Shown here in pieces: positions 1-64,000 of a stretch of 64,000 nt of DNA. The DNA is from Desulfovibrio sp. GTDB lineage: Bacteria > Desulfobacterota > Desulfovibrionia > Desulfovibrionales > Desulfovibrionaceae. How positions within the stretch are numbered: position 1 is the first letter of the stretch; the number at the start of each line of letters is the position of its first letter. The notes under the pieces are model-generated. The model was not told the DNA's origin. It worked only from the letters and a program-made list of their open reading frames with translations, and ran no database searches. The DNA is taken from positions 1-64,000 of the forward strand of contig JAISLI010000038.1 in assembly GCA_031291035.1 (NCBI GenBank), written 5' to 3'. Position numbers and translations under genes: made by a program.

Positions 1-226
1 CGGGCGCGGGAACGCCGAAAAAGGAGGCGATTTGATCCAGCAGGACGGATGACAGGGCGCGGGGGGAAGAAGGGGCCACGTTCCAGACTTCCTTTTCCCT
101 GTTGTCCGCGTCGTTCGCGTCGGCCCGCAGGGGTAGGCCCAGGGCCAGAATCAGGAAGCAGGCGCCGAAAAAAAGGGCCGCCTGTTCACGCGGGGCGTTT
201 CCGGGATATTCACCTGATGTTTTCAT
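1..226 (-). CDS. 5' part of an exported hypothetical protein (runs off the window edge)
   Basis: Reverse strand reads MKTSGEYPGNAPREQAALFFGACFLILALGLPLRADAND... with GGAGG just upstream of ATG at 226; hydrophobic signal-like segment. Confidence 0.5.
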   Translation of the reverse strand, partial: MKTSGEYPGNAPREQAALFFGACFLILALGLPLRADANDADNREKEVWNVAPSSPRALSSVLLDQIASFFGVPAP

Positions 227-726
227 GGGGCCTCCTTGGTAGTGATGGGTAAAGGGCAAGAAAAAAGGCCGCAAGTGACTGACAGGGGCATGCCTTTCAG
301 GCTGGCGGCGAAAATGACGAAACGGCCCTGTCTCCCGAAGGAAACAGAGCCGCTCTGAAATGGAAAAACTGCGCTGTTCCTGACGAAAGACGCGGTATCC
401 GGCGGTGTTGACGTGTGTGTGCGCGCAAAAATCAGGCCACAACAGCCGATTTCAGCCCGCGCGTCCATCCTTTTTTCCTTTTTTCCGGGATGGATATCCT
501 TTTTCGTCCGCATCTTCATGCCGTCCGCCCAAGGCAAAAATGTCCGTTCGGCAGTGCCGGAATGTCGCACAATCGTCACACAGGCAAAACACCTACCTGT
601 TCGTGGCGCGAAAGTAAAGATTTTTCTCCGAAATTTTCGGATCAATCGGACAAAAAATTATAACATATCGAAATAACGAATATTTATGAGATTTCGCCTG
701 AAAATATTCCTCGTTACGAATCCTTA

Positions 727-1068
727 TTACAGGCCGGCGTAGTCCAGCACGCTGTTCAGGCCGGCGCTGTTCGTACGCAGACCGCCGTCAACAACATGGC
801 GGGTCAGACGCCAGCCTTCAATGTCCAGTACGTCCAGGCCGCCCTTATGCTCCGGACCGAGATGCAGCCCAAGCGTTTTCAGGATTTCTTCCACGGGAAA
901 ATACACCCCTTCAAAACTGATCCGGGCCATTTCTCCTTCACGCTGGAGAACCGGCTCATCCGGGCTGTCGGCAATCGCGCCTGCGCAGATATTGTCCAGA
1001 GCCGCATAAAAATCGTCCGAAACAGGCCGGATCTGCCCATATACCTTGAGAATGACGCGCCGGGTCAC
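727..1068 (-). CDS. conserved hypothetical protein, GTG start overlapping the stop of the upstream TPR gene
   Basis: ORF VTRRVILKVYGQIRPVSDDFYAALDN...; GTGA overlap at 1065-1068. Confidence 0.55.
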   Translation of the reverse strand: MTRRVILKVYGQIRPVSDDFYAALDNICAGAIADSPDEPVLQREGEMARISFEGVYFPVEEILKTLGLHLGPEHKGGLDVLDIEGWRLTRHVVDGGLRTNSAGLNSVLDYAGL

Positions 1069-2141
1069 CGTTCTCTCTCCGGGCCGAGACAATGACCCTG
1101 GCCGCGGGCTTCGGCAAACCCCTCGCAGTCTCCAAGGCCGCAGGCCGCGATGAAATCCTCGCACATTCCCCTGTAGTCGCCGCGCAAGAGCCGCACCGCC
1201 CCCCGTGTCCGCAAACAGCCGGCCATTTCCGTCCCCTCCGTCGAAATGCCTGCGGCCATGAGGGCGTTAAGATCTCCCTCGGCCAAGGCAAACTGGCGCA
1301 GGCGCATGTGGGCCAGAGCGCGGACATAGCGGGCACGGTACAAGTCCGGTTTCAGACGCAGGGCCTCGCTGCACGAATGCACGCATTGCTCGGGCAACCC
1401 TTGCTGCACCTGGGCTTCGGCAAGCGCCAGACGCGCCACAGGGCTCCGCGGGGCGAGAGTCACCGCTTTTTTCAGAAGCGGCAGCGCGTCGGCGCTTATG
1501 AACATGCCCGTCTGTGTCGGCGCGATGGCTCCCCTGACCAGCCAGAGTCCTTTGAGGACATCAGCCCGCGCATCAGAAAAATACGCTTGGGCTTTATCCG
1601 ACCGCGGACTTGAGGGGGGCGGGTGAGCCTCGCCGAAACATTCGCCTGCCGTCATGTCCGGCGAATTTTCCAAAGCGGCGCGGGTTTCCCCGATCAGCGC
1701 GCGCCAGAACCGCAAAAATTCGGAGTTGCGCAGAGCAAAGGCCGTATCTTCCGGCAGAGTCAGGCGCGGCTGAAGGACAACAGCGACATGGGGCAGATCC
1801 GTCCGGGGTTCGGGCGGCTGCGCCGCAGCGGCATACAAGTGCGCGGCCAAGGCTTGCCTGTCCTCCCGGGTAAGGGAAACAAAACGGAGGTCATGCCGGA
1901 CAGGCAGTTGTTCAGCCGCCTCGTCCACGGCTTTGAGCCAGGCCGCCGCGCGCGCCCTGACGTAGGCGGCCGTCAGGGGAGCATGCGGAAATCCCGCCAA
2001 CCGTTCAGCCGCCACAAAAACCGCGGCGCCCCCTCCCGCGTCACCGGGAACCGGCGGCGCTTCACCGCAATACGCACATGTGGCGCCGGCAAAGAATGCG
2101 CTCAGGACAACATGGTAAAAAATCTTATTTTTTACCTTCAA
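1065..2141 (-). CDS. TPR-repeat protein with N-terminal signal-like segment
   Basis: Repeats such as SPVARLALAEAQVQQGLPEQCVHSCSEALRLKPDLYRARYVRALAHMRL; probable TTG start overlapping the upstream lipoprotein gene. Confidence 0.6.
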   Translation of the reverse strand: MKVKNKIFYHVVLSAFFAGATCAYCGEAPPVPGDAGGGAAVFVAAERLAGFPHAPLTAAYVRARAAAWLKAVDEAAEQLPVRHDLRFVSLTREDRQALAAHLYAAAAQPPEPRTDLPHVAVVLQPRLTLPEDTAFALRNSEFLRFWRALIGETRAALENSPDMTAGECFGEAHPPPSSPRSDKAQAYFSDARADVLKGLWLVRGAIAPTQTGMFISADALPLLKKAVTLAPRSPVARLALAEAQVQQGLPEQCVHSCSEALRLKPDLYRARYVRALAHMRLRQFALAEGDLNALMAAGISTEGTEMAGCLRTRGAVRLLRGDYRGMCEDFIAACGLGDCEGFAEARGQGHCLGPERER

Positions 2142-2715
2142 CGCTTTGCACGATTTTGCGCGCCACGGGTTTGACAATATCCCGCAGGGTATCCAGCAGC
2201 AAGTTTTCAGCGGCCGAACTTGTAGGCAAACCTGTCCGCGACTGGGCCGAGTTGAAGGAATCCTTCAGGATGCGTTTCTGGCGGTTGGCGAGAAAGTATG
2301 TGACGCGCAACTCCGTGGAGAGTTCCGTGGCGGAGACTTCCTTGAGCCAGAGGGCGTTCAGCTCGCCCGTGACCATGTAATCCGGGTTGCCGCCGCGCGC
2401 CTGTTTGAAGGTGGCGGCATAGGAAACCTGCATGCCGTTGCGGGCAAGCTCGTCCGCAAGGGCGCGGCTGACCCAGTCCGCCATATTGTCATTGGTGACA
2501 AAAGCGCTGTTGTCCCGGCGCACGCCAAGACTTGTGCGGTCAGGGCGGTTGTCGGCAAAAGTGACAACGGTTATGCTCGGCGCATTGGGCGCGGGCAGAA
2601 TCGCCGCGTCCAGCGGAGGCTGCGGCAGCAGGCGCACATTGTTGCTCGGCCCGCACGCCGCGAGAAACAGGACAAAAAGCAGTGGGAGCGGCAGGGCAAG
2701 ACGGGTGTAGCTCAT
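2125..2715 (-). CDS. YajG-like lipoprotein
   Basis: Lipobox LFLAAC; ITVVTFADNRPDRTSLG..., YajG/DUF4823-like layout. Confidence 0.6.
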   Translation of the reverse strand: MSYTRLALPLPLLFVLFLAACGPSNNVRLLPQPPLDAAILPAPNAPSITVVTFADNRPDRTSLGVRRDNSAFVTNDNMADWVSRALADELARNGMQVSYAATFKQARGGNPDYMVTGELNALWLKEVSATELSTELRVTYFLANRQKRILKDSFNSAQSRTGLPTSSAAENLLLDTLRDIVKPVARKIVQSVEGKK

Positions 2716-2994
2716 GGTGACCTCTCGCGGGGGTTGAAACGGATTGCGGAAAAAAGCTGACAAGTATTGATTATATTCGGAACGGGCCGTTTTTGCAAGA
2801 ACTTCTTGAAAGCGACTTCCGTGCCGCCAGGGGCATGTATGGACCCGCCTCGCGAGTCAAGGTTTTTTTGAGTTGCGGAGATTTCTTTTGTAATCTGTAT
2901 AGCGACAATTTAAGGAAATGGAACTGCGCTGAAACGGCGAAAGCGCTATAAGGCACAGTGCGTATTCTGGACTTTTTCTAAAAAAACGCAAGAC

Positions 2995-3810
2995 TTATGC
3001 CGGATTTTTTCCGGAGCGGCGCGCGCTGCCGGGCAGCACCGGCAGAAGCCGGCCGAGGCCACAGCCTTTGGGGCCGGCGGGCGCGATGAAGGGATAGACT
3101 TCAACGCCCTTGTCCAGGGCGGCGTAAAACAGGGCCGCGTAGTCCGGGTCAATATAGTCCGCCGGGGCGAAGCAGGCCGCGTCGGCGCGCTGGACGCAGT
3201 AAAAAAAGACGGCCCGCGCGCCTGTTCTGACCAGCTCCGCCATGAGGCGCAGGTGCTTTTGCCCCCGCGCCGTCACGGCGTCGGGAAAGGCGGCGGCGCC
3301 GTCCTCAACCAGGGTGACGTTCTTGCATTCCACCCATAGGGGGGGCATGCCCGGCCCCGTGAGCAGCGCGTCCAGGCGAGCGTTTTTGTATGCCGCCTCG
3401 GCGGTGAGGCGCGTGTAGCCCCCGGCAAAGGGGAGGCGGCCGTTCTCGAAGGCGGCCCGCAAAAGCCGGTTGGGCGTCAGGGTATTGACGCCCGCCCAGC
3501 CGCCGCCGGGGGGATCTGCGGGAAGAGGATAAAAAGGATCGCCGGCCGGGGCCTCGGGGCCATTGAGGGAGACAAGCTCCAGAGTGAAGGGGAGCTTGCG
3601 TTTACGGCCCGGCGCCGGCGAGACGAGCACGGGCAGGCCGGGGCGCGCAAGGCCCAGCATGCCGCCCGAATTGTTGGTATGCGCCCACAGGGTTTGCCCC
3701 TTGTGGGCGAAGGCGATGAGAAAGCGTTTTTCCCGCCGTATCAGGCGGCCGTAAAGGCAGCCTTCGGGAAGGGGAAGCAGGGGCGCGTCATCCATCGGCA
3801 AGTACAGCAA
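2995..3810 (-). CDS. sfsA: SfsA family DNA-binding/nuclease protein
   Basis: WVECKNVTLVEDGAAAFPDAVTARGQKHLRLMAELVRTGARAVFFYCVQR motif. Confidence 0.85.
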   Translation of the reverse strand: MLYLPMDDAPLLPLPEGCLYGRLIRREKRFLIAFAHKGQTLWAHTNNSGGMLGLARPGLPVLVSPAPGRKRKLPFTLELVSLNGPEAPAGDPFYPLPADPPGGGWAGVNTLTPNRLLRAAFENGRLPFAGGYTRLTAEAAYKNARLDALLTGPGMPPLWVECKNVTLVEDGAAAFPDAVTARGQKHLRLMAELVRTGARAVFFYCVQRADAACFAPADYIDPDYAALFYAALDKGVEVYPFIAPAGPKGCGLGRLLPVLPGSARRSGKNPA

Positions 3811-3899
3811 GTAACGCTTGAAACAGTTCGCTTACGGCGGGCAAAGCCTTGCGGAGCGGTGCACCCGTTTCATGCGTGAACCGCTCATGAAGCCCCGGC

Positions 3900-5207
3900 T
3901 CAGACATCCGGCAGCATGCCCTTGAGCATTCCCTGCCCGGTGGATTCCAGCACCGCCCGCCACGTGTCCGAATAAATGTTCATCGTGCGGCGCTTGCGCG
4001 TCACCAGTTCCAGCGGCAGATGCACGTAGCGCCCCTGCAGTTTGGCGACAACCATGTCCGTGCGGCCGGCCATGGCCGCGTGCACGGCGTATTGCCCCAG
4101 AAAACCGCAATATACCTTGTCGTTGGCGACCGCCGGCACGGAGCGTATGATATAGCTCGGATCAATGTATTTTATGGAATGCGGCATCCCGCGGGCGTCA
4201 AGATAGGCTTTTATTTCCCGGCGCAGCAGCGCGGCGATGTCTCCGAGCACGGGATTGCCCGAAGGGTCCGTGGCCGCGCTTTTGGCGAGCAGATGCTGGC
4301 CCGCGCCTTCGGCGGCGACGATGACCGCGTGTTTGCGCGAGCGCAGGCGCGCTTCCAGCGCGGGCAGAAGGCCGCCTTCGCCCTCCAGGATAAAGGGGGC
4401 CTCGGGAATCAGGACAAAATTCACCTCCTTGAGGGCCAGAGCCGCGCGCGCGGCGATGAAGCCGGATTCCCGCCCCATGAGCTTCACAAGGCCGATGCCG
4501 TTGGGCGCGCCGCAGGCCTCGGTATGGGCGCATTCAATGGCCTCCGTGGCCTTGAACACGGCGGTTTCAAAACCGAAGGACTGGGGGATGAAATTGATGT
4601 CGTTGTCAATTGTTTTGGGTATGCCGATAACGGCAATCCTGAGCCCCCGCTTGCGCACCTCCCCGCTGATGGAGAGGGCCGCGCGCATGGTTCCGTCCCC
4701 GCCGATGATAAAAAGGGCGTTGATGTTGCAGCGCTCCAGGGTGTCCACGATTTCATCGGCCGGTTGCGGGCCGCGGGAGGAGCCGATCACGGTTCCGCCG
4801 AAGCGGTGGATGTCCGCCACCATGGCGGGCGTGAATTCCACAAGGGCATGCTTGTACTTGGGGACGAAACCTTCCAGTCCGTAGGGGATGCCCAGCACCG
4901 AGGGCACATTGTAGGCGTGGAAGGCCTCCAGCACAATGGCGCGGATAACATCGTTGATGCCGGGGCACAGGCCCCCGCAGGTCACAATGGCGCATTTTGC
5001 GCGGGTGGTGTCAAAATAGAGCTTCCTGCGCGGCCCCGCGGCTTCAAAGACGTTGTTGGAGCGGCCTCCGCCTCCTTCGCTCAGCTCGTCGTCCACAAGA
5101 ATCCGGAACTGCGCGTCATCGGCCCAGGTTCTGTAGGGCAGGCGCGATTCAAGCTTGCGCGGGCCAAGGGTGCGGATGGCGGTATTGATTGTCTGGTCTT
5201 TGCGCAT
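3900..5207 (-). CDS. ATP-dependent 6-phosphofructokinase family protein
   Basis: CGGLCPGINDVIR, IGGDGTMRAA, GIPKTIDNDI, MGRESGFIAARAALA motifs; start chosen at MRKDQTINTAIRT. Confidence 0.85.
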   Translation of the reverse strand: MRKDQTINTAIRTLGPRKLESRLPYRTWADDAQFRILVDDELSEGGGGRSNNVFEAAGPRRKLYFDTTRAKCAIVTCGGLCPGINDVIRAIVLEAFHAYNVPSVLGIPYGLEGFVPKYKHALVEFTPAMVADIHRFGGTVIGSSRGPQPADEIVDTLERCNINALFIIGGDGTMRAALSISGEVRKRGLRIAVIGIPKTIDNDINFIPQSFGFETAVFKATEAIECAHTEACGAPNGIGLVKLMGRESGFIAARAALALKEVNFVLIPEAPFILEGEGGLLPALEARLRSRKHAVIVAAEGAGQHLLAKSAATDPSGNPVLGDIAALLRREIKAYLDARGMPHSIKYIDPSYIIRSVPAVANDKVYCGFLGQYAVHAAMAGRTDMVVAKLQGRYVHLPLELVTRKRRTMNIYSDTWRAVLESTGQGMLKGMLPDV

Positions 5208-5397
5208 GGGGAACCTCGCTGAAAATTTGTCCGGGGCGGATGCGGCGCGGCGGGCGCGGCCGGGTAGCTTGAGATTTTTTCGCTGGCCTTTTATACTGCC
5301 TTCTCCGCTCCGCCGCAAGAGCGCGGGCGCGGATACGGGAGGTATTGTGCCGGTTATTCGCAAGAGTTTGCTGCAGCTGATTTTTTCAGGCGCGTAC

Positions 5398-6588
5398 ATG
5401 CTGCGCTGGAATGACAAGCTCCGCCCTTCTGAATTGCCGGAAATCGACAAACAGGCGCACAAAATGCTTGTGGCCTGCATCCTGTGGAATGAAAACGCCC
5501 ATGACCTGTCCGAAGCCGGGCGGCGGGATCTGGCCGCGGCGGTTATTGAAGGCGGTCTGTTCGACTATTTTTACCGTCTCGTCATCACGGACATCAAACC
5601 GCCCGTTTTCTACCGCATCAAGGAAAACGCGGAGCACTGCCGCAGGCTGACGGAGTATGTCCTTGCAGAGCTTGAGCCGCTCCTTTCCCCCCTGGGGCCG
5701 TTCTGGGAGCGCTGCCGCGCCTGGCATCGCGCGGAAGGGGAGGAGAACGCCCCCGCCCGCCGCATTCTCTCGGCGGCGCATCTTTTCGCATCCCGCTGGG
5801 AATTCGCCCTCATCAAGCCGCTGAACGCTTTTGACGACGAAATGGAGGACATCGCCGCATCCTTCGAGGATCGTCTGGCCGCGTTCAGGGATATTGAGGG
5901 CGCAAAGGCGCTGCTTGCCCCCGGCTCGGCCCTGGCCGGGCTGGCCAACCACTGCGGGCAGTTGCGCTTTCAGATACGCTGGACGAAGGCCCCGCGCATC
6001 CCCGCCACATCCGTGCTCGGTCACATGTTCGTTGTGGCCGCCCTGGCCTATTTTTTCAGCCTCTCCGTGAACGCCTGCCGCGCGCGCGCGGTCAACAACT
6101 TTTTCTGCGGGCTCTTTCACGACCTGCCGGAGCTGCTCACCCGCGACATCATCTCGCCGGTCAAGCGCTCGGTGAGCATTTTGCCCTCCATTCTCAAGGA
6201 ATATGAAGGAGAAGAACTGGAGCGGCGCATTTTTCGCCCTTTGCGCCGGGGCGGCTTTTATGGCCTGGTGGAGCGGATTTCCTATTATCTCGGCCTTGAA
6301 GTGGGCTCGGAATTTCATGAAAGCGTGCGCGAGGGCGGGCGCGTGCGCAGGGTGGAGGGCTTCGCCGCCCTGCAGGAGACCGGCAACATCGACGCCCTTG
6401 ATCCGAAAGACGGGGAGATGCTCAAGGTCTGCGACCGGCTGGCGGCTTTTTTGGAGGCGCACAGTTCCATCCGCAACGGCGTTTCTTCGCCGCATTTGCA
6501 GGAGGCCTTGGCCCGGCTGAAGGCGGATTTGCATAAAAGCCCGCCGGAATGCCTGCGCCTCGGCTCCCTGCTGGCGGATTTCGACTGA
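5398..6588 (+). CDS. HD-domain hydrolase-like protein (YfbR-type)
   Basis: TSVLGHMFVVAALAYFFSL...NNFFCGLFHDLPELLTRDIISPVK. Confidence 0.7.
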   Translation: MLRWNDKLRPSELPEIDKQAHKMLVACILWNENAHDLSEAGRRDLAAAVIEGGLFDYFYRLVITDIKPPVFYRIKENAEHCRRLTEYVLAELEPLLSPLGPFWERCRAWHRAEGEENAPARRILSAAHLFASRWEFALIKPLNAFDDEMEDIAASFEDRLAAFRDIEGAKALLAPGSALAGLANHCGQLRFQIRWTKAPRIPATSVLGHMFVVAALAYFFSLSVNACRARAVNNFFCGLFHDLPELLTRDIISPVKRSVSILPSILKEYEGEELERRIFRPLRRGGFYGLVERISYYLGLEVGSEFHESVREGGRVRRVEGFAALQETGNIDALDPKDGEMLKVCDRLAAFLEAHSSIRNGVSSPHLQEALARLKADLHKSPPECLRLGSLLADFD

Positions 6589-6719
6589 ACATCCGCGCCC
6601 AAAGGCCTCGCCAATTGTCCGAAAATATTCCTCCAAATTTTTAACTGGTTACGTCGTCCATCCGATTGCCCCGGCATTCAGCGCCGGCTCATTCCGCGGT
6701 ATTTCAACTTGTTCATCGT

Positions 6720-7529
6720 TCATTCGATTGTCTTGTGGCTGTCAAAAGGCTGTCCGGGCGGCAACCAGGCGGCGGGCATGTCGTCTTTCAGGCGGATGCC
6801 GGAATAGCCCAGGGAAAAGGCGTGTTGAACAAGATAGCATAACTTGCGTACGCTTTCGGCAATGCCAAGGCCGCCCGGGCGCACATTGGAAATGCAGTTG
6901 CGCGTCTCGTCCGTGCATCCGGGTTTCGGTTCGAAAGTCATATACACGCCCATGGAATCGGGTGAACTCAGACCGGGCCGCTCTCCTATCAAAATCACGG
7001 ACAGTCTGGCCCGGACCATATGCGTTATTTCGTCGGCCACAGCAACCCTGCCGTTGTCCACAACAACCACCGGCGCCAGACTCAATCCGGCGGCGGCAAG
7101 CCGGGGGGTCAGGGCGGCGGCGAAGGGCGGCGCGTTGTCGTGTATCGCGCGGGCGGAAAGTCCGTTGCTGATGACGAGACAGACATCGGCTCCGGTTTTT
7201 TCCCCGGAGTCAGCGTATTCCCTCAAGGCCGCGGCTGAAGCCCCGGACAGGCGGCGCCCTTTGTCCGGCCGGGCAAGAAATTCCTCGCGGTCAAGGGCCG
7301 CGCTTTTCAGCGTCAGGACATCCAGCCCCTGTTTTTCAAGCTCGCCGCGGACAAACTCTTTGTCGAAGCCGGTCAGCACCGCGTCCCGCGCTCTCGCGTG
7401 GGCGAGGCGGAATTCCAGCCAGGCGGCCACAGGCAGGCTGACGCCGCATCGCCCCAAGGCTATGCGGGCCTGCGTATGCAGGCGCAAAGCCTTCCAGGGA
7501 TCTTCGGCGGTCGGCTTCACTGCCCGCAT
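6720..7529 (-). CDS. eutC: ethanolamine ammonia-lyase small subunit
   Basis: TQARIALGRCG, VCLVISNGLSARAIHDNA, IGERPGLSSPDSMGVYMTFEPKPGCTDETRNCISNVRPGGL are EutC hallmarks. Confidence 0.93.
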   Translation of the reverse strand: MRAVKPTAEDPWKALRLHTQARIALGRCGVSLPVAAWLEFRLAHARARDAVLTGFDKEFVRGELEKQGLDVLTLKSAALDREEFLARPDKGRRLSGASAAALREYADSGEKTGADVCLVISNGLSARAIHDNAPPFAAALTPRLAAAGLSLAPVVVVDNGRVAVADEITHMVRARLSVILIGERPGLSSPDSMGVYMTFEPKPGCTDETRNCISNVRPGGLGIAESVRKLCYLVQHAFSLGYSGIRLKDDMPAAWLPPGQPFDSHKTIE

Positions 7530-8872
7530 ATCGCCATCTCCAGGGCTTGAACGCCGTCCCCGGGGGAGAGCAGCGCGCCGCGGGCGTCGTGAATGCGCAT
7601 TTTCTCCAGCCAGGCCTCGAATTCCGGAGCGGGAAGCAGGCCGAGCAGTTTCCGCAGGTAGGCTGCATCGTGGAAGGATGTGGACTGATAGTGGAGCATG
7701 ATGTCGTCCGCTCCGGGAATGCCCATGATGAAATTGCACCCGGCCGCGCCCAGCAAGGTGAGCAGCATGTCCATATCATCCTGATCCGCCTCGGCATGAT
7801 TGGTGTAGCAAATATCAACGCCCATGGGCAGGCCGAGCAATTTGCCGCAAAAATGGTCTTCCAGGCCGGCCCGGATAATTTGTTTGCCGTTGTACAGATA
7901 TTCCGGCCCGATAAAGCCGACGACCGTGTTGACGAGCAAGGGGGCGAAACGGCGCGCCACGGCATAGGAACGGCATTCCAGAGTTTGCTGGTCAACGTCG
8001 TGATGCGCGTTGGCGGAAAGCGCGCTCCCCTGTCCCGTTTCAAAATACATGACGTTGTCGCCGACTGTGCCCCGCTTCAGCGAAAGGGTGGCTTCCCTGG
8101 CCTCCTCCAGCAATGCCAGATTGATGCCGAAAGACGCGTTGGCTTTTTCCGTTCCGGCAATGGACTGGAAACAGAGATCCACCGGAGCTCCGTGGCGGAT
8201 AAGCTCCATCGTGTTGGTGACATGGGTCAGGACGCAGCTTTGGGTGGGTATGGCGTAGCGGCTGATCAGGGAGTCCAGCAGGTTCAGGATACGAAAACAG
8301 TTCTCCGGACTGTCCGTGGCGGGATTGATGCCGATAACGGCGTCTCCCGCGCCGTAGAAAAGGCCGTCAATGGTGGAGGCCAGAATTCCGGCCGGATCAT
8401 CCGCGGGGTGGTTGGGCTGCAGCCGAGTGGAAAAACGCCCCGGCAGGCCGATGGTGTTGCGGAACACGGTGACCACACGGCACTTGGAGGCCGCCAGAAT
8501 CAGATCCTGCACGCGCATCAGCTTGCTGACGGCGGCGGCCATTTCCGGCGTTATGCCGGGGGCGAGGGCTGCAAGTGTTTCGGGGCCGGCCGCGTCCGTC
8601 AGCAGCCAGTCCCGGAATTCGCCCACGGTAAAGGAACTGATGGGGCCGAAAGCCGCGAAGTCGTGACTGTCCACAATGAGACGGCTTATCTCGTCTTCCT
8701 CGTACGGGATGACGCACTCATTGAGAAAACGCTTTAGCGGCGTGTCCGCCAGTTCCATTTGGGCCAGAACGCGGTCTTCGTCACTGGCGGCGGCAACGCC
8801 GGCCAGCGCGTCCCCCGACCTGAAAGGCGACGCCTCGGCCAGCAGACGGCGCAACGATGATGTTCTTTCCAC
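7517..8872 (-). CDS. eutB: ethanolamine ammonia-lyase large subunit
   Basis: RLQPNHPADDPAGILASTIDGLFYGAGDAVIGINPATDS and GPEYLYNGKQIIRAGLEDHFCGKLLGLPMGVDICYTNHAEADQDDM. Confidence 0.95.
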   Translation of the reverse strand: MERTSSLRRLLAEASPFRSGDALAGVAAASDEDRVLAQMELADTPLKRFLNECVIPYEEDEISRLIVDSHDFAAFGPISSFTVGEFRDWLLTDAAGPETLAALAPGITPEMAAAVSKLMRVQDLILAASKCRVVTVFRNTIGLPGRFSTRLQPNHPADDPAGILASTIDGLFYGAGDAVIGINPATDSPENCFRILNLLDSLISRYAIPTQSCVLTHVTNTMELIRHGAPVDLCFQSIAGTEKANASFGINLALLEEAREATLSLKRGTVGDNVMYFETGQGSALSANAHHDVDQQTLECRSYAVARRFAPLLVNTVVGFIGPEYLYNGKQIIRAGLEDHFCGKLLGLPMGVDICYTNHAEADQDDMDMLLTLLGAAGCNFIMGIPGADDIMLHYQSTSFHDAAYLRKLLGLLPAPEFEAWLEKMRIHDARGALLSPGDGVQALEMAICGQ

Positions 8873-8881
8873 GACCGACGC

Positions 8882-10213
8882 TCACGGGAGAAGTGTATTG
8901 GGCAGAAACATGGCGATCCCCGGAAAAAGCATGATCAGGACAAGACTGACGAGCATGATGAGAACAAAGGGCGTAATGGAGTTGTAAATGTCGTTGAGGG
9001 TAAGTTCTTTGGGCGCCATGGCCTTCATCATGAAAAGATTGTAGCCGAAAGGCGGCGTCATGTAGGCGATCTGGCAGGTGATGGTGTACAGCACGCCGAA
9101 CCAGACCATGTCAAAACCCATGGACCTGACCAGGGGGATATACAGGGGGGCGACGATGACGAGCATGGCGGTATCGTCCAGAAACATTCCCATGACCAGA
9201 AAGGACAACAGCATGACAATCAGCACCCCCCAGGGGCTCAGGCCCCACTCCCCCAGAAAGACATTCTTGATGGCGTGCACCGCGCCGAGGCCGTCGAATA
9301 CGGCCGAAAAGCACAGGGCGGCCATCATGACCCACATGAACATACAGCTCATGCTCAACGTCTGGATAAGGGCGACATGCAGCACCTTGCGCGTCAGGCG
9401 TTTCCTGATCGCGGCGGCGAGTGTGGACACCAGCGCGCCAACGGCCGCGCTCTCCACAAGGCTTGTTAAGCCTGTCAGAAAGCAGCCGGTCACGGAAATC
9501 ACAATCAACAGGGGGAGAAGGCCGGCCAGAAGAAGCCGGTATTTGGCGGCTCCGGGGATATTGCGTTCCTTGGCGGAAAGCGCCGGCCCCATGGCGGGAT
9601 TGAGCCGGCAGCGGATGACTATATACGCAATGATCAGAACGGCGATCATCAACGCCGGACCGACTCCCGCCAGCCAGAGATTGCTCACCGGCTGGCGGGC
9701 GATCATGCCGTAAAGCACCATGACCACGCTCGGCGGCATCATGATGCCAAGGGTGCTGCCCGCCTGGACAACGCCGGAAACCATGCGTTTGTCATAGCCG
9801 CGCTTGAGCATCTCCGGCAAGGCTATAGTGGAGCCTATGGCCATTCCGGCCACGCTCAGGCCGTTCATGGCGGAGATCGCCACCATCAGTATGACGGTGC
9901 CGATGGCCAGACCACCGGGCAACGGCCCCATCCAGACGTGAAACATCTTGTAGAGATCGTTTGCTATGCCCGATTCCGAGAGGATATACCCCATATAGAT
10001 GAACAGGGGCAGGGTGATCATCGGAAACCACTTCATCAGGGTAATGGTGGCGTTAAAGGAAATCTGCGTGCCGCCCGTTCCCCACAAAAAAGCCGCCGCG
10101 ACCGCCCCCACGAAACCTATCGCGCCGAAAACACGCATCCCGGTGAGCATGAGCAGCGCCATGCTCAAAAAAAGCAGGAGGGCTATGCCTTCATAAGAGA
10201 GCGTGAGCGGCAT
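8882..10213 (-). CDS. TRAP transporter large permease (DctM)
   Basis: Polytopic; GSTLGIMMPPSVVMVLYG, LLSFLVMGMFLDDTAMLVIVAPLYIPL; stop 10 bp upstream of eutB. Confidence 0.9.
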   Translation of the reverse strand: MPLTLSYEGIALLLFLSMALLMLTGMRVFGAIGFVGAVAAAFLWGTGGTQISFNATITLMKWFPMITLPLFIYMGYILSESGIANDLYKMFHVWMGPLPGGLAIGTVILMVAISAMNGLSVAGMAIGSTIALPEMLKRGYDKRMVSGVVQAGSTLGIMMPPSVVMVLYGMIARQPVSNLWLAGVGPALMIAVLIIAYIVIRCRLNPAMGPALSAKERNIPGAAKYRLLLAGLLPLLIVISVTGCFLTGLTSLVESAAVGALVSTLAAAIRKRLTRKVLHVALIQTLSMSCMFMWVMMAALCFSAVFDGLGAVHAIKNVFLGEWGLSPWGVLIVMLLSFLVMGMFLDDTAMLVIVAPLYIPLVRSMGFDMVWFGVLYTITCQIAYMTPPFGYNLFMMKAMAPKELTLNDIYNSITPFVLIMLVSLVLIMLFPGIAMFLPNTLLP

Positions 10214-10280
10214 GGATACAGCCTCCGTTTGCACCCCATCGGGAGTATTGGTTCAGGCGCGGACATTGGCTCGGCCATGG

Positions 10281-10898
10281 TCAGGCCCCGGCATGGGCAA
10301 GGTCGGGAACAAATTCGGGAACAGGGCGATCCGCCGCGATTTTTTCCCGCTCACTGGCTTCCAGCAGCAGCAGTTCGGGCACATCCATACCCAATACCAA
10401 CCCTCTGGAACGGGCTATGTCTTTGAAGAATTCCGAAACGGCCTGGAGCAGAGTGAGGGCAATGCCCAGAACCAGAACGCACTTGATGGGAGCTATGGGC
10501 GGGCCCCAGGCGGAATTGTTGTGCTGGTTGAATTCAAAGGAATAGATGGTGCTGGAAACGCTGCCGTAGAGCAGAAGGCCCAGGTAGGCCGCCAGGAACA
10601 GGAAGCTGAAGGCGTCCGCCCTGGCGCGTTTGCGCCAGCCCCAGCGGGAATAGAAAACGTCCATCCGGACATGGGAATTAAGCAGCAGGGCGAAGCCTCC
10701 GCCGAGGATGTAATAGGCCATCATGCTGAACTGGGCCATTTCCACGCCCCAAATGACCGGAGCATCAAAAAAATAGCGCGAAACGGCCGAGTACAGCAGA
10801 ATACCCATCATGACGAAAACAAGGCCCAACACTCCCTTTCCCACAAGCCGATTGAACGCATCCACATAACGCACATAGGTTTTGATGAAAGCAGGCAT
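10281..10898 (-). CDS. TRAP transporter small permease (DctQ)
   Basis: Four-TM-size protein, RYFFDAPVIWGVEMAQFSMMAYYILGGGFALLLNSHVRMD. Confidence 0.85.
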   Translation of the reverse strand: MPAFIKTYVRYVDAFNRLVGKGVLGLVFVMMGILLYSAVSRYFFDAPVIWGVEMAQFSMMAYYILGGGFALLLNSHVRMDVFYSRWGWRKRARADAFSFLFLAAYLGLLLYGSVSSTIYSFEFNQHNNSAWGPPIAPIKCVLVLGIALTLLQAVSEFFKDIARSRGLVLGMDVPELLLLEASEREKIAADRPVPEFVPDLAHAGA

Positions 10899-10993
10899 GG
10901 CGCTCTCCCGTGTTTGGCTGCCGCCAGAACGGTTTGGCCTGGGAGTCGCGAAACGGAACTCCACGACCCCCAGGGCATTTCAGAAAAATTCTT

Positions 10994-12040
10994 TCAATAA
11001 CGGTATGGCCTTCCGGCTTTTTCCATGGTCTGGGCGTATTGTTTGAGTATGCCCACGACCTTGGCGCAACGGGAGCTTTTGGCAGCGACTTCGTCCCAGA
11101 ATTTCCGCGCCTCGTCCTCCACCTTTTTCCATTCATCATCGGGAATGCTGGTAAGCTGCATCTTGCTGCCGGTGACGCGGTAATGGGCTTCTCCCCACCA
11201 GTACCAGTGCTGCCGGTAGTAGTTTGAACTGTCGCAAGTGAGTTTGAACAGAGTTTTCAGATGTCCGGGCAGGGCGTTCCATTTGGCGGTGTTGGCGAAA
11301 TAGCTGCCGATCCAGGCTCCACAGATGTTGTTGGTAAGATAATATTTACAGACATCCGCCCAGCCGGAAGTATAATCCTCGGTAATGCCGGACCAGCAAA
11401 CACCGTCGAGCTCCCTGGTTTGCAGGGCTACCTGGATGTCTTCCCAGGGCAGGCTTACCGGCACCACCCCGAAGCGGCTCATGAACTTGCCGCCGCTGGG
11501 AAAGGAAAATACCCTTTTTCCTTTGAGATCGGCCAAGGATCTGACGGGAGTTGTGGTCGCGAAGTTGCAGGGATCCCACGCCCCCGCGCCGAGCCAGGTT
11601 ATGCCCCGTATTTCCGCATAAGCCTCTTCCCAGATCGCGTTCAGGCCCCAGTGCTCGAAAAGGGCGGGGACATCCAGCGAATACCGGGTGGCGAAAGGAA
11701 AGTAGGCTCCGAAAATGGCCACATCCGCCGGAGACGACATGGAATCCTCATCGCATTGGGCCGCATCAATGGTGCCGTCCTGCACGGCCCGGAACAGCTC
11801 GCTTGTCGGCACCAGTTGGTCCGAGGTATACAATTCTATGACCATCTCGCCATTGGCCGCCTTGTTGAAAGCCTCAATCTGCGGCTTGATGACGTGTTCC
11901 GCCAGGGCAGCGCCGGCATAGGTCTGCAGGCGCCACCTGACAGGCGCTGACGCGGCTTTGGCAAACGGCGTCGCGGCAACGGACGCCACCGCCGTGGCCG
12001 TCCCGATGCCGGCTTTTTTCAAAAAATCCCGTCTTCGCAT
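10994..12040 (-). CDS. TRAP transporter substrate-binding protein (DctP), Tat-type signal
   Basis: MRRRDFLKKAGIGTATAV twin-Arg signal; DctP-type body (ELYTSDQLVPTSELFRAVQDGTIDAAQ). Confidence 0.88.
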   Translation of the reverse strand: MRRRDFLKKAGIGTATAVASVAATPFAKAASAPVRWRLQTYAGAALAEHVIKPQIEAFNKAANGEMVIELYTSDQLVPTSELFRAVQDGTIDAAQCDEDSMSSPADVAIFGAYFPFATRYSLDVPALFEHWGLNAIWEEAYAEIRGITWLGAGAWDPCNFATTTPVRSLADLKGKRVFSFPSGGKFMSRFGVVPVSLPWEDIQVALQTRELDGVCWSGITEDYTSGWADVCKYYLTNNICGAWIGSYFANTAKWNALPGHLKTLFKLTCDSSNYYRQHWYWWGEAHYRVTGSKMQLTSIPDDEWKKVEDEARKFWDEVAAKSSRCAKVVGILKQYAQTMEKAGRPYRY

Positions 12041-12086
12041 ACTTCGCCTCCTCGGGCAGATTCACGATTGATGTCATGCAAAAAAA

Positions 12087-12111
12087 AGCTCTTCCCTGTG
12101 ACGGGAAGAGC
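12087..12111 (-). terminator. intrinsic-terminator-like hairpin in the leader of the TRAP-eut operon
   Basis: Minus strand GCTCTTCCC-GTCACA-GGGAAGAGC followed by TTTTTTTT; about 50 nt upstream of the dctP ATG. Confidence 0.7.
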
Positions 12112-12132
12112 AAAAAATATACCATCTGGCAT

Positions 12133-12185
12133 GCACGAATAATACTGTGTAATTACATTATAATTTATGAATGCCTTTTTGATAA
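12133..12185 (-). promoter_or_regulatory. candidate sigma-70 promoter upstream of the leader hairpin
   Basis: Minus strand TTATCA-N17-TATAAT, with -10 at 12162-12157. Confidence 0.35.
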
Positions 12186-12237
12186 ACAACAGAAATGTAA
12201 TTTTGTGCGGACAATTTACGACGTAAAGGAAGATTTC

Positions 12238-12300
12238 AGGGCGGTTCACGAATGAAACGGGTAAACCGCTCCGCAAGGATTTGCCGGCAAATCCTTTATT
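12238..12300 (+). repeat. modular palindromic intergenic repeat, copy
   Basis: GGCGGTTCACGAATGAAACGGGTAAACCGCTCCGCAAGGATTTGCCGGCAAATCCTTT, near-identical to 34306-34365. Confidence 0.75.
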
Positions 12301-12589
12301 CCAGCAAGCCCAAAAGCCGCGCCACGCGCAGTTCGTTCAGACCGGAATGGATTTCGACGATTTTCATGCTCTGCCGGCGGGAGTCTTCTTCAATGCGGGA
12401 AAGAGTCGCCCGCACTTCCTCGTTATCCAGATAACGCGGCGTTGCCGGAGCGTGTTCCTCCAGGGCCGGCGCGGCGCAGGCGTCCGTCGTGGGGGATTCC
12501 GCGACCGGCAACGTGCCGTTGATGCGTTCCTGAAATGTGGGGGAAAAAAGCCCGATGTCGTGATTGCGGATGCGAAGTTCCATATCCAT
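12296..12589 (-). CDS. hypothetical protein
   Basis: 97-aa ORF MDMELRIRNHDIGLFSPTFQERINGTL... Confidence 0.45.
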   Translation of the reverse strand: MDMELRIRNHDIGLFSPTFQERINGTLPVAESPTTDACAAPALEEHAPATPRYLDNEEVRATLSRIEEDSRRQSMKIVEIHSGLNELRVARLLGLLE

Positions 12590-12714
12590 GCCGTTGCCCT
12601 CCCTGATGTTGGGTAGAAAAGTATACCGCTCCGGAGATATGCATAAGATATGCCAAAAATGACAGCTTTGGGACAGGCTTCAAACTTGGCGCGCCGGGCG
12701 CGAGGGAGCGCCGG

Positions 12715-13347
12715 TCAGCCCTGTTCCCTGTGCGGGCGGAGTTCCTCAAGAAATTCCGGAGCGGGCTCAAAGCCGAATTTTATGGCCTTATCCACGGCTT
12801 CTATGGCCCTGGCGTATTCCTTCCGCTCAAAACAGGCGAGGGCAAGATTGTTCCAGGCGGGGGCGAAAGTGGGTTCGTCACGCAGCAGAGCCTCGCAGAG
12901 GGTTTCACACTCCCTGAAATTTCCTTTCATATAGTGCGCCGAGGCCAGACCGTTTCTGGCCTGGACAAACTTCGGATCCCACTTCAGGGCTTTCTCCAGG
13001 GCGCTGATGGCCTTGTCAGGCTCCCGGCGCTGCAGGTGGACAAAGGCCATGTTGCTCAGGGGCACGGCAAACCGGGGCCGGCAATTGGCGGCCTCCTCAT
13101 TGTAGCGCAGGCATCCGTCCAGATCTCCGCGCTGGAGACATATGCCGCCCAGTTGCACATAGGCCTCCGCGAGATGCGGTGAATTGCGCACGGCGTTCAG
13201 CAGGGCCTCCTCCGCGGCCGCGAAGTCCCGTTTCGAGAGCAGCGCGAGGCCAAGATTGTAATAATGACCGGCGCATTGATTGCCGGCGGCGATTTCGCCC
13301 TGCAAATCCGCAATGTATTCATCCACATCGTCATAACGCTCTTTCAT
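12715..13347 (-). CDS. TPR-repeat protein
   Basis: HYYNLGLALLSKRDFAAAEEALLNAVRNSPHLAEAYVQLGGICLQRGD repeats. Confidence 0.75.
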   Translation of the reverse strand: MKERYDDVDEYIADLQGEIAAGNQCAGHYYNLGLALLSKRDFAAAEEALLNAVRNSPHLAEAYVQLGGICLQRGDLDGCLRYNEEAANCRPRFAVPLSNMAFVHLQRREPDKAISALEKALKWDPKFVQARNGLASAHYMKGNFRECETLCEALLRDEPTFAPAWNNLALACFERKEYARAIEAVDKAIKFGFEPAPEFLEELRPHREQG

Positions 13348-13495
13348 CAAAAATTCCTCTATGGTTTGAAACCCCTCCCTTCAGGGAGATTGCGGCTTGA
13401 CGCCCGGCAAGGCCGGGCATATCGCTCCGGTAGCGCTTTTCTTCAGGGAGGGGCAATCCGACCGGCTCCTGTCCGCCGGGCCGGAGTCGGTCGGC
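13348..13495 (-). repeat. modular intergenic repeat (GGTTTGAAAC...CCCTTC head), copy
   Basis: CAAAAATTCCTCTATGGTTTGAAACCCCTCCCTTCAGGGAGATTG...; homologous to 50905-51035, with the head shared with 15134-15174. Confidence 0.75.
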
Positions 13496-13905
13496 GGATG
13501 GAGCCGGCTGTGGATTGAAACATCCGTGTCGCCCTCTTTTTGCGTCATCTCGTGATACCAGAGGCAAAAGTCGAAAATGCCCCGGTATGTCGCGTCATTG
13601 TTTACAATGCCGAGGGCGCAGTCCAGGGCTCCCCTGATGTAATCGCTTCCGTGGCCGTCCTGGTTCGCCGCGTCCCGCAGAAAGGCCCCGACAAGCCGCT
13701 CCGCGGCGTGTTTTGTGGTGTCGGCGCGCAGATCAGGAGGATCATTGGGCTTTTGGAACGGATCCCAATTTTCATAGCCGATGCGGTCTATGAACTTGCG
13801 CCGGCGCGGATTCATTTTTTCATAAATTTCACGCTTGCACGCTTCCAGCTTTTCGGCAAGCGGCCGGGGGTCGCGGAACAGGGAGGGAGGGGTCGCGCCG
13901 GGCAT
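13381..13905 (-). CDS. conserved hypothetical protein with repeat-derived C-terminus
   Basis: ORF MPGATPPSLFRDPRPLAEKLEACKREIYEKMNPRRRKFIDRIGYENWDPF...; last ~40 codons lie in the intergenic repeat. Confidence 0.5.
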   Translation of the reverse strand: MPGATPPSLFRDPRPLAEKLEACKREIYEKMNPRRRKFIDRIGYENWDPFQKPNDPPDLRADTTKHAAERLVGAFLRDAANQDGHGSDYIRGALDCALGIVNNDATYRGIFDFCLWYHEMTQKEGDTDVSIHSRLHPPTDSGPADRSRSDCPSLKKSATGAICPALPGVKPQSP

Positions 13906-13907
13906 GT

Positions 13908-14576
13908 TCAGTCTTCTCCTTTTGCCGGGCCGGCGCCCAGATATGTTGCGTCGTAGTTGGTCAGCAAGGCCATGGAAAGGGGCACATACACCTCGTGCAA
14001 GGCTGAAAAGCGACTATTCACGGCCGCCGTTATATCGCGGCTCAGCTCGTCAAGGCGCGACTGAATTTTGTCCAGATGCACGGTGGGGTAGGCTTTGCCC
14101 TTTTCAAACCCGGAAAAACCGCATACGTGGGCCTGGCCGGCAATTGCCGCCGGCACGCCGTAAACGCGGCAGGTTATGGGGCGGGCCGCGTACAACAGGC
14201 AACGATTGTCGTCATCCAGCAGCGGGCAGGGAACTTTGAGCCCGGCCGCGCGGGCCAGGATGGCCGCGGGGGGCTCGCCGTTTTTTTCGGCCCGGTACAT
14301 GTCCCGTTTGAATCTGGTCAGGTCGCGGTCCGTCCGCGCCGCGCGCGCCATTATTGAGGATCGCCGCGGGCCGTGGTCAAAGGCGGCCAGAAAGGCGCGG
14401 TTGATGTACATGGCCTCCACAAGGGAGAGATCAAAGAGGGCATGGCAGCAGTCGCTGCATCCCTCCCGGCAGCGCACGAGGCCGGGGCTGTTTTCCCGCA
14501 CGCGGGCAAACAGGGAATCGGCCCTCCGCCGCAGTTGTTCGTAGGCTTCAAAAACGGCGCTCAAATCCGGAATCAT
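13908..14576 (-). CDS. YkgJ-family zinc/iron-chelating cysteine cluster protein
   Basis: CREGCSDCCHALFDLS...CPLLDDDNRCLLYAARPITCRVYG. Confidence 0.75.
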   Translation of the reverse strand: MIPDLSAVFEAYEQLRRRADSLFARVRENSPGLVRCREGCSDCCHALFDLSLVEAMYINRAFLAAFDHGPRRSSIMARAARTDRDLTRFKRDMYRAEKNGEPPAAILARAAGLKVPCPLLDDDNRCLLYAARPITCRVYGVPAAIAGQAHVCGFSGFEKGKAYPTVHLDKIQSRLDELSRDITAAVNSRFSALHEVYVPLSMALLTNYDATYLGAGPAKGED

Positions 14577-14646
14577 GGTTCCCCTCAAAAAAAGCCGCCG
14601 GGCGTGCTGCGTCCGGCGGCATCAGAAGCGTGTACGCGCGCCTTGC

Positions 14647-14835
14647 CTAATTTTCTTCCACGCTGATGGCGTTTGACTCGCAAACCTCCACACAGGATTC
14701 ACAGCCAAGACACTCCTCGGCATTGACGGGTTCCGATTTGCCGTCCTTGATTTCATACACCTCAACGGGGCAAACGTCCACACACTCGCCGCAGCCCACA
14801 CATTTGTCCATATCGACATTCACCGTATAGCCCAT
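14647..14835 (-). CDS. 2[4Fe-4S] ferredoxin
   Basis: CVGCGECVDVCPVEVYEI...CLGCESCVEVCESNAI. Confidence 0.9.
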   Translation of the reverse strand: MGYTVNVDMDKCVGCGECVDVCPVEVYEIKDGKSEPVNAEECLGCESCVEVCESNAISVEEN

Positions 14836-15007
14836 ATGACCTCCATAGGTATAATATTCCACCCGAAAACCGGAGCGACGAAGTCACTAGGTCAATGCTT
14901 ATCCGCAGTCCTTCCTTCTGTCAAGAAAAAGCCGTTCCGCGGCGCCAAAATTTTGTCTTTATTGAAGAAAGTACAATAATGCCTTGAAAATAAAAGCGTA
15001 ATTTCTA

Positions 15008-15024
15008 TGGAACGCTCCTTGCAT
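15008..15024 (+). promoter_or_regulatory. sigma-54-type (-24/-12) promoter upstream of flgBC-fliE
   Basis: TGGAACGCTCCTTGCAT; GG-N10-GC. Confidence 0.7.
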
Positions 15025-15042
15025 GTTGCCGGATGGAATTAG

Positions 15043-15174
15043 AGCAGTTCAACTTTGAAAAAATTGGACTGCTTTGCAAGGATTTGCCGACAAATCCTTG
15101 CCGCGGGATTGTCGCAAGGCGGATTTACTCCGCGAAGGGAGAGGTTTCAAACCATAGAGGAATTTTTGATGAAA
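15043..15174 (+). repeat. modular palindromic intergenic repeat, copy; 3' end overlaps the flgB start
   Basis: AGAGCAGTTCAACTTTG...GCAAGGATTTGCCGACAAATCCTTGCCG...GCGGATTTACTCCGCGAAGGGAGAGGTTTCAAACC. Confidence 0.75.
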
Positions 15175-15582
15175 AGTATGTTTGTCAGCCAGATAGGCCT
15201 GGTGGGCAAGGTCATGGACATGCAGTTGCAGCGCCAGAATGTGATAGCGGGCAACCTGGCCAATGTGGAAACCCCGAATTACAAGCCGCGTGAAATTGAG
15301 TTTGAAAACGAGCTTCAGGCGGCTTTGGGCCTTGATATGCGCGGCAGGATGAGCATCACGAGCAACGGGCACATGCCCGCGGCGTTTGACGCGAAAAATT
15401 TTGGGCCGGAATGGGACAAGCGCTTCAAGCCGCGTCAGATACATGGCGAGGATCGCGTCAATCTGGACAAGGAAATGGCGAAACACGCCAAAACGCAACT
15501 CCACTACAATGCCCTTACCCAGGTTATGACAAAGGCTTTTGAAGGACTCAACACGGTCATTCAGGACGGCAAGACGGCATAG
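15169..15582 (+). CDS. flgB: flagellar basal-body rod protein FlgB
   Basis: QRQNVIAGNLANVETPNYKPREIEFENELQAAL. Confidence 0.93.
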   Translation: MKSMFVSQIGLVGKVMDMQLQRQNVIAGNLANVETPNYKPREIEFENELQAALGLDMRGRMSITSNGHMPAAFDAKNFGPEWDKRFKPRQIHGEDRVNLDKEMAKHAKTQLHYNALTQVMTKAFEGLNTVIQDGKTA

Positions 15583-15658
15583 CCCCGGAATGACGCCGCC
15601 CTTCGCGCGCGACCGGGGCGTTGCGGAACGTCCGGCCACAAGGACAAAGGAGAATATC

Positions 15659-16096
15659 ATGGACTTTATGACAGCTTTTGACATCAGCGCGTCGGGCCTC
15701 TCGGCGGACAGGACGCGCATAAACACCATCGCCATGAATCTGGCCAACGCCAAAACCACCCGCACGCCCGAAGGCGGCCCCTACCGGCGGCGCACGGTGG
15801 TGCAGGTGGCGACGGATGTGGACGATCCTTTTTCAGTGCACATGCGCTCAGCGCTGGACCGTGAACTCAAGGGAGTGCGCGTTCTCGGCGTCACAAGGGA
15901 CATGCGGCCCCTGCGTCAGGTGTATGACCCCGGGCATCCGGACGCCAATGCCGACGGTTATGTTTTTTACCCCGACATCAACGTGGTTGAGGAAATGGCC
16001 AATCTCATGACGGCCCAGCGCAATTACGAAGCCAACGTCACAACGGCCGAGGCAATCAAGGGGATGTACAACAAGGCCCTGGAAATAGGCAGATAG
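15659..16096 (+). CDS. flgC: flagellar basal-body rod protein FlgC
   Basis: FDISASGLSADRTRINTIAMNLANAKTTRTPEGGPYRRRTVV...NVVEEMANLMTAQRNYEANV. Confidence 0.95.
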   Translation: MDFMTAFDISASGLSADRTRINTIAMNLANAKTTRTPEGGPYRRRTVVQVATDVDDPFSVHMRSALDRELKGVRVLGVTRDMRPLRQVYDPGHPDANADGYVFYPDINVVEEMANLMTAQRNYEANVTTAEAIKGMYNKALEIGR

Positions 16097-16136
16097 CCTC
16101 GACCATTCACGTCGTACCAGGATTCGGGAGTGCGCC

Positions 16137-16583
16137 ATGAACGTGCAAGCCACCGGTTTTAAAGCCTATGCGGAGGCCCTGCGGCATTTCAACAAAGTTG
16201 ATTCATCCCTCAGGCAGGGCACGCCCGTCGGACGGCAAAATCTTTTTGCCAAAACTCTGGAGCAAAGCCTTTTACGCGACCATGTGGACCGCGGCGAGAA
16301 TCAGGGCGCCCAGGCGGATTTCATCAAATGGCCCACCAACGCCAACACGCCCGTGCTTCCGCGGGACGGCTTCGGCGAAACGATTGCGCGGTCCCTTAAC
16401 AGGGTCAATGAACTGGACCAGGCCAAAAGCCAGGCCATCGACGATTTCGCTTCCGGCCGTTCGCAGAATGTGCATGAGCTCATGATTACCATGCAGAAAT
16501 CCAGCCTTGCCATGAAGCTCACCACCGCGGTGCGCGGCAAGGTGCTGGAGGCATATAAGGAATTGTCAAAAATGCAGTTTTAG
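16137..16583 (+). CDS. fliE: flagellar hook-basal body complex protein FliE
   Basis: C-terminal NVHELMITMQKSSLAMKLTTAVRGKVLEAYKELSKMQF. Confidence 0.9.
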   Translation: MNVQATGFKAYAEALRHFNKVDSSLRQGTPVGRQNLFAKTLEQSLLRDHVDRGENQGAQADFIKWPTNANTPVLPRDGFGETIARSLNRVNELDQAKSQAIDDFASGRSQNVHELMITMQKSSLAMKLTTAVRGKVLEAYKELSKMQF

Positions 16584-16710
16584 AGCAATTTCACTTTGAA
16601 ATTGCTCTGGCGGCGGGGCGGATGCACCGCCGCCCGCCCATGAGGCGCAGGCGAAACCGCGTTTCGCCGTAAAGCGCCGAAGGGAAGCGTTTCAAAAGCA
16701 GAATGTTCTA
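16584..16710 (+). repeat. modular palindromic intergenic repeat, left copy of the nif/RND block
   Basis: AGAGCAATTTCACTTTGAAATTGCTCT hairpin, then CCGCCGCCCGCCCATGAGGCGCAGGCGAAACCGCGTTTCGCCGTAAAGCGCCGAAGGGAAGCGTTTCAAAAGCAGAATGTTCTA, near-identical to 34391-34473. Confidence 0.85.
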
Positions 16711-16736
16711 GGGGTATTAACTTGCGAATGTTTCTG

Positions 16737-16802
16737 CTACGAAAGAGCCAACAGGGCCACCTTGGCCTTGAAGCCCGGGGCGTGATTTTTACGCTTGCTC
16801 AT
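16737..16802 (-). pseudogene. remnant of an IS3-family transposase OrfA (N-terminus only)
   Basis: Minus strand AAGGAGAGTACAA ATG... = MSKRKNHAPGFKAKVALLALS*, matching the (M)xKRKxxxPEFKAKVALEAL start of IS3-family OrfA; upstream TACTCCCCAAAATTCGGACAG resembles an IS end. Confidence 0.65.
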
Positions 16803-16865
16803 TTGTACTCTCCTTGCGTTCACGTGTAGCTATCACACCTGTCCGAATTTTGGGGAGTACCCCTC

Positions 16866-16997
16866 GTCGAAATTACTACCTTCCGGTAGAAATTTTTGGA
16901 AAAAATACCCTATAGTTCCTTTGCGCATTCTTGAGGAACAGTCGAAATTACTACCTTCCGGTAGAAATTTTTGAAAAAAATACCCTATCGTTCCTTT
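16866..16997 (+). repeat. two direct copies of a 57-bp repeat with an internal dyad, upstream of nifH
   Basis: GTCGAAATTACTACCTTCCGGTAGAAATTTTTGGAAAAAATACCCTATAGTTCCTTT at 16866-16922 and 16941-16997, two visible differences. Confidence 0.95.
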
Positions 16998-17045
16998 ATC
17001 TTCGTATCCGAAGAAAAAACATACATAAATTCAGTATAATATACG

Positions 17046-17062
17046 TGGAATGGTATTTGCTT
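17046..17062 (+). promoter_or_regulatory. sigma-54-type (-24/-12) promoter of the nif operon
   Basis: TGGAATGGTATTTGCTT; GG-N10-GC, about 90 nt upstream of nifH. Confidence 0.65.
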
Positions 17063-17102
17063 AAGGAAAAAACAGACGCACGATTTCTGTGAACGGCGGT
17101 AG

Positions 17103-17975
<873 letters not shown>

Positions 17976-17996
17976 AGGCACAGGGAGGAAAACGCG

Positions 17997-18323
17997 ATGA
18001 TCATGGTACGGGCAATCGTCCGCCCGGAAAAGACGAATGACGTGTTAAGCGAGCTGTTAAGCGCGGGTTTCGCCGCCGTTACCAAAATGGATGTTTTCGG
18101 CCGGGGGAAACAGAAAGGCATCCGGATAGGAGAAATGCAGTATGACGAGATTCCCAAACAGATGCTCATGATGGTGGTAAGCGATGAGGACAAGAATGAT
18201 CTGGTCAAGATCATCCTGCGCGTCGCCAGAACGGGAGAAAAAGGCCATTTCGGCGATGGGCGCATCTTCGTTTCGCCCGTCGTCGAAAGCTGGACCATCA
18301 GTACCGGCGCCAAAGGCTTGTAG
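17997..18323 (+). CDS. nifI1: P-II family nitrogen regulator NifI1
   Basis: PII-like IVRPEKTNDVLSELLSAGFAAVTKMDVFGRGKQKG, placed between nifH and nifI2. Confidence 0.92.
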   Translation: MIMVRAIVRPEKTNDVLSELLSAGFAAVTKMDVFGRGKQKGIRIGEMQYDEIPKQMLMMVVSDEDKNDLVKIILRVARTGEKGHFGDGRIFVSPVVESWTISTGAKGL

Positions 18324-18334
18324 GGGAATATGCG

Positions 18335-18709
18335 ATGAAAGAAGTAGTGGCCATAGTGCGTTCCAATATGGTGGGTGCGACAAAACAGGCCCTCGCCAAT
18401 GCGGGATTTCCGGCATTCAACTGTGTGCCGTGCCTCGGCAGGGGCAAAAAGATGCTCAATCCGGAACTCGTCGAACTGATCATGAAAAACGGCGAACTGC
18501 CCCGGACGGCGGCGGGAGAATCCATGACCGAAGCGACGCGGCTCATTCCCAAACGCATGTTCTCCTTGGTGGTCAACGACGAGGGAGTCGGCAGAGCGGT
18601 TGAGGCCATCATAGGGGCCAACTCGCACGGGCGCCCCGGCGACGGGAAGATTTTCGTTCTCCCGGTGATGGAATCCTACATCATTCGCCTGGGCGAACAG
18701 GGCGAATAG
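18335..18709 (+). CDS. nifI2: P-II family nitrogen regulator NifI2
   Basis: KEVVAIVRSNMVGATKQALANAGFPAFNCVPCLGRGKK...GDGKIFVLPV. Confidence 0.92.
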   Translation: MKEVVAIVRSNMVGATKQALANAGFPAFNCVPCLGRGKKMLNPELVELIMKNGELPRTAAGESMTEATRLIPKRMFSLVVNDEGVGRAVEAIIGANSHGRPGDGKIFVLPVMESYIIRLGEQGE

Positions 18710-18738
18710 CAACAGCATTTCCCCAAGGAGGGCGCGAC

Positions 18739-20331
18739 ATGGACCCCAAAGCGCATGTGCTTGAGCGGTATCACGCGAAGGTTTTCAAAAACCGGAAAGA
18801 ACATATCCTGCGCATCGACCATGCGGAAGAGGCGCAGACCATAACGGCCAACACCCGCACCATACCCGGCATCATCACCAACCGCGGCTGTTGTTACGCG
18901 GGGTGCAAGGGGGTTGTGCTCGGCCCGCTGAAGGATGTGGCTGTCATCACCCACGGCCCCATCGGGTGCGGTTTCTACAGTTGGGGCACCCGCCGCAACA
19001 AGGCCGCGCCCGACGAGGAAGGCAAAAACTTTACCCAGTATTGTTTTTCAACCGATATGCAGGAACCGGACATTGTCTTCGGCGGCGACAAAAAATTGCG
19101 TGCCGCCATTGACGAAGTATACTCCCTCTTCTCGCCGGGCAGCATCATGATCTGTTCCACCTGCCCCGTAGGGCTTATCGGAGACGACATCCACGCCGTG
19201 GCGGCCGAAGCAGAAAAAAAATACGGCATTCCCGTCGTGGCCTACAGTTGCGAAGGATACAAGGGAGTTAGCCAAAGCGCCGGGCATCATATCGCCAACA
19301 ACGGCCTGATGAAACGCATTATCGGCGCCGACGACGCTCCACCCGCGACAAAGTATTCCATCAATCTGCTCGGCGAATACAACATCGGCGGCGACGGATG
19401 GGAGGTGGAGCGCATCCTCAAACGGTGCGGCTACGAGATCGTTTCGATATTCACGGGAGACGGCAGTTGGAAAAAAATCGCCCGATCGCACATGGCGAAT
19501 CTGAACATCGTGCAATGCCACCGCTCCATCAATTACGTCGCGGAAATGATGAAGGAGAAGTACGGAGTGGACTGGCTCAAGGTCAACTTCATCGGCGTGG
19601 CGGCTGTTGCCGACTCCCTGCGCCGCATGGCGAAGTATTTCGGCGATGCGGAGCTGAGCCGGCGGACAGAAGAGGTCATCGCTGACGAATCCGCCGCCAT
19701 AGCCGGGGAGATGGACTCCTGCAAAACGAAACTGGACGGAAAAACGGCCGCCCTCTTTGTGGGCGGCAGCCGTGCGCACCATTACATGCATCTTCTGGCG
19801 GAACTCGGCGTGCGCACGGTGCTGACGGGACACGAATTCGGACATCGCGACGATTACGAGGGACGCAAGGTTCTCCCTTTCATCAAGGAGGACGCCGACA
19901 ACAAAAATATCGAGCATCTCCATGTCGAACCTGATCAGAAGAAATACCGCGCCTTTCTCTCCCAAGAAGAATACGGCAGGCTGAAGGCGGAAATCGGGCT
20001 TGAGGACTATGCGGGAATGATCCGCGATATGGAAAACGGCTCCTATGTCGTCGATGATCTCAACCATTTTGAAACCGAACAGTTTCTCAAATGCCTGCAA
20101 CCCGATATTTTCTTTTCGGGCATCAAGGACAAATACATGTTGCAGAAAGCGGGCGTTCTCTCCCGCCAGTTGCACAGTTACGACTACAGCGGTCCCTATG
20201 CCGGCTATACCGGCGCGATACGGTTCGGCCATGACGTAATTATGGGTCTGTATACCCCGGCCTGGCGGTTTGTTACGCCGCCGTGGAGAAATATTTCTTC
20301 GCTTGAAGGAAGCTTCGGAGGAGACATCTGA
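18739..20331 (+). CDS. nifD: nitrogenase MoFe protein alpha chain
   Basis: GPIGCGFYSWGTRRNK, CPVGLIGDDI, SCEGYKGVSQSAGHHIAN, NIVQCHRSINYVAEMM, SRQLHSYDYSGPYAG; cluster-ligand Cys and His conserved. Confidence 0.97.
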   Translation: MDPKAHVLERYHAKVFKNRKEHILRIDHAEEAQTITANTRTIPGIITNRGCCYAGCKGVVLGPLKDVAVITHGPIGCGFYSWGTRRNKAAPDEEGKNFTQYCFSTDMQEPDIVFGGDKKLRAAIDEVYSLFSPGSIMICSTCPVGLIGDDIHAVAAEAEKKYGIPVVAYSCEGYKGVSQSAGHHIANNGLMKRIIGADDAPPATKYSINLLGEYNIGGDGWEVERILKRCGYEIVSIFTGDGSWKKIARSHMANLNIVQCHRSINYVAEMMKEKYGVDWLKVNFIGVAAVADSLRRMAKYFGDAELSRRTEEVIADESAAIAGEMDSCKTKLDGKTAALFVGGSRAHHYMHLLAELGVRTVLTGHEFGHRDDYEGRKVLPFIKEDADNKNIEHLHVEPDQKKYRAFLSQEEYGRLKAEIGLEDYAGMIRDMENGSYVVDDLNHFETEQFLKCLQPDIFFSGIKDKYMLQKAGVLSRQLHSYDYSGPYAGYTGAIRFGHDVIMGLYTPAWRFVTPPWRNISSLEGSFGGDI

Positions 20332-21692
20332 TGCTTGACATGACGCCCAAGGAGCCTGCCGAACGCAAGGCCGTCACCATCAACCCCTGCAAGACCTGCC
20401 AGCCCGTGGGCGCCCTCTATTGCGCGCTCGGCGTTCACGGGTGCATGCCGCACAGCCACGGCAGCCAGGGGTGCGTATCCTACCATCGCACGATACTCTC
20501 CCGCCATTTCAAGGAACCCGCCATCGCATCAAGCAGTTCCTTCACCGAAGGCGCATCGGTCTTCGGCGGCGGCAGCAATCTCAAAACGGCCCTGCGCAAC
20601 GTGTTCGACATTTATCATCCCGACATTGTCGCCATTCACACCACCTGCCTCAGCGAAACCATAGGCGATGATCTCAACTCCTATCTTATGGAAACGACCA
20701 TTCCCGACGGCAAATACGTCGTGTACGCCAACACGCCGAGCTATGCCGGTTCGCATGTGACGGGATTCTCCGCCATGATGGCCGGGTTCATCCGCTTTCT
20801 GGCGGAAAAAGGCACGCCGAACGGCAGGACGGCGATATTTCCCGGCTTCGTCAACCCCGGCGACATCCGGGAATTGAAGCGCATCCTGCGCGTTTTCCGC
20901 GTGTCGCACATCATGTTTCCCGACCAGTGCGACGTGATGGACGCCCCCATGACAGGCGATTCCCGGATGTACCCCGACGGCGGCACGACCATCGAGGAGA
21001 TCAAGGCTCTCGGTTCTTGCGAACGGGTTCTGGCCCTCGGTGCGCTGGCCAGCGAAGAACCGGCCAACCAGTTGAAGCGCAAGTGCGGAGTTCCGTATTC
21101 TCTTCTTGATTCTCCCATCGGCATGGAGGCGACCGACGCTTTTATCATGGCCCTCTCGAGCCTCGGCGATGGAACCGTGCCGGAGGAAATAGAAAAGGAA
21201 CGCGGCCGACTCGTCGATTTTCTGCTCGACGCGCACCCTTATTTTCATGGGAAAAGCGCCGCCGTTTACGGCGACCCCGACACCGTGACCGGCATCACCC
21301 GACTTGTTCTCGAAATGGGCATGACGCCCAGATATGTGCTGACCGGAACCCCCGGCGAGGCGTTCGCCTCCTCCGTCCGAGCCCTGTTGGCCCAGTATGA
21401 CGCGCAAGGCTGCGAGGTCAGGGCCGGCGGAGATCTTTTTGAACTGCACCAGCGGATCAAAAACGAGCCCGTGGATGTCATGATCGGCACTTCCTACGGC
21501 AAACAGATCGCGCGGGCCGAAGACATTCCTCTCGTGCGGGCCGGATTTCCCGTTCTGGACAGGTACGGACACCCCTACCATCCCCTTGTCGGCTACAGGG
21601 GCACCATGCGCCTTGCGGAAATGATCGCCAACGCGCTCATGGACCGCAGAGACAGAGACTGCAAGGACGAAGATTTCGAACTGGTCATGTAA
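20331..21692 (+). CDS. nifK: nitrogenase MoFe protein beta chain
   Basis: INPCKTCQPVGALYCALGVHGCMPHSHGSQGCVSYHRTILSRHFKEPAIASSSSFTEGASVFGGGSNL. Confidence 0.97.
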   Translation: MLDMTPKEPAERKAVTINPCKTCQPVGALYCALGVHGCMPHSHGSQGCVSYHRTILSRHFKEPAIASSSSFTEGASVFGGGSNLKTALRNVFDIYHPDIVAIHTTCLSETIGDDLNSYLMETTIPDGKYVVYANTPSYAGSHVTGFSAMMAGFIRFLAEKGTPNGRTAIFPGFVNPGDIRELKRILRVFRVSHIMFPDQCDVMDAPMTGDSRMYPDGGTTIEEIKALGSCERVLALGALASEEPANQLKRKCGVPYSLLDSPIGMEATDAFIMALSSLGDGTVPEEIEKERGRLVDFLLDAHPYFHGKSAAVYGDPDTVTGITRLVLEMGMTPRYVLTGTPGEAFASSVRALLAQYDAQGCEVRAGGDLFELHQRIKNEPVDVMIGTSYGKQIARAEDIPLVRAGFPVLDRYGHPYHPLVGYRGTMRLAEMIANALMDRRDRDCKDEDFELVM

Positions 21693-21778
21693 TTCTGATT
21701 CCGGATAAAAATTGAGCCCCGCAATTTTTATCCGGAAATGGACTAATGCGTAAGGAAGCGCAGAGCGGAGAAACAGAC

Positions 21779-23122
21779 ATGCAAACGCAAATTCTTGACG
21801 AACGAGAAAAATCCATACTGCGCAAAGAACAAAGGTGTCGCGGCGGCGGCATCAACTGCGAATCCGCAAGCGTGTCCGGCGCGGTCAGCCAGCGCGCCTG
21901 CGTCTATTGCGGGGCGCGGGTTGTCCTGAACCCCATCACCGACGCCTTTCACATCGTACACGGCCCCATCGGCTGCGCAAGCTACACCTGGGACATTCGC
22001 GGCAGCCTGACCAGCGGTTCAACGCTCTTTCGCAACGCCTTTTCCACCGACCTGCAAGAGCGGGACATCATCTTCGGCGGGGCGGAAAAACTGGCAGCCG
22101 CCATTGACGAGGTCATGCAAACATACAAGCCGAAGCTGATTTTTGTATACGCCACCTGTATCGTCGGGGTCATCGGCGACGATGTCGACGCCGTGTGCCG
22201 CAAAGCCGAAGAGCAATACGGCAACCGCGTCATTCCGGTCAAGGCGCCCGGTTTCGCCGGTCACAAGGCCGAGGGATACCGCATGGCCTGCAATGCTCTT
22301 CTTGCCCTCCTCAAACCCCATGCCGCTTCGACAAGGCGGCTCGGCATCAATATTCTCGGCGACTACAATCTCGCGGGCGAAATGTGGATCATCAAGAACT
22401 ATATGCGTGAAATCGGCGTTCCGGTCATCGGCTCCTTCACGGGCGACGCCTGCTGCGAAACGCTCCTTCTGGCTCCGCAGGCGTTTTTGAATGTCGTGCA
22501 GTGCGCGGGTTCCATGCTGTATCTTGCTCAACGGATGGAAGAGCAATTCGGCATCCCGTGGATCAAGGCGAGCTTTTTCGGCATAGAGGATACCACAAAC
22601 GCCATCATGAACATAGCGGAACTTTCCGGCGATAAAGGCGCGCGCGCCCGGGCCGCCGCCTTTACCGGACGCGAGTCGTCCCTGGCGGCCAGGGACGTTG
22701 AGCGCTACAAAGCTCACTTTGCCGGGAAAAAGGCCGCCATCTTCGTCGGCGGAGGGTTTAAAGCCATTTCGCTCATCCGCCAGTTCACCGAAATGGGCAT
22801 CGAAACCGTCATCGTCGGCACCCAGACGGGGAAGGCGGACGAATATGAAGTTATCGCCGGTCTGGTGAACAGCGACGCGGTAATTCTGGACGACGCCAAC
22901 CCCGCGGAACTGGAAGCCTTTATGAAGGAAAAAGGCGCCGACATCCTTGTCGGCGGGGTCAAGGAACGCCCGCTGGCCTACAAGCTCGGCATGGCCTTTT
23001 GCGACCATAACCACGAGCGCAAACATCCCTTGGCCGGGTATGAAGGCGTGCGTAATTTCACCAAGGAAATCAACCTGTCGGTCAACAGCCCGGTCTGGCG
23101 GTATATGTATCCGGCTTTTTAG
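21779..23122 (+). CDS. nifE: FeMo-cofactor scaffold protein NifE
   Basis: SGAVSQRACVYCGARVVLNPITDAFHIVHGPIGCASYTWDIRGS... Confidence 0.95.
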   Translation: MQTQILDEREKSILRKEQRCRGGGINCESASVSGAVSQRACVYCGARVVLNPITDAFHIVHGPIGCASYTWDIRGSLTSGSTLFRNAFSTDLQERDIIFGGAEKLAAAIDEVMQTYKPKLIFVYATCIVGVIGDDVDAVCRKAEEQYGNRVIPVKAPGFAGHKAEGYRMACNALLALLKPHAASTRRLGINILGDYNLAGEMWIIKNYMREIGVPVIGSFTGDACCETLLLAPQAFLNVVQCAGSMLYLAQRMEEQFGIPWIKASFFGIEDTTNAIMNIAELSGDKGARARAAAFTGRESSLAARDVERYKAHFAGKKAAIFVGGGFKAISLIRQFTEMGIETVIVGTQTGKADEYEVIAGLVNSDAVILDDANPAELEAFMKEKGADILVGGVKERPLAYKLGMAFCDHNHERKHPLAGYEGVRNFTKEINLSVNSPVWRYMYPAF

Positions 23123-23145
23123 GGAAACACCGCGGGAGACGCCTT

Positions 23146-25536
23146 ATGAACGCCAACATCGTCAATCTGACTACAAACCCCTGCAAAATGTGCATGCCCA
23201 TGGGCGCGGTCACCGCGTTCTACGGCATACGGAAGTGCATGAGCATTCTGCACGGTTCTCAGGGGTGCAGCACATATATCCGCCGGCATATGGCGACCCA
23301 TTATAATGAACCGGTCGACATCGCCTCATCGTCCCTGACGGAAGAAGGGACTGTCTTCGGCGGGACGAAAAACCTGTTGAAAGGACTCGCGAATCTGATC
23401 AAACTGTATGAACCGGAAGTGATCGGCGTTTCCACCACCTGTCTTGCCGAAACCATCGGCGAAGATGTGGACGCCATAATCAAAAGCTTTTACGCGGCAA
23501 CCCCCGGCTGCGCCGTCAAAATCATCAACGTGGCGGCGGCCGGGTACGGGGGCACGCAGTTTGAGGGGTATTTCCGCGCGCTCCACGCGACAGTCAGCCA
23601 GACGCAAATGGACGCGACGCCCCACAACGGCGTGAACGTCATCACCGGACCGATCAGCCCCGCCGACACGCGGGCGCTCAAGGCGCTGCTTGCTTCCACC
23701 GGTATTGCTTCCGTGCTTCTGCCCGACCTTTCGCAAAACCTTGACGGCATACATGCCGAAACCTACAAGCGTCTGCCGGGAGGCGGCACGCCCCTGAGCG
23801 CCGTTTCCGCCATGGCCGGAGCGCACGCCACGCTGGAGCTTTCCCCCTTCTGTCCCGACGAATATTCGCCCGGCGCATATCTTGAAGCGACTTACGGAGT
23901 GCCGCTCACGCGCCTTGCCCTGCCTGTTGGTCTGCGCGATACGGATGCCTTTCTGGCCGCTCTGGTCGATCTCGGAGCGGTTATTCCCCAAAGCGTCGGG
24001 GAGGAACGTGGCCGGTACCTTGACGCCATGGTTGACTCCCACAAATACAACGCGGCGGCGCGGGCGGCCATTTTCGGCGAACCGGATTTTGTCCACAGCC
24101 TGACACGGTTCGCCTGCGAAAACGGCATCATCCCCGTGCTCGCGGCCGCGGGCACGCGGAGTCCGCGGCTTGCCGACGCCCTCAAGGACGAAATGGCGGC
24201 AGCGGCCGAGCGTCAGTTTGTAGAGGAATACGACATTGTCGATGGCGCGGACTTTGAAAGGATTGACGCGTATGTCGAAAAAAATCGGGCCAACATCCTC
24301 ATCGGCAATTCCGACGCCCGCCGTATCGCCGAAAAACGGCATCTGCCGCTTGTGCGCCGCGCTTTTCCCATACACGACCGGGTAGGGGGACAACGCCGGC
24401 GGATGCTTCTGTATGAAGGTTCGCTTTCCCTGTTGGACGAAATTGCCAACGCCATGCTGGCCCATACCGAAGAAACCTTCCGGGGCGCGCTCTTTCACGA
24501 CTTGTGCCATGACGGACAAAAGAAAAAAAACGCGCGGACGAAAGATGCGGACGGCCTTGCCGGTTGCGGAGAGCGGTCCCTGTCGGTAACGACTGCGGCA
24601 AGGGGCGCCGCGCGTAAAAACGCCGCCAGAACGGCGACGCATCCCTGCTTTTCTTACGGCGCGTGCAAGACGGCGGCGCGCATCCACCTTCCCGTCGCCT
24701 ACGGTTGCAACATCGGTTGCCGCTACTGTCTGCGAAAATACGATTGTCCCAATGAAAGCCGCCCCGGAGTAAGCTCCATCCTTCTTTCGCCCGAAGAAGC
24801 CTTTGGCCGTTTCAAAGCGGCCAGGGAAATGTTTTCCCACCTCATGGTGGTCGGCATCGCCGGTCCGGGTGACGCCCTGGCCAATTTTTCGCGAACGGAA
24901 AGCACCTTGCGCATGATCCGCGAATATGATCCTGACATCACCTTCTGTCTGTCAACCAACGGACTGATGCTGCCCGTCCATGCCTCCCGGCTGCTGGAAC
25001 TGGGGGTATCGCACGTTACCGTCACCATCAATGCCGTCGACCCGGCCATCGGCGCAAAAATCTACCGCTTCGTCAACTTCATGGGCACGCGCCATGAAGG
25101 GGAAACAGCGGCAGCCATTCTGCTCGCCAACCAGTTGAGCGGCCTGAAATTCCTTACCGGCAACGGCGTCGTCTGCAAGGTGAATATCGTTCTGCTGAAA
25201 GGCGTCAACGATCATCATATTGAGAGAGTGGTCGCCACAGCGCGCAGTCTTGGCGCTTCCCTGACGAACATCATGCGGCTTATTCCCGTTCCGGGCAGCG
25301 ACTTCGCCTGTTTGCCCCCTGTCAGCAACGGGGAACTCACGAAGATTCGCGGAATCTGCGAAAAACACCTGTCCCAGATGCGCCACTGCAAGCACTGCCG
25401 CGCCGATGCCGCCGGTCTGCTGGATCATGATGAATCCATCGTCTTTCGAACCGGTGAACAGAAAAAAATCCCCGCCCGCCCACCCCGCGCGCGGCTTGAG
25501 TGTGCCGAAGCCCCGAAAAACGGTGCGGCGCCATGA
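23146..25536 (+). CDS. nifN-B: NifN-NifB fusion protein
   Basis: N-terminal NifN (NPCKMCMPMGAVTAFYGIRKCMSILHGSQGCSTYIRRH) fused to radical-SAM NifB (HLPVAYGCNIGCRYCLRKYDCPNESRPG, CxxxCxxC). Confidence 0.95.
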   Translation: MNANIVNLTTNPCKMCMPMGAVTAFYGIRKCMSILHGSQGCSTYIRRHMATHYNEPVDIASSSLTEEGTVFGGTKNLLKGLANLIKLYEPEVIGVSTTCLAETIGEDVDAIIKSFYAATPGCAVKIINVAAAGYGGTQFEGYFRALHATVSQTQMDATPHNGVNVITGPISPADTRALKALLASTGIASVLLPDLSQNLDGIHAETYKRLPGGGTPLSAVSAMAGAHATLELSPFCPDEYSPGAYLEATYGVPLTRLALPVGLRDTDAFLAALVDLGAVIPQSVGEERGRYLDAMVDSHKYNAAARAAIFGEPDFVHSLTRFACENGIIPVLAAAGTRSPRLADALKDEMAAAAERQFVEEYDIVDGADFERIDAYVEKNRANILIGNSDARRIAEKRHLPLVRRAFPIHDRVGGQRRRMLLYEGSLSLLDEIANAMLAHTEETFRGALFHDLCHDGQKKKNARTKDADGLAGCGERSLSVTTAARGAARKNAARTATHPCFSYGACKTAARIHLPVAYGCNIGCRYCLRKYDCPNESRPGVSSILLSPEEAFGRFKAAREMFSHLMVVGIAGPGDALANFSRTESTLRMIREYDPDITFCLSTNGLMLPVHASRLLELGVSHVTVTINAVDPAIGAKIYRFVNFMGTRHEGETAAAILLANQLSGLKFLTGNGVVCKVNIVLLKGVNDHHIERVVATARSLGASLTNIMRLIPVPGSDFACLPPVSNGELTKIRGICEKHLSQMRHCKHCRADAAGLLDHDESIVFRTGEQKKIPARPPRARLECAEAPKNGAAP

Positions 25537-26558
25537 TCTCCCGCATGCGCATCCTCGACGGCACTTTGTTGGCGCTGGAGGCCGAAGGCATGCGCCCGAC
25601 AGCGGCGCGCGCCGCCGGGTGGCGGCGTGCTGTCGCCGGGTGCGGGATCGATTCGCTGGAAACGCTTCTGCCTCCGGCGGGCGCAGGCGATTCTCCGGAC
25701 CGGGCTTCGCCCGTAGCGGAGTCATCCTCTCCCCCGGGAAACGCGGCATCCCGCCGAAGCGCCGCCCCGGAACGGCCCCCGAGTCTGTCGGAACTGATTG
25801 CGCGCGTATTGCCGACTACGGTCGTGCCCTCGGTGTCCGCGCTTGCGAATCTTGCGTCGGGCGCTTTCCCCCAAAGTGGATGGCACTGCATATACGGCCT
25901 GGGCGACGCGCTTTTTGCAGACCGGAAAACCCTTGCCCGGAGCATCGACAGCCTGTCTGAGGGAAGGGAGGCGCTTCTTGCGCCGTGTTTCACCAACGAA
26001 CGCGGATGCGCCACAGCGCTGGCGGTGGAATGGCTGTTGGGCGGAGAAGACCGCGCCGCCCTTGTCTCTTTTGCCGGATGCGGCGGCCTGGCGGCGTTGG
26101 AAGAGGTTCTCGCGGCCTTGCTCGTTCATGGCGGCCTGCCCGCCGCCGATCTACGGGGCTTGCCCGAATTGACGGATCGGTATCGCCGTATGGGAGGAGG
26201 GCCGATCCCGCCCGCCAAAGCCGTTATCGGTGAGGCAATTTTTTCCGTGGAATCGGGCATTCATGTGGACGGCTTATGGAAATCTCCCGATCTTTATGAG
26301 CTTTTTCCGCCGGAGATTGTCGGGCGGGAACGCCGTATCATCATGGGCAAGCATTCGGGCAAACGAGCGGTATTGGTCAAATGCGGCGCTCTCGGCCTGC
26401 CGGTCACGGCCGATCTTGCGGAGCGCGTACTGCAAAAGGTGAAAGAAGAGAGCGCTAGGCGGAAAACAAGTCTCTGCGATACGGACTTTATCGCACTGTA
26501 CTCCACATGCCGCGCCGGGAAGGATGAAAAGGAAGAAGGCGGCCGTGCGGTTTTGTAA
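25533..26558 (+). CDS. homocitrate synthase omega (C-terminal) subunit, NifV-omega-like
   Basis: Carries VIGEAIFSVESGIHVDGLWKSPDLYELFPPEIVGRERRIIMGKHSGKRAV (C-terminal part of NifV/LeuA family) without the catalytic N-terminal barrel. Confidence 0.85.
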   Translation: MISRMRILDGTLLALEAEGMRPTAARAAGWRRAVAGCGIDSLETLLPPAGAGDSPDRASPVAESSSPPGNAASRRSAAPERPPSLSELIARVLPTTVVPSVSALANLASGAFPQSGWHCIYGLGDALFADRKTLARSIDSLSEGREALLAPCFTNERGCATALAVEWLLGGEDRAALVSFAGCGGLAALEEVLAALLVHGGLPAADLRGLPELTDRYRRMGGGPIPPAKAVIGEAIFSVESGIHVDGLWKSPDLYELFPPEIVGRERRIIMGKHSGKRAVLVKCGALGLPVTADLAERVLQKVKEESARRKTSLCDTDFIALYSTCRAGKDEKEEGGRAVL

Positions 26559-27357
26559 AATTGTCGACACCACCCTGCGCGACGGAGAGCAGGCTCCGGG
26601 GCATGCCTTTTCCCTTGACGACAAGGTTTTTCTCGCCTCCCTTCTTGACGGGGCGGGGGTGTACCAGATTGAAGCCGGGGTTCCCGCCATGGGGAGAGAC
26701 GAACAGGACGCCGTTTGCGCTGTAAAAGACGCGTGCAAAACAGCTGTTGTTTCCACATGGAACAGGCTGACCGAGGAGGACGTCCGGGCCTCCGTCGCAT
26801 GCCACCCCGATATCATTCATCTTTGTCTGCCCGTGTCGGAGCGGCACATCACGCGCAAGCTCCGTACGACGCAGGCGGCTTTGCTGAGGCAATTTTCCCG
26901 CGTGGCGGAATATGCTGCCGGGAGGGGGTACCGCGTAACAGCGGGCTTTGAGGACGCATCCCGCGCGGAGGTCCCTTTCCTGCTTCAAGCGGCCGAAACG
27001 GCAAAACGGCACGGAATTGAGCGCATCCGTCTGAGCGACACCCTGGGAATGCTGCGTCCCTCCTCCGCCGCGCTCCTCGTGCGCACGGCGCGTGAAGTCG
27101 GCTTGCCCGTGGAGATGCACGCCCACAATGATCTCGGCATGGCGCTCGCCAACTCCGCGATCGCCGTCCTGGCCGGGGCGGGATTTATTGACACGACGCT
27201 TCTCGGTATTGGGGAACGTGCGGGAAACTGTGGCCTTGGCGCTTTTGTCGCCGCCTGCCGCGAGTATACCGCAATATCGCCCTTGCAGGCTCGCAAGGCG
27301 GAGCGCCTTGCCCTGCCGCTGCTTTCGCGTTGCCGGCAAAGAAAATTTTTCACCTGA
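26524..27357 (+). CDS. homocitrate synthase alpha (catalytic barrel) subunit, NifV-alpha-like
   Basis: IVDTTLRDGEQAPGHAFSLDDKVFLASLLDGAGVYQIEAGVPAMG...MHAHNDLGMALANS; ends after the barrel. Confidence 0.88.
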   Translation: MKRKKAAVRFCKIVDTTLRDGEQAPGHAFSLDDKVFLASLLDGAGVYQIEAGVPAMGRDEQDAVCAVKDACKTAVVSTWNRLTEEDVRASVACHPDIIHLCLPVSERHITRKLRTTQAALLRQFSRVAEYAAGRGYRVTAGFEDASRAEVPFLLQAAETAKRHGIERIRLSDTLGMLRPSSAALLVRTAREVGLPVEMHAHNDLGMALANSAIAVLAGAGFIDTTLLGIGERAGNCGLGAFVAACREYTAISPLQARKAERLALPLLSRCRQRKFFT

Positions 27358-27456
27358 ACCGGCCCTGGACCGGGACAAGGCCTTTCCCTGTCGCGAATTG
27401 ACCGGCCGTACTCCCCATCACGCCATGACACGGCGTTTCACCGATCAGGAGGTTCC

Positions 27457-28086
27457 ATGCCAAAAACATCCATCGCCGCTCTTGTTGATGACCAGGGCAA
27501 CCCGGCATCGTTTGCCGGCATGACGGCCTGTTGCGTTTTTACCCGGACAGACGGAACCTGGAGGGAACGAAAAATCGCGGGCGCGCCCCTGGCCGGCTGC
27601 GCCGATCTGACGGCAGCGCGCGCAAGAATGCGCGACTTCATCGTTTCTCTTGGAGAGTGCCGCACGATCATCGGCAGAAACATCAGCGGCATTCCCTACA
27701 AGCAGCTGGATCAGTCCGGCTTCCGCATTTTTGAGGCCGGAAGTCTTTCCCCCGCCCTTCTCGATGAAATGGAAAAGCAGACGGAACGAACGGCTCGGGG
27801 CGATCCGCCCGACAGCGTGCCCACGGTTCCGCAGGAAGGAGATGAGCCTGGGATTTTCACCTTCGATCTCGTGGCGGCCACGGCGGCTCACCCCGATCTG
27901 ACCTCCAAAAAGGCCCTGCTCCCTTTTATCGACAAAATTCCCTTTGTGGAATTGCGCCTGTATTGCAAGCACGTGCCTCCCTGGTTCGAGAACCGCTTTC
28001 CCGAACTCGGCCTGACGTATACGCAGGCCGCGCGGGAGGACGGCGTTCACATAACCATAAAGCGCGCCGTCTGCGTTGTGGAGTAG
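27457..28086 (+). CDS. AnfO-like nitrogenase accessory protein
   Basis: AALVDDQGNPASFAGMTACCVFTRTDGTWRERKI...LGECRTIIGRNISGIPYKQLDQSGFRIFEA resembles AnfO family. Confidence 0.7.
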   Translation: MPKTSIAALVDDQGNPASFAGMTACCVFTRTDGTWRERKIAGAPLAGCADLTAARARMRDFIVSLGECRTIIGRNISGIPYKQLDQSGFRIFEAGSLSPALLDEMEKQTERTARGDPPDSVPTVPQEGDEPGIFTFDLVAATAAHPDLTSKKALLPFIDKIPFVELRLYCKHVPPWFENRFPELGLTYTQAAREDGVHITIKRAVCVVE

Positions 28087-28593
28087 AGAAAACTCTATTA
28101 TACGTATTGCCGACAAAGCTCTTGATGCGCAAATTGGTATATTATTTAGAGCATTAATTGTTGAACATTATGCTGTCTCATCCTTGGCGTAGGAAACAAA
28201 CTTGCCTTCGAAAAAATTCTTCCTGATTACGGAGAGTGTGCAGCAATATATAGAGCGGCAGCAATGAAAACAAATTATATTAGTATGTTATGAGAGAGGC
28301 ATACCGAATCTGAAACCAAGCTTAACCCAAGTTTAACATTGAGGAGATTTTTATGTTATAAATCAGTATGTTATAAATTTATCAGGTACTACATTCTTCC
28401 GAAATCGCAACTTTGTGGCGTGTTACCCCTCCAGGGGTATGGTTGAGCGGGTATCGGTTTCTCTCATGAGGAGAACATAGCACCATTCACTATATATTAT
28501 ATGAGTGAGCTACGAAAAATCATTGCGAGGCAGTAAATTCCGCACGGCAATCTCAAAAAGGGAGTCGTATTCCTGTGCTATAAACGAATCACT

Positions 28594-29412
28594 TTATTCC
28601 ACTTGGATGCAGTATTTGGTCGCATAAACCTCCCCTGAACCATGCAAAAAATAGCTCATCATGTCATAGGCATATACATAGCTCGCCACAGCCAGGCCAG
28701 CAGATTTAATGTGGCCTAACAGTTTTGCCAACGCTTTCTTATGCGTGGGCATAGTCCCTTTATGAGCAAGAATGGCATATGCTCCTTCCGGTTTGACATG
28801 CAATTGGGAGCGTGGCGTTGAGCGTGTTGCCCGGCTGAACAAATATCGCCCCAGATACATTTCGTGTTCTTCACCATCGCGGTCCAGAACCATGCCAAAC
28901 GGCAAGCGTGGCTTTCTTTGCTTTGTCGCAAAGAAATCAAAGTATTCCACGAAGCGTTCAACAATTTCAGACAAAGAATCCACTGGAAAGGGCACGGTAG
29001 GCAAAAACTCCAGCCGTTCTTCTTCCTGCCTCTGCACCATGAAGGTGTCATAGGTGAAATCCAACGCTTCGCGAGTGTATGTCAGCATGTCCTTAAGCGT
29101 ATGCTCCCGATGAGCCAGTTGCTCTCTCTCCTTTCTGAGAATAACACGCTTGGCTTCAAACAAAGCTAAAAAATCCTCGGTGCTCTTGCCGTGGACATAC
29201 TCTTTGATCTCCTTCAAAGAACTACCTGTTTCTTTAAACACCGCAATCATGTCGAAATCGAAAAACTGTTCCACGCCGTAACGGCGGTAGCCCTTACCGG
29301 ATATATGCTTTGGCTTGAGAAGATTGACGGCATCGTAATGAAAAAGGGTCTGCTTCGTTACTTTGCATATCTTCGCAAATTCTCCGGTAGATAACATATT
29401 TTTTTTATTCAT
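28594..29412 (-). CDS. MerR-family transcriptional regulator with C-terminal effector-binding-like region
   Basis: MLSTGEFAKICKVTKQTLFHYDAVNLLKPKHISGKGYRRYGVEQFFDFDMI. Confidence 0.88.
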   Translation of the reverse strand: MNKKNMLSTGEFAKICKVTKQTLFHYDAVNLLKPKHISGKGYRRYGVEQFFDFDMIAVFKETGSSLKEIKEYVHGKSTEDFLALFEAKRVILRKEREQLAHREHTLKDMLTYTREALDFTYDTFMVQRQEEERLEFLPTVPFPVDSLSEIVERFVEYFDFFATKQRKPRLPFGMVLDRDGEEHEMYLGRYLFSRATRSTPRSQLHVKPEGAYAILAHKGTMPTHKKALAKLLGHIKSAGLAVASYVYAYDMMSYFLHGSGEVYATKYCIQVE

Positions 29413-29423
29413 AAAAAAATATC

Positions 29424-29454
29424 TTGCCTATATTGTTACAAGATACCGTAGGAT
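29424..29454 (+). promoter_or_regulatory. MerR-type elongated-spacer promoter of the RND operon
   Basis: TTGCCT-N19-TAGGAT with dyad TATATTGTTACAAGATA inside the spacer, in the merR/RND divergent region. Confidence 0.6.
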
Positions 29455-29565
29455 AGCAAAAAGTCAATGGAAAATTGAATGGACATACACGTTTTCAGTT
29501 CAGTGGTTTCAGGGAGTTCGTCTTCTTAGCCGGATAGTAATGCCTCAAAAAATACCGAGGAGAAA

Positions 29566-30774
29566 ATGGATACGAAATTTGCGAAAACGGCTTTGTTACT
29601 TTTCTACCTTTTGGCGATTGGGGGGTGCGAAGAGAAAACATCGCCCGCCGGATTGGCGGAGGTCCGCTATTTCGTTGTTTCGGAAGAACGCATAACGCTT
29701 ACAACCAATCTCCCGGGAAGGGTGTCCGCACTTGTAATATCGGAAGTGCGTCCTCAGGTGGACGGAATCATCCTTGAGCGTCTTTTTGAAGAAGGCGCCG
29801 ATGTGGTGGAAGGACAGGTCTTGTTCCGGATTGACCCCGCCATCTATCAGGCGACTTATAACACAGCCAGGGCCACGTTGGAGGAGGCGGAAGCCAATGT
29901 GACTGCCCTGGCCTTGCTGGAAAAGCGTTACCGCAATCTGGCACGGACAAACGCCATCAGCCAGCAGGATCTTGATAACGCCATCTCCGACCACGGACAA
30001 GCCAGAGCGCGTATCGCCAGAGCAAAAGCCGAATTGGAAGCCGCCGCCATCAATTTTGCCTACACGAAGATAAAAGCTCCTGTTTCTGGGCGTATCGGGG
30101 CCTCCGCCGTTACGCCTGGAGCCTTGGTCACGGCGAACCAGCCAGCGGCGTTGGCTGTTATTCAACAGACATCCCAAGTTTATGTAGACATCACGCAATC
30201 CAGTGCGGACACCATCCGTCTGCGCCGCGCAATGGCGCAGGGAAAAATGAAATCCAACGTCAACGCGGCAAAAGTACGCCTGATCCTGGAAGATGGTTCC
30301 CCATATACTCCGGTTGCCCACGACTTGGAAAGCAATATGCCGGAATGGATTTTTGGCGATTTGCTTTTCTCTGAAATTTCCGTTGGGCAGACAACCGGCA
30401 CCGTTTCACTACGAGCCATTTTCAACAATCCCGATGGGGTACTTTTGCCGGGCATGTATGTAACTGCGATCATTGAGGAAGGATCTCTGGACAATGCTGT
30501 GCTGATTCCCCAAGGCTGTGTGCTTTCCGGCGGCTCCGGTGAATACTTTGTGTATATCCTCCACAAAGAAGGCTTCGGAGAAGACCTTTTCCGGGTTGAA
30601 CGCCGCGTAATTACAGTTGTCCGCTCCTTGGGAAATCGTTGGATTGTCAAGTCCGGACTGTCTTTCGGGGAGAATATTGTGGTTGAGGGACTTCAGAAAG
30701 TCGCTCCAGAAAAGACCGTAAAAGGCGTATTAGTCGCTCAATCGGCCGTGTCGTCCATTACGGAAAGGAGATAG
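29566..30774 (+). CDS. RND efflux periplasmic adaptor (AcrA/MexA family lipoprotein)
   Basis: Lipobox AIGGC; VRPQVDGIILERLFEEGADVVEGQVLFRIDPAIYQA; INFAYTKIKAPVSGRIG. Confidence 0.93.
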   Translation: MDTKFAKTALLLFYLLAIGGCEEKTSPAGLAEVRYFVVSEERITLTTNLPGRVSALVISEVRPQVDGIILERLFEEGADVVEGQVLFRIDPAIYQATYNTARATLEEAEANVTALALLEKRYRNLARTNAISQQDLDNAISDHGQARARIARAKAELEAAAINFAYTKIKAPVSGRIGASAVTPGALVTANQPAALAVIQQTSQVYVDITQSSADTIRLRRAMAQGKMKSNVNAAKVRLILEDGSPYTPVAHDLESNMPEWIFGDLLFSEISVGQTTGTVSLRAIFNNPDGVLLPGMYVTAIIEEGSLDNAVLIPQGCVLSGGSGEYFVYILHKEGFGEDLFRVERRVITVVRSLGNRWIVKSGLSFGENIVVEGLQKVAPEKTVKGVLVAQSAVSSITERR

Positions 30775-30777
30775 GTA

Positions 30778-33700
30778 ATGGCGGCATTTTTCATCAACAG
30801 ACCAATTTTCGCCTGGGTTATCGCCTTCATGATTATGATGGCCGGAGCGCTTGCCGTCCGTACACTTCCGATAGCCCAATATCCCGATATCGCTTTGCCG
30901 CAGATAGGAATTTTCGGGCAATATCCCGGCGCGTCGGCAATCATTGTCGATCAGAGCGTAACCCAGGTTATTGAGCAGCAGATGAAAGGACTCGACAACC
31001 TTCTGTACATGCGTTCCTCCAGTGATTCTTTCGGTAACGTGGAGATGTCTTTCTCGTTCGCCTCCGGCACCAATATCGACATTGCCCAGGTGCAGGTGCA
31101 GAACAAGCTGCAACAGGCCATGCCCCAGTTGCCGGAAGCTGTGCAGCGGCAAGGCGTGCAGGTTTACAAAGCTGTGCAAAATTCCTTCATGACCATCGCC
31201 TTTTATGCCGAAGACGATGCCATGCGGGCCAACGACATCAGCGATTATGTAGCCAGCCACCTGCTTGATCCGCTCAGTCGGGTTCAGGGAGTCGGCTCAA
31301 CCACGCTGTATGGCGGTCAAAACGCCATGCGCATCTGGTGCAACCCTGAAAAAATGCGGCAGTACAAACTCAACCCCCAAGATATTATTGCCGCCGTTCA
31401 GGATCAAAACGCCCAAGTCGCCGGTGGACAGGTCGGCGCGGCCCCCGCTCCTCCGGGGCAGGAAATCAGTATCACTGTCAATGCCTCCTCCCGGCTGGAA
31501 ACGGTGGAAGAATTCGAGCGGATACGCCTGCGCGTGGAAGAGGACGGGTCCGTACTGCGCCTTGGTGGTGTGGCGCGAATTGAGTTGAATGAAGAAAATT
31601 TTATGGGGCGGACCTGGTATAACGGGCGTCATGGCGTCGGTGTGGGCGTCAAGCTGGCCTCCGGAGCCAATGTTCTTGATACGACATACGGCATCAAGGC
31701 GGAACTGGAATCGCTGGCGCGCTTTTTCCCGCCCGGACTCAAGTATGCCTATGCCGATGACCGTGCGCCGATTGTGGAAAAATCCATTGCTGCGGTGGCG
31801 CGAACCTTGTTTGAGGCCATCGCGCTCGTTGTGGCGGTGATGTTTCTGTTCATGCAAAGTTTTCGGGCGACTATCATTCCTGCCATTGCCGTGCCGGTGG
31901 TTCTCTTGGGCGTGTTCGCGGTGCTCGCGGCTGCCGGGTTTTCCATCAATACCCTGACTATGTTCGGAATGGTGCTGGCCATCGGTCTGCTGGTGGATGA
32001 CGCTATTGTCGTGATCGAAAACGTGGAGCGCCTCATGCGGGACGAAAAACTTCCCCCCAAGGATGCGGCTCTCAAGTCCATGAAGCAGATAACCGGCGCA
32101 CTGGTTGGTGTTGCCGTGGTTATTTCCGCCGTGTTTGTGCCGATGGCCTTTATGTCCGGCTCCACCGGGGTCATCTACCGGCAGTTTTCCATCACCATTG
32201 TTACTTCCATGATTCTGTCTGTAATTGTTGCCCTTGTGCTGACACCGGCGCTTTGCGCCACCATGCTGCGGATCCACGCGCATGAGGCCCGCGAAGGTTT
32301 TTTCGGAAGGTTCAATCAATGGTTTGACAGGCTTACCAGGCGATACTCTGTCCGAGTCCGTAAGCAGTTACAAAAAACCAAACGCTGGACGGCGCTGTTT
32401 GTTGCGGCACTCGCGGCGTGCGCGGTTATGTTTATTAATCTGCCAACCGCTTTCCTGCCGGATGAAGATCAGGGGATATTGTTCGTTGATGTGAACTTGC
32501 CGCCTGGAGCCGCTTTTGAACGGACGGAAAAAATACTGCATGAGATTGATGCGTATTTCCGCAACGACGAAAAAGAATCCGTGCAGAGCGTCATGATTGT
32601 TATGGGTTGGGGCTTCAGCGGCACCGGGCAGGGTTCGGCAATGGTGTTTGCCATGCTCAAAGACTGGAGCGAGCGGGGTAAGGGGCAAGGCGCCTTTGAG
32701 ATCATGGAGCGGGCAACGGCAAAGTTTTCTTCCATACCGGGAGCGGAAATATTTGTTATGGCTCCGCCTGCGGTCATGGAACTCGGCACCTCTTCCGGCT
32801 TTGACATGGAGTTGATGGATCGGGGCTCCAACGGCCATATTGCCTTGATGCAAGCCAAAAACATCTTGCTGCAAAACGCGGCAGGCAGTCCGGAGATTTC
32901 TTATGCCCGCTACAGCGGCCTTGAAGATGCCGGGCAGTACGAGTTGAAAATAGACAGTGACAAAGCCGGGGCATTCAGCTTGACCAGGGGGGATATCAAT
33001 GCGGCGCTCAACGCTTATTGGGGAGGTGAATACATCAACGATTTTTCCGATAAAGGCAGAACGAAAAAGGTCCATTTACAGGCCGAACCCGCTTACCGCA
33101 CCAGCGTGGACGACTTTTACAGATACTATGTGCGGAACGCCAAGGGGGAAATGGTGCCGTTTTCCAGTTTCCTCCAGGTGAAAACCATTACGGCGTCCCC
33201 CAAGCTGACGCGCTACCAGGGCGCTCCGTCCGTGAAAATCGAAGGAGCGGCAGCTCCTGGCAAAAGTTCGGGACAGGCAATGGCGGCAATGGAAGCACTC
33301 GCGGCTGAACTTCCCGCCGGGTTCGATTTCGCCTGGACAGGGCTTTCGTTTCAGGAGCGGATGTCCGGGAACCAAGCTCCGATGCTGTACGCCATTTCCA
33401 TTATAGTTGTTTTTATGAGCCTAGCGGCGCTGTATGAAAGCTGGACAATTCCTTTCGCCGTGCTCATGGCTGTGCCCACAGGACTTATCGGGGCGCTCGG
33501 CGGCATGTATCTGCGCGGGATGGACAACGATATGTATTTCCAGATTGCCCTGCTGACCATCGTCGGCCTGTCCGCCAAAAACTCCATTCTAATTGTGGAG
33601 TTTGCCAGAACACTGCATCAGGCCGGCAAGGAATTGACCGCAGCCGCTGTAGAAGCCTCACGTCTCCGTCTGCGTCCTATCATCATGACATCGCTGTGCT

Positions 33701-33876
33701 TCATCCTCGGTGTTATTCCACTTGCTGTCAGCAGCGGAGCTGGTTCCGGTGCGCAGAACGCACTTGGCACTGCGGTCATGGCGGGCATGATCACGGCCAC
33801 CGGTTTGGGGATTTATTATACGCCTCTGTTTTTCGTTCTGGTAACAAAGTTCTTCAGCCGAAAAAAAGAACAATAA
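30778..33876 (+). CDS. RND efflux inner-membrane transporter (AcrB/MexB, HAE1 family)
   Basis: 1032 aa; FFINRPIFAWVIAFMIMMAGALAVRTLPIAQYPDIA; LAIGLLVDDAIVVIENVERLM; GLSAKNSILIVEFA. Confidence 0.96.
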   Translation: MAAFFINRPIFAWVIAFMIMMAGALAVRTLPIAQYPDIALPQIGIFGQYPGASAIIVDQSVTQVIEQQMKGLDNLLYMRSSSDSFGNVEMSFSFASGTNIDIAQVQVQNKLQQAMPQLPEAVQRQGVQVYKAVQNSFMTIAFYAEDDAMRANDISDYVASHLLDPLSRVQGVGSTTLYGGQNAMRIWCNPEKMRQYKLNPQDIIAAVQDQNAQVAGGQVGAAPAPPGQEISITVNASSRLETVEEFERIRLRVEEDGSVLRLGGVARIELNEENFMGRTWYNGRHGVGVGVKLASGANVLDTTYGIKAELESLARFFPPGLKYAYADDRAPIVEKSIAAVARTLFEAIALVVAVMFLFMQSFRATIIPAIAVPVVLLGVFAVLAAAGFSINTLTMFGMVLAIGLLVDDAIVVIENVERLMRDEKLPPKDAALKSMKQITGALVGVAVVISAVFVPMAFMSGSTGVIYRQFSITIVTSMILSVIVALVLTPALCATMLRIHAHEAREGFFGRFNQWFDRLTRRYSVRVRKQLQKTKRWTALFVAALAACAVMFINLPTAFLPDEDQGILFVDVNLPPGAAFERTEKILHEIDAYFRNDEKESVQSVMIVMGWGFSGTGQGSAMVFAMLKDWSERGKGQGAFEIMERATAKFSSIPGAEIFVMAPPAVMELGTSSGFDMELMDRGSNGHIALMQAKNILLQNAAGSPEISYARYSGLEDAGQYELKIDSDKAGAFSLTRGDINAALNAYWGGEYINDFSDKGRTKKVHLQAEPAYRTSVDDFYRYYVRNAKGEMVPFSSFLQVKTITASPKLTRYQGAPSVKIEGAAAPGKSSGQAMAAMEALAAELPAGFDFAWTGLSFQERMSGNQAPMLYAISIIVVFMSLAALYESWTIPFAVLMAVPTGLIGALGGMYLRGMDNDMYFQIALLTIVGLSAKNSILIVEFARTLHQAGKELTAAAVEASRLRLRPIIMTSLCFILGVIPLAVSSGAGSGAQNALGTAVMAGMITATGLGIYYTPLFFVLVTKFFSRKKEQ

Positions 33877-33904
33877 AACGCTTACTTTTTAAAAGCAGTC
33901 TAGG

Positions 33905-34110
33905 TCGTGTTGACACTATTTTAGAGCCAAAAGAATACAGGTCATCGCTCTCGCCCCATGTACACATTCCCGAATTCTTTCGGCAAAGCACGCCATTTGC
34001 ACCCGTTTTTTGCCGTATTTTGGAGGGCCATGGCAGATCCTGTTCGTTTCGACAGGTTTTTTGCATCATGCAGTGCATTTCCTGGTGCAGAACGGTACAG
34101 TATTCCACCT
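33905..34110 (-). pseudogene. remnant of an IS5-like transposase
   Basis: Minus strand reads ...ALQNTAKNGCKWRALPKEFGN..., the conserved N-terminal motif of IS5-group transposases, then frameshifted. Confidence 0.65.
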
Positions 34111-34299
34111 TCTTTTTGCTAGATATTTCAAAAAGTTGATCTTTTTTCAGGACCGACTACTTATATCGGGCATATCATGTGCTCGCGACACGCCCGGTGT
34201 GCCCGGACTTGAAAAAATTGCCGGACACGGCTATCTTGAAGTTGCGGCATATTGGCGCAGTTTCAATCTTACCGGACAGTACGTGCGTCAGCGCCGCAA

Positions 34300-34473
34300 G
34301 TCAGAGCGGTTCACGAATGAAACGAGTGAACCGCTCCGCAAAGATTTGCCGGCAAATCCTTGCCGTGAAACAGGAGAGGGCGGGCTTTGCCCGCCGCCCG
34401 CCCATGAGGCGCAGGCGAAACCGCGTTTCGCCGTAAAGCGCCGAAGGGAGCGTTTCAAAAGCAAAATGTTCTA
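34300..34473 (+). repeat. modular palindromic intergenic repeat, right copy of the nif/RND block
   Basis: AGAGCGGTTCACGAATGAAACGAGTGAACCGCTC + CGCAAAGATTTGCCGGCAAATCCTTGCCG + ...CGCCGAAGGGAGCGTTTCAAAAGCAAAATGTTCTA. Confidence 0.85.
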
Positions 34474-34497
34474 ATTGCTCTATAATGCGGGGGCGTT

Positions 34498-36270
34498 ATG
34501 AAGCGTATTCTGTTGTGGGGATCGGGTGTCGCGGCACTATTGATTGTCGCCGTTGTTGTGGCGATCAGCCGGATTGACGCCGATTTTATAATAAAACGGA
34601 TTGCCGGGACAACAGAGCGGACGACAGGAAAAGCTCTTCTGTGTGAAACCACGCCGGACATTTCGTTTTTTCCGCCCGGGGTCTCGCTGGGCAAGGCCCG
34701 TTGGGGCGAAATATCCGAGGGGCGGGGTATGGCCGCCACCATACAAAGCGGCGTGATTGTGCTGGAGTTGGCGCCGCTGCTGTCCGGCAGTGTGGTGGTG
34801 CGCGAAATTCGCCTGGACAACCCCGTGTTTGAAATGCGGGGAAGCGAGGCGGTCCCCGCTAAAGGAAAGAACGCTTCTTCCGTCGCCGGCCCTTCAGTCG
34901 CGCCTCCGGACTTTCCCGCCGATCTGCCGGTTGAGCTGGAGCGGATGGTGTTGCGCCGGGGCGAAGTTATCTGGGACGATGGAAGCGGAAAACGCGCCCA
35001 TATAAAAAACATAAATTTTTCCCTGGAGAATGTGCGTCGTCGTGAAGACGCCTCCATCCAGTGCGATTTCGCCTTTGATTTTGCCCAGAACAAAACCGGC
35101 GGCTTCTCGGGAACCCTGGCTCTGGATACAAAAATCCGCTATGAAGCGGCGGCTCTGAATTTCCGGCAATCTTCCGTCACCGTTACGCCGCTGGGGGGGC
35201 GCATACACAAGGATGCCGGGCCTGTCCGTTTTGCGGGCGAAGGCGTTTTTGACCTCCGGCAGCAAAGTTTGCGCCTGACGACTCTGCGGCTGGCTTTGCC
35301 GCATAATGTAAAAATACAGGGTGATATCGAGATGCTTCTCGAAAAAACCATTGCATTGAAGGGGAAGATACAGGCCGGGGTTATTCCGGTGGACAGCTAT
35401 CTTGCGCTATTGCGGGAGCCCGACCCTTCAGCGGCGAAAAACTTGGGCGCGGCGAACAACACCGCGAAAAAGCAATCTGCCTCCGACGAGGAAACGCCGT
35501 GGCCGGCTGTGGATGCGCATATATCCGTATCAGGCGTACGATACGGCAAGCTGGCGGTCAATGACATTGCCGTTGACATAAGAGGGGAAAACGGAAAATA
35601 CGCCCTGACTTCCCTGAGTTGCGAGCTTGGCACCGGAGGCGTGCTCACGGGCGGGGCGGACATAAATATGCCGGACAGGGGGTATGCGACAAAATTCGCG
35701 GCGCGGGGCGTAAACATCGGCAACCTGCTTGAAGCCCTGCACAAGGGCCGTCCGGCGGAAGGCACGGCTGACCTGAACGCGGATGTGAGCATACGGGGCG
35801 GGAATTCAAAGGAATTTATGGCAACTTTGGACGGCGGAGGACTTTTTGAAGCCCGTGGCGTGCGCGTTGCCGCCCTCTCCTCCCTGCCGCAAACAATACC
35901 CGGAATGTCCGCGCTCTCCGCGCCGCTTCAGCTTGTGCGCATCCCTTTTACGGCGCGTAATGGTGAAGTCACGGCCCAACCCGTTACCGTAACCTCACAG
36001 GGGATTGACGCGAAAGGACGCGCTCTGGCAAGCCTGCCCAAAGAGCATTTGGACGCCACCGCGACAGTGCGGCTTCTTGGGCTGAACCTTCCCGTTTATG
36101 CCAGGGGGCCATTCGGCAACCTTTCTTACGGACTGGATCCCGAATTTACCCTGCCGGGCATCAAAGGCGCCTCGGATGCGCTTTCCGGCGCGGGCAAAAA
36201 AGCGGGCGACACGGTCAAAAAAGGAAAACAGGGGACAGAAAGGCTTGTCAAGGGGCTTTTCGGCAGGTAG
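34498..36270 (+). CDS. AsmA-family protein
   Basis: N-terminal TM, ISRIDADFIIKRIAGTTERTTGKALL...SFFPPGVSLGKARW, AsmA C-terminal region. Confidence 0.75.
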   Translation: MKRILLWGSGVAALLIVAVVVAISRIDADFIIKRIAGTTERTTGKALLCETTPDISFFPPGVSLGKARWGEISEGRGMAATIQSGVIVLELAPLLSGSVVVREIRLDNPVFEMRGSEAVPAKGKNASSVAGPSVAPPDFPADLPVELERMVLRRGEVIWDDGSGKRAHIKNINFSLENVRRREDASIQCDFAFDFAQNKTGGFSGTLALDTKIRYEAAALNFRQSSVTVTPLGGRIHKDAGPVRFAGEGVFDLRQQSLRLTTLRLALPHNVKIQGDIEMLLEKTIALKGKIQAGVIPVDSYLALLREPDPSAAKNLGAANNTAKKQSASDEETPWPAVDAHISVSGVRYGKLAVNDIAVDIRGENGKYALTSLSCELGTGGVLTGGADINMPDRGYATKFAARGVNIGNLLEALHKGRPAEGTADLNADVSIRGGNSKEFMATLDGGGLFEARGVRVAALSSLPQTIPGMSALSAPLQLVRIPFTARNGEVTAQPVTVTSQGIDAKGRALASLPKEHLDATATVRLLGLNLPVYARGPFGNLSYGLDPEFTLPGIKGASDALSGAGKKAGDTVKKGKQGTERLVKGLFGR

Positions 36271-36446
36271 ATTGCGGATGCAAATCCGCCGCGCGCATGC
36301 GGTAATTGCGGCAATGCTTTGCCAGGATACACCGCGCGCGAGGCTAAAGGTTTTCTCCGTTCTGACGTTAATTGCTTGTGTGTGGTTTTCCCAAACTGTG
36401 GGCTGTGTAATCATTGTACTGAAATTGAGCCAACAGGCGGCGAAAT

Positions 36447-37295
36447 ATGTATCTGTTGATCGGCCTCTTTATCGTTGCGGCATCGGTTGGCGTCGGCTAT
36501 ACCATGTCCCACGGCGAATGGGGCGTACTATTTCAACCAGCTGAATTCATTATTATTTTAGGTTGCGGCTTGGGAGCCTTTTTCGGTTCACAGACAAAAT
36601 ACACCTTTGGGCTGATAGTCAAAAGTTTAAAACACCTTTTTTCGGATCCCGGTTCCAGCAAAAATCACTATCTGGAAACATTGGCGCTTTTATACGCCCT
36701 TTTTTCAAAAATGCACAGGGAAGGCGTCATCAGCATTGAAAGCGATGTGGAAAGGCCGGAATCCAGCCCCATTTTCAGCAAATTTCCCAATGTCGCCAAC
36801 GACGCGAGACTCGTTAACTTCATCGGCGATACGTTGCGCGTGTACCTGACCACGGGTGACCCGGCCGATATCGACAGCCTCATGGATGTGGATATGAAAA
36901 CCATGCACGAGGAAGGACTGCTGCCCGCCCACGCCGTAAGCCACATGGCCGAATCCCTGCCAGGCATGGGCATTGTGGCCTGTGTTCTCGGCGTTGTTCT
37001 GACCATGGGCAAAATCAACGAACCCCCTGAAGTGCTCGGCCATCACATCGGCGCGGCGCTTGTCGGCACTTTTTTCGGCATTCTCACCTGCTACGGCCTG
37101 TTTGGCCCCATGGGATCCAAGCTGGAAAATTTTGTCTCCGAAGAACATTTTTATTATCATGCCGTCAAGGAGGCCGTGTCCGCCGCCATTCGCGGTTCCA
37201 CGCCGCTGATTGCCGTGGAGTACGGCCGTCGGGCCATACCGTATCCGTTTCGCCCGAATTTTCTGGAAATGGAAGAAAAGCTGAAGAGCGGTTAA
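36447..37295 (+). CDS. motA: flagellar motor stator protein MotA
   Basis: LHEEGLLPAHAVSHMAESLPGMGIVACVLGVVLTMGKINEPPEVLGHHIGAALVGTFFGI-like MotA signature. Confidence 0.92.
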   Translation: MYLLIGLFIVAASVGVGYTMSHGEWGVLFQPAEFIIILGCGLGAFFGSQTKYTFGLIVKSLKHLFSDPGSSKNHYLETLALLYALFSKMHREGVISIESDVERPESSPIFSKFPNVANDARLVNFIGDTLRVYLTTGDPADIDSLMDVDMKTMHEEGLLPAHAVSHMAESLPGMGIVACVLGVVLTMGKINEPPEVLGHHIGAALVGTFFGILTCYGLFGPMGSKLENFVSEEHFYYHAVKEAVSAAIRGSTPLIAVEYGRRAIPYPFRPNFLEMEEKLKSG

Positions 37296-37318
37296 TCGAG
37301 AAAATACGGAGGCCGGTT

Positions 37319-38029
37319 ATGGCTGGAGGTGCATGGAAAGTAGCGTATGCCGACTTTGTGACGGCAATGATGGCCTTTTTTCTGCTGCTCTGGATTCTCA
37401 ACATGGTTCCACCGGAGACCAAAGCCGGCTTGGCGGCCTATTTCAGCGGCGAACGCAATTTTGACTCAAGTTCCACCTCGCCGGTGTCCAACAATCCTTT
37501 TATTCACAATACCGACAAAATAGACGCGCGCGATTTTAAAATGACGGAAGTGGAAAAATCCCATTACGCCATTGCCCAGAAACTCAGGCAGATGCTCATG
37601 GCTGACGCCGTTCCGCAAAGTTCTTCCGGCATCAGCGCCGATGACGTTGGTGTGCAGTTGCATATCAACTCGGATGTCATGTTCAGGGCGGGTGCGGTGG
37701 AACTTTTGCCCGAAGGCGAAAAAATTTTACAGAGCGTGCTGGCAATACTGCTGGACTACAACCTCTACCTCGTTGTGCGGGGGCATGCCGACCCGCAAGA
37801 GGCGCGCCCGCCGTATGCCTCATGCTGGGAATTGTCGGGAGCGCGGGCCGCCGCCATGGTGCATTACCTGGCCGACAAAGGCATCAAGCCCACGCGCATG
37901 CGGGGAGTTGCCTACGGCGATACGCGTCCGCTCAAACCCGGCATAGACGAAAAAAGTCGGGCCGCCAACCGGCGTGTGGAGTTTTTTTTCCATCGCCCGG
38001 AAGTCATGTCCTACAGCATTGTGTACTGA
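37319..38029 (+). CDS. motB: flagellar motor protein MotB
   Basis: GGAWKVAYADFVTAMMAFFLLLWILNM; OmpA-like LVVRGHADPQEARPPYASCWELSGARAAAMVHYL. Confidence 0.92.
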   Translation: MAGGAWKVAYADFVTAMMAFFLLLWILNMVPPETKAGLAAYFSGERNFDSSSTSPVSNNPFIHNTDKIDARDFKMTEVEKSHYAIAQKLRQMLMADAVPQSSSGISADDVGVQLHINSDVMFRAGAVELLPEGEKILQSVLAILLDYNLYLVVRGHADPQEARPPYASCWELSGARAAAMVHYLADKGIKPTRMRGVAYGDTRPLKPGIDEKSRAANRRVEFFFHRPEVMSYSIVY

Positions 38030-38055
38030 CCCCCCTTTTTTGGGCGCGGCCTTTT

Positions 38056-38751
38056 TTACGGAGTAAAGCTTTCGCCCGGCTTTACATCAATACAGCGGCA
38101 ATCCGGACAGCGCAGGGCAAGTTCGTTTTTGAAATCCTCCGTGCTCTGCGCCAGGGCCGGAAAAGTGCCCCAGTGCATGGGCACTGTCGCTTTGCATTGC
38201 AGGAGCTTGCAGGCCAGCGCGGCCTGACGGGCATCCATGGTAAAAAGTCCGCCAACCGGCAACAAGGCCACGTCAATAGAGTATAATTCACCCCAGAGTT
38301 TCATTCCGCCGAAAACGCATGTATCACCGGCGTGGTAAATCGTAACTCCATCTGGCATGGTGATGATGTAGCCGGCCGGCGCGCCCGACTCGCTTGAGTG
38401 GAAGGCTTGGGTCATTGTCACGCTCAGTCCTTTGCGGGTTATCGTGCCGCCCATATTAAAACCAATGCCGTTCAACACCTGGTTTTCCGGAAGACCGGCC
38501 TGTACGAGTCTGGCGGCCGTGCCCACAATGGCGCCCAGCATTGCGCCTGTCTTTTTGCAGACGGCCACGGCTTCCCCGACATGGTCAGCGTGATCATGGG
38601 TGACGAGAACCATATCAATCAGACCGCTTTGGTCCGCCGTCATGCCGCAACCCGGCGGGAAAAACGGGTCGATCAGCACCGCGGCCTTTTCCGTGGGGCC
38701 CGAAAAGCAAATTTTGAAGGCTGAATGCCCGTACCACGTTATTTCGCTCAT
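38056..38751 (-). CDS. metal-dependent hydrolase, UPF0173 family (metallo-beta-lactamase fold)
   Basis: [11 protein letters not shown]...[13 protein letters not shown]...[15 protein letters not shown]...VPMHWGTFP. Confidence 0.88.
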
Positions 38752-38831
38752 AATCCCCTCCTTGTTCACAGAGCGATCTCGCTCCGAGATTGTCGCTTTC
38801 GGCGGAGTAAATCCGCGTTAATTTGCTTTAG

Positions 38832-39404
38832 TCATTGTTGTCCCCAGCGCGGACACTCGTGCCGCAAGCCGAGCTGATCAAAAATTCTGCCGCTGAATTG
38901 CCGCAGCATCGCCTCAAGTGTTTGCGGCAACATGTAAAATCCCGGCGAGAAAGGCATAATCACGGCGCCGGCCTCTTTCAGGGCCAACATATTGCGCAGG
39001 TGGACAAGCGAGAGCGGACTTTCGCGGGTCACAAGCACAAGGGGCAGTCCTTCCTTCAGTGCGACATCACCTGCCCGGTGTATGAGATTGCGGGAGTCTC
39101 CTCCGGCAAGCGCGCCCAATGTTCCCATGGAACAGGGTATAATCAGCATGGCGGAGCCATCCGCGCCATGCCACCATGAACCGCTCGCCGGCCCGGCGGC
39201 CAAATTATCCGCGCTGTGCGCATAGTCCGCCAGAGCAGTCAGCGCCTCCGGGCCCGCCGAACATTCAATTTCAAGCACGGACAGCGCCGCGGGCGAAACA
39301 ACGCAATGCGTCTCCACTCCGTTCATGGCTGATAATTCACGCAATACCAGGCGCGCGAGCGGCATTCCGCTGGCTCCGCTGACCCCCACAAAAATTCTGC
39401 GCAT
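38832..39404 (-). CDS. ubiX: UbiX-family flavin prenyltransferase
   Basis: RRIFVGVSGASGMPLARLVL...LIIPCSMGTLGALAGGDSRNLIHRAGDVALKEGLPLVLVTRESPLS. Confidence 0.92.
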   Translation of the reverse strand: MRRIFVGVSGASGMPLARLVLRELSAMNGVETHCVVSPAALSVLEIECSAGPEALTALADYAHSADNLAAGPASGSWWHGADGSAMLIIPCSMGTLGALAGGDSRNLIHRAGDVALKEGLPLVLVTRESPLSLVHLRNMLALKEAGAVIMPFSPGFYMLPQTLEAMLRQFSGRIFDQLGLRHECPRWGQQ

Positions 39405-39550
39405 ATCTTCCCCCGCATTGTTATCGCCTAAAAACCGCTCCGCAGTAAATAAATTTTTTACCTTGTTTTTCAATATATTACCAGTAAATAAAAAGATGTC
39501 TGCAGGTTGCTCCCTCTTGATAAATATGCCAATGATGCTATCGTTTGATC

Positions 39551-40450
39551 ATGGCAAGTTATGGAACAAAAGATAATCAAAGCCTGTGGACACACAGCAG
39601 TTTTGTCATTTTTAATGAAGTGCAGCAGAAAAAACTGCCTGTGGATCTGCGTTGCGGAATTTCACTTGACGGGAGGGGCTGCGTCGAAGTTGTTCTGAGC
39701 GGCCTTTTTTCGGAACTTGAAAACAACAGCGTCACGTATGTGATTGACCAATTGACGCCCCTGCCGGGTAAGGGCAGCGAGGATGGGAAAAGCTGCTCTT
39801 TTTCCTTTATCCTCGACAGACAGTACACCTCGGGCGGTATTGAAAAACTGAATTTCTCCGGCCGCGGCACCGTCGTTGAGGTCAAAAAAAACGCTGCCGG
39901 CAAACCCGAACAGCTGTTGTTGCGCCTCGCTCCCAATCTGGTTACAAGCAAAGTGCGCAGGGAGCGGCGAATCAGCTGGAAAGCCGGGGACACCAAGGTG
40001 CTGTGGTGTATTGCCATGCCTGACCTGCCTGAAAAAATGAACAATCTTCGCGAGCGCATTGCAGCGCACTATAACGCCGCCAAAAGCAGCATCAGCGTGG
40101 AGTTGAAAGACATTTCAGCAAGCGGCGCCTGTGCGCGTGTCATGGATAATTCATACGCCCAAAAGTATGCCCCCAACGATTACCACATGCTGTTTTTTGT
40201 CCCCATGAATGCCGCCGGGCAACCCCCGTTTACGATTCTCGGGAAAAGAGTCGGGGCAAACCGCAAGGACAACGGCGGCTCATTCCTCCTGCCTCTGCAT
40301 TTCTACTACGAGCTTGACTGGGGGAAAAGCGGTCAGACTTTGACCTGGGTCTACATTCAGCACATTGGCTCAGAACGCATGCGCCACTTCCTGAAAAGCA
40401 GGAGTGGCGACACCATTCGTGCACCCCTGTCAGGTACGCAACAAGCCTGA
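39551..40450 (+). CDS. PilZ-domain protein (putative c-di-GMP receptor)
   Basis: VRRERRISW...SISVELKDISASGACARV: RxxxR and (D/N)xSxxG motifs. Confidence 0.6.
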   Translation: MASYGTKDNQSLWTHSSFVIFNEVQQKKLPVDLRCGISLDGRGCVEVVLSGLFSELENNSVTYVIDQLTPLPGKGSEDGKSCSFSFILDRQYTSGGIEKLNFSGRGTVVEVKKNAAGKPEQLLLRLAPNLVTSKVRRERRISWKAGDTKVLWCIAMPDLPEKMNNLRERIAAHYNAAKSSISVELKDISASGACARVMDNSYAQKYAPNDYHMLFFVPMNAAGQPPFTILGKRVGANRKDNGGSFLLPLHFYYELDWGKSGQTLTWVYIQHIGSERMRHFLKSRSGDTIRAPLSGTQQA

Positions 40451-40487
40451 CTTGGCGCGCCGGACAGGAGTCGCGGTTTTTACTTGC

Positions 40488-40564
40488 GCGCCCGTAGCTC
40501 AGTCGGATAGAGCGTCGGCCTCCGGAGCCGAATGTCGCAGGTTCGAATCCTGCCGGGCGCGCCA
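40488..40564 (+). tRNA. tRNA-Arg (anticodon CCG)
   Basis: GCGCCCG-TA-GCTC...GAGC-G-TCGGC-CTCCGGA-GCCGA-...-GCAGG-TTCGAAT-CCTGC-CGGGCGC-GCCA folds as a cloverleaf; encoded CCA. Confidence 0.95.
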
Positions 40565-40739
40565 GGAATACCACAGGGGGTTACGTGAAAAAATCGTAAT
40601 CCCCCTTCCTGTCGGGATTCCCCTTGTCCGGCCATGGCGGCCCTTTGACATGCCGGTCGTGAACGGATACGTTGCGCGTGGAAATCGCAATTGAGGGGTT
40701 GCGCCGCGCGGCCGGCCGGAATCGGGGAGAAAGGGAGAT

Positions 40740-41603
40740 ATGGATGCCGTCTATCTGAATCCGCGCTATCTGGAAAATGTCGTTTCCTGCCCTGTCTGCG
40801 AAAGGGCGGAGAGTTCGGTCGCCTATGGCGTGACCGGGCATGTGAAGGTCATGCGTTGCGCTTGTGGCGTTTTTTACTGCGACAACCGTCTCACCGAAGA
40901 AGGACTGGCGATATACTGGAAAGACTATCTTGACAATGAACACAATGCCGACGATGCGGAACGCGCCCTGCGGCGTCGCATGTATCTGGTTGACTTCGAC
41001 TATATTGCGCGCTTTTTGCGGGATACATCGAAAATTCTGGATGTCGGCTGCGCCGACGGGCTTTTTCTTGATCTGTTCGCCGCGCGGGGACATGTCTGCG
41101 GCGGGGTGGAATTCGGACACAGCGCGGCCCGGGCGGCGGCGCAAAAATACCCGGTGTGGGAGGGGTATTTCCCCGATCTGGACATTCCGCCGGACCATGA
41201 CCTGATTATTTTTCGCGGCGTGCTGCAATATTTGCAGAAACCGCGCCTCTTTTTCCAGAAAGCCGTTTCCCTGCTCCGTCGGGGCGGGCTGATTTTCATC
41301 ACCGCCCAGCCCAATATGGATTCGTATTGCCACAGGCTGTATCAGAACAAATTCAGGTTTCGGCTTACGCCATGCGATTGCGTGGGCTTCAGCCCGAAAT
41401 CCCTTTCCGGCGAATTCGCTTTGCTGCGGTGCAGTCTCGTCGGAGAGCAATTTTTTTATGAAGAAACGCCCTATGCGAATCCGGAAGAGGATATCGCGGC
41501 CGTACACAAGGCGTTGCAATGCGGAAGGGCCGGCGGCGCGGTTATGGAAACCTCGCCTCCGTTCTGGGGGAACATGATGACGCTTGTCTTCCGGAAACAG
41601 TGA
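40740..41603 (+). CDS. class I SAM-dependent methyltransferase with N-terminal cysteine-containing segment
   Basis: SCPVCERAESS; SKILDVGCADGLFLDLFAARGHVCGGVEFG. Confidence 0.75.
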   Translation: MDAVYLNPRYLENVVSCPVCERAESSVAYGVTGHVKVMRCACGVFYCDNRLTEEGLAIYWKDYLDNEHNADDAERALRRRMYLVDFDYIARFLRDTSKILDVGCADGLFLDLFAARGHVCGGVEFGHSAARAAAQKYPVWEGYFPDLDIPPDHDLIIFRGVLQYLQKPRLFFQKAVSLLRRGGLIFITAQPNMDSYCHRLYQNKFRFRLTPCDCVGFSPKSLSGEFALLRCSLVGEQFFYEETPYANPEEDIAAVHKALQCGRAGGAVMETSPPFWGNMMTLVFRKQ

Positions 41604-41644
41604 GTCGCGCCTCAGGCGCGTTGAGGCATCCATCCGGAGATAGT

Positions 41645-43306
41645 ATGCAATGCGCGCTATTGCAGATAAATCCCGTGGTCGGCGATATCGGCGGAAACCT
41701 CAGGCGCATTGCCGGGGCCTATGAGGCGGCGCTGGCATGCGGCGCGCGGCTCTGCGTCACGCCGGAGCTGGCCCTTGTCGGGTATCCGCCGCGCGACTTT
41801 CTGCTCTACCCGGCCTTTGTCGGTGAGGCCGAAAAGGCCCTCGCCGCCTTGGCCCGAAAGACTTCGGGACAAAACTGCGCCCTCATTCTGGGCACCGTCG
41901 GCCGCAATCCGTCAGGCGCAGGCAACCCTTTGCACAATCAGGCGGTTGGACTTCGGGACGGCGGAATTGTTTTCCGCTACAACAAACGCCTTTTGCCGAC
42001 TTACGATGTTTTTGACGAAGCGCGTTATTTTCAGGCCGGCGACAAACCCTGCGTTTGGGAATTTGAAGGCCTGCGTTTCGCGCTCACCGTGTGCGAGGAC
42101 ATCTGGAATGACAGCGCGTCCTGCACGACTCCCGCATACGCCCTTGATCCTCTGGCGGACCTGCCGCCCTTTGACGTGCTTGTCAATCTTTCCGCTTCTC
42201 CTTTTACCGTCGGCAAACAGCGGCAACGGGAGGACATGCTTTCCGCCATCGCCCGCAAATTCGGCGTGCCTATTCTCTATGCCAACTGCGCGGGGGGCAA
42301 TGACGACCTGATTTTTGACGGCAGAAGCATGTGTGTCGGCCGGGACGGCCGCCTTTCCGCTCGCGCCGAAGGATTTGCGGAAGCCGTGCTCTGTGTGGAT
42401 GTGTCCGCCGAACGGGACGAAATCGCCGGACAAGTTTGCCCGCTTTCAGGCGAGGACGATTTTACGCCCGAGGCGGAGATATGGAGCGCTCTTGTCCTGG
42501 GCACACGGGATTACTGTCTTAAAACAGGTCATGATTCCGTGGTGCTGGGTATTTCGGGCGGCATCGACTCCGCGCTGACGGCGGCCATAGCCTGCGCGGC
42601 TCTGGGCTCCGGGAAAGTGCATGGCGTGCTGATGCCCTCTCCCTATTCCAGCGCTAACAGCCTCACGGACGCTTTGGCCCTGGCGCGCAATCTCGGCATG
42701 AAGACAACGATATTGCCCATTGATCCCGTCATGAAAGCCTATGATGATGTCCTGTCGCAGCCTTTCCGGGGACGCGGCAAAGATGTGACGGAGGAAAACC
42801 TCCAGGCGCGCATCCGGGGCAATCTGTTGATGGCTTTTTCCAATAAATTCGGTGAAATACTGCTGACAACCGGAAACAAATCGGAGATTTCAGTCGGCTA
42901 TTGCACGATATATGGGGATATGTGCGGCGCGCTGGCCGTCATCGGCGATCTATACAAGACGCAGGTCTACCGTCTGGCGCGCTGGTTCAACGCGCGCCGG
43001 GGAGTTCTTCCGGATGACATTCTTCTGAAAGCCCCGTCCGCTGAGTTGCGGCCCGACCAGACAGACCGGGACAGCCTGCCTCCTTATGAAGAACTGGATG
43101 CCATACTGCATTGCCTGATTGAAGAAAGGCTGAGCGTTGAAGCCATTGTGGACGCCGGACACGAGAGGGCGACCGTGGACGGCATAGCCCGGTTGATGCA
43201 CGCGGCGGAGTTCAAACGCCGCCAGGCGGCGCCGGTGCTCAAAATCACCCGGCAGGCTTTCGGCATAGGCCGGCGAATGCCGCTGGCTTGCGCCGCCTTG
43301 CCATGA
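41645..43306 (+). CDS. nadE: glutamine-dependent NAD+ synthetase
   Basis: N-terminal nitrilase domain (QINPVVGDIGGN; CEDIWND) plus GISGGIDSALTAAIACAALG. Confidence 0.95.
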   Translation: MQCALLQINPVVGDIGGNLRRIAGAYEAALACGARLCVTPELALVGYPPRDFLLYPAFVGEAEKALAALARKTSGQNCALILGTVGRNPSGAGNPLHNQAVGLRDGGIVFRYNKRLLPTYDVFDEARYFQAGDKPCVWEFEGLRFALTVCEDIWNDSASCTTPAYALDPLADLPPFDVLVNLSASPFTVGKQRQREDMLSAIARKFGVPILYANCAGGNDDLIFDGRSMCVGRDGRLSARAEGFAEAVLCVDVSAERDEIAGQVCPLSGEDDFTPEAEIWSALVLGTRDYCLKTGHDSVVLGISGGIDSALTAAIACAALGSGKVHGVLMPSPYSSANSLTDALALARNLGMKTTILPIDPVMKAYDDVLSQPFRGRGKDVTEENLQARIRGNLLMAFSNKFGEILLTTGNKSEISVGYCTIYGDMCGALAVIGDLYKTQVYRLARWFNARRGVLPDDILLKAPSAELRPDQTDRDSLPPYEELDAILHCLIEERLSVEAIVDAGHERATVDGIARLMHAAEFKRRQAAPVLKITRQAFGIGRRMPLACAALP

Positions 43307-43375
43307 ATGGAAAAATTCGCTAATCTGATAGCTATCTCTCGTTTATTTTTGAATTTTGTTGTTGGATTGGCGCGC

Positions 43376-44128
43376 ATGAGAACATTTTTTCCGTACGGGA
43401 TGCGACGAATCGGGGCCTTGAATCTTTCCGTCGCCATGTGTTGTTTTTTCGTCTTGTGCCCCGCGTCCGCATTCGCCGCGCAGGCCGCCGGCGAGGGGAC
43501 GGTTTCCGCTGAAAACGAGAGGCCGGTTTCCGTCGATATTGTGGACGCGCCTCCGGCGGATCCCGCTTCGAGGGTGAAAATTTTTGGTACGGTGGAATTC
43601 AAGCGTCCCTTGTCGTCCCTGCCCGGCTGGCTCAACGTCTTGAGCCGCAACAAAGGCGATCCCGTTTTTACCGACGGCCGTCGCCTTGCCAAAAATGTTA
43701 CCTGGGATCAGTTCAGGGAACAGGCCAAAAAGTTTCAGGGACTTGACCTGTTGCGTTTTGTGACCAAATTTTGGAACTCCTGGCCTTACAAGGAGGACAT
43801 CGTCAACTGGGGAGTGGAGGACTATTGGGAAATCCCCGCGGAATTTCTGCAGCGTTCCGGTGATTGCGAGGATTACGCCATTATCAAATATTTTACGCTC
43901 AAGGAATTGGGCATTCCGCCCGAGGATATGCGTATCGTGGTGGTGCGCGACACAATCCGCAATCTCGGTCACGCTGTACTGATTGTCTATATGCAAAACG
44001 ACGCCTATGTGCTTGACAATCTCAGTAACGTCGTTTTGTCGAACACGCGTTTCCGCCATTACAGCCCGCAGTATTCCGTCAACGAATTCGGGCGGTGGGC
44101 GCATCTTAAGGGCCGACAGGCGAAGTAG
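43376..44128 (+). CDS. LapG-like periplasmic transglutaminase-fold cysteine protease
   Basis: LQRSGDCEDYAIIKYFTLKELGIPPEDMRIVVVRDTIRNLGHAVLIVYMQNDAYVLDNLS: Cys-His-Asp triad of the BTLCP family. Confidence 0.85.
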   Translation: MRTFFPYGMRRIGALNLSVAMCCFFVLCPASAFAAQAAGEGTVSAENERPVSVDIVDAPPADPASRVKIFGTVEFKRPLSSLPGWLNVLSRNKGDPVFTDGRRLAKNVTWDQFREQAKKFQGLDLLRFVTKFWNSWPYKEDIVNWGVEDYWEIPAEFLQRSGDCEDYAIIKYFTLKELGIPPEDMRIVVVRDTIRNLGHAVLIVYMQNDAYVLDNLSNVVLSNTRFRHYSPQYSVNEFGRWAHLKGRQAK

Positions 44129-44134
44129 GTACGT

Positions 44135-46240
44135 ATGGAATTGCAGAACACAGGTGCGGAGGCCATCGCAAGCCAGTACCGCATGAAAAAAACAGTTGTT
44201 GTGACGGCGGGCGCGTTGCTGTTTGTGGTGCTCACGGTGATCGCCGGGGTACTCTGCAACCTTCAGTTCAAATACAGTACCCGGGAGACGCTCTCAACCC
44301 AGCGCGACATGCAGCAGGTCTGGGTGGACAAATCCTTGGAAGCCATCCGTTCCTGGCGCGGTGTTCTTGTCGAGCAGGCGCGCGCCATCAGCACCTCGGA
44401 AATGTTCCGCCTGTTCGCCGTGGATGTGAAATCCCTCGGCCCGGACGGACCGGCGCGCGTCTCCGCCCCTGGCGCGTCCCGCAGTGAGGACAAGGCCGTC
44501 TCTTCCCTGGCGGAGCAGCTTGCCTACATGCGGGACATATTGCTTGATACCGTGCGGCGCAGACAATGGATATCCGCGCGTGTCCTTACGGAAGGAGGCG
44601 AGGCGCTCATAACCCCCGAATTTGCCGAGCCCCTGCTTCCCGTCCAGACAGAGCTTGTCAAGCGGGCGGCCGCCGCCAGAACGACGGTTTTCGGCCCTGT
44701 GCGCAGGCAGGACGATGTTGTGATGATGGATGTGGCGGACCCTTTATATGAGATGCCCGGCAAGGATGAGCCCAGGCCCGTCGCCTTTTTGCTCGTCACC
44801 CTGCCCATGGAAAAAAATCTGTCGGGTTTTCTGGCGCAAAGTCCGGATCAGAACCGCGAATTTCTGCCGTGCATTCTCAATCGCGGCCCGCGGGGCACAG
44901 AAGCCGTACTGTGGCGTGACGGCGCCATACGCATCGTGCGCGCCGGTTTTGAACCTGACGCCGACTTGTCCCTGCCCTTCAGGAAGCGTCAGCTTGTCGG
45001 CGGCGGCGGAGAGGCGTACTCGTTGGGAAGCCGCCTGACGGAGATGGACTGGTGCGTCATGCTTGAAGTGCCGGCCGCTGTGGTGGACGGCCTGCTGGAA
45101 AGCCGGAGGCGCCAGATATACGGTCTGGGCGTGCTCGGCAGCGTCGGGGCGGCTCTTTTGCTGGCCTTTGCCTGGGCAAGCATTGTAAGCCGTTCACACA
45201 GGGCCACGTCCAGGCATTTCCAGCGCCTCTATACGGTCATACGGCAGCAGAAACTTATGCTGGACAGCATCAACGCCTCTCTGCAGGTGGGGCTCCTGCT
45301 TGTGGACGGCGAAGGCCATGTGCAGGTGTGCAACCCCGCTTTCTGCCAGATTTCCGGAAAAACTGAGGAAGACCTGGCCGGCCTCCCCCTGGACGGAGCA
45401 TTGCCTTCACAGGCCGCCGAAGACATGCGCGCCTGCATGAATTGTGTGGCGGGCGTCGGGGAGATGGCCAGCATTGAAATTTCTCTGGATTCTCATGACG
45501 GCCTTCGCCTGTACCGCGTCACGCTGTTCCCCTTTGAGGACCAGCAGGATGCCGGGGAGAGCAAAACGGGGGGATGCGTCGGGATATTCCAGGACATTAC
45601 GGAATTCCGCCGCAAGGCAGAGGAAGCCCGCAAGCGGCAGGGCAACCTCATTGCCGCGCTCGTGCGCGCCATTGAAAGCGTGGATGAGAATCTGATCGGG
45701 CATTCCCAAAAGATGGAACGTGTTGTGGAATTGCTTTCCGCGCAGATGGATCTGGAGGAAAAGGACAGGGCGACCCTCCGTCTTGCCGCGCGTCTCTGCC
45801 AGATCGGCAAAATTTTCGTGCCGCGCAATCTGCTTACCAAAATCGGCAAGCTCACGGCCGAGGAACAGCAGGAGCTCATGCGCGCGCCGGAATACGCCTA
45901 TAATGCCTTGCGCGATTTGCAGTTCGACCTGCCCGTGCCCGAGGCGGTATACCAGATGGGTGAGCGCATGGACGGCACAGGCAGTCCGCAACGCCTTGAA
46001 GGCGAACAAATTGTGACCAACGCCCGCATCCTCGCCGTTGTCAACGCCTTTTGCGCCATGACCAGCGCGCGTTCCTACCGCGCCGGCATGAACCCGGCGC
46101 AGGCCATTGAACTGCTTGCCAGGAATCCGGGTTTTGACGCGAAAGTGGTGGAAAATCTCGCGGCGCTGTCGATTGAGGAACTCCGGAACGCCCTGAATGC
46201 CGGGGAGGGCGATAACGGAGGCGGGGGCAATGACGTGTAA
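44135..46240 (+). CDS. membrane sensor protein with periplasmic domain, PAS and degenerate HD-GYP domain
   Basis: Two TM segments flanking a periplasmic region; PAS (LQVGLLLVDGEGHVQVCNPAFCQISGKTEEDLAG); HD-GYP-like GHSQKMERV...LRLAARLCQIGKIFVP...MDGTGSPQRLEGEQI...ILAVVNAFCAMTSARSYR. Confidence 0.8.
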   Translation: MELQNTGAEAIASQYRMKKTVVVTAGALLFVVLTVIAGVLCNLQFKYSTRETLSTQRDMQQVWVDKSLEAIRSWRGVLVEQARAISTSEMFRLFAVDVKSLGPDGPARVSAPGASRSEDKAVSSLAEQLAYMRDILLDTVRRRQWISARVLTEGGEALITPEFAEPLLPVQTELVKRAAAARTTVFGPVRRQDDVVMMDVADPLYEMPGKDEPRPVAFLLVTLPMEKNLSGFLAQSPDQNREFLPCILNRGPRGTEAVLWRDGAIRIVRAGFEPDADLSLPFRKRQLVGGGGEAYSLGSRLTEMDWCVMLEVPAAVVDGLLESRRRQIYGLGVLGSVGAALLLAFAWASIVSRSHRATSRHFQRLYTVIRQQKLMLDSINASLQVGLLLVDGEGHVQVCNPAFCQISGKTEEDLAGLPLDGALPSQAAEDMRACMNCVAGVGEMASIEISLDSHDGLRLYRVTLFPFEDQQDAGESKTGGCVGIFQDITEFRRKAEEARKRQGNLIAALVRAIESVDENLIGHSQKMERVVELLSAQMDLEEKDRATLRLAARLCQIGKIFVPRNLLTKIGKLTAEEQQELMRAPEYAYNALRDLQFDLPVPEAVYQMGERMDGTGSPQRLEGEQIVTNARILAVVNAFCAMTSARSYRAGMNPAQAIELLARNPGFDAKVVENLAALSIEELRNALNAGEGDNGGGGNDV

Positions 46241-46278
46241 CGCGCAGGCGCCGCCGCTCCGGAATCCGTCCCTGAACG

Positions 46279-46824
46279 TCAGGAGAATTTCGGGCACTCG
46301 CTGAAGGGGAGGCCCTGCCTGTCCCTGGAGGAGACAACCAGATTTTCCGCCTCCAGGGGCCAGCCGATGCCGGGGGCCGGATCGTCATGCCGCAGGCAGC
46401 ACTCGTCTTCCGGCGCGTAGTACTCCGTGCATTTGTAAACAAACTCCGCTTCATCGCTCAATACAAGAAAGCCGTGCGCGAATCCCGGCGGCACCCAGAG
46501 CATGCGGCGGGTTTCATCGTCAAGGACCACGCTGAAACTTTTGCCGAACGTGGGGGAAGACAGGCGCAAATCCACAGCCGCGTCATACACGCTGCCCCGG
46601 ACGACGCGCACCAGTTTGCCCTGTGGCCGGGCGAGCTGGTAATGCATGCCGCGCAGCACGCCGCGGCGCGATTTGCTGTGATTGTCCTGCACAAAAAGGT
46701 GCGGACCGCAGTGGGCCTCAAATTCGTTCTGACGGAAAGTCTCCATAAAAAAGCCGCGGTCGTCGCCGTGTATTTCGGGGGTCAGCAGCACGGGGCCCCC
46801 GGCGGCAAGGGATAAAAATTTCAT
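46279..46824 (-). CDS. rfbC: dTDP-4-dehydrorhamnose 3,5-epimerase
   Basis: TPEIHGDDRGFFMETFRQNEF...QDNHSKSRRGVLRGMHYQ. Confidence 0.95.
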   Translation of the reverse strand: MKFLSLAAGGPVLLTPEIHGDDRGFFMETFRQNEFEAHCGPHLFVQDNHSKSRRGVLRGMHYQLARPQGKLVRVVRGSVYDAAVDLRLSSPTFGKSFSVVLDDETRRMLWVPPGFAHGFLVLSDEAEFVYKCTEYYAPEDECCLRHDDPAPGIGWPLEAENLVVSSRDRQGLPFSECPKFS

Positions 46825-46837
46825 GCGCGCGCCTCGC

Positions 46838-47713
46838 TCATTTCATTTCCAGAAGACGCAGCAAATAGTTGCCGTATCCGGTTTTTCCGAAAAAATTTCC
46901 GGCCCTTTCGATGGCCGCGTCGTCAATCCAGCCCTGCCGCCAGGCGATTTCTTCCGGACAGGCCACTTTCAGGCCCTGCCGCTCCTCAATAGTCTGCACA
47001 TAGGCGGACGCCTCCAGAAGGGACGTGTGCGTGCCCGTGTCCAGCCAGGCAAAACCGCGGCCAAGGCGCTCCACGCGCAGTTGGCCGCGTTCAAGATACA
47101 CTTGGTTGACGCTTGTTATTTCCAGCTCGCCGCGCCGGGAGGGGCGTATGCTTCCGGCAACGTCAACGACGGCGCTGTCATAAAAATACAGGCCGGTTAC
47201 GGCGAAAGGGGAAGGAGCCTTGTCGGGTTTTTCCACAATGGACAGGGGGTTGCCCGCTTCGTCGAAGCTGATGACGCCGAAGCGTTCCGGATCTTTGACC
47301 ATGTAGCCGAAAATGGTCGCTCCTTCTGTGTATGAGGCGGCGCGCCGCAGTTTTTCCGTAAAATGCTGCCCGTGAAAAATATTGTCTCCCAGGATGAGGC
47401 ATACGGGGGAGGACGCCAGAAAGTCCCCGGCTATCAGAAAAGCTTGGGCGATGCCTTCCGGTTTCGGCTGCGGCGCGTAGCGCAGATTCAGGCCGAACTG
47501 CCCTCCGTCCCTGAGCAGCCGCCTATACTGCGGCAGGTCTTCCGGGGTCGAGATTACCAGAATTTCACGGATTCCGGCAAGCATCATCACGGACAGGGGA
47601 TAATAAATCATGGGTTTGTCATAAACGGGCAAAAGCTGTTTTGAAACGCCAAGCGTTATGGGATGCAGCCGTGTGCCGGTGCCGCCGGCCAGGATAACGC
47701 CTTTATAGTCCAT
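46838..47713 (-). CDS. rfbA: glucose-1-phosphate thymidylyltransferase
   Basis: [45 protein letters not shown]. Confidence 0.95.
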
Positions 47714-48782
47714 CCCGCCTCCGCTGTGAAAATCCGCGGCGCCCGCCGTCCAGAATCGCCTGCCACCAGGCCTTGTTTTCCAGATACCAGACCACTGTTT
47801 TGCGCAGGCCGGAAATGAAATTTTCCCGCGGGCGCCAGCCCAATTCCCTCCGGATTTTTGCGGCGTCAACAGCATAGCGTGTATCGTGCCCCGGCCGATC
47901 CGCCACAAAACGGATCAAATCCGCGTAGTTCCGCACGCCGGCCGGTTTCACCGCGACCAGTTCTTCCAGCAACGCGCAAATGTTTGTGACGACGTCAATA
48001 TTGCGTTGTTCGTTTTGTCCGCCTATATTGTAGCTCTCCCCAACCCGGCCGCGCGCGAGGACAAGCAGAAGGGCTCCCGCGTGGTCTTCCACGTAAAGCC
48101 AGTCCCGTACCTGCCGTCCGTTGCCGTATACCGGCAGGGCCAGTCCGCTCAGGGCGTTGATGACGGCAAGGGGAATCAGTTTTTCCGGAAATTGTCGGGG
48201 GCCGTAATTGTTGGAGCAGTTGGTCGTGAGCGTCGGCAGGCCGTAGGTCCGCTGCCAGGCCCTCACCAGATGATCAGAAGCGGCTTTGCTGGCGGAATAG
48301 GGGGAACTGGGCGCATAGGCCGTTGTTTCGGTAAATGGGCCGTTGCCGCCTAGGTCTCCGAAAACCTCGTCGGTGGAGATGTGGTGAAAGCGGAAATCAC
48401 GGGCTTTCCGGGGCTGCTTCGCGGCAAGATTTTTGACATGACGGCGGGCTTCCTCCAGCAATACGAAAGTTCCCCGCACGTTGCTTTCCATGAACACGGA
48501 AGGCTCGTCAATGGAGCGGTCGACATGAGTTTCCGCCGCGAGATGCATGACGGCGTCCGGTTCAAAAGTTTCAAAAGCGGCGCGCATCGCCGCCGCGTCG
48601 GCAATGTCCGCCTCAATAAAGTGGTAGCGCGGGTCATTTTCCACTTCCGCAAGGGAAGCGGGATTTCCGGAGTAGGTGAGCTTGTCCACATTGACGACGC
48701 GCCAGTGGCTTGAAGCCAGCACTTTGCGGACAACCGCCGAACCGATGAAGCCGGCGCCGCCTGTCAGCATGAGAGTGGGCAT
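47703..48782 (-). CDS. rfbB: dTDP-glucose 4,6-dehydratase
   Basis: [14 protein letters not shown]...[15 protein letters not shown]...[19 protein letters not shown]. Confidence 0.95.
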
Positions 48783-48821
48783 TCCGTTTTCCTCAAAAAC
48801 TCCGGACCTGTCTGAATCCGG

Positions 48822-49445
48822 TCAACAGAAGACCGACGCGCAAACATCCAGCATAACCCGGGCCGCCCCGCCGACGGCGTCAGGTTCAAACGGGGAGGGC
48901 GGCGGCGGCTGACAGTCCGGCCATATGCGGCCCGCCGTGAGCGCCAGCATGCACCCGCCGATGCCGCACTTGCAGACTGTTCCCAAAAAACGGCCCATCA
49001 TGGCTCCAAAAGCCGCGGTCATCGACTCCCCGGCGGGGCGGCCTCTGATAAGCCGTTCGGTAAAGAAGCAGCCCGTCCACGCGCCGGCAAGCGCGCCGAT
49101 CAGGGCGCCGAGGCCGAAGAAAAGCGGAGCGAGCAGAATGGCGCCCGCTATCGCGCCGATCATGCCGGCGAACGTGCCCGACGAGCTTGAGCCGTATTTT
49201 CTCGCCTTGACAACTTGCAGGCCGAATTCCAGAACTTCGCCTGTCAGCGCGAAACCCGCCATCAGTATCCAGAACCGGATGTCCATTTGCGTTGCCGCGG
49301 GATGGGCGAGTTTCCACAAGACCGTGAGGCCAAGCAGCACCCAGTTGCCGGGCAGACCGAAAACATTCAGCAGCAGGACAAAACCGAGCAGCGTCAGAAA
49401 AGCTCCGGCCAGGGCTGTGGCTATGGGAAACGGTAGAAAGTCCAT
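48822..49445 (-). CDS. DUF456 family membrane protein
   Basis: Polytopic; LNVFGLPGNWVLLG...ALTGEVLEFGLQVVKARKYGSS. Confidence 0.7.
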   Translation of the reverse strand: MDFLPFPIATALAGAFLTLLGFVLLLNVFGLPGNWVLLGLTVLWKLAHPAATQMDIRFWILMAGFALTGEVLEFGLQVVKARKYGSSSSGTFAGMIGAIAGAILLAPLFFGLGALIGALAGAWTGCFFTERLIRGRPAGESMTAAFGAMMGRFLGTVCKCGIGGCMLALTAGRIWPDCQPPPPSPFEPDAVGGAARVMLDVCASVFC

Positions 49446-49451
49446 ATCCGG

Positions 49452-50750
49452 CTATTTGTTGTCGCGTGAATCACGGACGCGCACGGCCTTGCCTTCCGCG
49501 CGGGGCAGGCTGTTGCTTTCCACCAGTTCCACGCGCGGGGTCAGCAGGATTTCCGCCCGCAGACGCCGGGCAATGGCTTTTTGCAGATTCTGTAGAATGC
49601 GCATGTCTTCCACAAAGTATTCGTCGCGCACTTCAACCTGTACGCGCATCATGTCGCTCACGCCGTCGTTTTCGAGCAGTATCAGGTAATTTTGCCCAAC
49701 TTCCGGAAAGGCCATGAGGACTTCCTCAATTTGCATGGGGTACACATTGACGCCCTTGATGATAAACATGTCGTCGGTACGGCCGAGTATGCGGTCAACG
49801 CGCCGATGCGCGCGTCCGCAGGCGCATTCCCCGGGCAGAAAGCGCGTCAGATCCCTCGTGCGATACCGCAGGATGGGCATGCCCTCGCGGCAGAGGCTTG
49901 TCATCACCAGCTCGCCCACTTCGCCAACCGGCACGGGCCTGCCGGTTTCGGGTTCGACCACCTCCGCGATATAGGCGTCCTCCCAGATATGCAGACCATT
50001 TCGCTCCGCGCATTCAAAACCCACGCCGGGACCGTTCATTTCCGAAAGGCCGTAGGAATTATAAATTTTTATGCCGAAAAGGTCTTCCACGCGCCCGCGG
50101 AATTCCTCCGTATAGGGCTCAGCCCCCACAATGGCAATGCGCAGGGGCAGATCCCGCGGGTTTTCATTGTTGGAACGCAGGTATTCGCCGAGGATAAGCG
50201 CGTAGGAAGGCAGAATGTGCACCACGGTGGTGCGGAAATCCCTGATGAGCTTGATTTGCCGGCGCGTGTTGCCCGCCCCCGCGGGTATGGTCATGCAGCC
50301 CAGCCGCTCGGCGCCGAAATGTATGCCAAGCCCGCCGGTAAACAGGCCGTAACCGGACATGTTCTGAAACACGTCTTCACGGCGCACGCCCGCCATATAC
50401 AGACAGCGGGCCATGAGGTCGGCCCAGACGTTGACGTCGTTCTGCGTATGACACACGGCGACCGGCGCGCCGGTGGTGCCGCTGGAACAGTGCATGCGCA
50501 CAATCTCCGAAGGCGGCACGCACAGCAGTCCGGAGGGGTATTGCGCGCGCAGATCCTGTTTGGTGGTAAAGGGGATGCGCCGCAAGTCGTCCGGAGACCG
50601 CAGGCTGTCCGGGCCAATGCCGGCCTGATCAAGCCGCTCGCGGTAAAAGGCGCAATTGCGCGCGCGGGCAAGCGCATTTTTAAGGCGCGCCAGCTGTACG
50701 CTTTCAATTTGCTCCTTGTTCCAGAGTTCCGCCGGGTCAAAAATTTCCAT
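49452..50750 (-). CDS. paaK: phenylacetate-CoA ligase family protein
   Basis: MHCSSGTTGAPVAVCHTQNDVNVWADLMARCLYMAGVRREDVFQNMSGYGLFTGGLG; KINVYP-like FIIKGVNVYPMQIEEVL. Confidence 0.88.
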   Translation of the reverse strand: MEIFDPAELWNKEQIESVQLARLKNALARARNCAFYRERLDQAGIGPDSLRSPDDLRRIPFTTKQDLRAQYPSGLLCVPPSEIVRMHCSSGTTGAPVAVCHTQNDVNVWADLMARCLYMAGVRREDVFQNMSGYGLFTGGLGIHFGAERLGCMTIPAGAGNTRRQIKLIRDFRTTVVHILPSYALILGEYLRSNNENPRDLPLRIAIVGAEPYTEEFRGRVEDLFGIKIYNSYGLSEMNGPGVGFECAERNGLHIWEDAYIAEVVEPETGRPVPVGEVGELVMTSLCREGMPILRYRTRDLTRFLPGECACGRAHRRVDRILGRTDDMFIIKGVNVYPMQIEEVLMAFPEVGQNYLILLENDGVSDMMRVQVEVRDEYFVEDMRILQNLQKAIARRLRAEILLTPRVELVESNSLPRAEGKAVRVRDSRDNK

Positions 50751-50904
50751 GTCGGTTACCTTGGCGACCGGTTGCGCGGTCTCCCGCGAGTGTTATTGCG
50801 TATGCCTTGAATACACCAGGTCTTCCCGACTTACAAATATTTTTCGCCCGGGGCAAACTTGTTCCGGACATATCCCGCGCCCGCGCCGGAACAATTTTAC
50901 CAAA

Positions 50905-51035
50905 ACTTCCTTTATGGTTTGAAGCCTCTCCCTTCAGGAAGATTGCCGCTTGACGCCCGGCTTCGCCGGGCATACCTTCAGGGAGGGAGCAATCCGCCCG
51001 GCACCTGTCCGCCGGGCTGGGATCAGCCATCCGAC
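50905..51035 (-). repeat. modular intergenic repeat, copy of the 13348-13495 type
   Basis: CAAAACTTCCTTTATGGTTTGAAGCCTCTCCCTTCAGGAAGATTGCCGCTTGACGCCCGGC... Confidence 0.75.
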
Positions 51036-51062
51036 AAATATCAACCTCAAAAGGAGTTTTTT

Positions 51063-51311
51063 ATGGCGAACGAATTCTGGAAGTACGGTCTGGCCGCCGG
51101 TATCGGCGTTGTGGTCGGCGCGATCGGAATGACGATTCTTTCACGCGGCGGCATGGATCTGAAAAAAGCCGCGTCCATGATCCTGAGCTACGGCATGGAC
51201 ATGAAGGACAAAGCCGCTGTCGCGGTGGAAACGGCCAAGGAAAATATTGAAGACATCGCCGCGGAAGCGCGGCACGAGCGGGAGCAGCGCAAGGCCGTGA
51301 CGCGCTCCTGA
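51063..51311 (+). CDS. small membrane-anchored hypothetical protein (DUF6110-like)
   Basis: MANEFWKYGLAAGIGVVVGAIGMTILSRGGMDLKKAASMI... Confidence 0.55.
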   Translation: MANEFWKYGLAAGIGVVVGAIGMTILSRGGMDLKKAASMILSYGMDMKDKAAVAVETAKENIEDIAAEARHEREQRKAVTRS

Positions 51312-51355
51312 ATCCTGTCGGCATTTTCTCGAACAGGCCGGGGCGGGGCGCTCTG

Positions 51356-51898
51356 GTGAACCGCTCCATAACCGCGAAGAAGCGTTTTGTTTCCGGAGGC
51401 AGTGTGACGGCAAATTCCTTTTCCCATCTGGACGCCAGGGGCGCCATGATAATGGTGGATGTGGGCGAAAAGCCGGTGACGCGGCGCAAGGCCGTTGCCG
51501 AGGCGATAGTATGTCTGGCTCCCGCCACGATGGAACTTCTGAAGCAATCGGCTCTCCCCAAAGGAGACGTGCTCGCCTGCGCAAAAATCGGCGGAATACT
51601 GGCGGCCAAGCGCGCCGGCGAGCTGATACCGCTCTGCCATCCCCTGAATCTGACTTTTGCGGACGTCAGTTTCAATATCCTGGAGCGGCCGCCGCGTGTG
51701 CGCGTTATCGCGGAGGTGCGCGCGACAGGCGTTACGGGCGTGGAGATGGAGGCCATTGTCGCCGCGCAGACGGCCGCCGCCGTTATTTATGACATGTGCA
51801 AGGCCGTCCAGCGCGATATTGTGATCGCCGGCGTGCGCCTTTTGCACAAAAGCGGCGGCAGGAGCGGAGAATTCAACGCGCCGGAAGCGTCGGAATGA
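51356..51898 (+). CDS. moaC: cyclic pyranopterin monophosphate synthase MoaC
   Basis: [29 protein letters not shown]...[18 protein letters not shown]...[11 protein letters not shown]. Confidence 0.95.
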
Positions 51899-52662
51899 CG
51901 CCCCTGGACCCCGTTGCCTTTTCCATTGGGAGCCTGCGCATACGCTGGTATGGGCTGATGTATCTCCTCGGCTTCGCCTCGGGCTGGCTTCTGGGCCGCC
52001 GGCGCGCCTCGCGCCCGGGATCGGCGTGGCGGCCGGCCGCTGTGGACGACATGCTGACCTGCGCCATGCTTGGCGTTATTTTCGGCGGGCGTCTCGGCTA
52101 TGTGCTTTTTTACGATCTCGCGATCTACATTCAGGAGCCGTGGGAAATCCTGCGGATATGGAACGGCGGCATGTCCTTTCATGGAGGGCTTCTGGGCGTG
52201 ATCGCGGCGCTGGCCCTCTTTGCGCGCGGCCGGGGCGCGCCCTTTCTGGCCGTGACGGATTTTGTGGCCCCTCTTGTTCCCCCCGGTCTTTTTTTCGGCA
52301 GAATCGGCAATTTTATCAACGGCGAGTTGTGGGGCAAGGTCAGCGATGTTCCTTGGGCCGTGGTTTTTCCCGGTGGAGGCCCCTTGCCGAGGCATCCCAC
52401 GCAATTGTACGAAGCCGGCCTTGAGGGCCTTGTCCTTTTTGCGCTGCTCTGGTCCTATTCCGCGAAACCCAGAAAAACTGGCGCGGTTTCCGGGCTTTTT
52501 GCCGTCGGATACGGTCTGGCGCGCTTCGGCGTGGAATTTGTCCGGGTGCCCGATTCGCAGTTGGGCTATCTGGCCTTTGGCTGGCTTACCATGGGGCAGG
52601 TTTTGTGCCTGCCCCTGATTCTGGTGGGGCTGTTTTTGCTGTGCCGGAAAACGTCAAAATGA
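51895..52662 (+). CDS. lgt: prolipoprotein diacylglyceryl transferase
   Basis: [21 protein letters not shown]...[10 protein letters not shown]...[15 protein letters not shown]...[13 protein letters not shown]; overlaps moaC stop. Confidence 0.95.
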
Positions 52663-52944
52663 AATTACGGCAAAACCCATGCTGTTTTTGACCCCACGCT
52701 TCAGGAGGTTCCATAATAACACGTCAGAAATTATAAACTTTCCTTATTAAACCACTACACCACACAAACAACTTACCGGATACCAGAGTTCTTAGGCGTT
52801 TCTTCGGGAGCGCATTTTTTCACGCCGTAAGGCAAAAGTTTCGCGTCCTGTTCCGGACTGCCGTCCAGGCGCGATGGCCTTTGGGGCCATGTCCATCAGC
52901 CCTGCATCGTCACAGCTTCTCGCGGTCAATGCCGAAAGAGCGCC

Positions 52945-53328
52945 CGCGCCCGGTTGAATTTCACGGCCGACCGGGACGGACGTTTTCAGGGCGAGGAGGA
53001 CGCGCTGCTGCCCTTTTACGATTCGCGGTACACGACGATATTCACCCAGATCGGGGGGCGGAGCATGGCCGTATCCGGGGGCGAGACGGACGGGCAGGAC
53101 CGCTGGATCGGCAACTTCGGCTTGGGGCAGCGCTGGTTCCCCAACGCCACGGAGGAGGATTCCGGGGACTGGATGTTCGGCTACAACGCCTTTTTCGACA
53201 ACGATTTCACCCGCTCCCACCAGCGCGGCGGCCTGGGCCTGGAACTGCGGTACGACTGGCTGCGTCTGGCCTCCAACTACTATTTCCCGCTCTCGCGGGT
53301 TGTCCGACTCAGCAATCTTACAACCTAA
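52945..53328 (+). pseudogene. fragment of an inverse autotransporter (intimin-like) beta-barrel domain
   Basis: LLPFYDSRYTTIFTQIGGRS...RWIGNFGLGQRWFP...WMFGYNAFFDNDFTRSHQRGGLGLELRYDWLRLASNYYFPLS, then an unrelated tail and stop; no export signal or passenger. Confidence 0.7.
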
Positions 53329-53373
53329 AGTTTTTTCAGCAAATGCCGATGTCACATGAGACGGAGAAAGGAC

Positions 53374-53847
53374 ATGGCGGCAACTTCAACAGCGCGGCTG
53401 CGCACAATGCTGCAAAGGTACGAACAGCAGTTGCTGTCCGCCAGACGGCTGGCGCGGTTGCGCGTCCGCAGGCGTCTGGCGGAAGGGCTTGACCCGGAGG
53501 CTCCCGATCCCTCAATAACGCGTCGCCTCTTTGTGGAAAAGACCGCGCGGGAACTTTATGAAACTTTGGTCTTTACTGGCGGTGAAAATCCTGTCATAGA
53601 GGACATCCGGGCGGAGTTCGGCAAATTGCTCGGCAGGAGCGTGCGCTTTGTCTATCCTCCCGGAGAACGGCTCAGTATTGTGATTGAAGGAGCATACGGC
53701 CTTGAGCCTCTCTCCGAAGTTGAGCAGCGTCGCACCCGGCATTTGCTGTGGCAGGTGACGCGGCGGTTGGTGGAGCGGAGCATGCTGTGCACGCCCCCTC
53801 CTGGTCGTCGGGAAGAGGAGACACCTCCGGAGGACGGCGGGCGCTGA
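53374..53847 (+). CDS. hypothetical protein upstream of flgM
   Basis: ORF MAATSTARLRTMLQRYEQQLLSARRLARLRVRRRL...; 157 aa. Confidence 0.5.
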   Translation: MAATSTARLRTMLQRYEQQLLSARRLARLRVRRRLAEGLDPEAPDPSITRRLFVEKTARELYETLVFTGGENPVIEDIRAEFGKLLGRSVRFVYPPGERLSIVIEGAYGLEPLSEVEQRRTRHLLWQVTRRLVERSMLCTPPPGRREEETPPEDGGR

Positions 53848-53882
53848 CCCCTTGTGAGAGAAAAAAACGCAGGAGTGCAAGC

Positions 53883-54203
53883 ATGGAAATTCAAAACGCA
53901 AGAAACCTGTTGGCTGCCCCTTATGCCGCCGGTCTCGAAAAAAATGCGGAAACACTGGCTCGTGCTGCCGCTGGGCGGGCGGACAACGGAGCCTCCCAAG
54001 CTCAGGGAGGGGACAGGGTCAGCGTCTCCCGGGATGCCCTGCTTATGACCGAAGCGCGCCGTTCGGCGCAGAACGCGCCCGATGTGCGCGCGGACAAAGT
54101 GGAAGAACTGCGCGCCCGGATCGCCAGCGGAGACTACAAGCCGGATTCCCGTCTGGTGGCTGAAAACTTGATTCGCGAGGAACCCGGCCTGTTCCGTTTT
54201 TGA
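53883..54203 (+). CDS. flgM: FlgM-like anti-sigma-28 factor
   Basis: GGDRVSVSRDALLMTEA...VRADKVEELRARIASGDYKPDSRLVAENLIREEPGLF. Confidence 0.8.
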   Translation: MEIQNARNLLAAPYAAGLEKNAETLARAAAGRADNGASQAQGGDRVSVSRDALLMTEARRSAQNAPDVRADKVEELRARIASGDYKPDSRLVAENLIREEPGLFRF

Positions 54204-54374
54204 GGCAGGGCCATATCCCGCAATACCTCTGGAGAACGCTCCGCCGGCTCGTATCTCCTTTTTTCCGTTGCCCGGAAGTTCTCTTAACGAAGACGCCGGG
54301 CTGCGCCCGCGAATTTTTCAAAACGGAGACACCTGTCAGACCAAGTCTGAACCGTTGTACGCAAGGATCTATTC

Positions 54375-55292
54375 ATGCCGATAAAAATTCCCGCTGACCT
54401 CCCGGCAAGAACGTCTCTGGAGGGCGAAAACATCTTTGTCATGACGGAAGACCGCGCCGACACGCAGGACATCCGCCCGCTGGAAATCGCCATCGTTAAT
54501 CTGATGCCCGCGAAAATCGCCACGGAAACTCAACTGCTCCGCCTGCTCGGCAACACGCCCCTTCAGGTCAACATAACTCTGCTGCGTACGGCCGGGCATG
54601 TCTCCAAACATACGTCGCAGAACCATCTGGAACGTTTCTACAAAACTTTTGCGGAAATCCGCCATTGCCGTTTTGACGGCATGATCGTCACCGGAGCGCC
54701 CGTTGAACGCCTCCCGTTTGAAAGCGTCGACTACTGGCGGGAGCTTCTGGAAATCATGAATTACGCCTCACAGCGCGCGTACTCCACTCTCTATCTCTGC
54801 TGGGCGGCCCAGGCGGCGCTCTACCATTTTTACAAACTGCCCAAGCACGACCTGCCCGCGAAAATTTCCGGCGTTTTCACGCATTCCGTACTCTGTCCCG
54901 AATGTCGCCTTTTCAGGGGATTCGATGACGAGTTCACCGCTCCGCACTCAAGGCATACGGAAATACGCGCGGAGGACGTGCGCCTGGTGCCGGAACTGCG
55001 CATTCTCGCGCAATCCGGCAAGGCAGGCCTCGCTGTGCTTGAAAGCGCGGAGCATGCCCAGGTGTTCATGACAGGACACCTGGAGTACGATCGGGGCACT
55101 CTGGATGCCGAATACAGACGCGATCTGGAAAAAAACCGGAATCCCGCCGTCCCGGAAAATTATTACCCGGACGACAATCCCGCTGCCATGCCGCGGATGA
55201 CATGGCGGGCGCATGCCCATCTGTTTTACAGCAACTGGCTCAATTATTACGTCTATCAGGAAACGCCCTTCGGTTTTACAAGCTTGGCGTGA
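54375..55292 (+). CDS. metA: homoserine O-succinyl/acetyltransferase MetA
   Basis: LEIAIVNLMPAKIATETQLLRLLGNTPLQVNITLL; VTGAPVERLPFESVDYWREL; TGHLEYD. Confidence 0.96.
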   Translation: MPIKIPADLPARTSLEGENIFVMTEDRADTQDIRPLEIAIVNLMPAKIATETQLLRLLGNTPLQVNITLLRTAGHVSKHTSQNHLERFYKTFAEIRHCRFDGMIVTGAPVERLPFESVDYWRELLEIMNYASQRAYSTLYLCWAAQAALYHFYKLPKHDLPAKISGVFTHSVLCPECRLFRGFDDEFTAPHSRHTEIRAEDVRLVPELRILAQSGKAGLAVLESAEHAQVFMTGHLEYDRGTLDAEYRRDLEKNRNPAVPENYYPDDNPAAMPRMTWRAHAHLFYSNWLNYYVYQETPFGFTSLA

Positions 55293-55428
55293 CTGTTTTT
55301 CATCGCATGGAAAGCCGATGCGCCATTTGTTCTTATGCTGCATCGCCCAAAGACTAGGATCCGTTTTCGGAACTTGAAGACAGGGTCTTTTGGAACGGCC
55401 TTGGCATGCCCCGGGCAAAAGTCAACAC

Positions 55429-55466
55429 GCGCGGCCCGCCGGAACATCCCCGGCGGGCCGTGCTTT
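55429..55466 (+). terminator. GC-rich terminator-like hairpin downstream of metA
   Basis: CGCGGCCCGCCGG-AACATC-CCCGGCGGGCCGTGCTTTA. Confidence 0.5.
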
Positions 55467-55557
55467 ATGCCTGTCAAATTTACCGTTCAGACATAAAATC
55501 TGAACTTTTCCAAAAAAATATTTATATAACTTATTTATATCAATAATAAAATTTGAT

Positions 55558-55574
55558 TGGCATACCAATTGCAT
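55558..55574 (+). promoter_or_regulatory. sigma-54-type promoter of flagellin
   Basis: TTGGCATACCAATTGCAT; GG-N10-GC, strong match to TGGCACN5TTGCA. Confidence 0.75.
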
Positions 55575-55617
55575 CGGACTGGGCACAGCTTAATCAACCC
55601 ACCCAAGGAGGTGTCCC

Positions 55618-56508
55618 ATGTCTTTGGTTGTCAATCACAACATGATGGCAATGAACACTGCCAGAAATCTGAATTCGCATTACTCCAGGCTGGCGACCTC
55701 AACGCAGCGCCTTTCTTCCGGCCTGCGCATCAACAGCGCCGCGGACGACGCGGCGGGCTTGGCGATCCGCGAACTGCAGCGGGCGGACATCGCCACCCTG
55801 CACCAGGGCGCGCGCAACGCCAGCGACGCCATCTCCATGATCCAGACGGCTGACGGCGCACTGTCCGTCATTGACGAAAAGCTGATCCGCATGAAGGAAC
55901 TGGCTGAACAGGCCGCCACCGGCACCTATGATTCCACGCAGCGCATGATGATCGAGTCCGAATATCAGGCCATGGCCTCGGAAATCACCCGTATCGCCAA
56001 CGCCACGGACTTCAACGGCATTCATCTGCTCAACGGCAATCTTTCCGGCATTGAGCACAACGGCAACGGCCTCACCGCCACCGGCAAGATGAAGATACAC
56101 TTCGGCACCGGCAACGACAGCGCCGAAGATTATTATTACATAACAATAGGCAACGCCACTGCTTCCGCCCTGGGACTGGGCAACGCCTCGGAACAGAACG
56201 CGGGGTACAGCGTTTCCACGCAAACCGCCGCGCAGCAATCACTGGCGGCCATCAACGACGCCATTGTCTCCAAGGACAAAATACGCGCCCATCTGGGAGC
56301 CATGCAGAACCGGCTGGAGAACACCATCAACAACCTGAACATACAGGCCGAGAATCTCCAGGCGGCTGAATCCAGAATTTCGGATGTGGACGTGGCCACG
56401 GAAATGACGGAATTTGTCCGCAACCAGATTCTGGCACAAAGCGCGGTAGCCATGCTCGCGCAAGCCAACTCGCTGCCAAGGATGGCCCTGCAGCTCATAG
56501 GCGGCTAG
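55618..56508 (+). CDS. fliC: flagellin
   Basis: SLVVNHNMMAMNTARNLNSHYSRLATSTQRLSSGLRINSAADDAAGLAI; C-terminal SRISDVDVATEMTEFVRNQILAQSAVAMLAQANSLP. Confidence 0.96.
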   Translation: MSLVVNHNMMAMNTARNLNSHYSRLATSTQRLSSGLRINSAADDAAGLAIRELQRADIATLHQGARNASDAISMIQTADGALSVIDEKLIRMKELAEQAATGTYDSTQRMMIESEYQAMASEITRIANATDFNGIHLLNGNLSGIEHNGNGLTATGKMKIHFGTGNDSAEDYYYITIGNATASALGLGNASEQNAGYSVSTQTAAQQSLAAINDAIVSKDKIRAHLGAMQNRLENTINNLNIQAENLQAAESRISDVDVATEMTEFVRNQILAQSAVAMLAQANSLPRMALQLIGG

Positions 56509-56546
56509 GCCATCTTGACATAGGCTGTGGCAGACCAAAGACGGGA

Positions 56547-56573
56547 GGTCCGGGGGCGACACGCCCCCGGACC
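56547..56573 (+). terminator. perfect hairpin downstream of flagellin
   Basis: GGTCCGGGGG-CGACACG-CCCCCGGACC; no long U-tract. Confidence 0.5.
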
Positions 56574-56620
56574 GGGCCGCCTTGGGTCAGCCGATAGGGG
56601 GCAGACGCGCGGTCTGTCAT

Positions 56621-57418
56621 TCACCGCGCGACCGGAGGGTCGCGGCGGCGTGAAGACTTTTCTTGTTGCAGCGCAACCAGCGCTCCGTGCGCGGCATCCT
56701 GTTCCGCGCCCTTGCGGGTCGCGCCGCTGCCCGAAAATTCCCGCCCGTCCGGAAGGCGCAAGATGACGACAAAAATACGCGCATGCTCCGGGCCGTGCGA
56801 GGCCTTCACCTGATATATCGGCCTGTCTCTGAAAATCTGCAGGGTCTTTTCCTGTAAACGTGTTTTATAGTCTTTCGGCTTGCGCGGCACTCCGTCAAAC
56901 CCCGGCCAATACGGCGCGAAAAGGCGTTCCACCGCCGCGAGGGCCGCCGCGAAGCCGCCGTCCTCATACACGGCCGCGAGCAGGGCCTCAAAAACGTCGC
57001 TCAGAATTGAATCGCGGCAGCGCCCGCCCTGCATTTCCTCTCCGCGACCCAACAACAGCAGTTTGTCGAGGCCCAGTTCTCTGGCCAGCCTCGCCAGCGA
57101 GCCGGCGCTCACCAGACTGGAGCGCCTGGTGGAAAGCTCCCCTTCCCGCGCAAGGGGGAAACGCCGGAACAGCGCGCTGGAAACGCACAATTCAAGCACG
57201 GCGTCGCCCAGAAATTCCAGGCGCTCATTGTGCTCCGGAGAGCGGGGACATTCGTTGGCGAGGGACGAATGCGTCAGCGCCTGCGTGAGAAGTTCCGGAC
57301 GCGCGAAAACATACCCGAGGCGTTCCTCAAGCGCGTCGCGCCCTGCGGAAGGGGTGCGCTGTGGAATGTCCGTCTTGTTTTCGCGGAGGGCTCCCTTGCA
57401 ATCATTCGTCAAAATCAT
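56621..57418 (-). CDS. rnc: ribonuclease III
   Basis: NERLEFLGDAVLEL; DVFEALLAAVYEDGG; C-terminal dsRBD. Confidence 0.95.
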   Translation of the reverse strand: MILTNDCKGALRENKTDIPQRTPSAGRDALEERLGYVFARPELLTQALTHSSLANECPRSPEHNERLEFLGDAVLELCVSSALFRRFPLAREGELSTRRSSLVSAGSLARLARELGLDKLLLLGRGEEMQGGRCRDSILSDVFEALLAAVYEDGGFAAALAAVERLFAPYWPGFDGVPRKPKDYKTRLQEKTLQIFRDRPIYQVKASHGPEHARIFVVILRLPDGREFSGSGATRKGAEQDAAHGALVALQQEKSSRRRDPPVAR

Positions 57419-57445
57419 GACGCCCCGCGGGCCGCATGCCTGAAA

Positions 57446-58684
57446 TTACCAGGCGAAAAGGGAGAAAGCGCGGGCAAAATCCTCAACCCGCCCACGCAGC
57501 TTCACAATATCCGCCGCGCTGTCCCGTTTTTCAAGGGCCTCCGCAATAAAGCCGCCCACGGCGCGCATGTCGTCCTCCTTCATGCCGCGCGTTGTCAGGG
57601 CGGCCGTGCCCAGGCGTATGCCGGAGGTCACAAAGGGCGAACGTGTCTCAAACGGCACGGTATTCTTGTTGACCGTAATGCCCGCCTCGTCAAGTGTGTG
57701 TTCCGCGTCCTTGCCGGTGATGCCGCTATTTGTCAAATCCACAAGCATGAGGTGATTGTCCGTTCCGCCGGAAACAAGGTCATAGCCCGCATCCGCAAGG
57801 CAGCGCGCCAGAGCGGCGGCGTTCGCGACAACCTGTTTCTGGTAGTCGGAAAAAGCCGGGCGGAGGGCTTCTCCGAAGGCCACGGCCTTGGCCGCGACGA
57901 CATGCATGAGCGGCCCCCCCTGAATGCCGGGGAATATCTGGCTGTCCAGGGGGCTGGCCATGTCCTCTCCGGAGAGAAGCATGCCGCCCCGCGGCCCGCG
58001 CAGGGTTTTGTGCGTGGTGGTTGTGGTGACGTGCGCGTGGGGGATGGGGCTTTCGTGCAGGCCGACGGCCACAAGCCCGGCGATATGGGCCATGTCCACG
58101 ACAAGTTTTGCCCCTGTCTCGTCCGCTATGGCCCTGAAGCGGGCAAAATCAATGCGGCGCGGATAGGCGCTTGCGCCGGCCACGATGACGGCCGGCCTGT
58201 GTTCCCGCGCGAGTGCCGCCACTTCGTCGTGGTCAATGCGGCCGGTTTCCCGCCGGACACCGTAGGATAGCACCCTGAAAAAACGGCCGGAAAAATTGAC
58301 CGGGCTGCCGTGGGTCAAATGCCCGCCGTGGGACAAACTCATGCCCAAGATGCAGTCGCCGGGAGCGAGGCAGGCGAGGTAGGCCGCCATATTGGCCTGT
58401 GAGCCGGAATGGGGCTGCACGTTGGCGTAATCGCAGCCGAAAAGCCTTTGGGCTCTGTCCCTGGCCAGAGTTTCAACCATATCCACATATTCGCAGCCGC
58501 CGTAATAGCGCTTGCCGGGGTACCCCTCGGCGTATTTGTGAGTAAGAACGCTTCCTTGGGCCTGCCGCACGGCCGGGGAAACAAAATTCTCCGACGCGAT
58601 GAGCTCCAGCTTGCTCACCTGCCGGTCTGACTCCAGTTCTATCGCCCTGGCGAGTTCCATATCCTGAAGCAGAATCTCGTCCAT
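57446..58684 (-). CDS. glyA: serine hydroxymethyltransferase
   Basis: [58 protein letters not shown]. Confidence 0.97.
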
Positions 58685-58687
58685 ACC

Positions 58688-59935
58688 CTATCCCTGATAT
58701 TTTTTCAGAATCAGACTCGCGTTGGCGCCGCCAAAACCGAAAGAGTTGCACATGGCGTATTCACAGGCGATGTTTTCCGAACCGCCGGCCAGATAATCCA
58801 GATCACATTCGGAATCGGGGTGTTCCAGATTGATTGTGCCGGGCAGCGTCTCCTCATGCAGGGCCAGTGCCGTGAACACTGTTTCAATGCCGCCGGCCGC
58901 CCCCAGCAGATGCCCGGTCATGGATTTTGTGGCCGAAATTTTGAGTTTCCCGGCGTGAGCGCCGAAAACCAGCCTGATGGCCTTTGTCTCCGTAATGTCG
59001 TTAAGATGCGTCGATGTGGCATGGGCATTGATGTGCGTGACGGCGGAGGGGGCTATGCCGGCTTCGCGCAGGGCGTTTTGCATGGCCTTCGCCATGCCCT
59101 CCCCGTCCTCCCTGGGGGCCGTCATGTGCCAGGCGTCGGCGGAAGAGCCGTAGCCGGCGACTTCCGCGTAAATCTTCGCGCCGCGCTCCCTGGCTTTGTC
59201 CAGCGTCTCCAAAAGCAGCAATCCCGCCCCCTCGCTGATCACAAAGCCGTCCCGCCCGGCGTCGAAGGGCCGGGACGCCCTGGCAGGCTCGTTGTTGTAC
59301 CGTGTGGAAAGAGCCTTCAAAGCTGTAAAGCCGGCCACGCCCAAAGGCGTGACCGTGGCCTCCGCGCCGCCTGTGAAGGCCGCCGAAATCCGGCCCAGCA
59401 GTATCTCGCTCCAGGCTGTCCCCACGGCATGAATGCCGGAAGCGCAGGCCGAGGTGGTGACAATGTTCGCCCCCTTGGCCCCGGTGAGGATGGATACCTG
59501 CCCCGGTCCCATATTGGAAATAAGCATGGGGATCATGAAAGGAGAAATTCTGTCCGGCCCGGATTCCAGCAGCTTTGCGTGCCAAGTTTCCAAGGTGTGG
59601 AGGCCGCCGAGGCCGATGCCCAGAATAACGGCCGTGTCAAAGGCGTTTTTCGGCGTGACGGCGAAGCCGGAATCTTCAAGAAGCATTTTGGCCGAGGCCA
59701 CGGCGAACTGCGTGAAGCGGTCCATGCGCCGCGCCTGCTTGGGCGGCATGAAGGCCACGGGGTCAAAGCCCTTTACCTCGCCCGCAATGCGCGCGTCATA
59801 CGCCGAAGCGTCAAAAAGCGTTATGGGCGCGATGCCGGATTCACCCGCAACCAGACGTTTCCAGGTGGCCTCAATGTTGTTGGCAAGTGGCGTAATACCG
59901 GCTATGCCGGTTATGACAACGCGCGGGCGGGACAT
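58688..59935 (-). CDS. fabF: beta-ketoacyl-ACP synthase II
   Basis: TTSACASGIHAVG, INAHATSTHLNDITET, MTGHLLGAAGGIE. Confidence 0.95.
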   Translation of the reverse strand: MSRPRVVITGIAGITPLANNIEATWKRLVAGESGIAPITLFDASAYDARIAGEVKGFDPVAFMPPKQARRMDRFTQFAVASAKMLLEDSGFAVTPKNAFDTAVILGIGLGGLHTLETWHAKLLESGPDRISPFMIPMLISNMGPGQVSILTGAKGANIVTTSACASGIHAVGTAWSEILLGRISAAFTGGAEATVTPLGVAGFTALKALSTRYNNEPARASRPFDAGRDGFVISEGAGLLLLETLDKARERGAKIYAEVAGYGSSADAWHMTAPREDGEGMAKAMQNALREAGIAPSAVTHINAHATSTHLNDITETKAIRLVFGAHAGKLKISATKSMTGHLLGAAGGIETVFTALALHEETLPGTINLEHPDSECDLDYLAGGSENIACEYAMCNSFGFGGANASLILKKYQG

Positions 59936-59968
59936 GCTGACTCCTTAAAATTCCGTGACCTTGCGGCC

Positions 59969-60205
59969 TCATGCCTTCTTGTTTTCGATATAGGCGACGG
60001 CGTCTTTGACCTTGAGAATTTTCTGGGCGTCGTCATCGGCTATTTCAATGTCGAATTCCTCCTCCATGGCCATGATAAGCTCCGTCAGATCCAGGGAGTC
60101 GGCGCCCAGATCCTCCACAAAGGAGGCGTCGGGTTTCACCTCGTCCTGACTGACGCCCAGCTGCTCCACAATAATTTTCACGACCTTCGCTTCAATTTCA
60201 GACAT
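59969..60205 (-). CDS. acpP: acyl carrier protein
   Basis: [27 protein letters not shown]. Confidence 0.97.
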
Positions 60206-60251
60206 TCTGTCCTCCTGAATTAAATATGCACATGATTCCCTGTATTCGCGA

Positions 60252-61022
60252 TCAGCAGTACATGCCGCCGTTCACGGCCAGAACCTGTCCAGTTATATAC
60301 GCCGCCCTGCCGGAGGCCAGAAAGGCCACGGCTTCCGCCACTTCCCGCGCCGTCCCCATGCGCTTCAGGGGGATGGACGATTCATAGGCCGCCCGCGTTT
60401 CCCCGCTCAGGCCGGCTGTCATGTCGGTCTCGATAAAACCCGGAGCCACCGCGTTGACAGTTATTTGCCGCGCGGCCAACTCCCTGGCGGCGGCCTTGGT
60501 AAGACCGAGAAGGGCGGCCTTGGAGGCGGCGTAATTGACCTGCCCGGCGTTGCCCGTCTGTCCCACTACCGAAGAAATGTTGATTATGCGCCCCGTGCGG
60601 TTTTTGCCCATAATTTTCGCCGCTTCGCGTGTGCAGCAAAAGGCCCCGCGCACGTTGACGGCCATGACGTCGTCAAAATCCTCGTCCTTCATGCGGATGA
60701 GGAAACCGTCCCTGGTGATGCCCGCATTGTTCACAAGCGCGGCCAGATTGACCTTGTCCTTGATCTCTCTGGCAAAAAATTCCGCCACGGCGGCGCAATC
60801 TCCCACATTCAGGGCAAAGGCGGCGGCGCGCCCGCCCCCTTGGGCGATGTCGTCCGCCGTGATTCTGGCATCCCCGGAACGGCTCACATAGGTAAACAAA
60901 ATCTGGTAGCCGTCTCTGGCCAGCGCCTTCGCCACAGCCTTGCCGATGCCGCGCGAAGCGCCGGTGACAAGGGCGGAAGGCGTTTTTCCATCCAGTTCGT
61001 GGGTAAAGTAAGGTGCGGCCAT
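60252..61022 (-). CDS. fabG: 3-oxoacyl-ACP reductase
   Basis: [58 protein letters not shown]. Confidence 0.95.
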
Positions 61023-61154
61023 GCTCTTCCCTCAAATATGCGGTGTTCGCGACAATTCGGCATAATACGGCAAACGCGGACAAATTTCAAGCGAAATTCG
61101 GCACGTAATGTTTCAACCATGTATAATTTAACATTTTTTGCGCGTCAACCCCGA

Positions 61155-62174
61155 TCACGGCTGATAGCGCAACAGGGCTGCGCCCCACGTCAGGCCGCCC
61201 CCAAAGGCAGTCGCCAGCACCCTGCACCCCGGACGGATGCGGCCCTGCTCCCGTGCCTGGGCCAGCGCCAGCGGTATGGAAGCCGAGGAGGTGTTGCCGT
61301 AATGCGCGACATTGGTGAAAACGCGCTCGCCCTCCACACCCAGGCGGCTGCCGACGGCTTCAATAATCCTGATGTTCGCCTGATGCGGCACAAAAAGATC
61401 CACGTCCCGCATGGCAAGGCCGTTGCGCGCGAGTACGGCCTCGCAGACCTCCGTCATGCGGCGAACGGCATGCTTGTAAGTTTCCCGGCCGTTCATCCGC
61501 AAAAAAAACTCCGGGCCGACGGGCCGCCCGATATCATACCGGCAGGCGGTGCCGCCGCCGACGGCAATAAGGCCGTTCCGGGTGCCGTCGCTCTGGCAGA
61601 GGACGTCATCCACAATCGCGTCATTCTTGCGGGCGACGCGCGAGCATACGCAGGCGGCCGCGCCGTCGCCGAAAAGCACGCAGGTGGAGCGGTCGGCCCA
61701 ATTCACGCGGCGGGTCAGGGCCTCGACGCAGACCAAAAGAATTTTTGCTTCCCGGTTTTCAGACAGGAGGCTGCGCACCAGGGACAGGCCATACAAAAAC
61801 CCGGAACAGGCGGCGTTGAAGTCAAAAGCCATGATGGGCCCGGCGCCGAGTTTGCCCGCGAGGATGCAGGCCACGGAAGGGCAAAGGGCATCCTGGGTGC
61901 AGGTGGCCGTTATGATGTGGGTCAACTCGCGCGCCTCCATGCCCGCCTCCTCAAGGGCGCGCCTTGCGACAACCAGGCCCATGTCGGAAGCGTTCTCTCC
62001 GTCGGCGAGCTTGCGCCTCTCCCTGATGCCGGTGCGCGAGACAATCCAGGAATCGTTGGTGTCGGTGAGTTTTTCCAGATCGTCGTTGGTGACGACAGTG
62101 TCCGGCGTATGCGCCCGCAATCCGGCCAGACGGCAGCCCGCGTTCAGTAATGACGAATCCGTAAGGTCAGACAA
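61155..62174 (-). CDS. fabH: beta-ketoacyl-ACP synthase III
   Basis: WIVSRTGIRERR; FDFNAACSGFLYGL; FVPHQANIRIIEAV; YGNTSSASIPLAL. Confidence 0.95.
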   Translation of the reverse strand: MSDLTDSSLLNAGCRLAGLRAHTPDTVVTNDDLEKLTDTNDSWIVSRTGIRERRKLADGENASDMGLVVARRALEEAGMEARELTHIITATCTQDALCPSVACILAGKLGAGPIMAFDFNAACSGFLYGLSLVRSLLSENREAKILLVCVEALTRRVNWADRSTCVLFGDGAAACVCSRVARKNDAIVDDVLCQSDGTRNGLIAVGGGTACRYDIGRPVGPEFFLRMNGRETYKHAVRRMTEVCEAVLARNGLAMRDVDLFVPHQANIRIIEAVGSRLGVEGERVFTNVAHYGNTSSASIPLALAQAREQGRIRPGCRVLATAFGGGLTWGAALLRYQP

Positions 62175-62213
62175 GGCAAAGACTCCGATGCCGGCCGGTT
62201 ATGCCGGTTTTTT

Positions 62214-63248
62214 TCAAATGGCGCGGGAAAAGCGCGTCAGTTCCTCGTTGGCCAGAATAGTCTCGGCAAGGCGGGCGCTTGTCCCCTTGCGCACATAGTC
62301 GGCCGCCATTTTGACGGCGTTGCCCACGGCGCAGGCGTCGGAGCGCCCGTGGCAGACAATGGCGAGTCCCTGCAGACCCATGAGCGGCGCTCCGCCGTAT
62401 TCCGTGTAGTCTATCGTGCGGGCGAACCTGCGGAAGGCTCCGCGGGCGAGCATCCCCCCAAGAGCGGGCAGCAGGCCCGACCTGAAGACGCGCCTGACCA
62501 TGCGGGTCAGCGAGGCGGCGAGCCCTTCGCTCATTTTGACGACCACATTGCCGACAAATCCGTCGCAAACCACAACGTCGATATCTCCGGTAAAAATGTC
62601 GCGCCCTTCGGCATTGCCGGTAAAATTTATGTTTTGCGCCAGCTTCAGGAGTTCATAGGCTTCCTTGACCTGGGTATTGCCCTTGCCTTCCTCCTCCCCT
62701 ATGCTCAAAATGCTCACGCGCGGCGCCGCATAGCCCAGAATGTCGCGGGCAAAGGCGTCGCCCATGAGACCGAACTGGAAGAGGTGATAGGGGCGGCAGT
62801 CCACATTGGCCCCCACGTCCACCACGACGACAGGATTTTTCTCCGTCGGCATCATGGCGGCAAGGGCGGGACGTTCAACGCCGGGGAGCCGTCCTATTAT
62901 AAACATGCCGCAGGCGACGGTAGCCCCGGAATGCCCCGCGCTCACAAGGGCGTTGGCCGCGCCTTCCCTGACAAGGCGGCAGGCGATCTGGATGGAGGTG
63001 TTTTTTTTGCGGCGCAGGATGTCCGAAGGCTTTTCGTTCATGTGCACCACATCGTCGGCATGGATGATGTCATAGCACACGTCCGGGATGATGAGCTTTT
63101 GAAGCTCCATCTCTGTCTTGCGGGTGTCTCCGACAAGCAGAACGCGCACATCGTGCAGGCCGGCCGCCCTGACAGCTCCCTCCACGGCCACGGAAGGCCC
63201 GAAGTCCCCCCCCATGACGTCCACCGCTATAACAGGGCGCTCGCTCAT
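62214..63248 (-). CDS. plsX: phosphate acyltransferase PlsX
   Basis: IAVDVMGGDFGPSVAVEGAV; SAGHSGATVACGMFIIGRLPGVERPALA. Confidence 0.95.
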   Translation of the reverse strand: MSERPVIAVDVMGGDFGPSVAVEGAVRAAGLHDVRVLLVGDTRKTEMELQKLIIPDVCYDIIHADDVVHMNEKPSDILRRKKNTSIQIACRLVREGAANALVSAGHSGATVACGMFIIGRLPGVERPALAAMMPTEKNPVVVVDVGANVDCRPYHLFQFGLMGDAFARDILGYAAPRVSILSIGEEEGKGNTQVKEAYELLKLAQNINFTGNAEGRDIFTGDIDVVVCDGFVGNVVVKMSEGLAASLTRMVRRVFRSGLLPALGGMLARGAFRRFARTIDYTEYGGAPLMGLQGLAIVCHGRSDACAVGNAVKMAADYVRKGTSARLAETILANEELTRFSRAI

Positions 63249-63283
63249 CTTTGCCCGCAATACCGCGCGTTGCTTGCCACAGG

Positions 63284-63469
63284 CTAGGATTCCCTGCTTT
63301 TGCCTTCCGTCACCTTGCGCCCCTTGTAGGTGCCGCAGGCCGGACAGACGCTGTGGGGCAGCCTGGGTTCTCCGCAGGAGCAAAAAATGACGGCCGGCAC
63401 GGCGATGTGGTCATGAGCGCGGCGCATCCCCCTGCGGGAACGGGATTTTTTATTTTGCTGAACAGCCAT
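63284..63469 (-). CDS. rpmF: 50S ribosomal protein L32
   Basis: [20 protein letters not shown]...[24 protein letters not shown]. Confidence 0.93.
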
Positions 63470-63701
63470 GCGAATCTCCTTGTCAATCTGGCCCGTTGCG
63501 AGGGATTCCGCCGCGAAAACGCGGTCCTGTCCGCTCGCAAAAGACGAGTACTTGTGTTTCCGGCAATAATTTAAGAGGAATTAGCATAGTAAAATGTCGC
63601 ACCGTTGTCCAGCGGAATTGAAAACCGGTGGTGTGTGAGTTTAATTTAGGTATTGCCCCGGCGTGGGCGTAGTGCTATCCCGATTGTGAAAGGGTTCAAA
63701 C

Positions 63702-64000
63702 ATGCGTACCGCGCTGCTCTGCTTTTTCTGCATTCTCCCTTGGCTTGTCCACAGCCCGGTTCTCGCGGCCGATCCGGTCGCTGATGATCGTGGCTGGACC
63801 ATTATGCCCGCCGGCGCCCGCCCCGCCTATATGGGCATACACGGCGGCACCATGCCTGTGAGCCTGCTGGTTGTCGCCGATGGTTCCTCGCTTCTCGGTT
63901 TTGTGGGGCGCACCGGCAACGATTTTCTGGATGTGCTGCGCAGCACGAAAGTGTCTTTTTTTTCCGGCCTGCCCTTCAACGGAAACGCCGACAAAGAATC
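63702..64000 (+). CDS. 5' part of an exported hypothetical protein (runs off the window edge)
   Basis: MRTALLCFFCILPWLVHSPVLAADPVADDRGWTIMPAGARPAYMGIHGG...; signal peptide, open to the window end. Confidence 0.55.
   Translation, partial: MRTALLCFFCILPWLVHSPVLAADPVADDRGWTIMPAGARPAYMGIHGGTMPVSLLVVADGSSLLGFVGRTGNDFLDVLRSTKVSFFSGLPFNGNADKE

Follow-up and report, generated by a model that had tools for sequence, protein, structure and literature searches.

What keeps a LapG-type protease in check when the gene directly behind it encodes, instead of LapD, a membrane protein with an HD-GYP domain stripped of its metal ligands? This question is raised by two adjoining genes in a 64,000-nucleotide stretch of Desulfovibrio sp. 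DNA (assembly GCA_031291035.1, contig JAISLI010000038.1, positions 1 to 64,000 of the forward strand), referred to below as the window. Its contig, C38, is one of 51 in a genome of 2.04 Mb with a completeness of 99.97%. Besides the pair, the window holds a compact set of nitrogenase genes at 17142-25533, with nifH, nifD, nifK and nifE together with one for a 796 aa fusion of NifN and NifB. At 25557-27354, homocitrate synthase is divided over two ORFs that overlap; the first resembles the C-terminal half of NifV and the second the N-terminal half, an order reversed relative to the whole protein.

The initial annotation had proposed that a catalytically dead HD-GYP receptor could replace LapD as the inside-out switch for the protease. 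This idea is right in kind, and it is already published for Desulfovibrio vulgaris, where it was shown for the relatives DvhG and DvhD (PMC13090378, PMC11784015). The window pair is a divergent relative of DvhG/DvhD (BfsG/BfsD) and a new member of the published Dvh/Bfs system. We put at roughly 87% the probability that it represents the protease and the receptor of an adhesin-retention switch of the Dvh/Bfs type. The features of the pair, in window positions, are as follows.

43307..44128, + strand: dvhG-like gene, BTLCP/LapG-type periplasmic cysteine protease (ORF, Peptidase_C93, LapG structure matches, alignment of 21 relatives)
43859..43876, + strand: GDCEDY with the catalytic C187 (codon 43865-43867), flanked by D186/E188 (sequence, alignment)
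44135..46240, + strand: dvhD-like gene, inner-membrane receptor of TM-dCache-TM-PAS-degenerate HD-GYP layout, 701 aa (ORF, domain profiles, structure matches)
44297..45109, + strand: periplasmic dCache domain, about residues 55-325 (phmmer to 9rc2, Foldseek)
45278..45613, + strand: PAS domain, residues 382-493 (PAS_4, E=7.8e-11)
45659..46147, + strand: degenerate HD-GYP domain, residues 509-671 (HD_5, E=3.2e-41; 9rbz structure match)
45797..45802, + strand: Cys-Gln (C555-Q556) replacing the metal-binding His-Asp (sequence, alignment of relatives)
45953..45964, + strand: QMGE replacing the HHE motif (sequence, alignment of relatives)

The protease ORF encodes 273 aa from its first ATG (43307) and 250 aa from the ATG at 43376, which corresponds to M24. 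Read from 43376, the protein opens with a typical signal peptide, MRTFFPYGMRRIGALNLSVAMCCFFVLCPASAFA, ending in ASAFA-A, which is followed by a short linker and the catalytic core. It matches Peptidase_C93/BTLCP in a domain profile search (E=5.5e-20) and the LapG structures 4fgo (E=2e-21) and 4u65 (E=3.5e-20) in a sequence search of solved structures, and with 98.4 bits it stays under the curated cut-off of 320 bits of the NCBIfam LapG equivalog NF045674. The Cys-His-Asp positions that had been read as intact are C187 in GDCEDY, H222 in LGHAVL and D237 in VLDNL, and they are kept across 21 protease relatives, in the alignment of which G185, D186, C187, E188, D189 and H222 are invariant and D237 is nearly so. 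The flanking residues D186 and E188 correspond to D316 and E318 of D. vulgaris DvhG, its calcium-binding pair (PMC13090378).

The receptor ATG (44135) follows the protease stop codon (44126-44128) after a gap of 6 bp. Both ORFs, the gap and the TM-periplasmic-TM-PAS-HD-GYP order given in the initial annotation were confirmed, with two hydrophobic segments flanking the periplasmic domain. The HD-GYP domain is degenerate as described there, carrying CQ and QMGE at the metal sites and retaining DGTGSP and the ARSYR tail; the tyrosine of GYP is lost too (GSP). According to the alignment columns, from which the motif states of all receptors were taken, HD occurs at the metal site in 0 of 75 aligned receptor relatives, most of which have Q there, and the HHE position reads M-G in 22 of the 28 pair-type receptors, to which that of the window belongs, and M-N in most receptors of classic operons. 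The best matches among solved structures are those of DvhD, namely 9rc0 (PAS/HD-GYP, E=1e-51) and 9rbz (HD-GYP with c-di-GMP, E=2.7e-40), and residues 60-316 match the periplasmic part of DvhD, 9rc2, with E=3e-15 in phmmer. An AlphaFold2 model built on a 29-row alignment has a pLDDT of 82.8 and a whole-chain pTM of 0.46, the arrangement of the domains not being predicted by it. Foldseek with this model again gave 9rc0, 9rbz and 9rc2 as top matches, with 44% identity and a TMt of 0.85 between the HD-GYP domain and the c-di-GMP-bound 9rbz, and a TMt of 0.83 between the dCache domain and 9rc2; the KinD sensor domain 4jgr was also matched by the latter domain. A LapD-like Trp loop, suggested earlier as something to look for, is not expected, the periplasmic domain being a dCache domain by both sequence and fold matches to 9rc2. 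Since the top sequence and fold matches of the receptor are DvhD structures, the pair is identified as DvhG/DvhD of the Dvh (Bfs) system.

The Dvh/Bfs system of D. vulgaris was reconstituted in 2024 and solved in 2026 (PMC13090378, Nat Commun 2026), and DVU1019/1020 are described likewise in PMC11784015. DvhD, with SQ in place of HD and MN in place of HH, binds c-di-GMP with an effective Kd of ~99 nM, does not hydrolyse it with any ion tested, and has its stalk helices splayed by it (PMC13090378). In P. fluorescens lacking LapD and LapG, DvhD controls DvhG in a c-di-GMP-dependent manner (Karbelkar et al. PNAS 2024, as cited in PMC13090378). Even for D. vulgaris itself, the physical contact between DvhD and DvhG rests on a model (PMC13090378). 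The system is stated by the same authors to be present also in D. piger, D. desulfuricans and D. fairfieldensis (PMC13090378), and a D. piger record (L076) is among the relatives found here.

How regularly do the two genes occur together? The protease is present in 26 of 37 same-genus genomes, and it lies next to the receptor gene in 24 of these 26, the exceptions being G016 and G030; the pair also recurs beyond the genus. A receptor is found in 26/26 genomes with the protease versus 1/11 without it (Fisher p=3e-8), an exporter in 24/26 versus 1/11 (p=2e-6) and an adhesin in 21/26 versus 0/11 (p=5e-6), all three values being uncorrected for kinship. The lone receptor without a protease belongs to a 63% complete genome, and when only genomes of 90% completeness or more are counted, receptor and exporter both separate without exception (19/19 versus 0/8). 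Because adjacency is kept in 24 of 26 genomes and HD at the metal site in none of the 75 relatives, the pair is not a chance neighbourhood. Most protease-adjacent receptors have one PAS domain; there is none in G012, G024 and G032 (579-617 aa), and several stand in tandem in G005, G015 and G035 (954-1093 aa; variants at loci L018, L021, L024, L058, L059 and L060).

Desulfuromonadales and Alphaproteobacteria commonly show the order ABC-MFP-protease-HD-GYP receptor, which is seen in other Proteobacteria as well; exporter, protease and receptor form one operon in the classic loci, in other genera and in one same-genus genome, G033, and they are neighbours in G006, G007, G019 and G025. A single T1SS-dvhG-dvhD operon is not present at the window locus, where the pair sits between nadE and rfbC-like genes, with the exporter on a different contig (C19). 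The single-operon order is a feature of arrangement, not a functional requirement. Many alphaproteobacterial BTLCP genes are flanked on their other side by a gene for an HD-GYP protein that is transcribed divergently (L099, L106, L107, L112, L117, L123, L142 and others), and several of these loci also have a classic exporter-protease-receptor operon nearby.

The remaining parts of the system, and also a second BTLCP protease, were located on other contigs of the source genome.

Contig C19, L008:6551-8851: T1SS ABC transporter
Contig C19, L008:8858-10714: T1SS membrane-fusion protein (MFP)
Contig C19, L008:10714-12882: DvhD2, a second degenerate HD-GYP receptor, directly behind the ABC and MFP genes and overlapping the MFP stop
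Contig C1, L009:17140-17793: second BTLCP protease, 218 aa, with a signal peptide, beside an RNase H gene and with no receptor adjoining

The retention_LapA model NF033682 (NCBIfam) has no match in this genome. A search with six aligned retention domains, taken from loci linked to an exporter, did find two retention-domain adhesins in it, an ORF of ~3,540 residues on C34 and one of 817 residues on C10, and PDLAPAAG stands behind the retention domain in both; each of the two thus has a [TAP]AAG site, in line with the BTLCP-cleavable (TAAG-type) adhesin anticipated earlier. Across 27 such ORFs, [TAPSV]AAG directly follows the retention domain in 24, versus 2 of 158 equal windows elsewhere in those ORFs. 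This count was made with a retention-domain HMM devoid of the cleavage columns; it still leans towards the motif, the six seeds having been picked for AAG and the loci fetched with the full alignment, and it is supportive, not independent. The 201 aa retention-domain ORFs of G005 and G015 (L174, L175) have no AAG site and may be relics.

DvhD2 closes the exporter operon in this and most same-genus genomes, where it occupies the position of DvhG-DvhD in classic operons, with no protease adjoining. Nearly all these same-genus genomes have a single BTLCP copy. The second protease on C1 was considered as a general partner of DvhD2 and rejected, its type occurring only in this genome and its nearest relative (G001), and DvhD2 in most genomes; G028 has other extra BTLCP copies. 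In a tree of HD-GYP domains, made by a quick method and with weak deep forks, a branch with an SH-aLRT of 90 sets the 21 exporter-linked receptors apart from the others, D. vulgaris DvhD groups with the classic receptors, and the pair-type receptors including that of the window form a long, well-supported branch. Because G007 and G025 have protease, exporter and adhesin with a pair-type receptor only, the pair-type receptor seems able to suffice alone, which weighs against its being a mere helper of DvhD2.

The c-di-GMP pocket differs between these groups (numbering of D. vulgaris DvhD). In DvhD, Y523, Y621 and K582 contact the ribose and a phosphodiester of c-di-GMP, and K520/R569 form a bridging site; the mutants R650A, Y652A/R653A and P567T lose the c-di-GMP effects, and mutation of K520 has a slight effect, the other residues lost in the window receptor not being among those mutated (PMC13090378). 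In the window receptor, Y523 is aligned with N, Y621 with S, K582 with Q, K520 with V and R569 with N, and L577, M646, R650, Y652, R653 and P567 are kept; E668 has no confident alignment. Position 523 is Y or F in 22/22 classic receptors and Y in 20/21 DvhD2 receptors versus 4/28 pair-type receptors, 22 of which have N; Y621 is found in 22/22, 19/21 and 1/28, respectively, eight of the pair-type entries being alignment gaps. K582 is mostly Q in the pair-type receptors, which mostly keep L577, M646, R650, R653, P567 and also Y652 (W in four). Since Y523, Y621, K582 and K520/R569 are replaced, the ligand of the window receptor, or its affinity, may differ from that of DvhD. A loss of binding cannot be concluded, because R650, Y652/R653 and P567, on which the effects of c-di-GMP depend in the mutants, are intact.

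These differences allow a second reading, namely that one LapG-type protease serves under two dead HD-GYP receptors, DvhD2, encoded with the exporter, keeping the c-di-GMP pocket, and the window receptor (DvhD1), encoded with the protease and lacking several contacts, responding with another affinity or to another input such as a PAS or dCache ligand or another nucleotide. Both would converge on the protease, perhaps as heterodimers, and adhesin release would integrate two signals. The place of DvhD2 beside ABC-MFP in this genome and most relatives, the grouping of the exporter-linked receptors on one side of a tree branch, the unequal retention of Y523 and Y621 and the single BTLCP of nearly all these genomes speak for it. 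However, G007 and G025 manage with a pair-type receptor only, the mutation-critical R650, Y652, R653 and P567 are kept in the window receptor, and among the lost residues only K520 was mutated in D. vulgaris DvhD, with its slight effect. We regard this division of labour as a tentative proposal, with the odds rather against it.

Far less probable is that the window receptor is an active c-di-GMP phosphodiesterase merely lying beside the protease. HD_5 and NosR-type PDE models do match it, but HD has become CQ and HH has become MG, no relative has HD, D. vulgaris DvhD with its SQ and MN is devoid of hydrolysis (PMC13090378), and the adjacency to the protease is conserved. The presence of a LapG-type protease might equally call for a canonical LapD elsewhere in the genome, but this is very improbable, given that the LapD_MoxY_N domain (PF16448) was not found in the own genome by a profile search with E up to 10, that the genus has only weak MoxY-like matches, none of them beside a BTLCP, and that a LapD hidden on a missing contig is unlikely at such completeness. 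A true LapD domain does lie beside a BTLCP in two genomes only, both from another family of the order, and therefore the two types of receptor replace each other.

We thus return to the window pair as a Dvh/Bfs-type switch. To what is seen in the genome (family membership, loss of the catalytic residues, an exporter with cleavable adhesins, absence of LapD, co-occurrence) a mechanism can be added by analogy with the D. vulgaris relative, for which cleavage, c-di-GMP binding, lack of hydrolysis and c-di-GMP-dependent control are reported (PMC13090378; Karbelkar et al. as cited there). The T1SS encoded on the other contig would export the two adhesins, whose N-terminal retention domain would keep them in the outer membrane, and the periplasmic protease would cut at PAAG just behind this domain, releasing the adhesin and the cell. 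The receptor, with its HD-GYP metal ligands lost, would be a sensor and not an enzyme. Its ligand, probably c-di-GMP as in DvhD, would bind the cytoplasmic part and reshape the dimer through the PAS stalk and the membrane helices. In the ligand-bound state the dCache domain would restrain the protease and the adhesin would stay; when the ligand falls, the protease would be freed and the adhesin cut loose.

The sequences confirm the DvhG-DvhD solution, in which a repurposed HD-GYP phosphodiesterase takes the place of LapD, as the common adhesin switch in this Desulfovibrio genus, to which gut species such as D. piger are related. If the two-receptor reading were true, a single protease would respond to two receptors that differ in their ligand pockets, a situation that to our knowledge is not described for Lap systems. 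The natural loss of Y523 and Y621 makes it directly testable which contacts are needed by an HD-GYP sensor without catalytic activity. The separation of the pair from the exporter, DvhD2 and the lost tyrosines are not discussed in the available portions of the Dvh/Bfs literature.

Compared with active HD-GYP phosphodiesterases (PmGH, 4mcw/4mdz; PA4781, 4r8z), the window receptor shares the HD-GYP fold and lacks the HD and HH metal ligands. With LapD-LapG of Pseudomonas fluorescens, the pair has in common the homologous protease core (4u65) and the principle of an inner-membrane receptor, its c-di-GMP-enzyme domain dead, that governs a BTLCP protease cleaving adhesins behind a retention module; the receptor itself is unrelated to LapD, having dCache, PAS and HD-GYP instead of LapD_MoxY_N, HAMP and GGDEF-EAL. 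The closest counterpart is the Dvh/Bfs system of D. vulgaris Hildenborough (DvhG/BfsG, DVU1019; DvhD/BfsD, DVU1020; 9RBZ, 9RC0, 9RC2), with the same BTLCP protease followed by a TM-dCache-TM-PAS-degenerate HD-GYP receptor, HD replaced (by SQ in D. vulgaris and CQ in the window) and HH too (by MN and MG, respectively), a T1SS, retention-domain adhesins with a [TAP]AAG site and no LapD. Different from DvhG, which has a TM anchor and a linker of ~180 aa, the window protease has a signal peptide and a short linker. Different from DvhD, the window receptor sits on a separate long branch with Y523, K582, Y621, K520 and R569 replaced. The window pair, moreover, stands apart from the exporter and the adhesins, and its genome has a second receptor inside the exporter operon.
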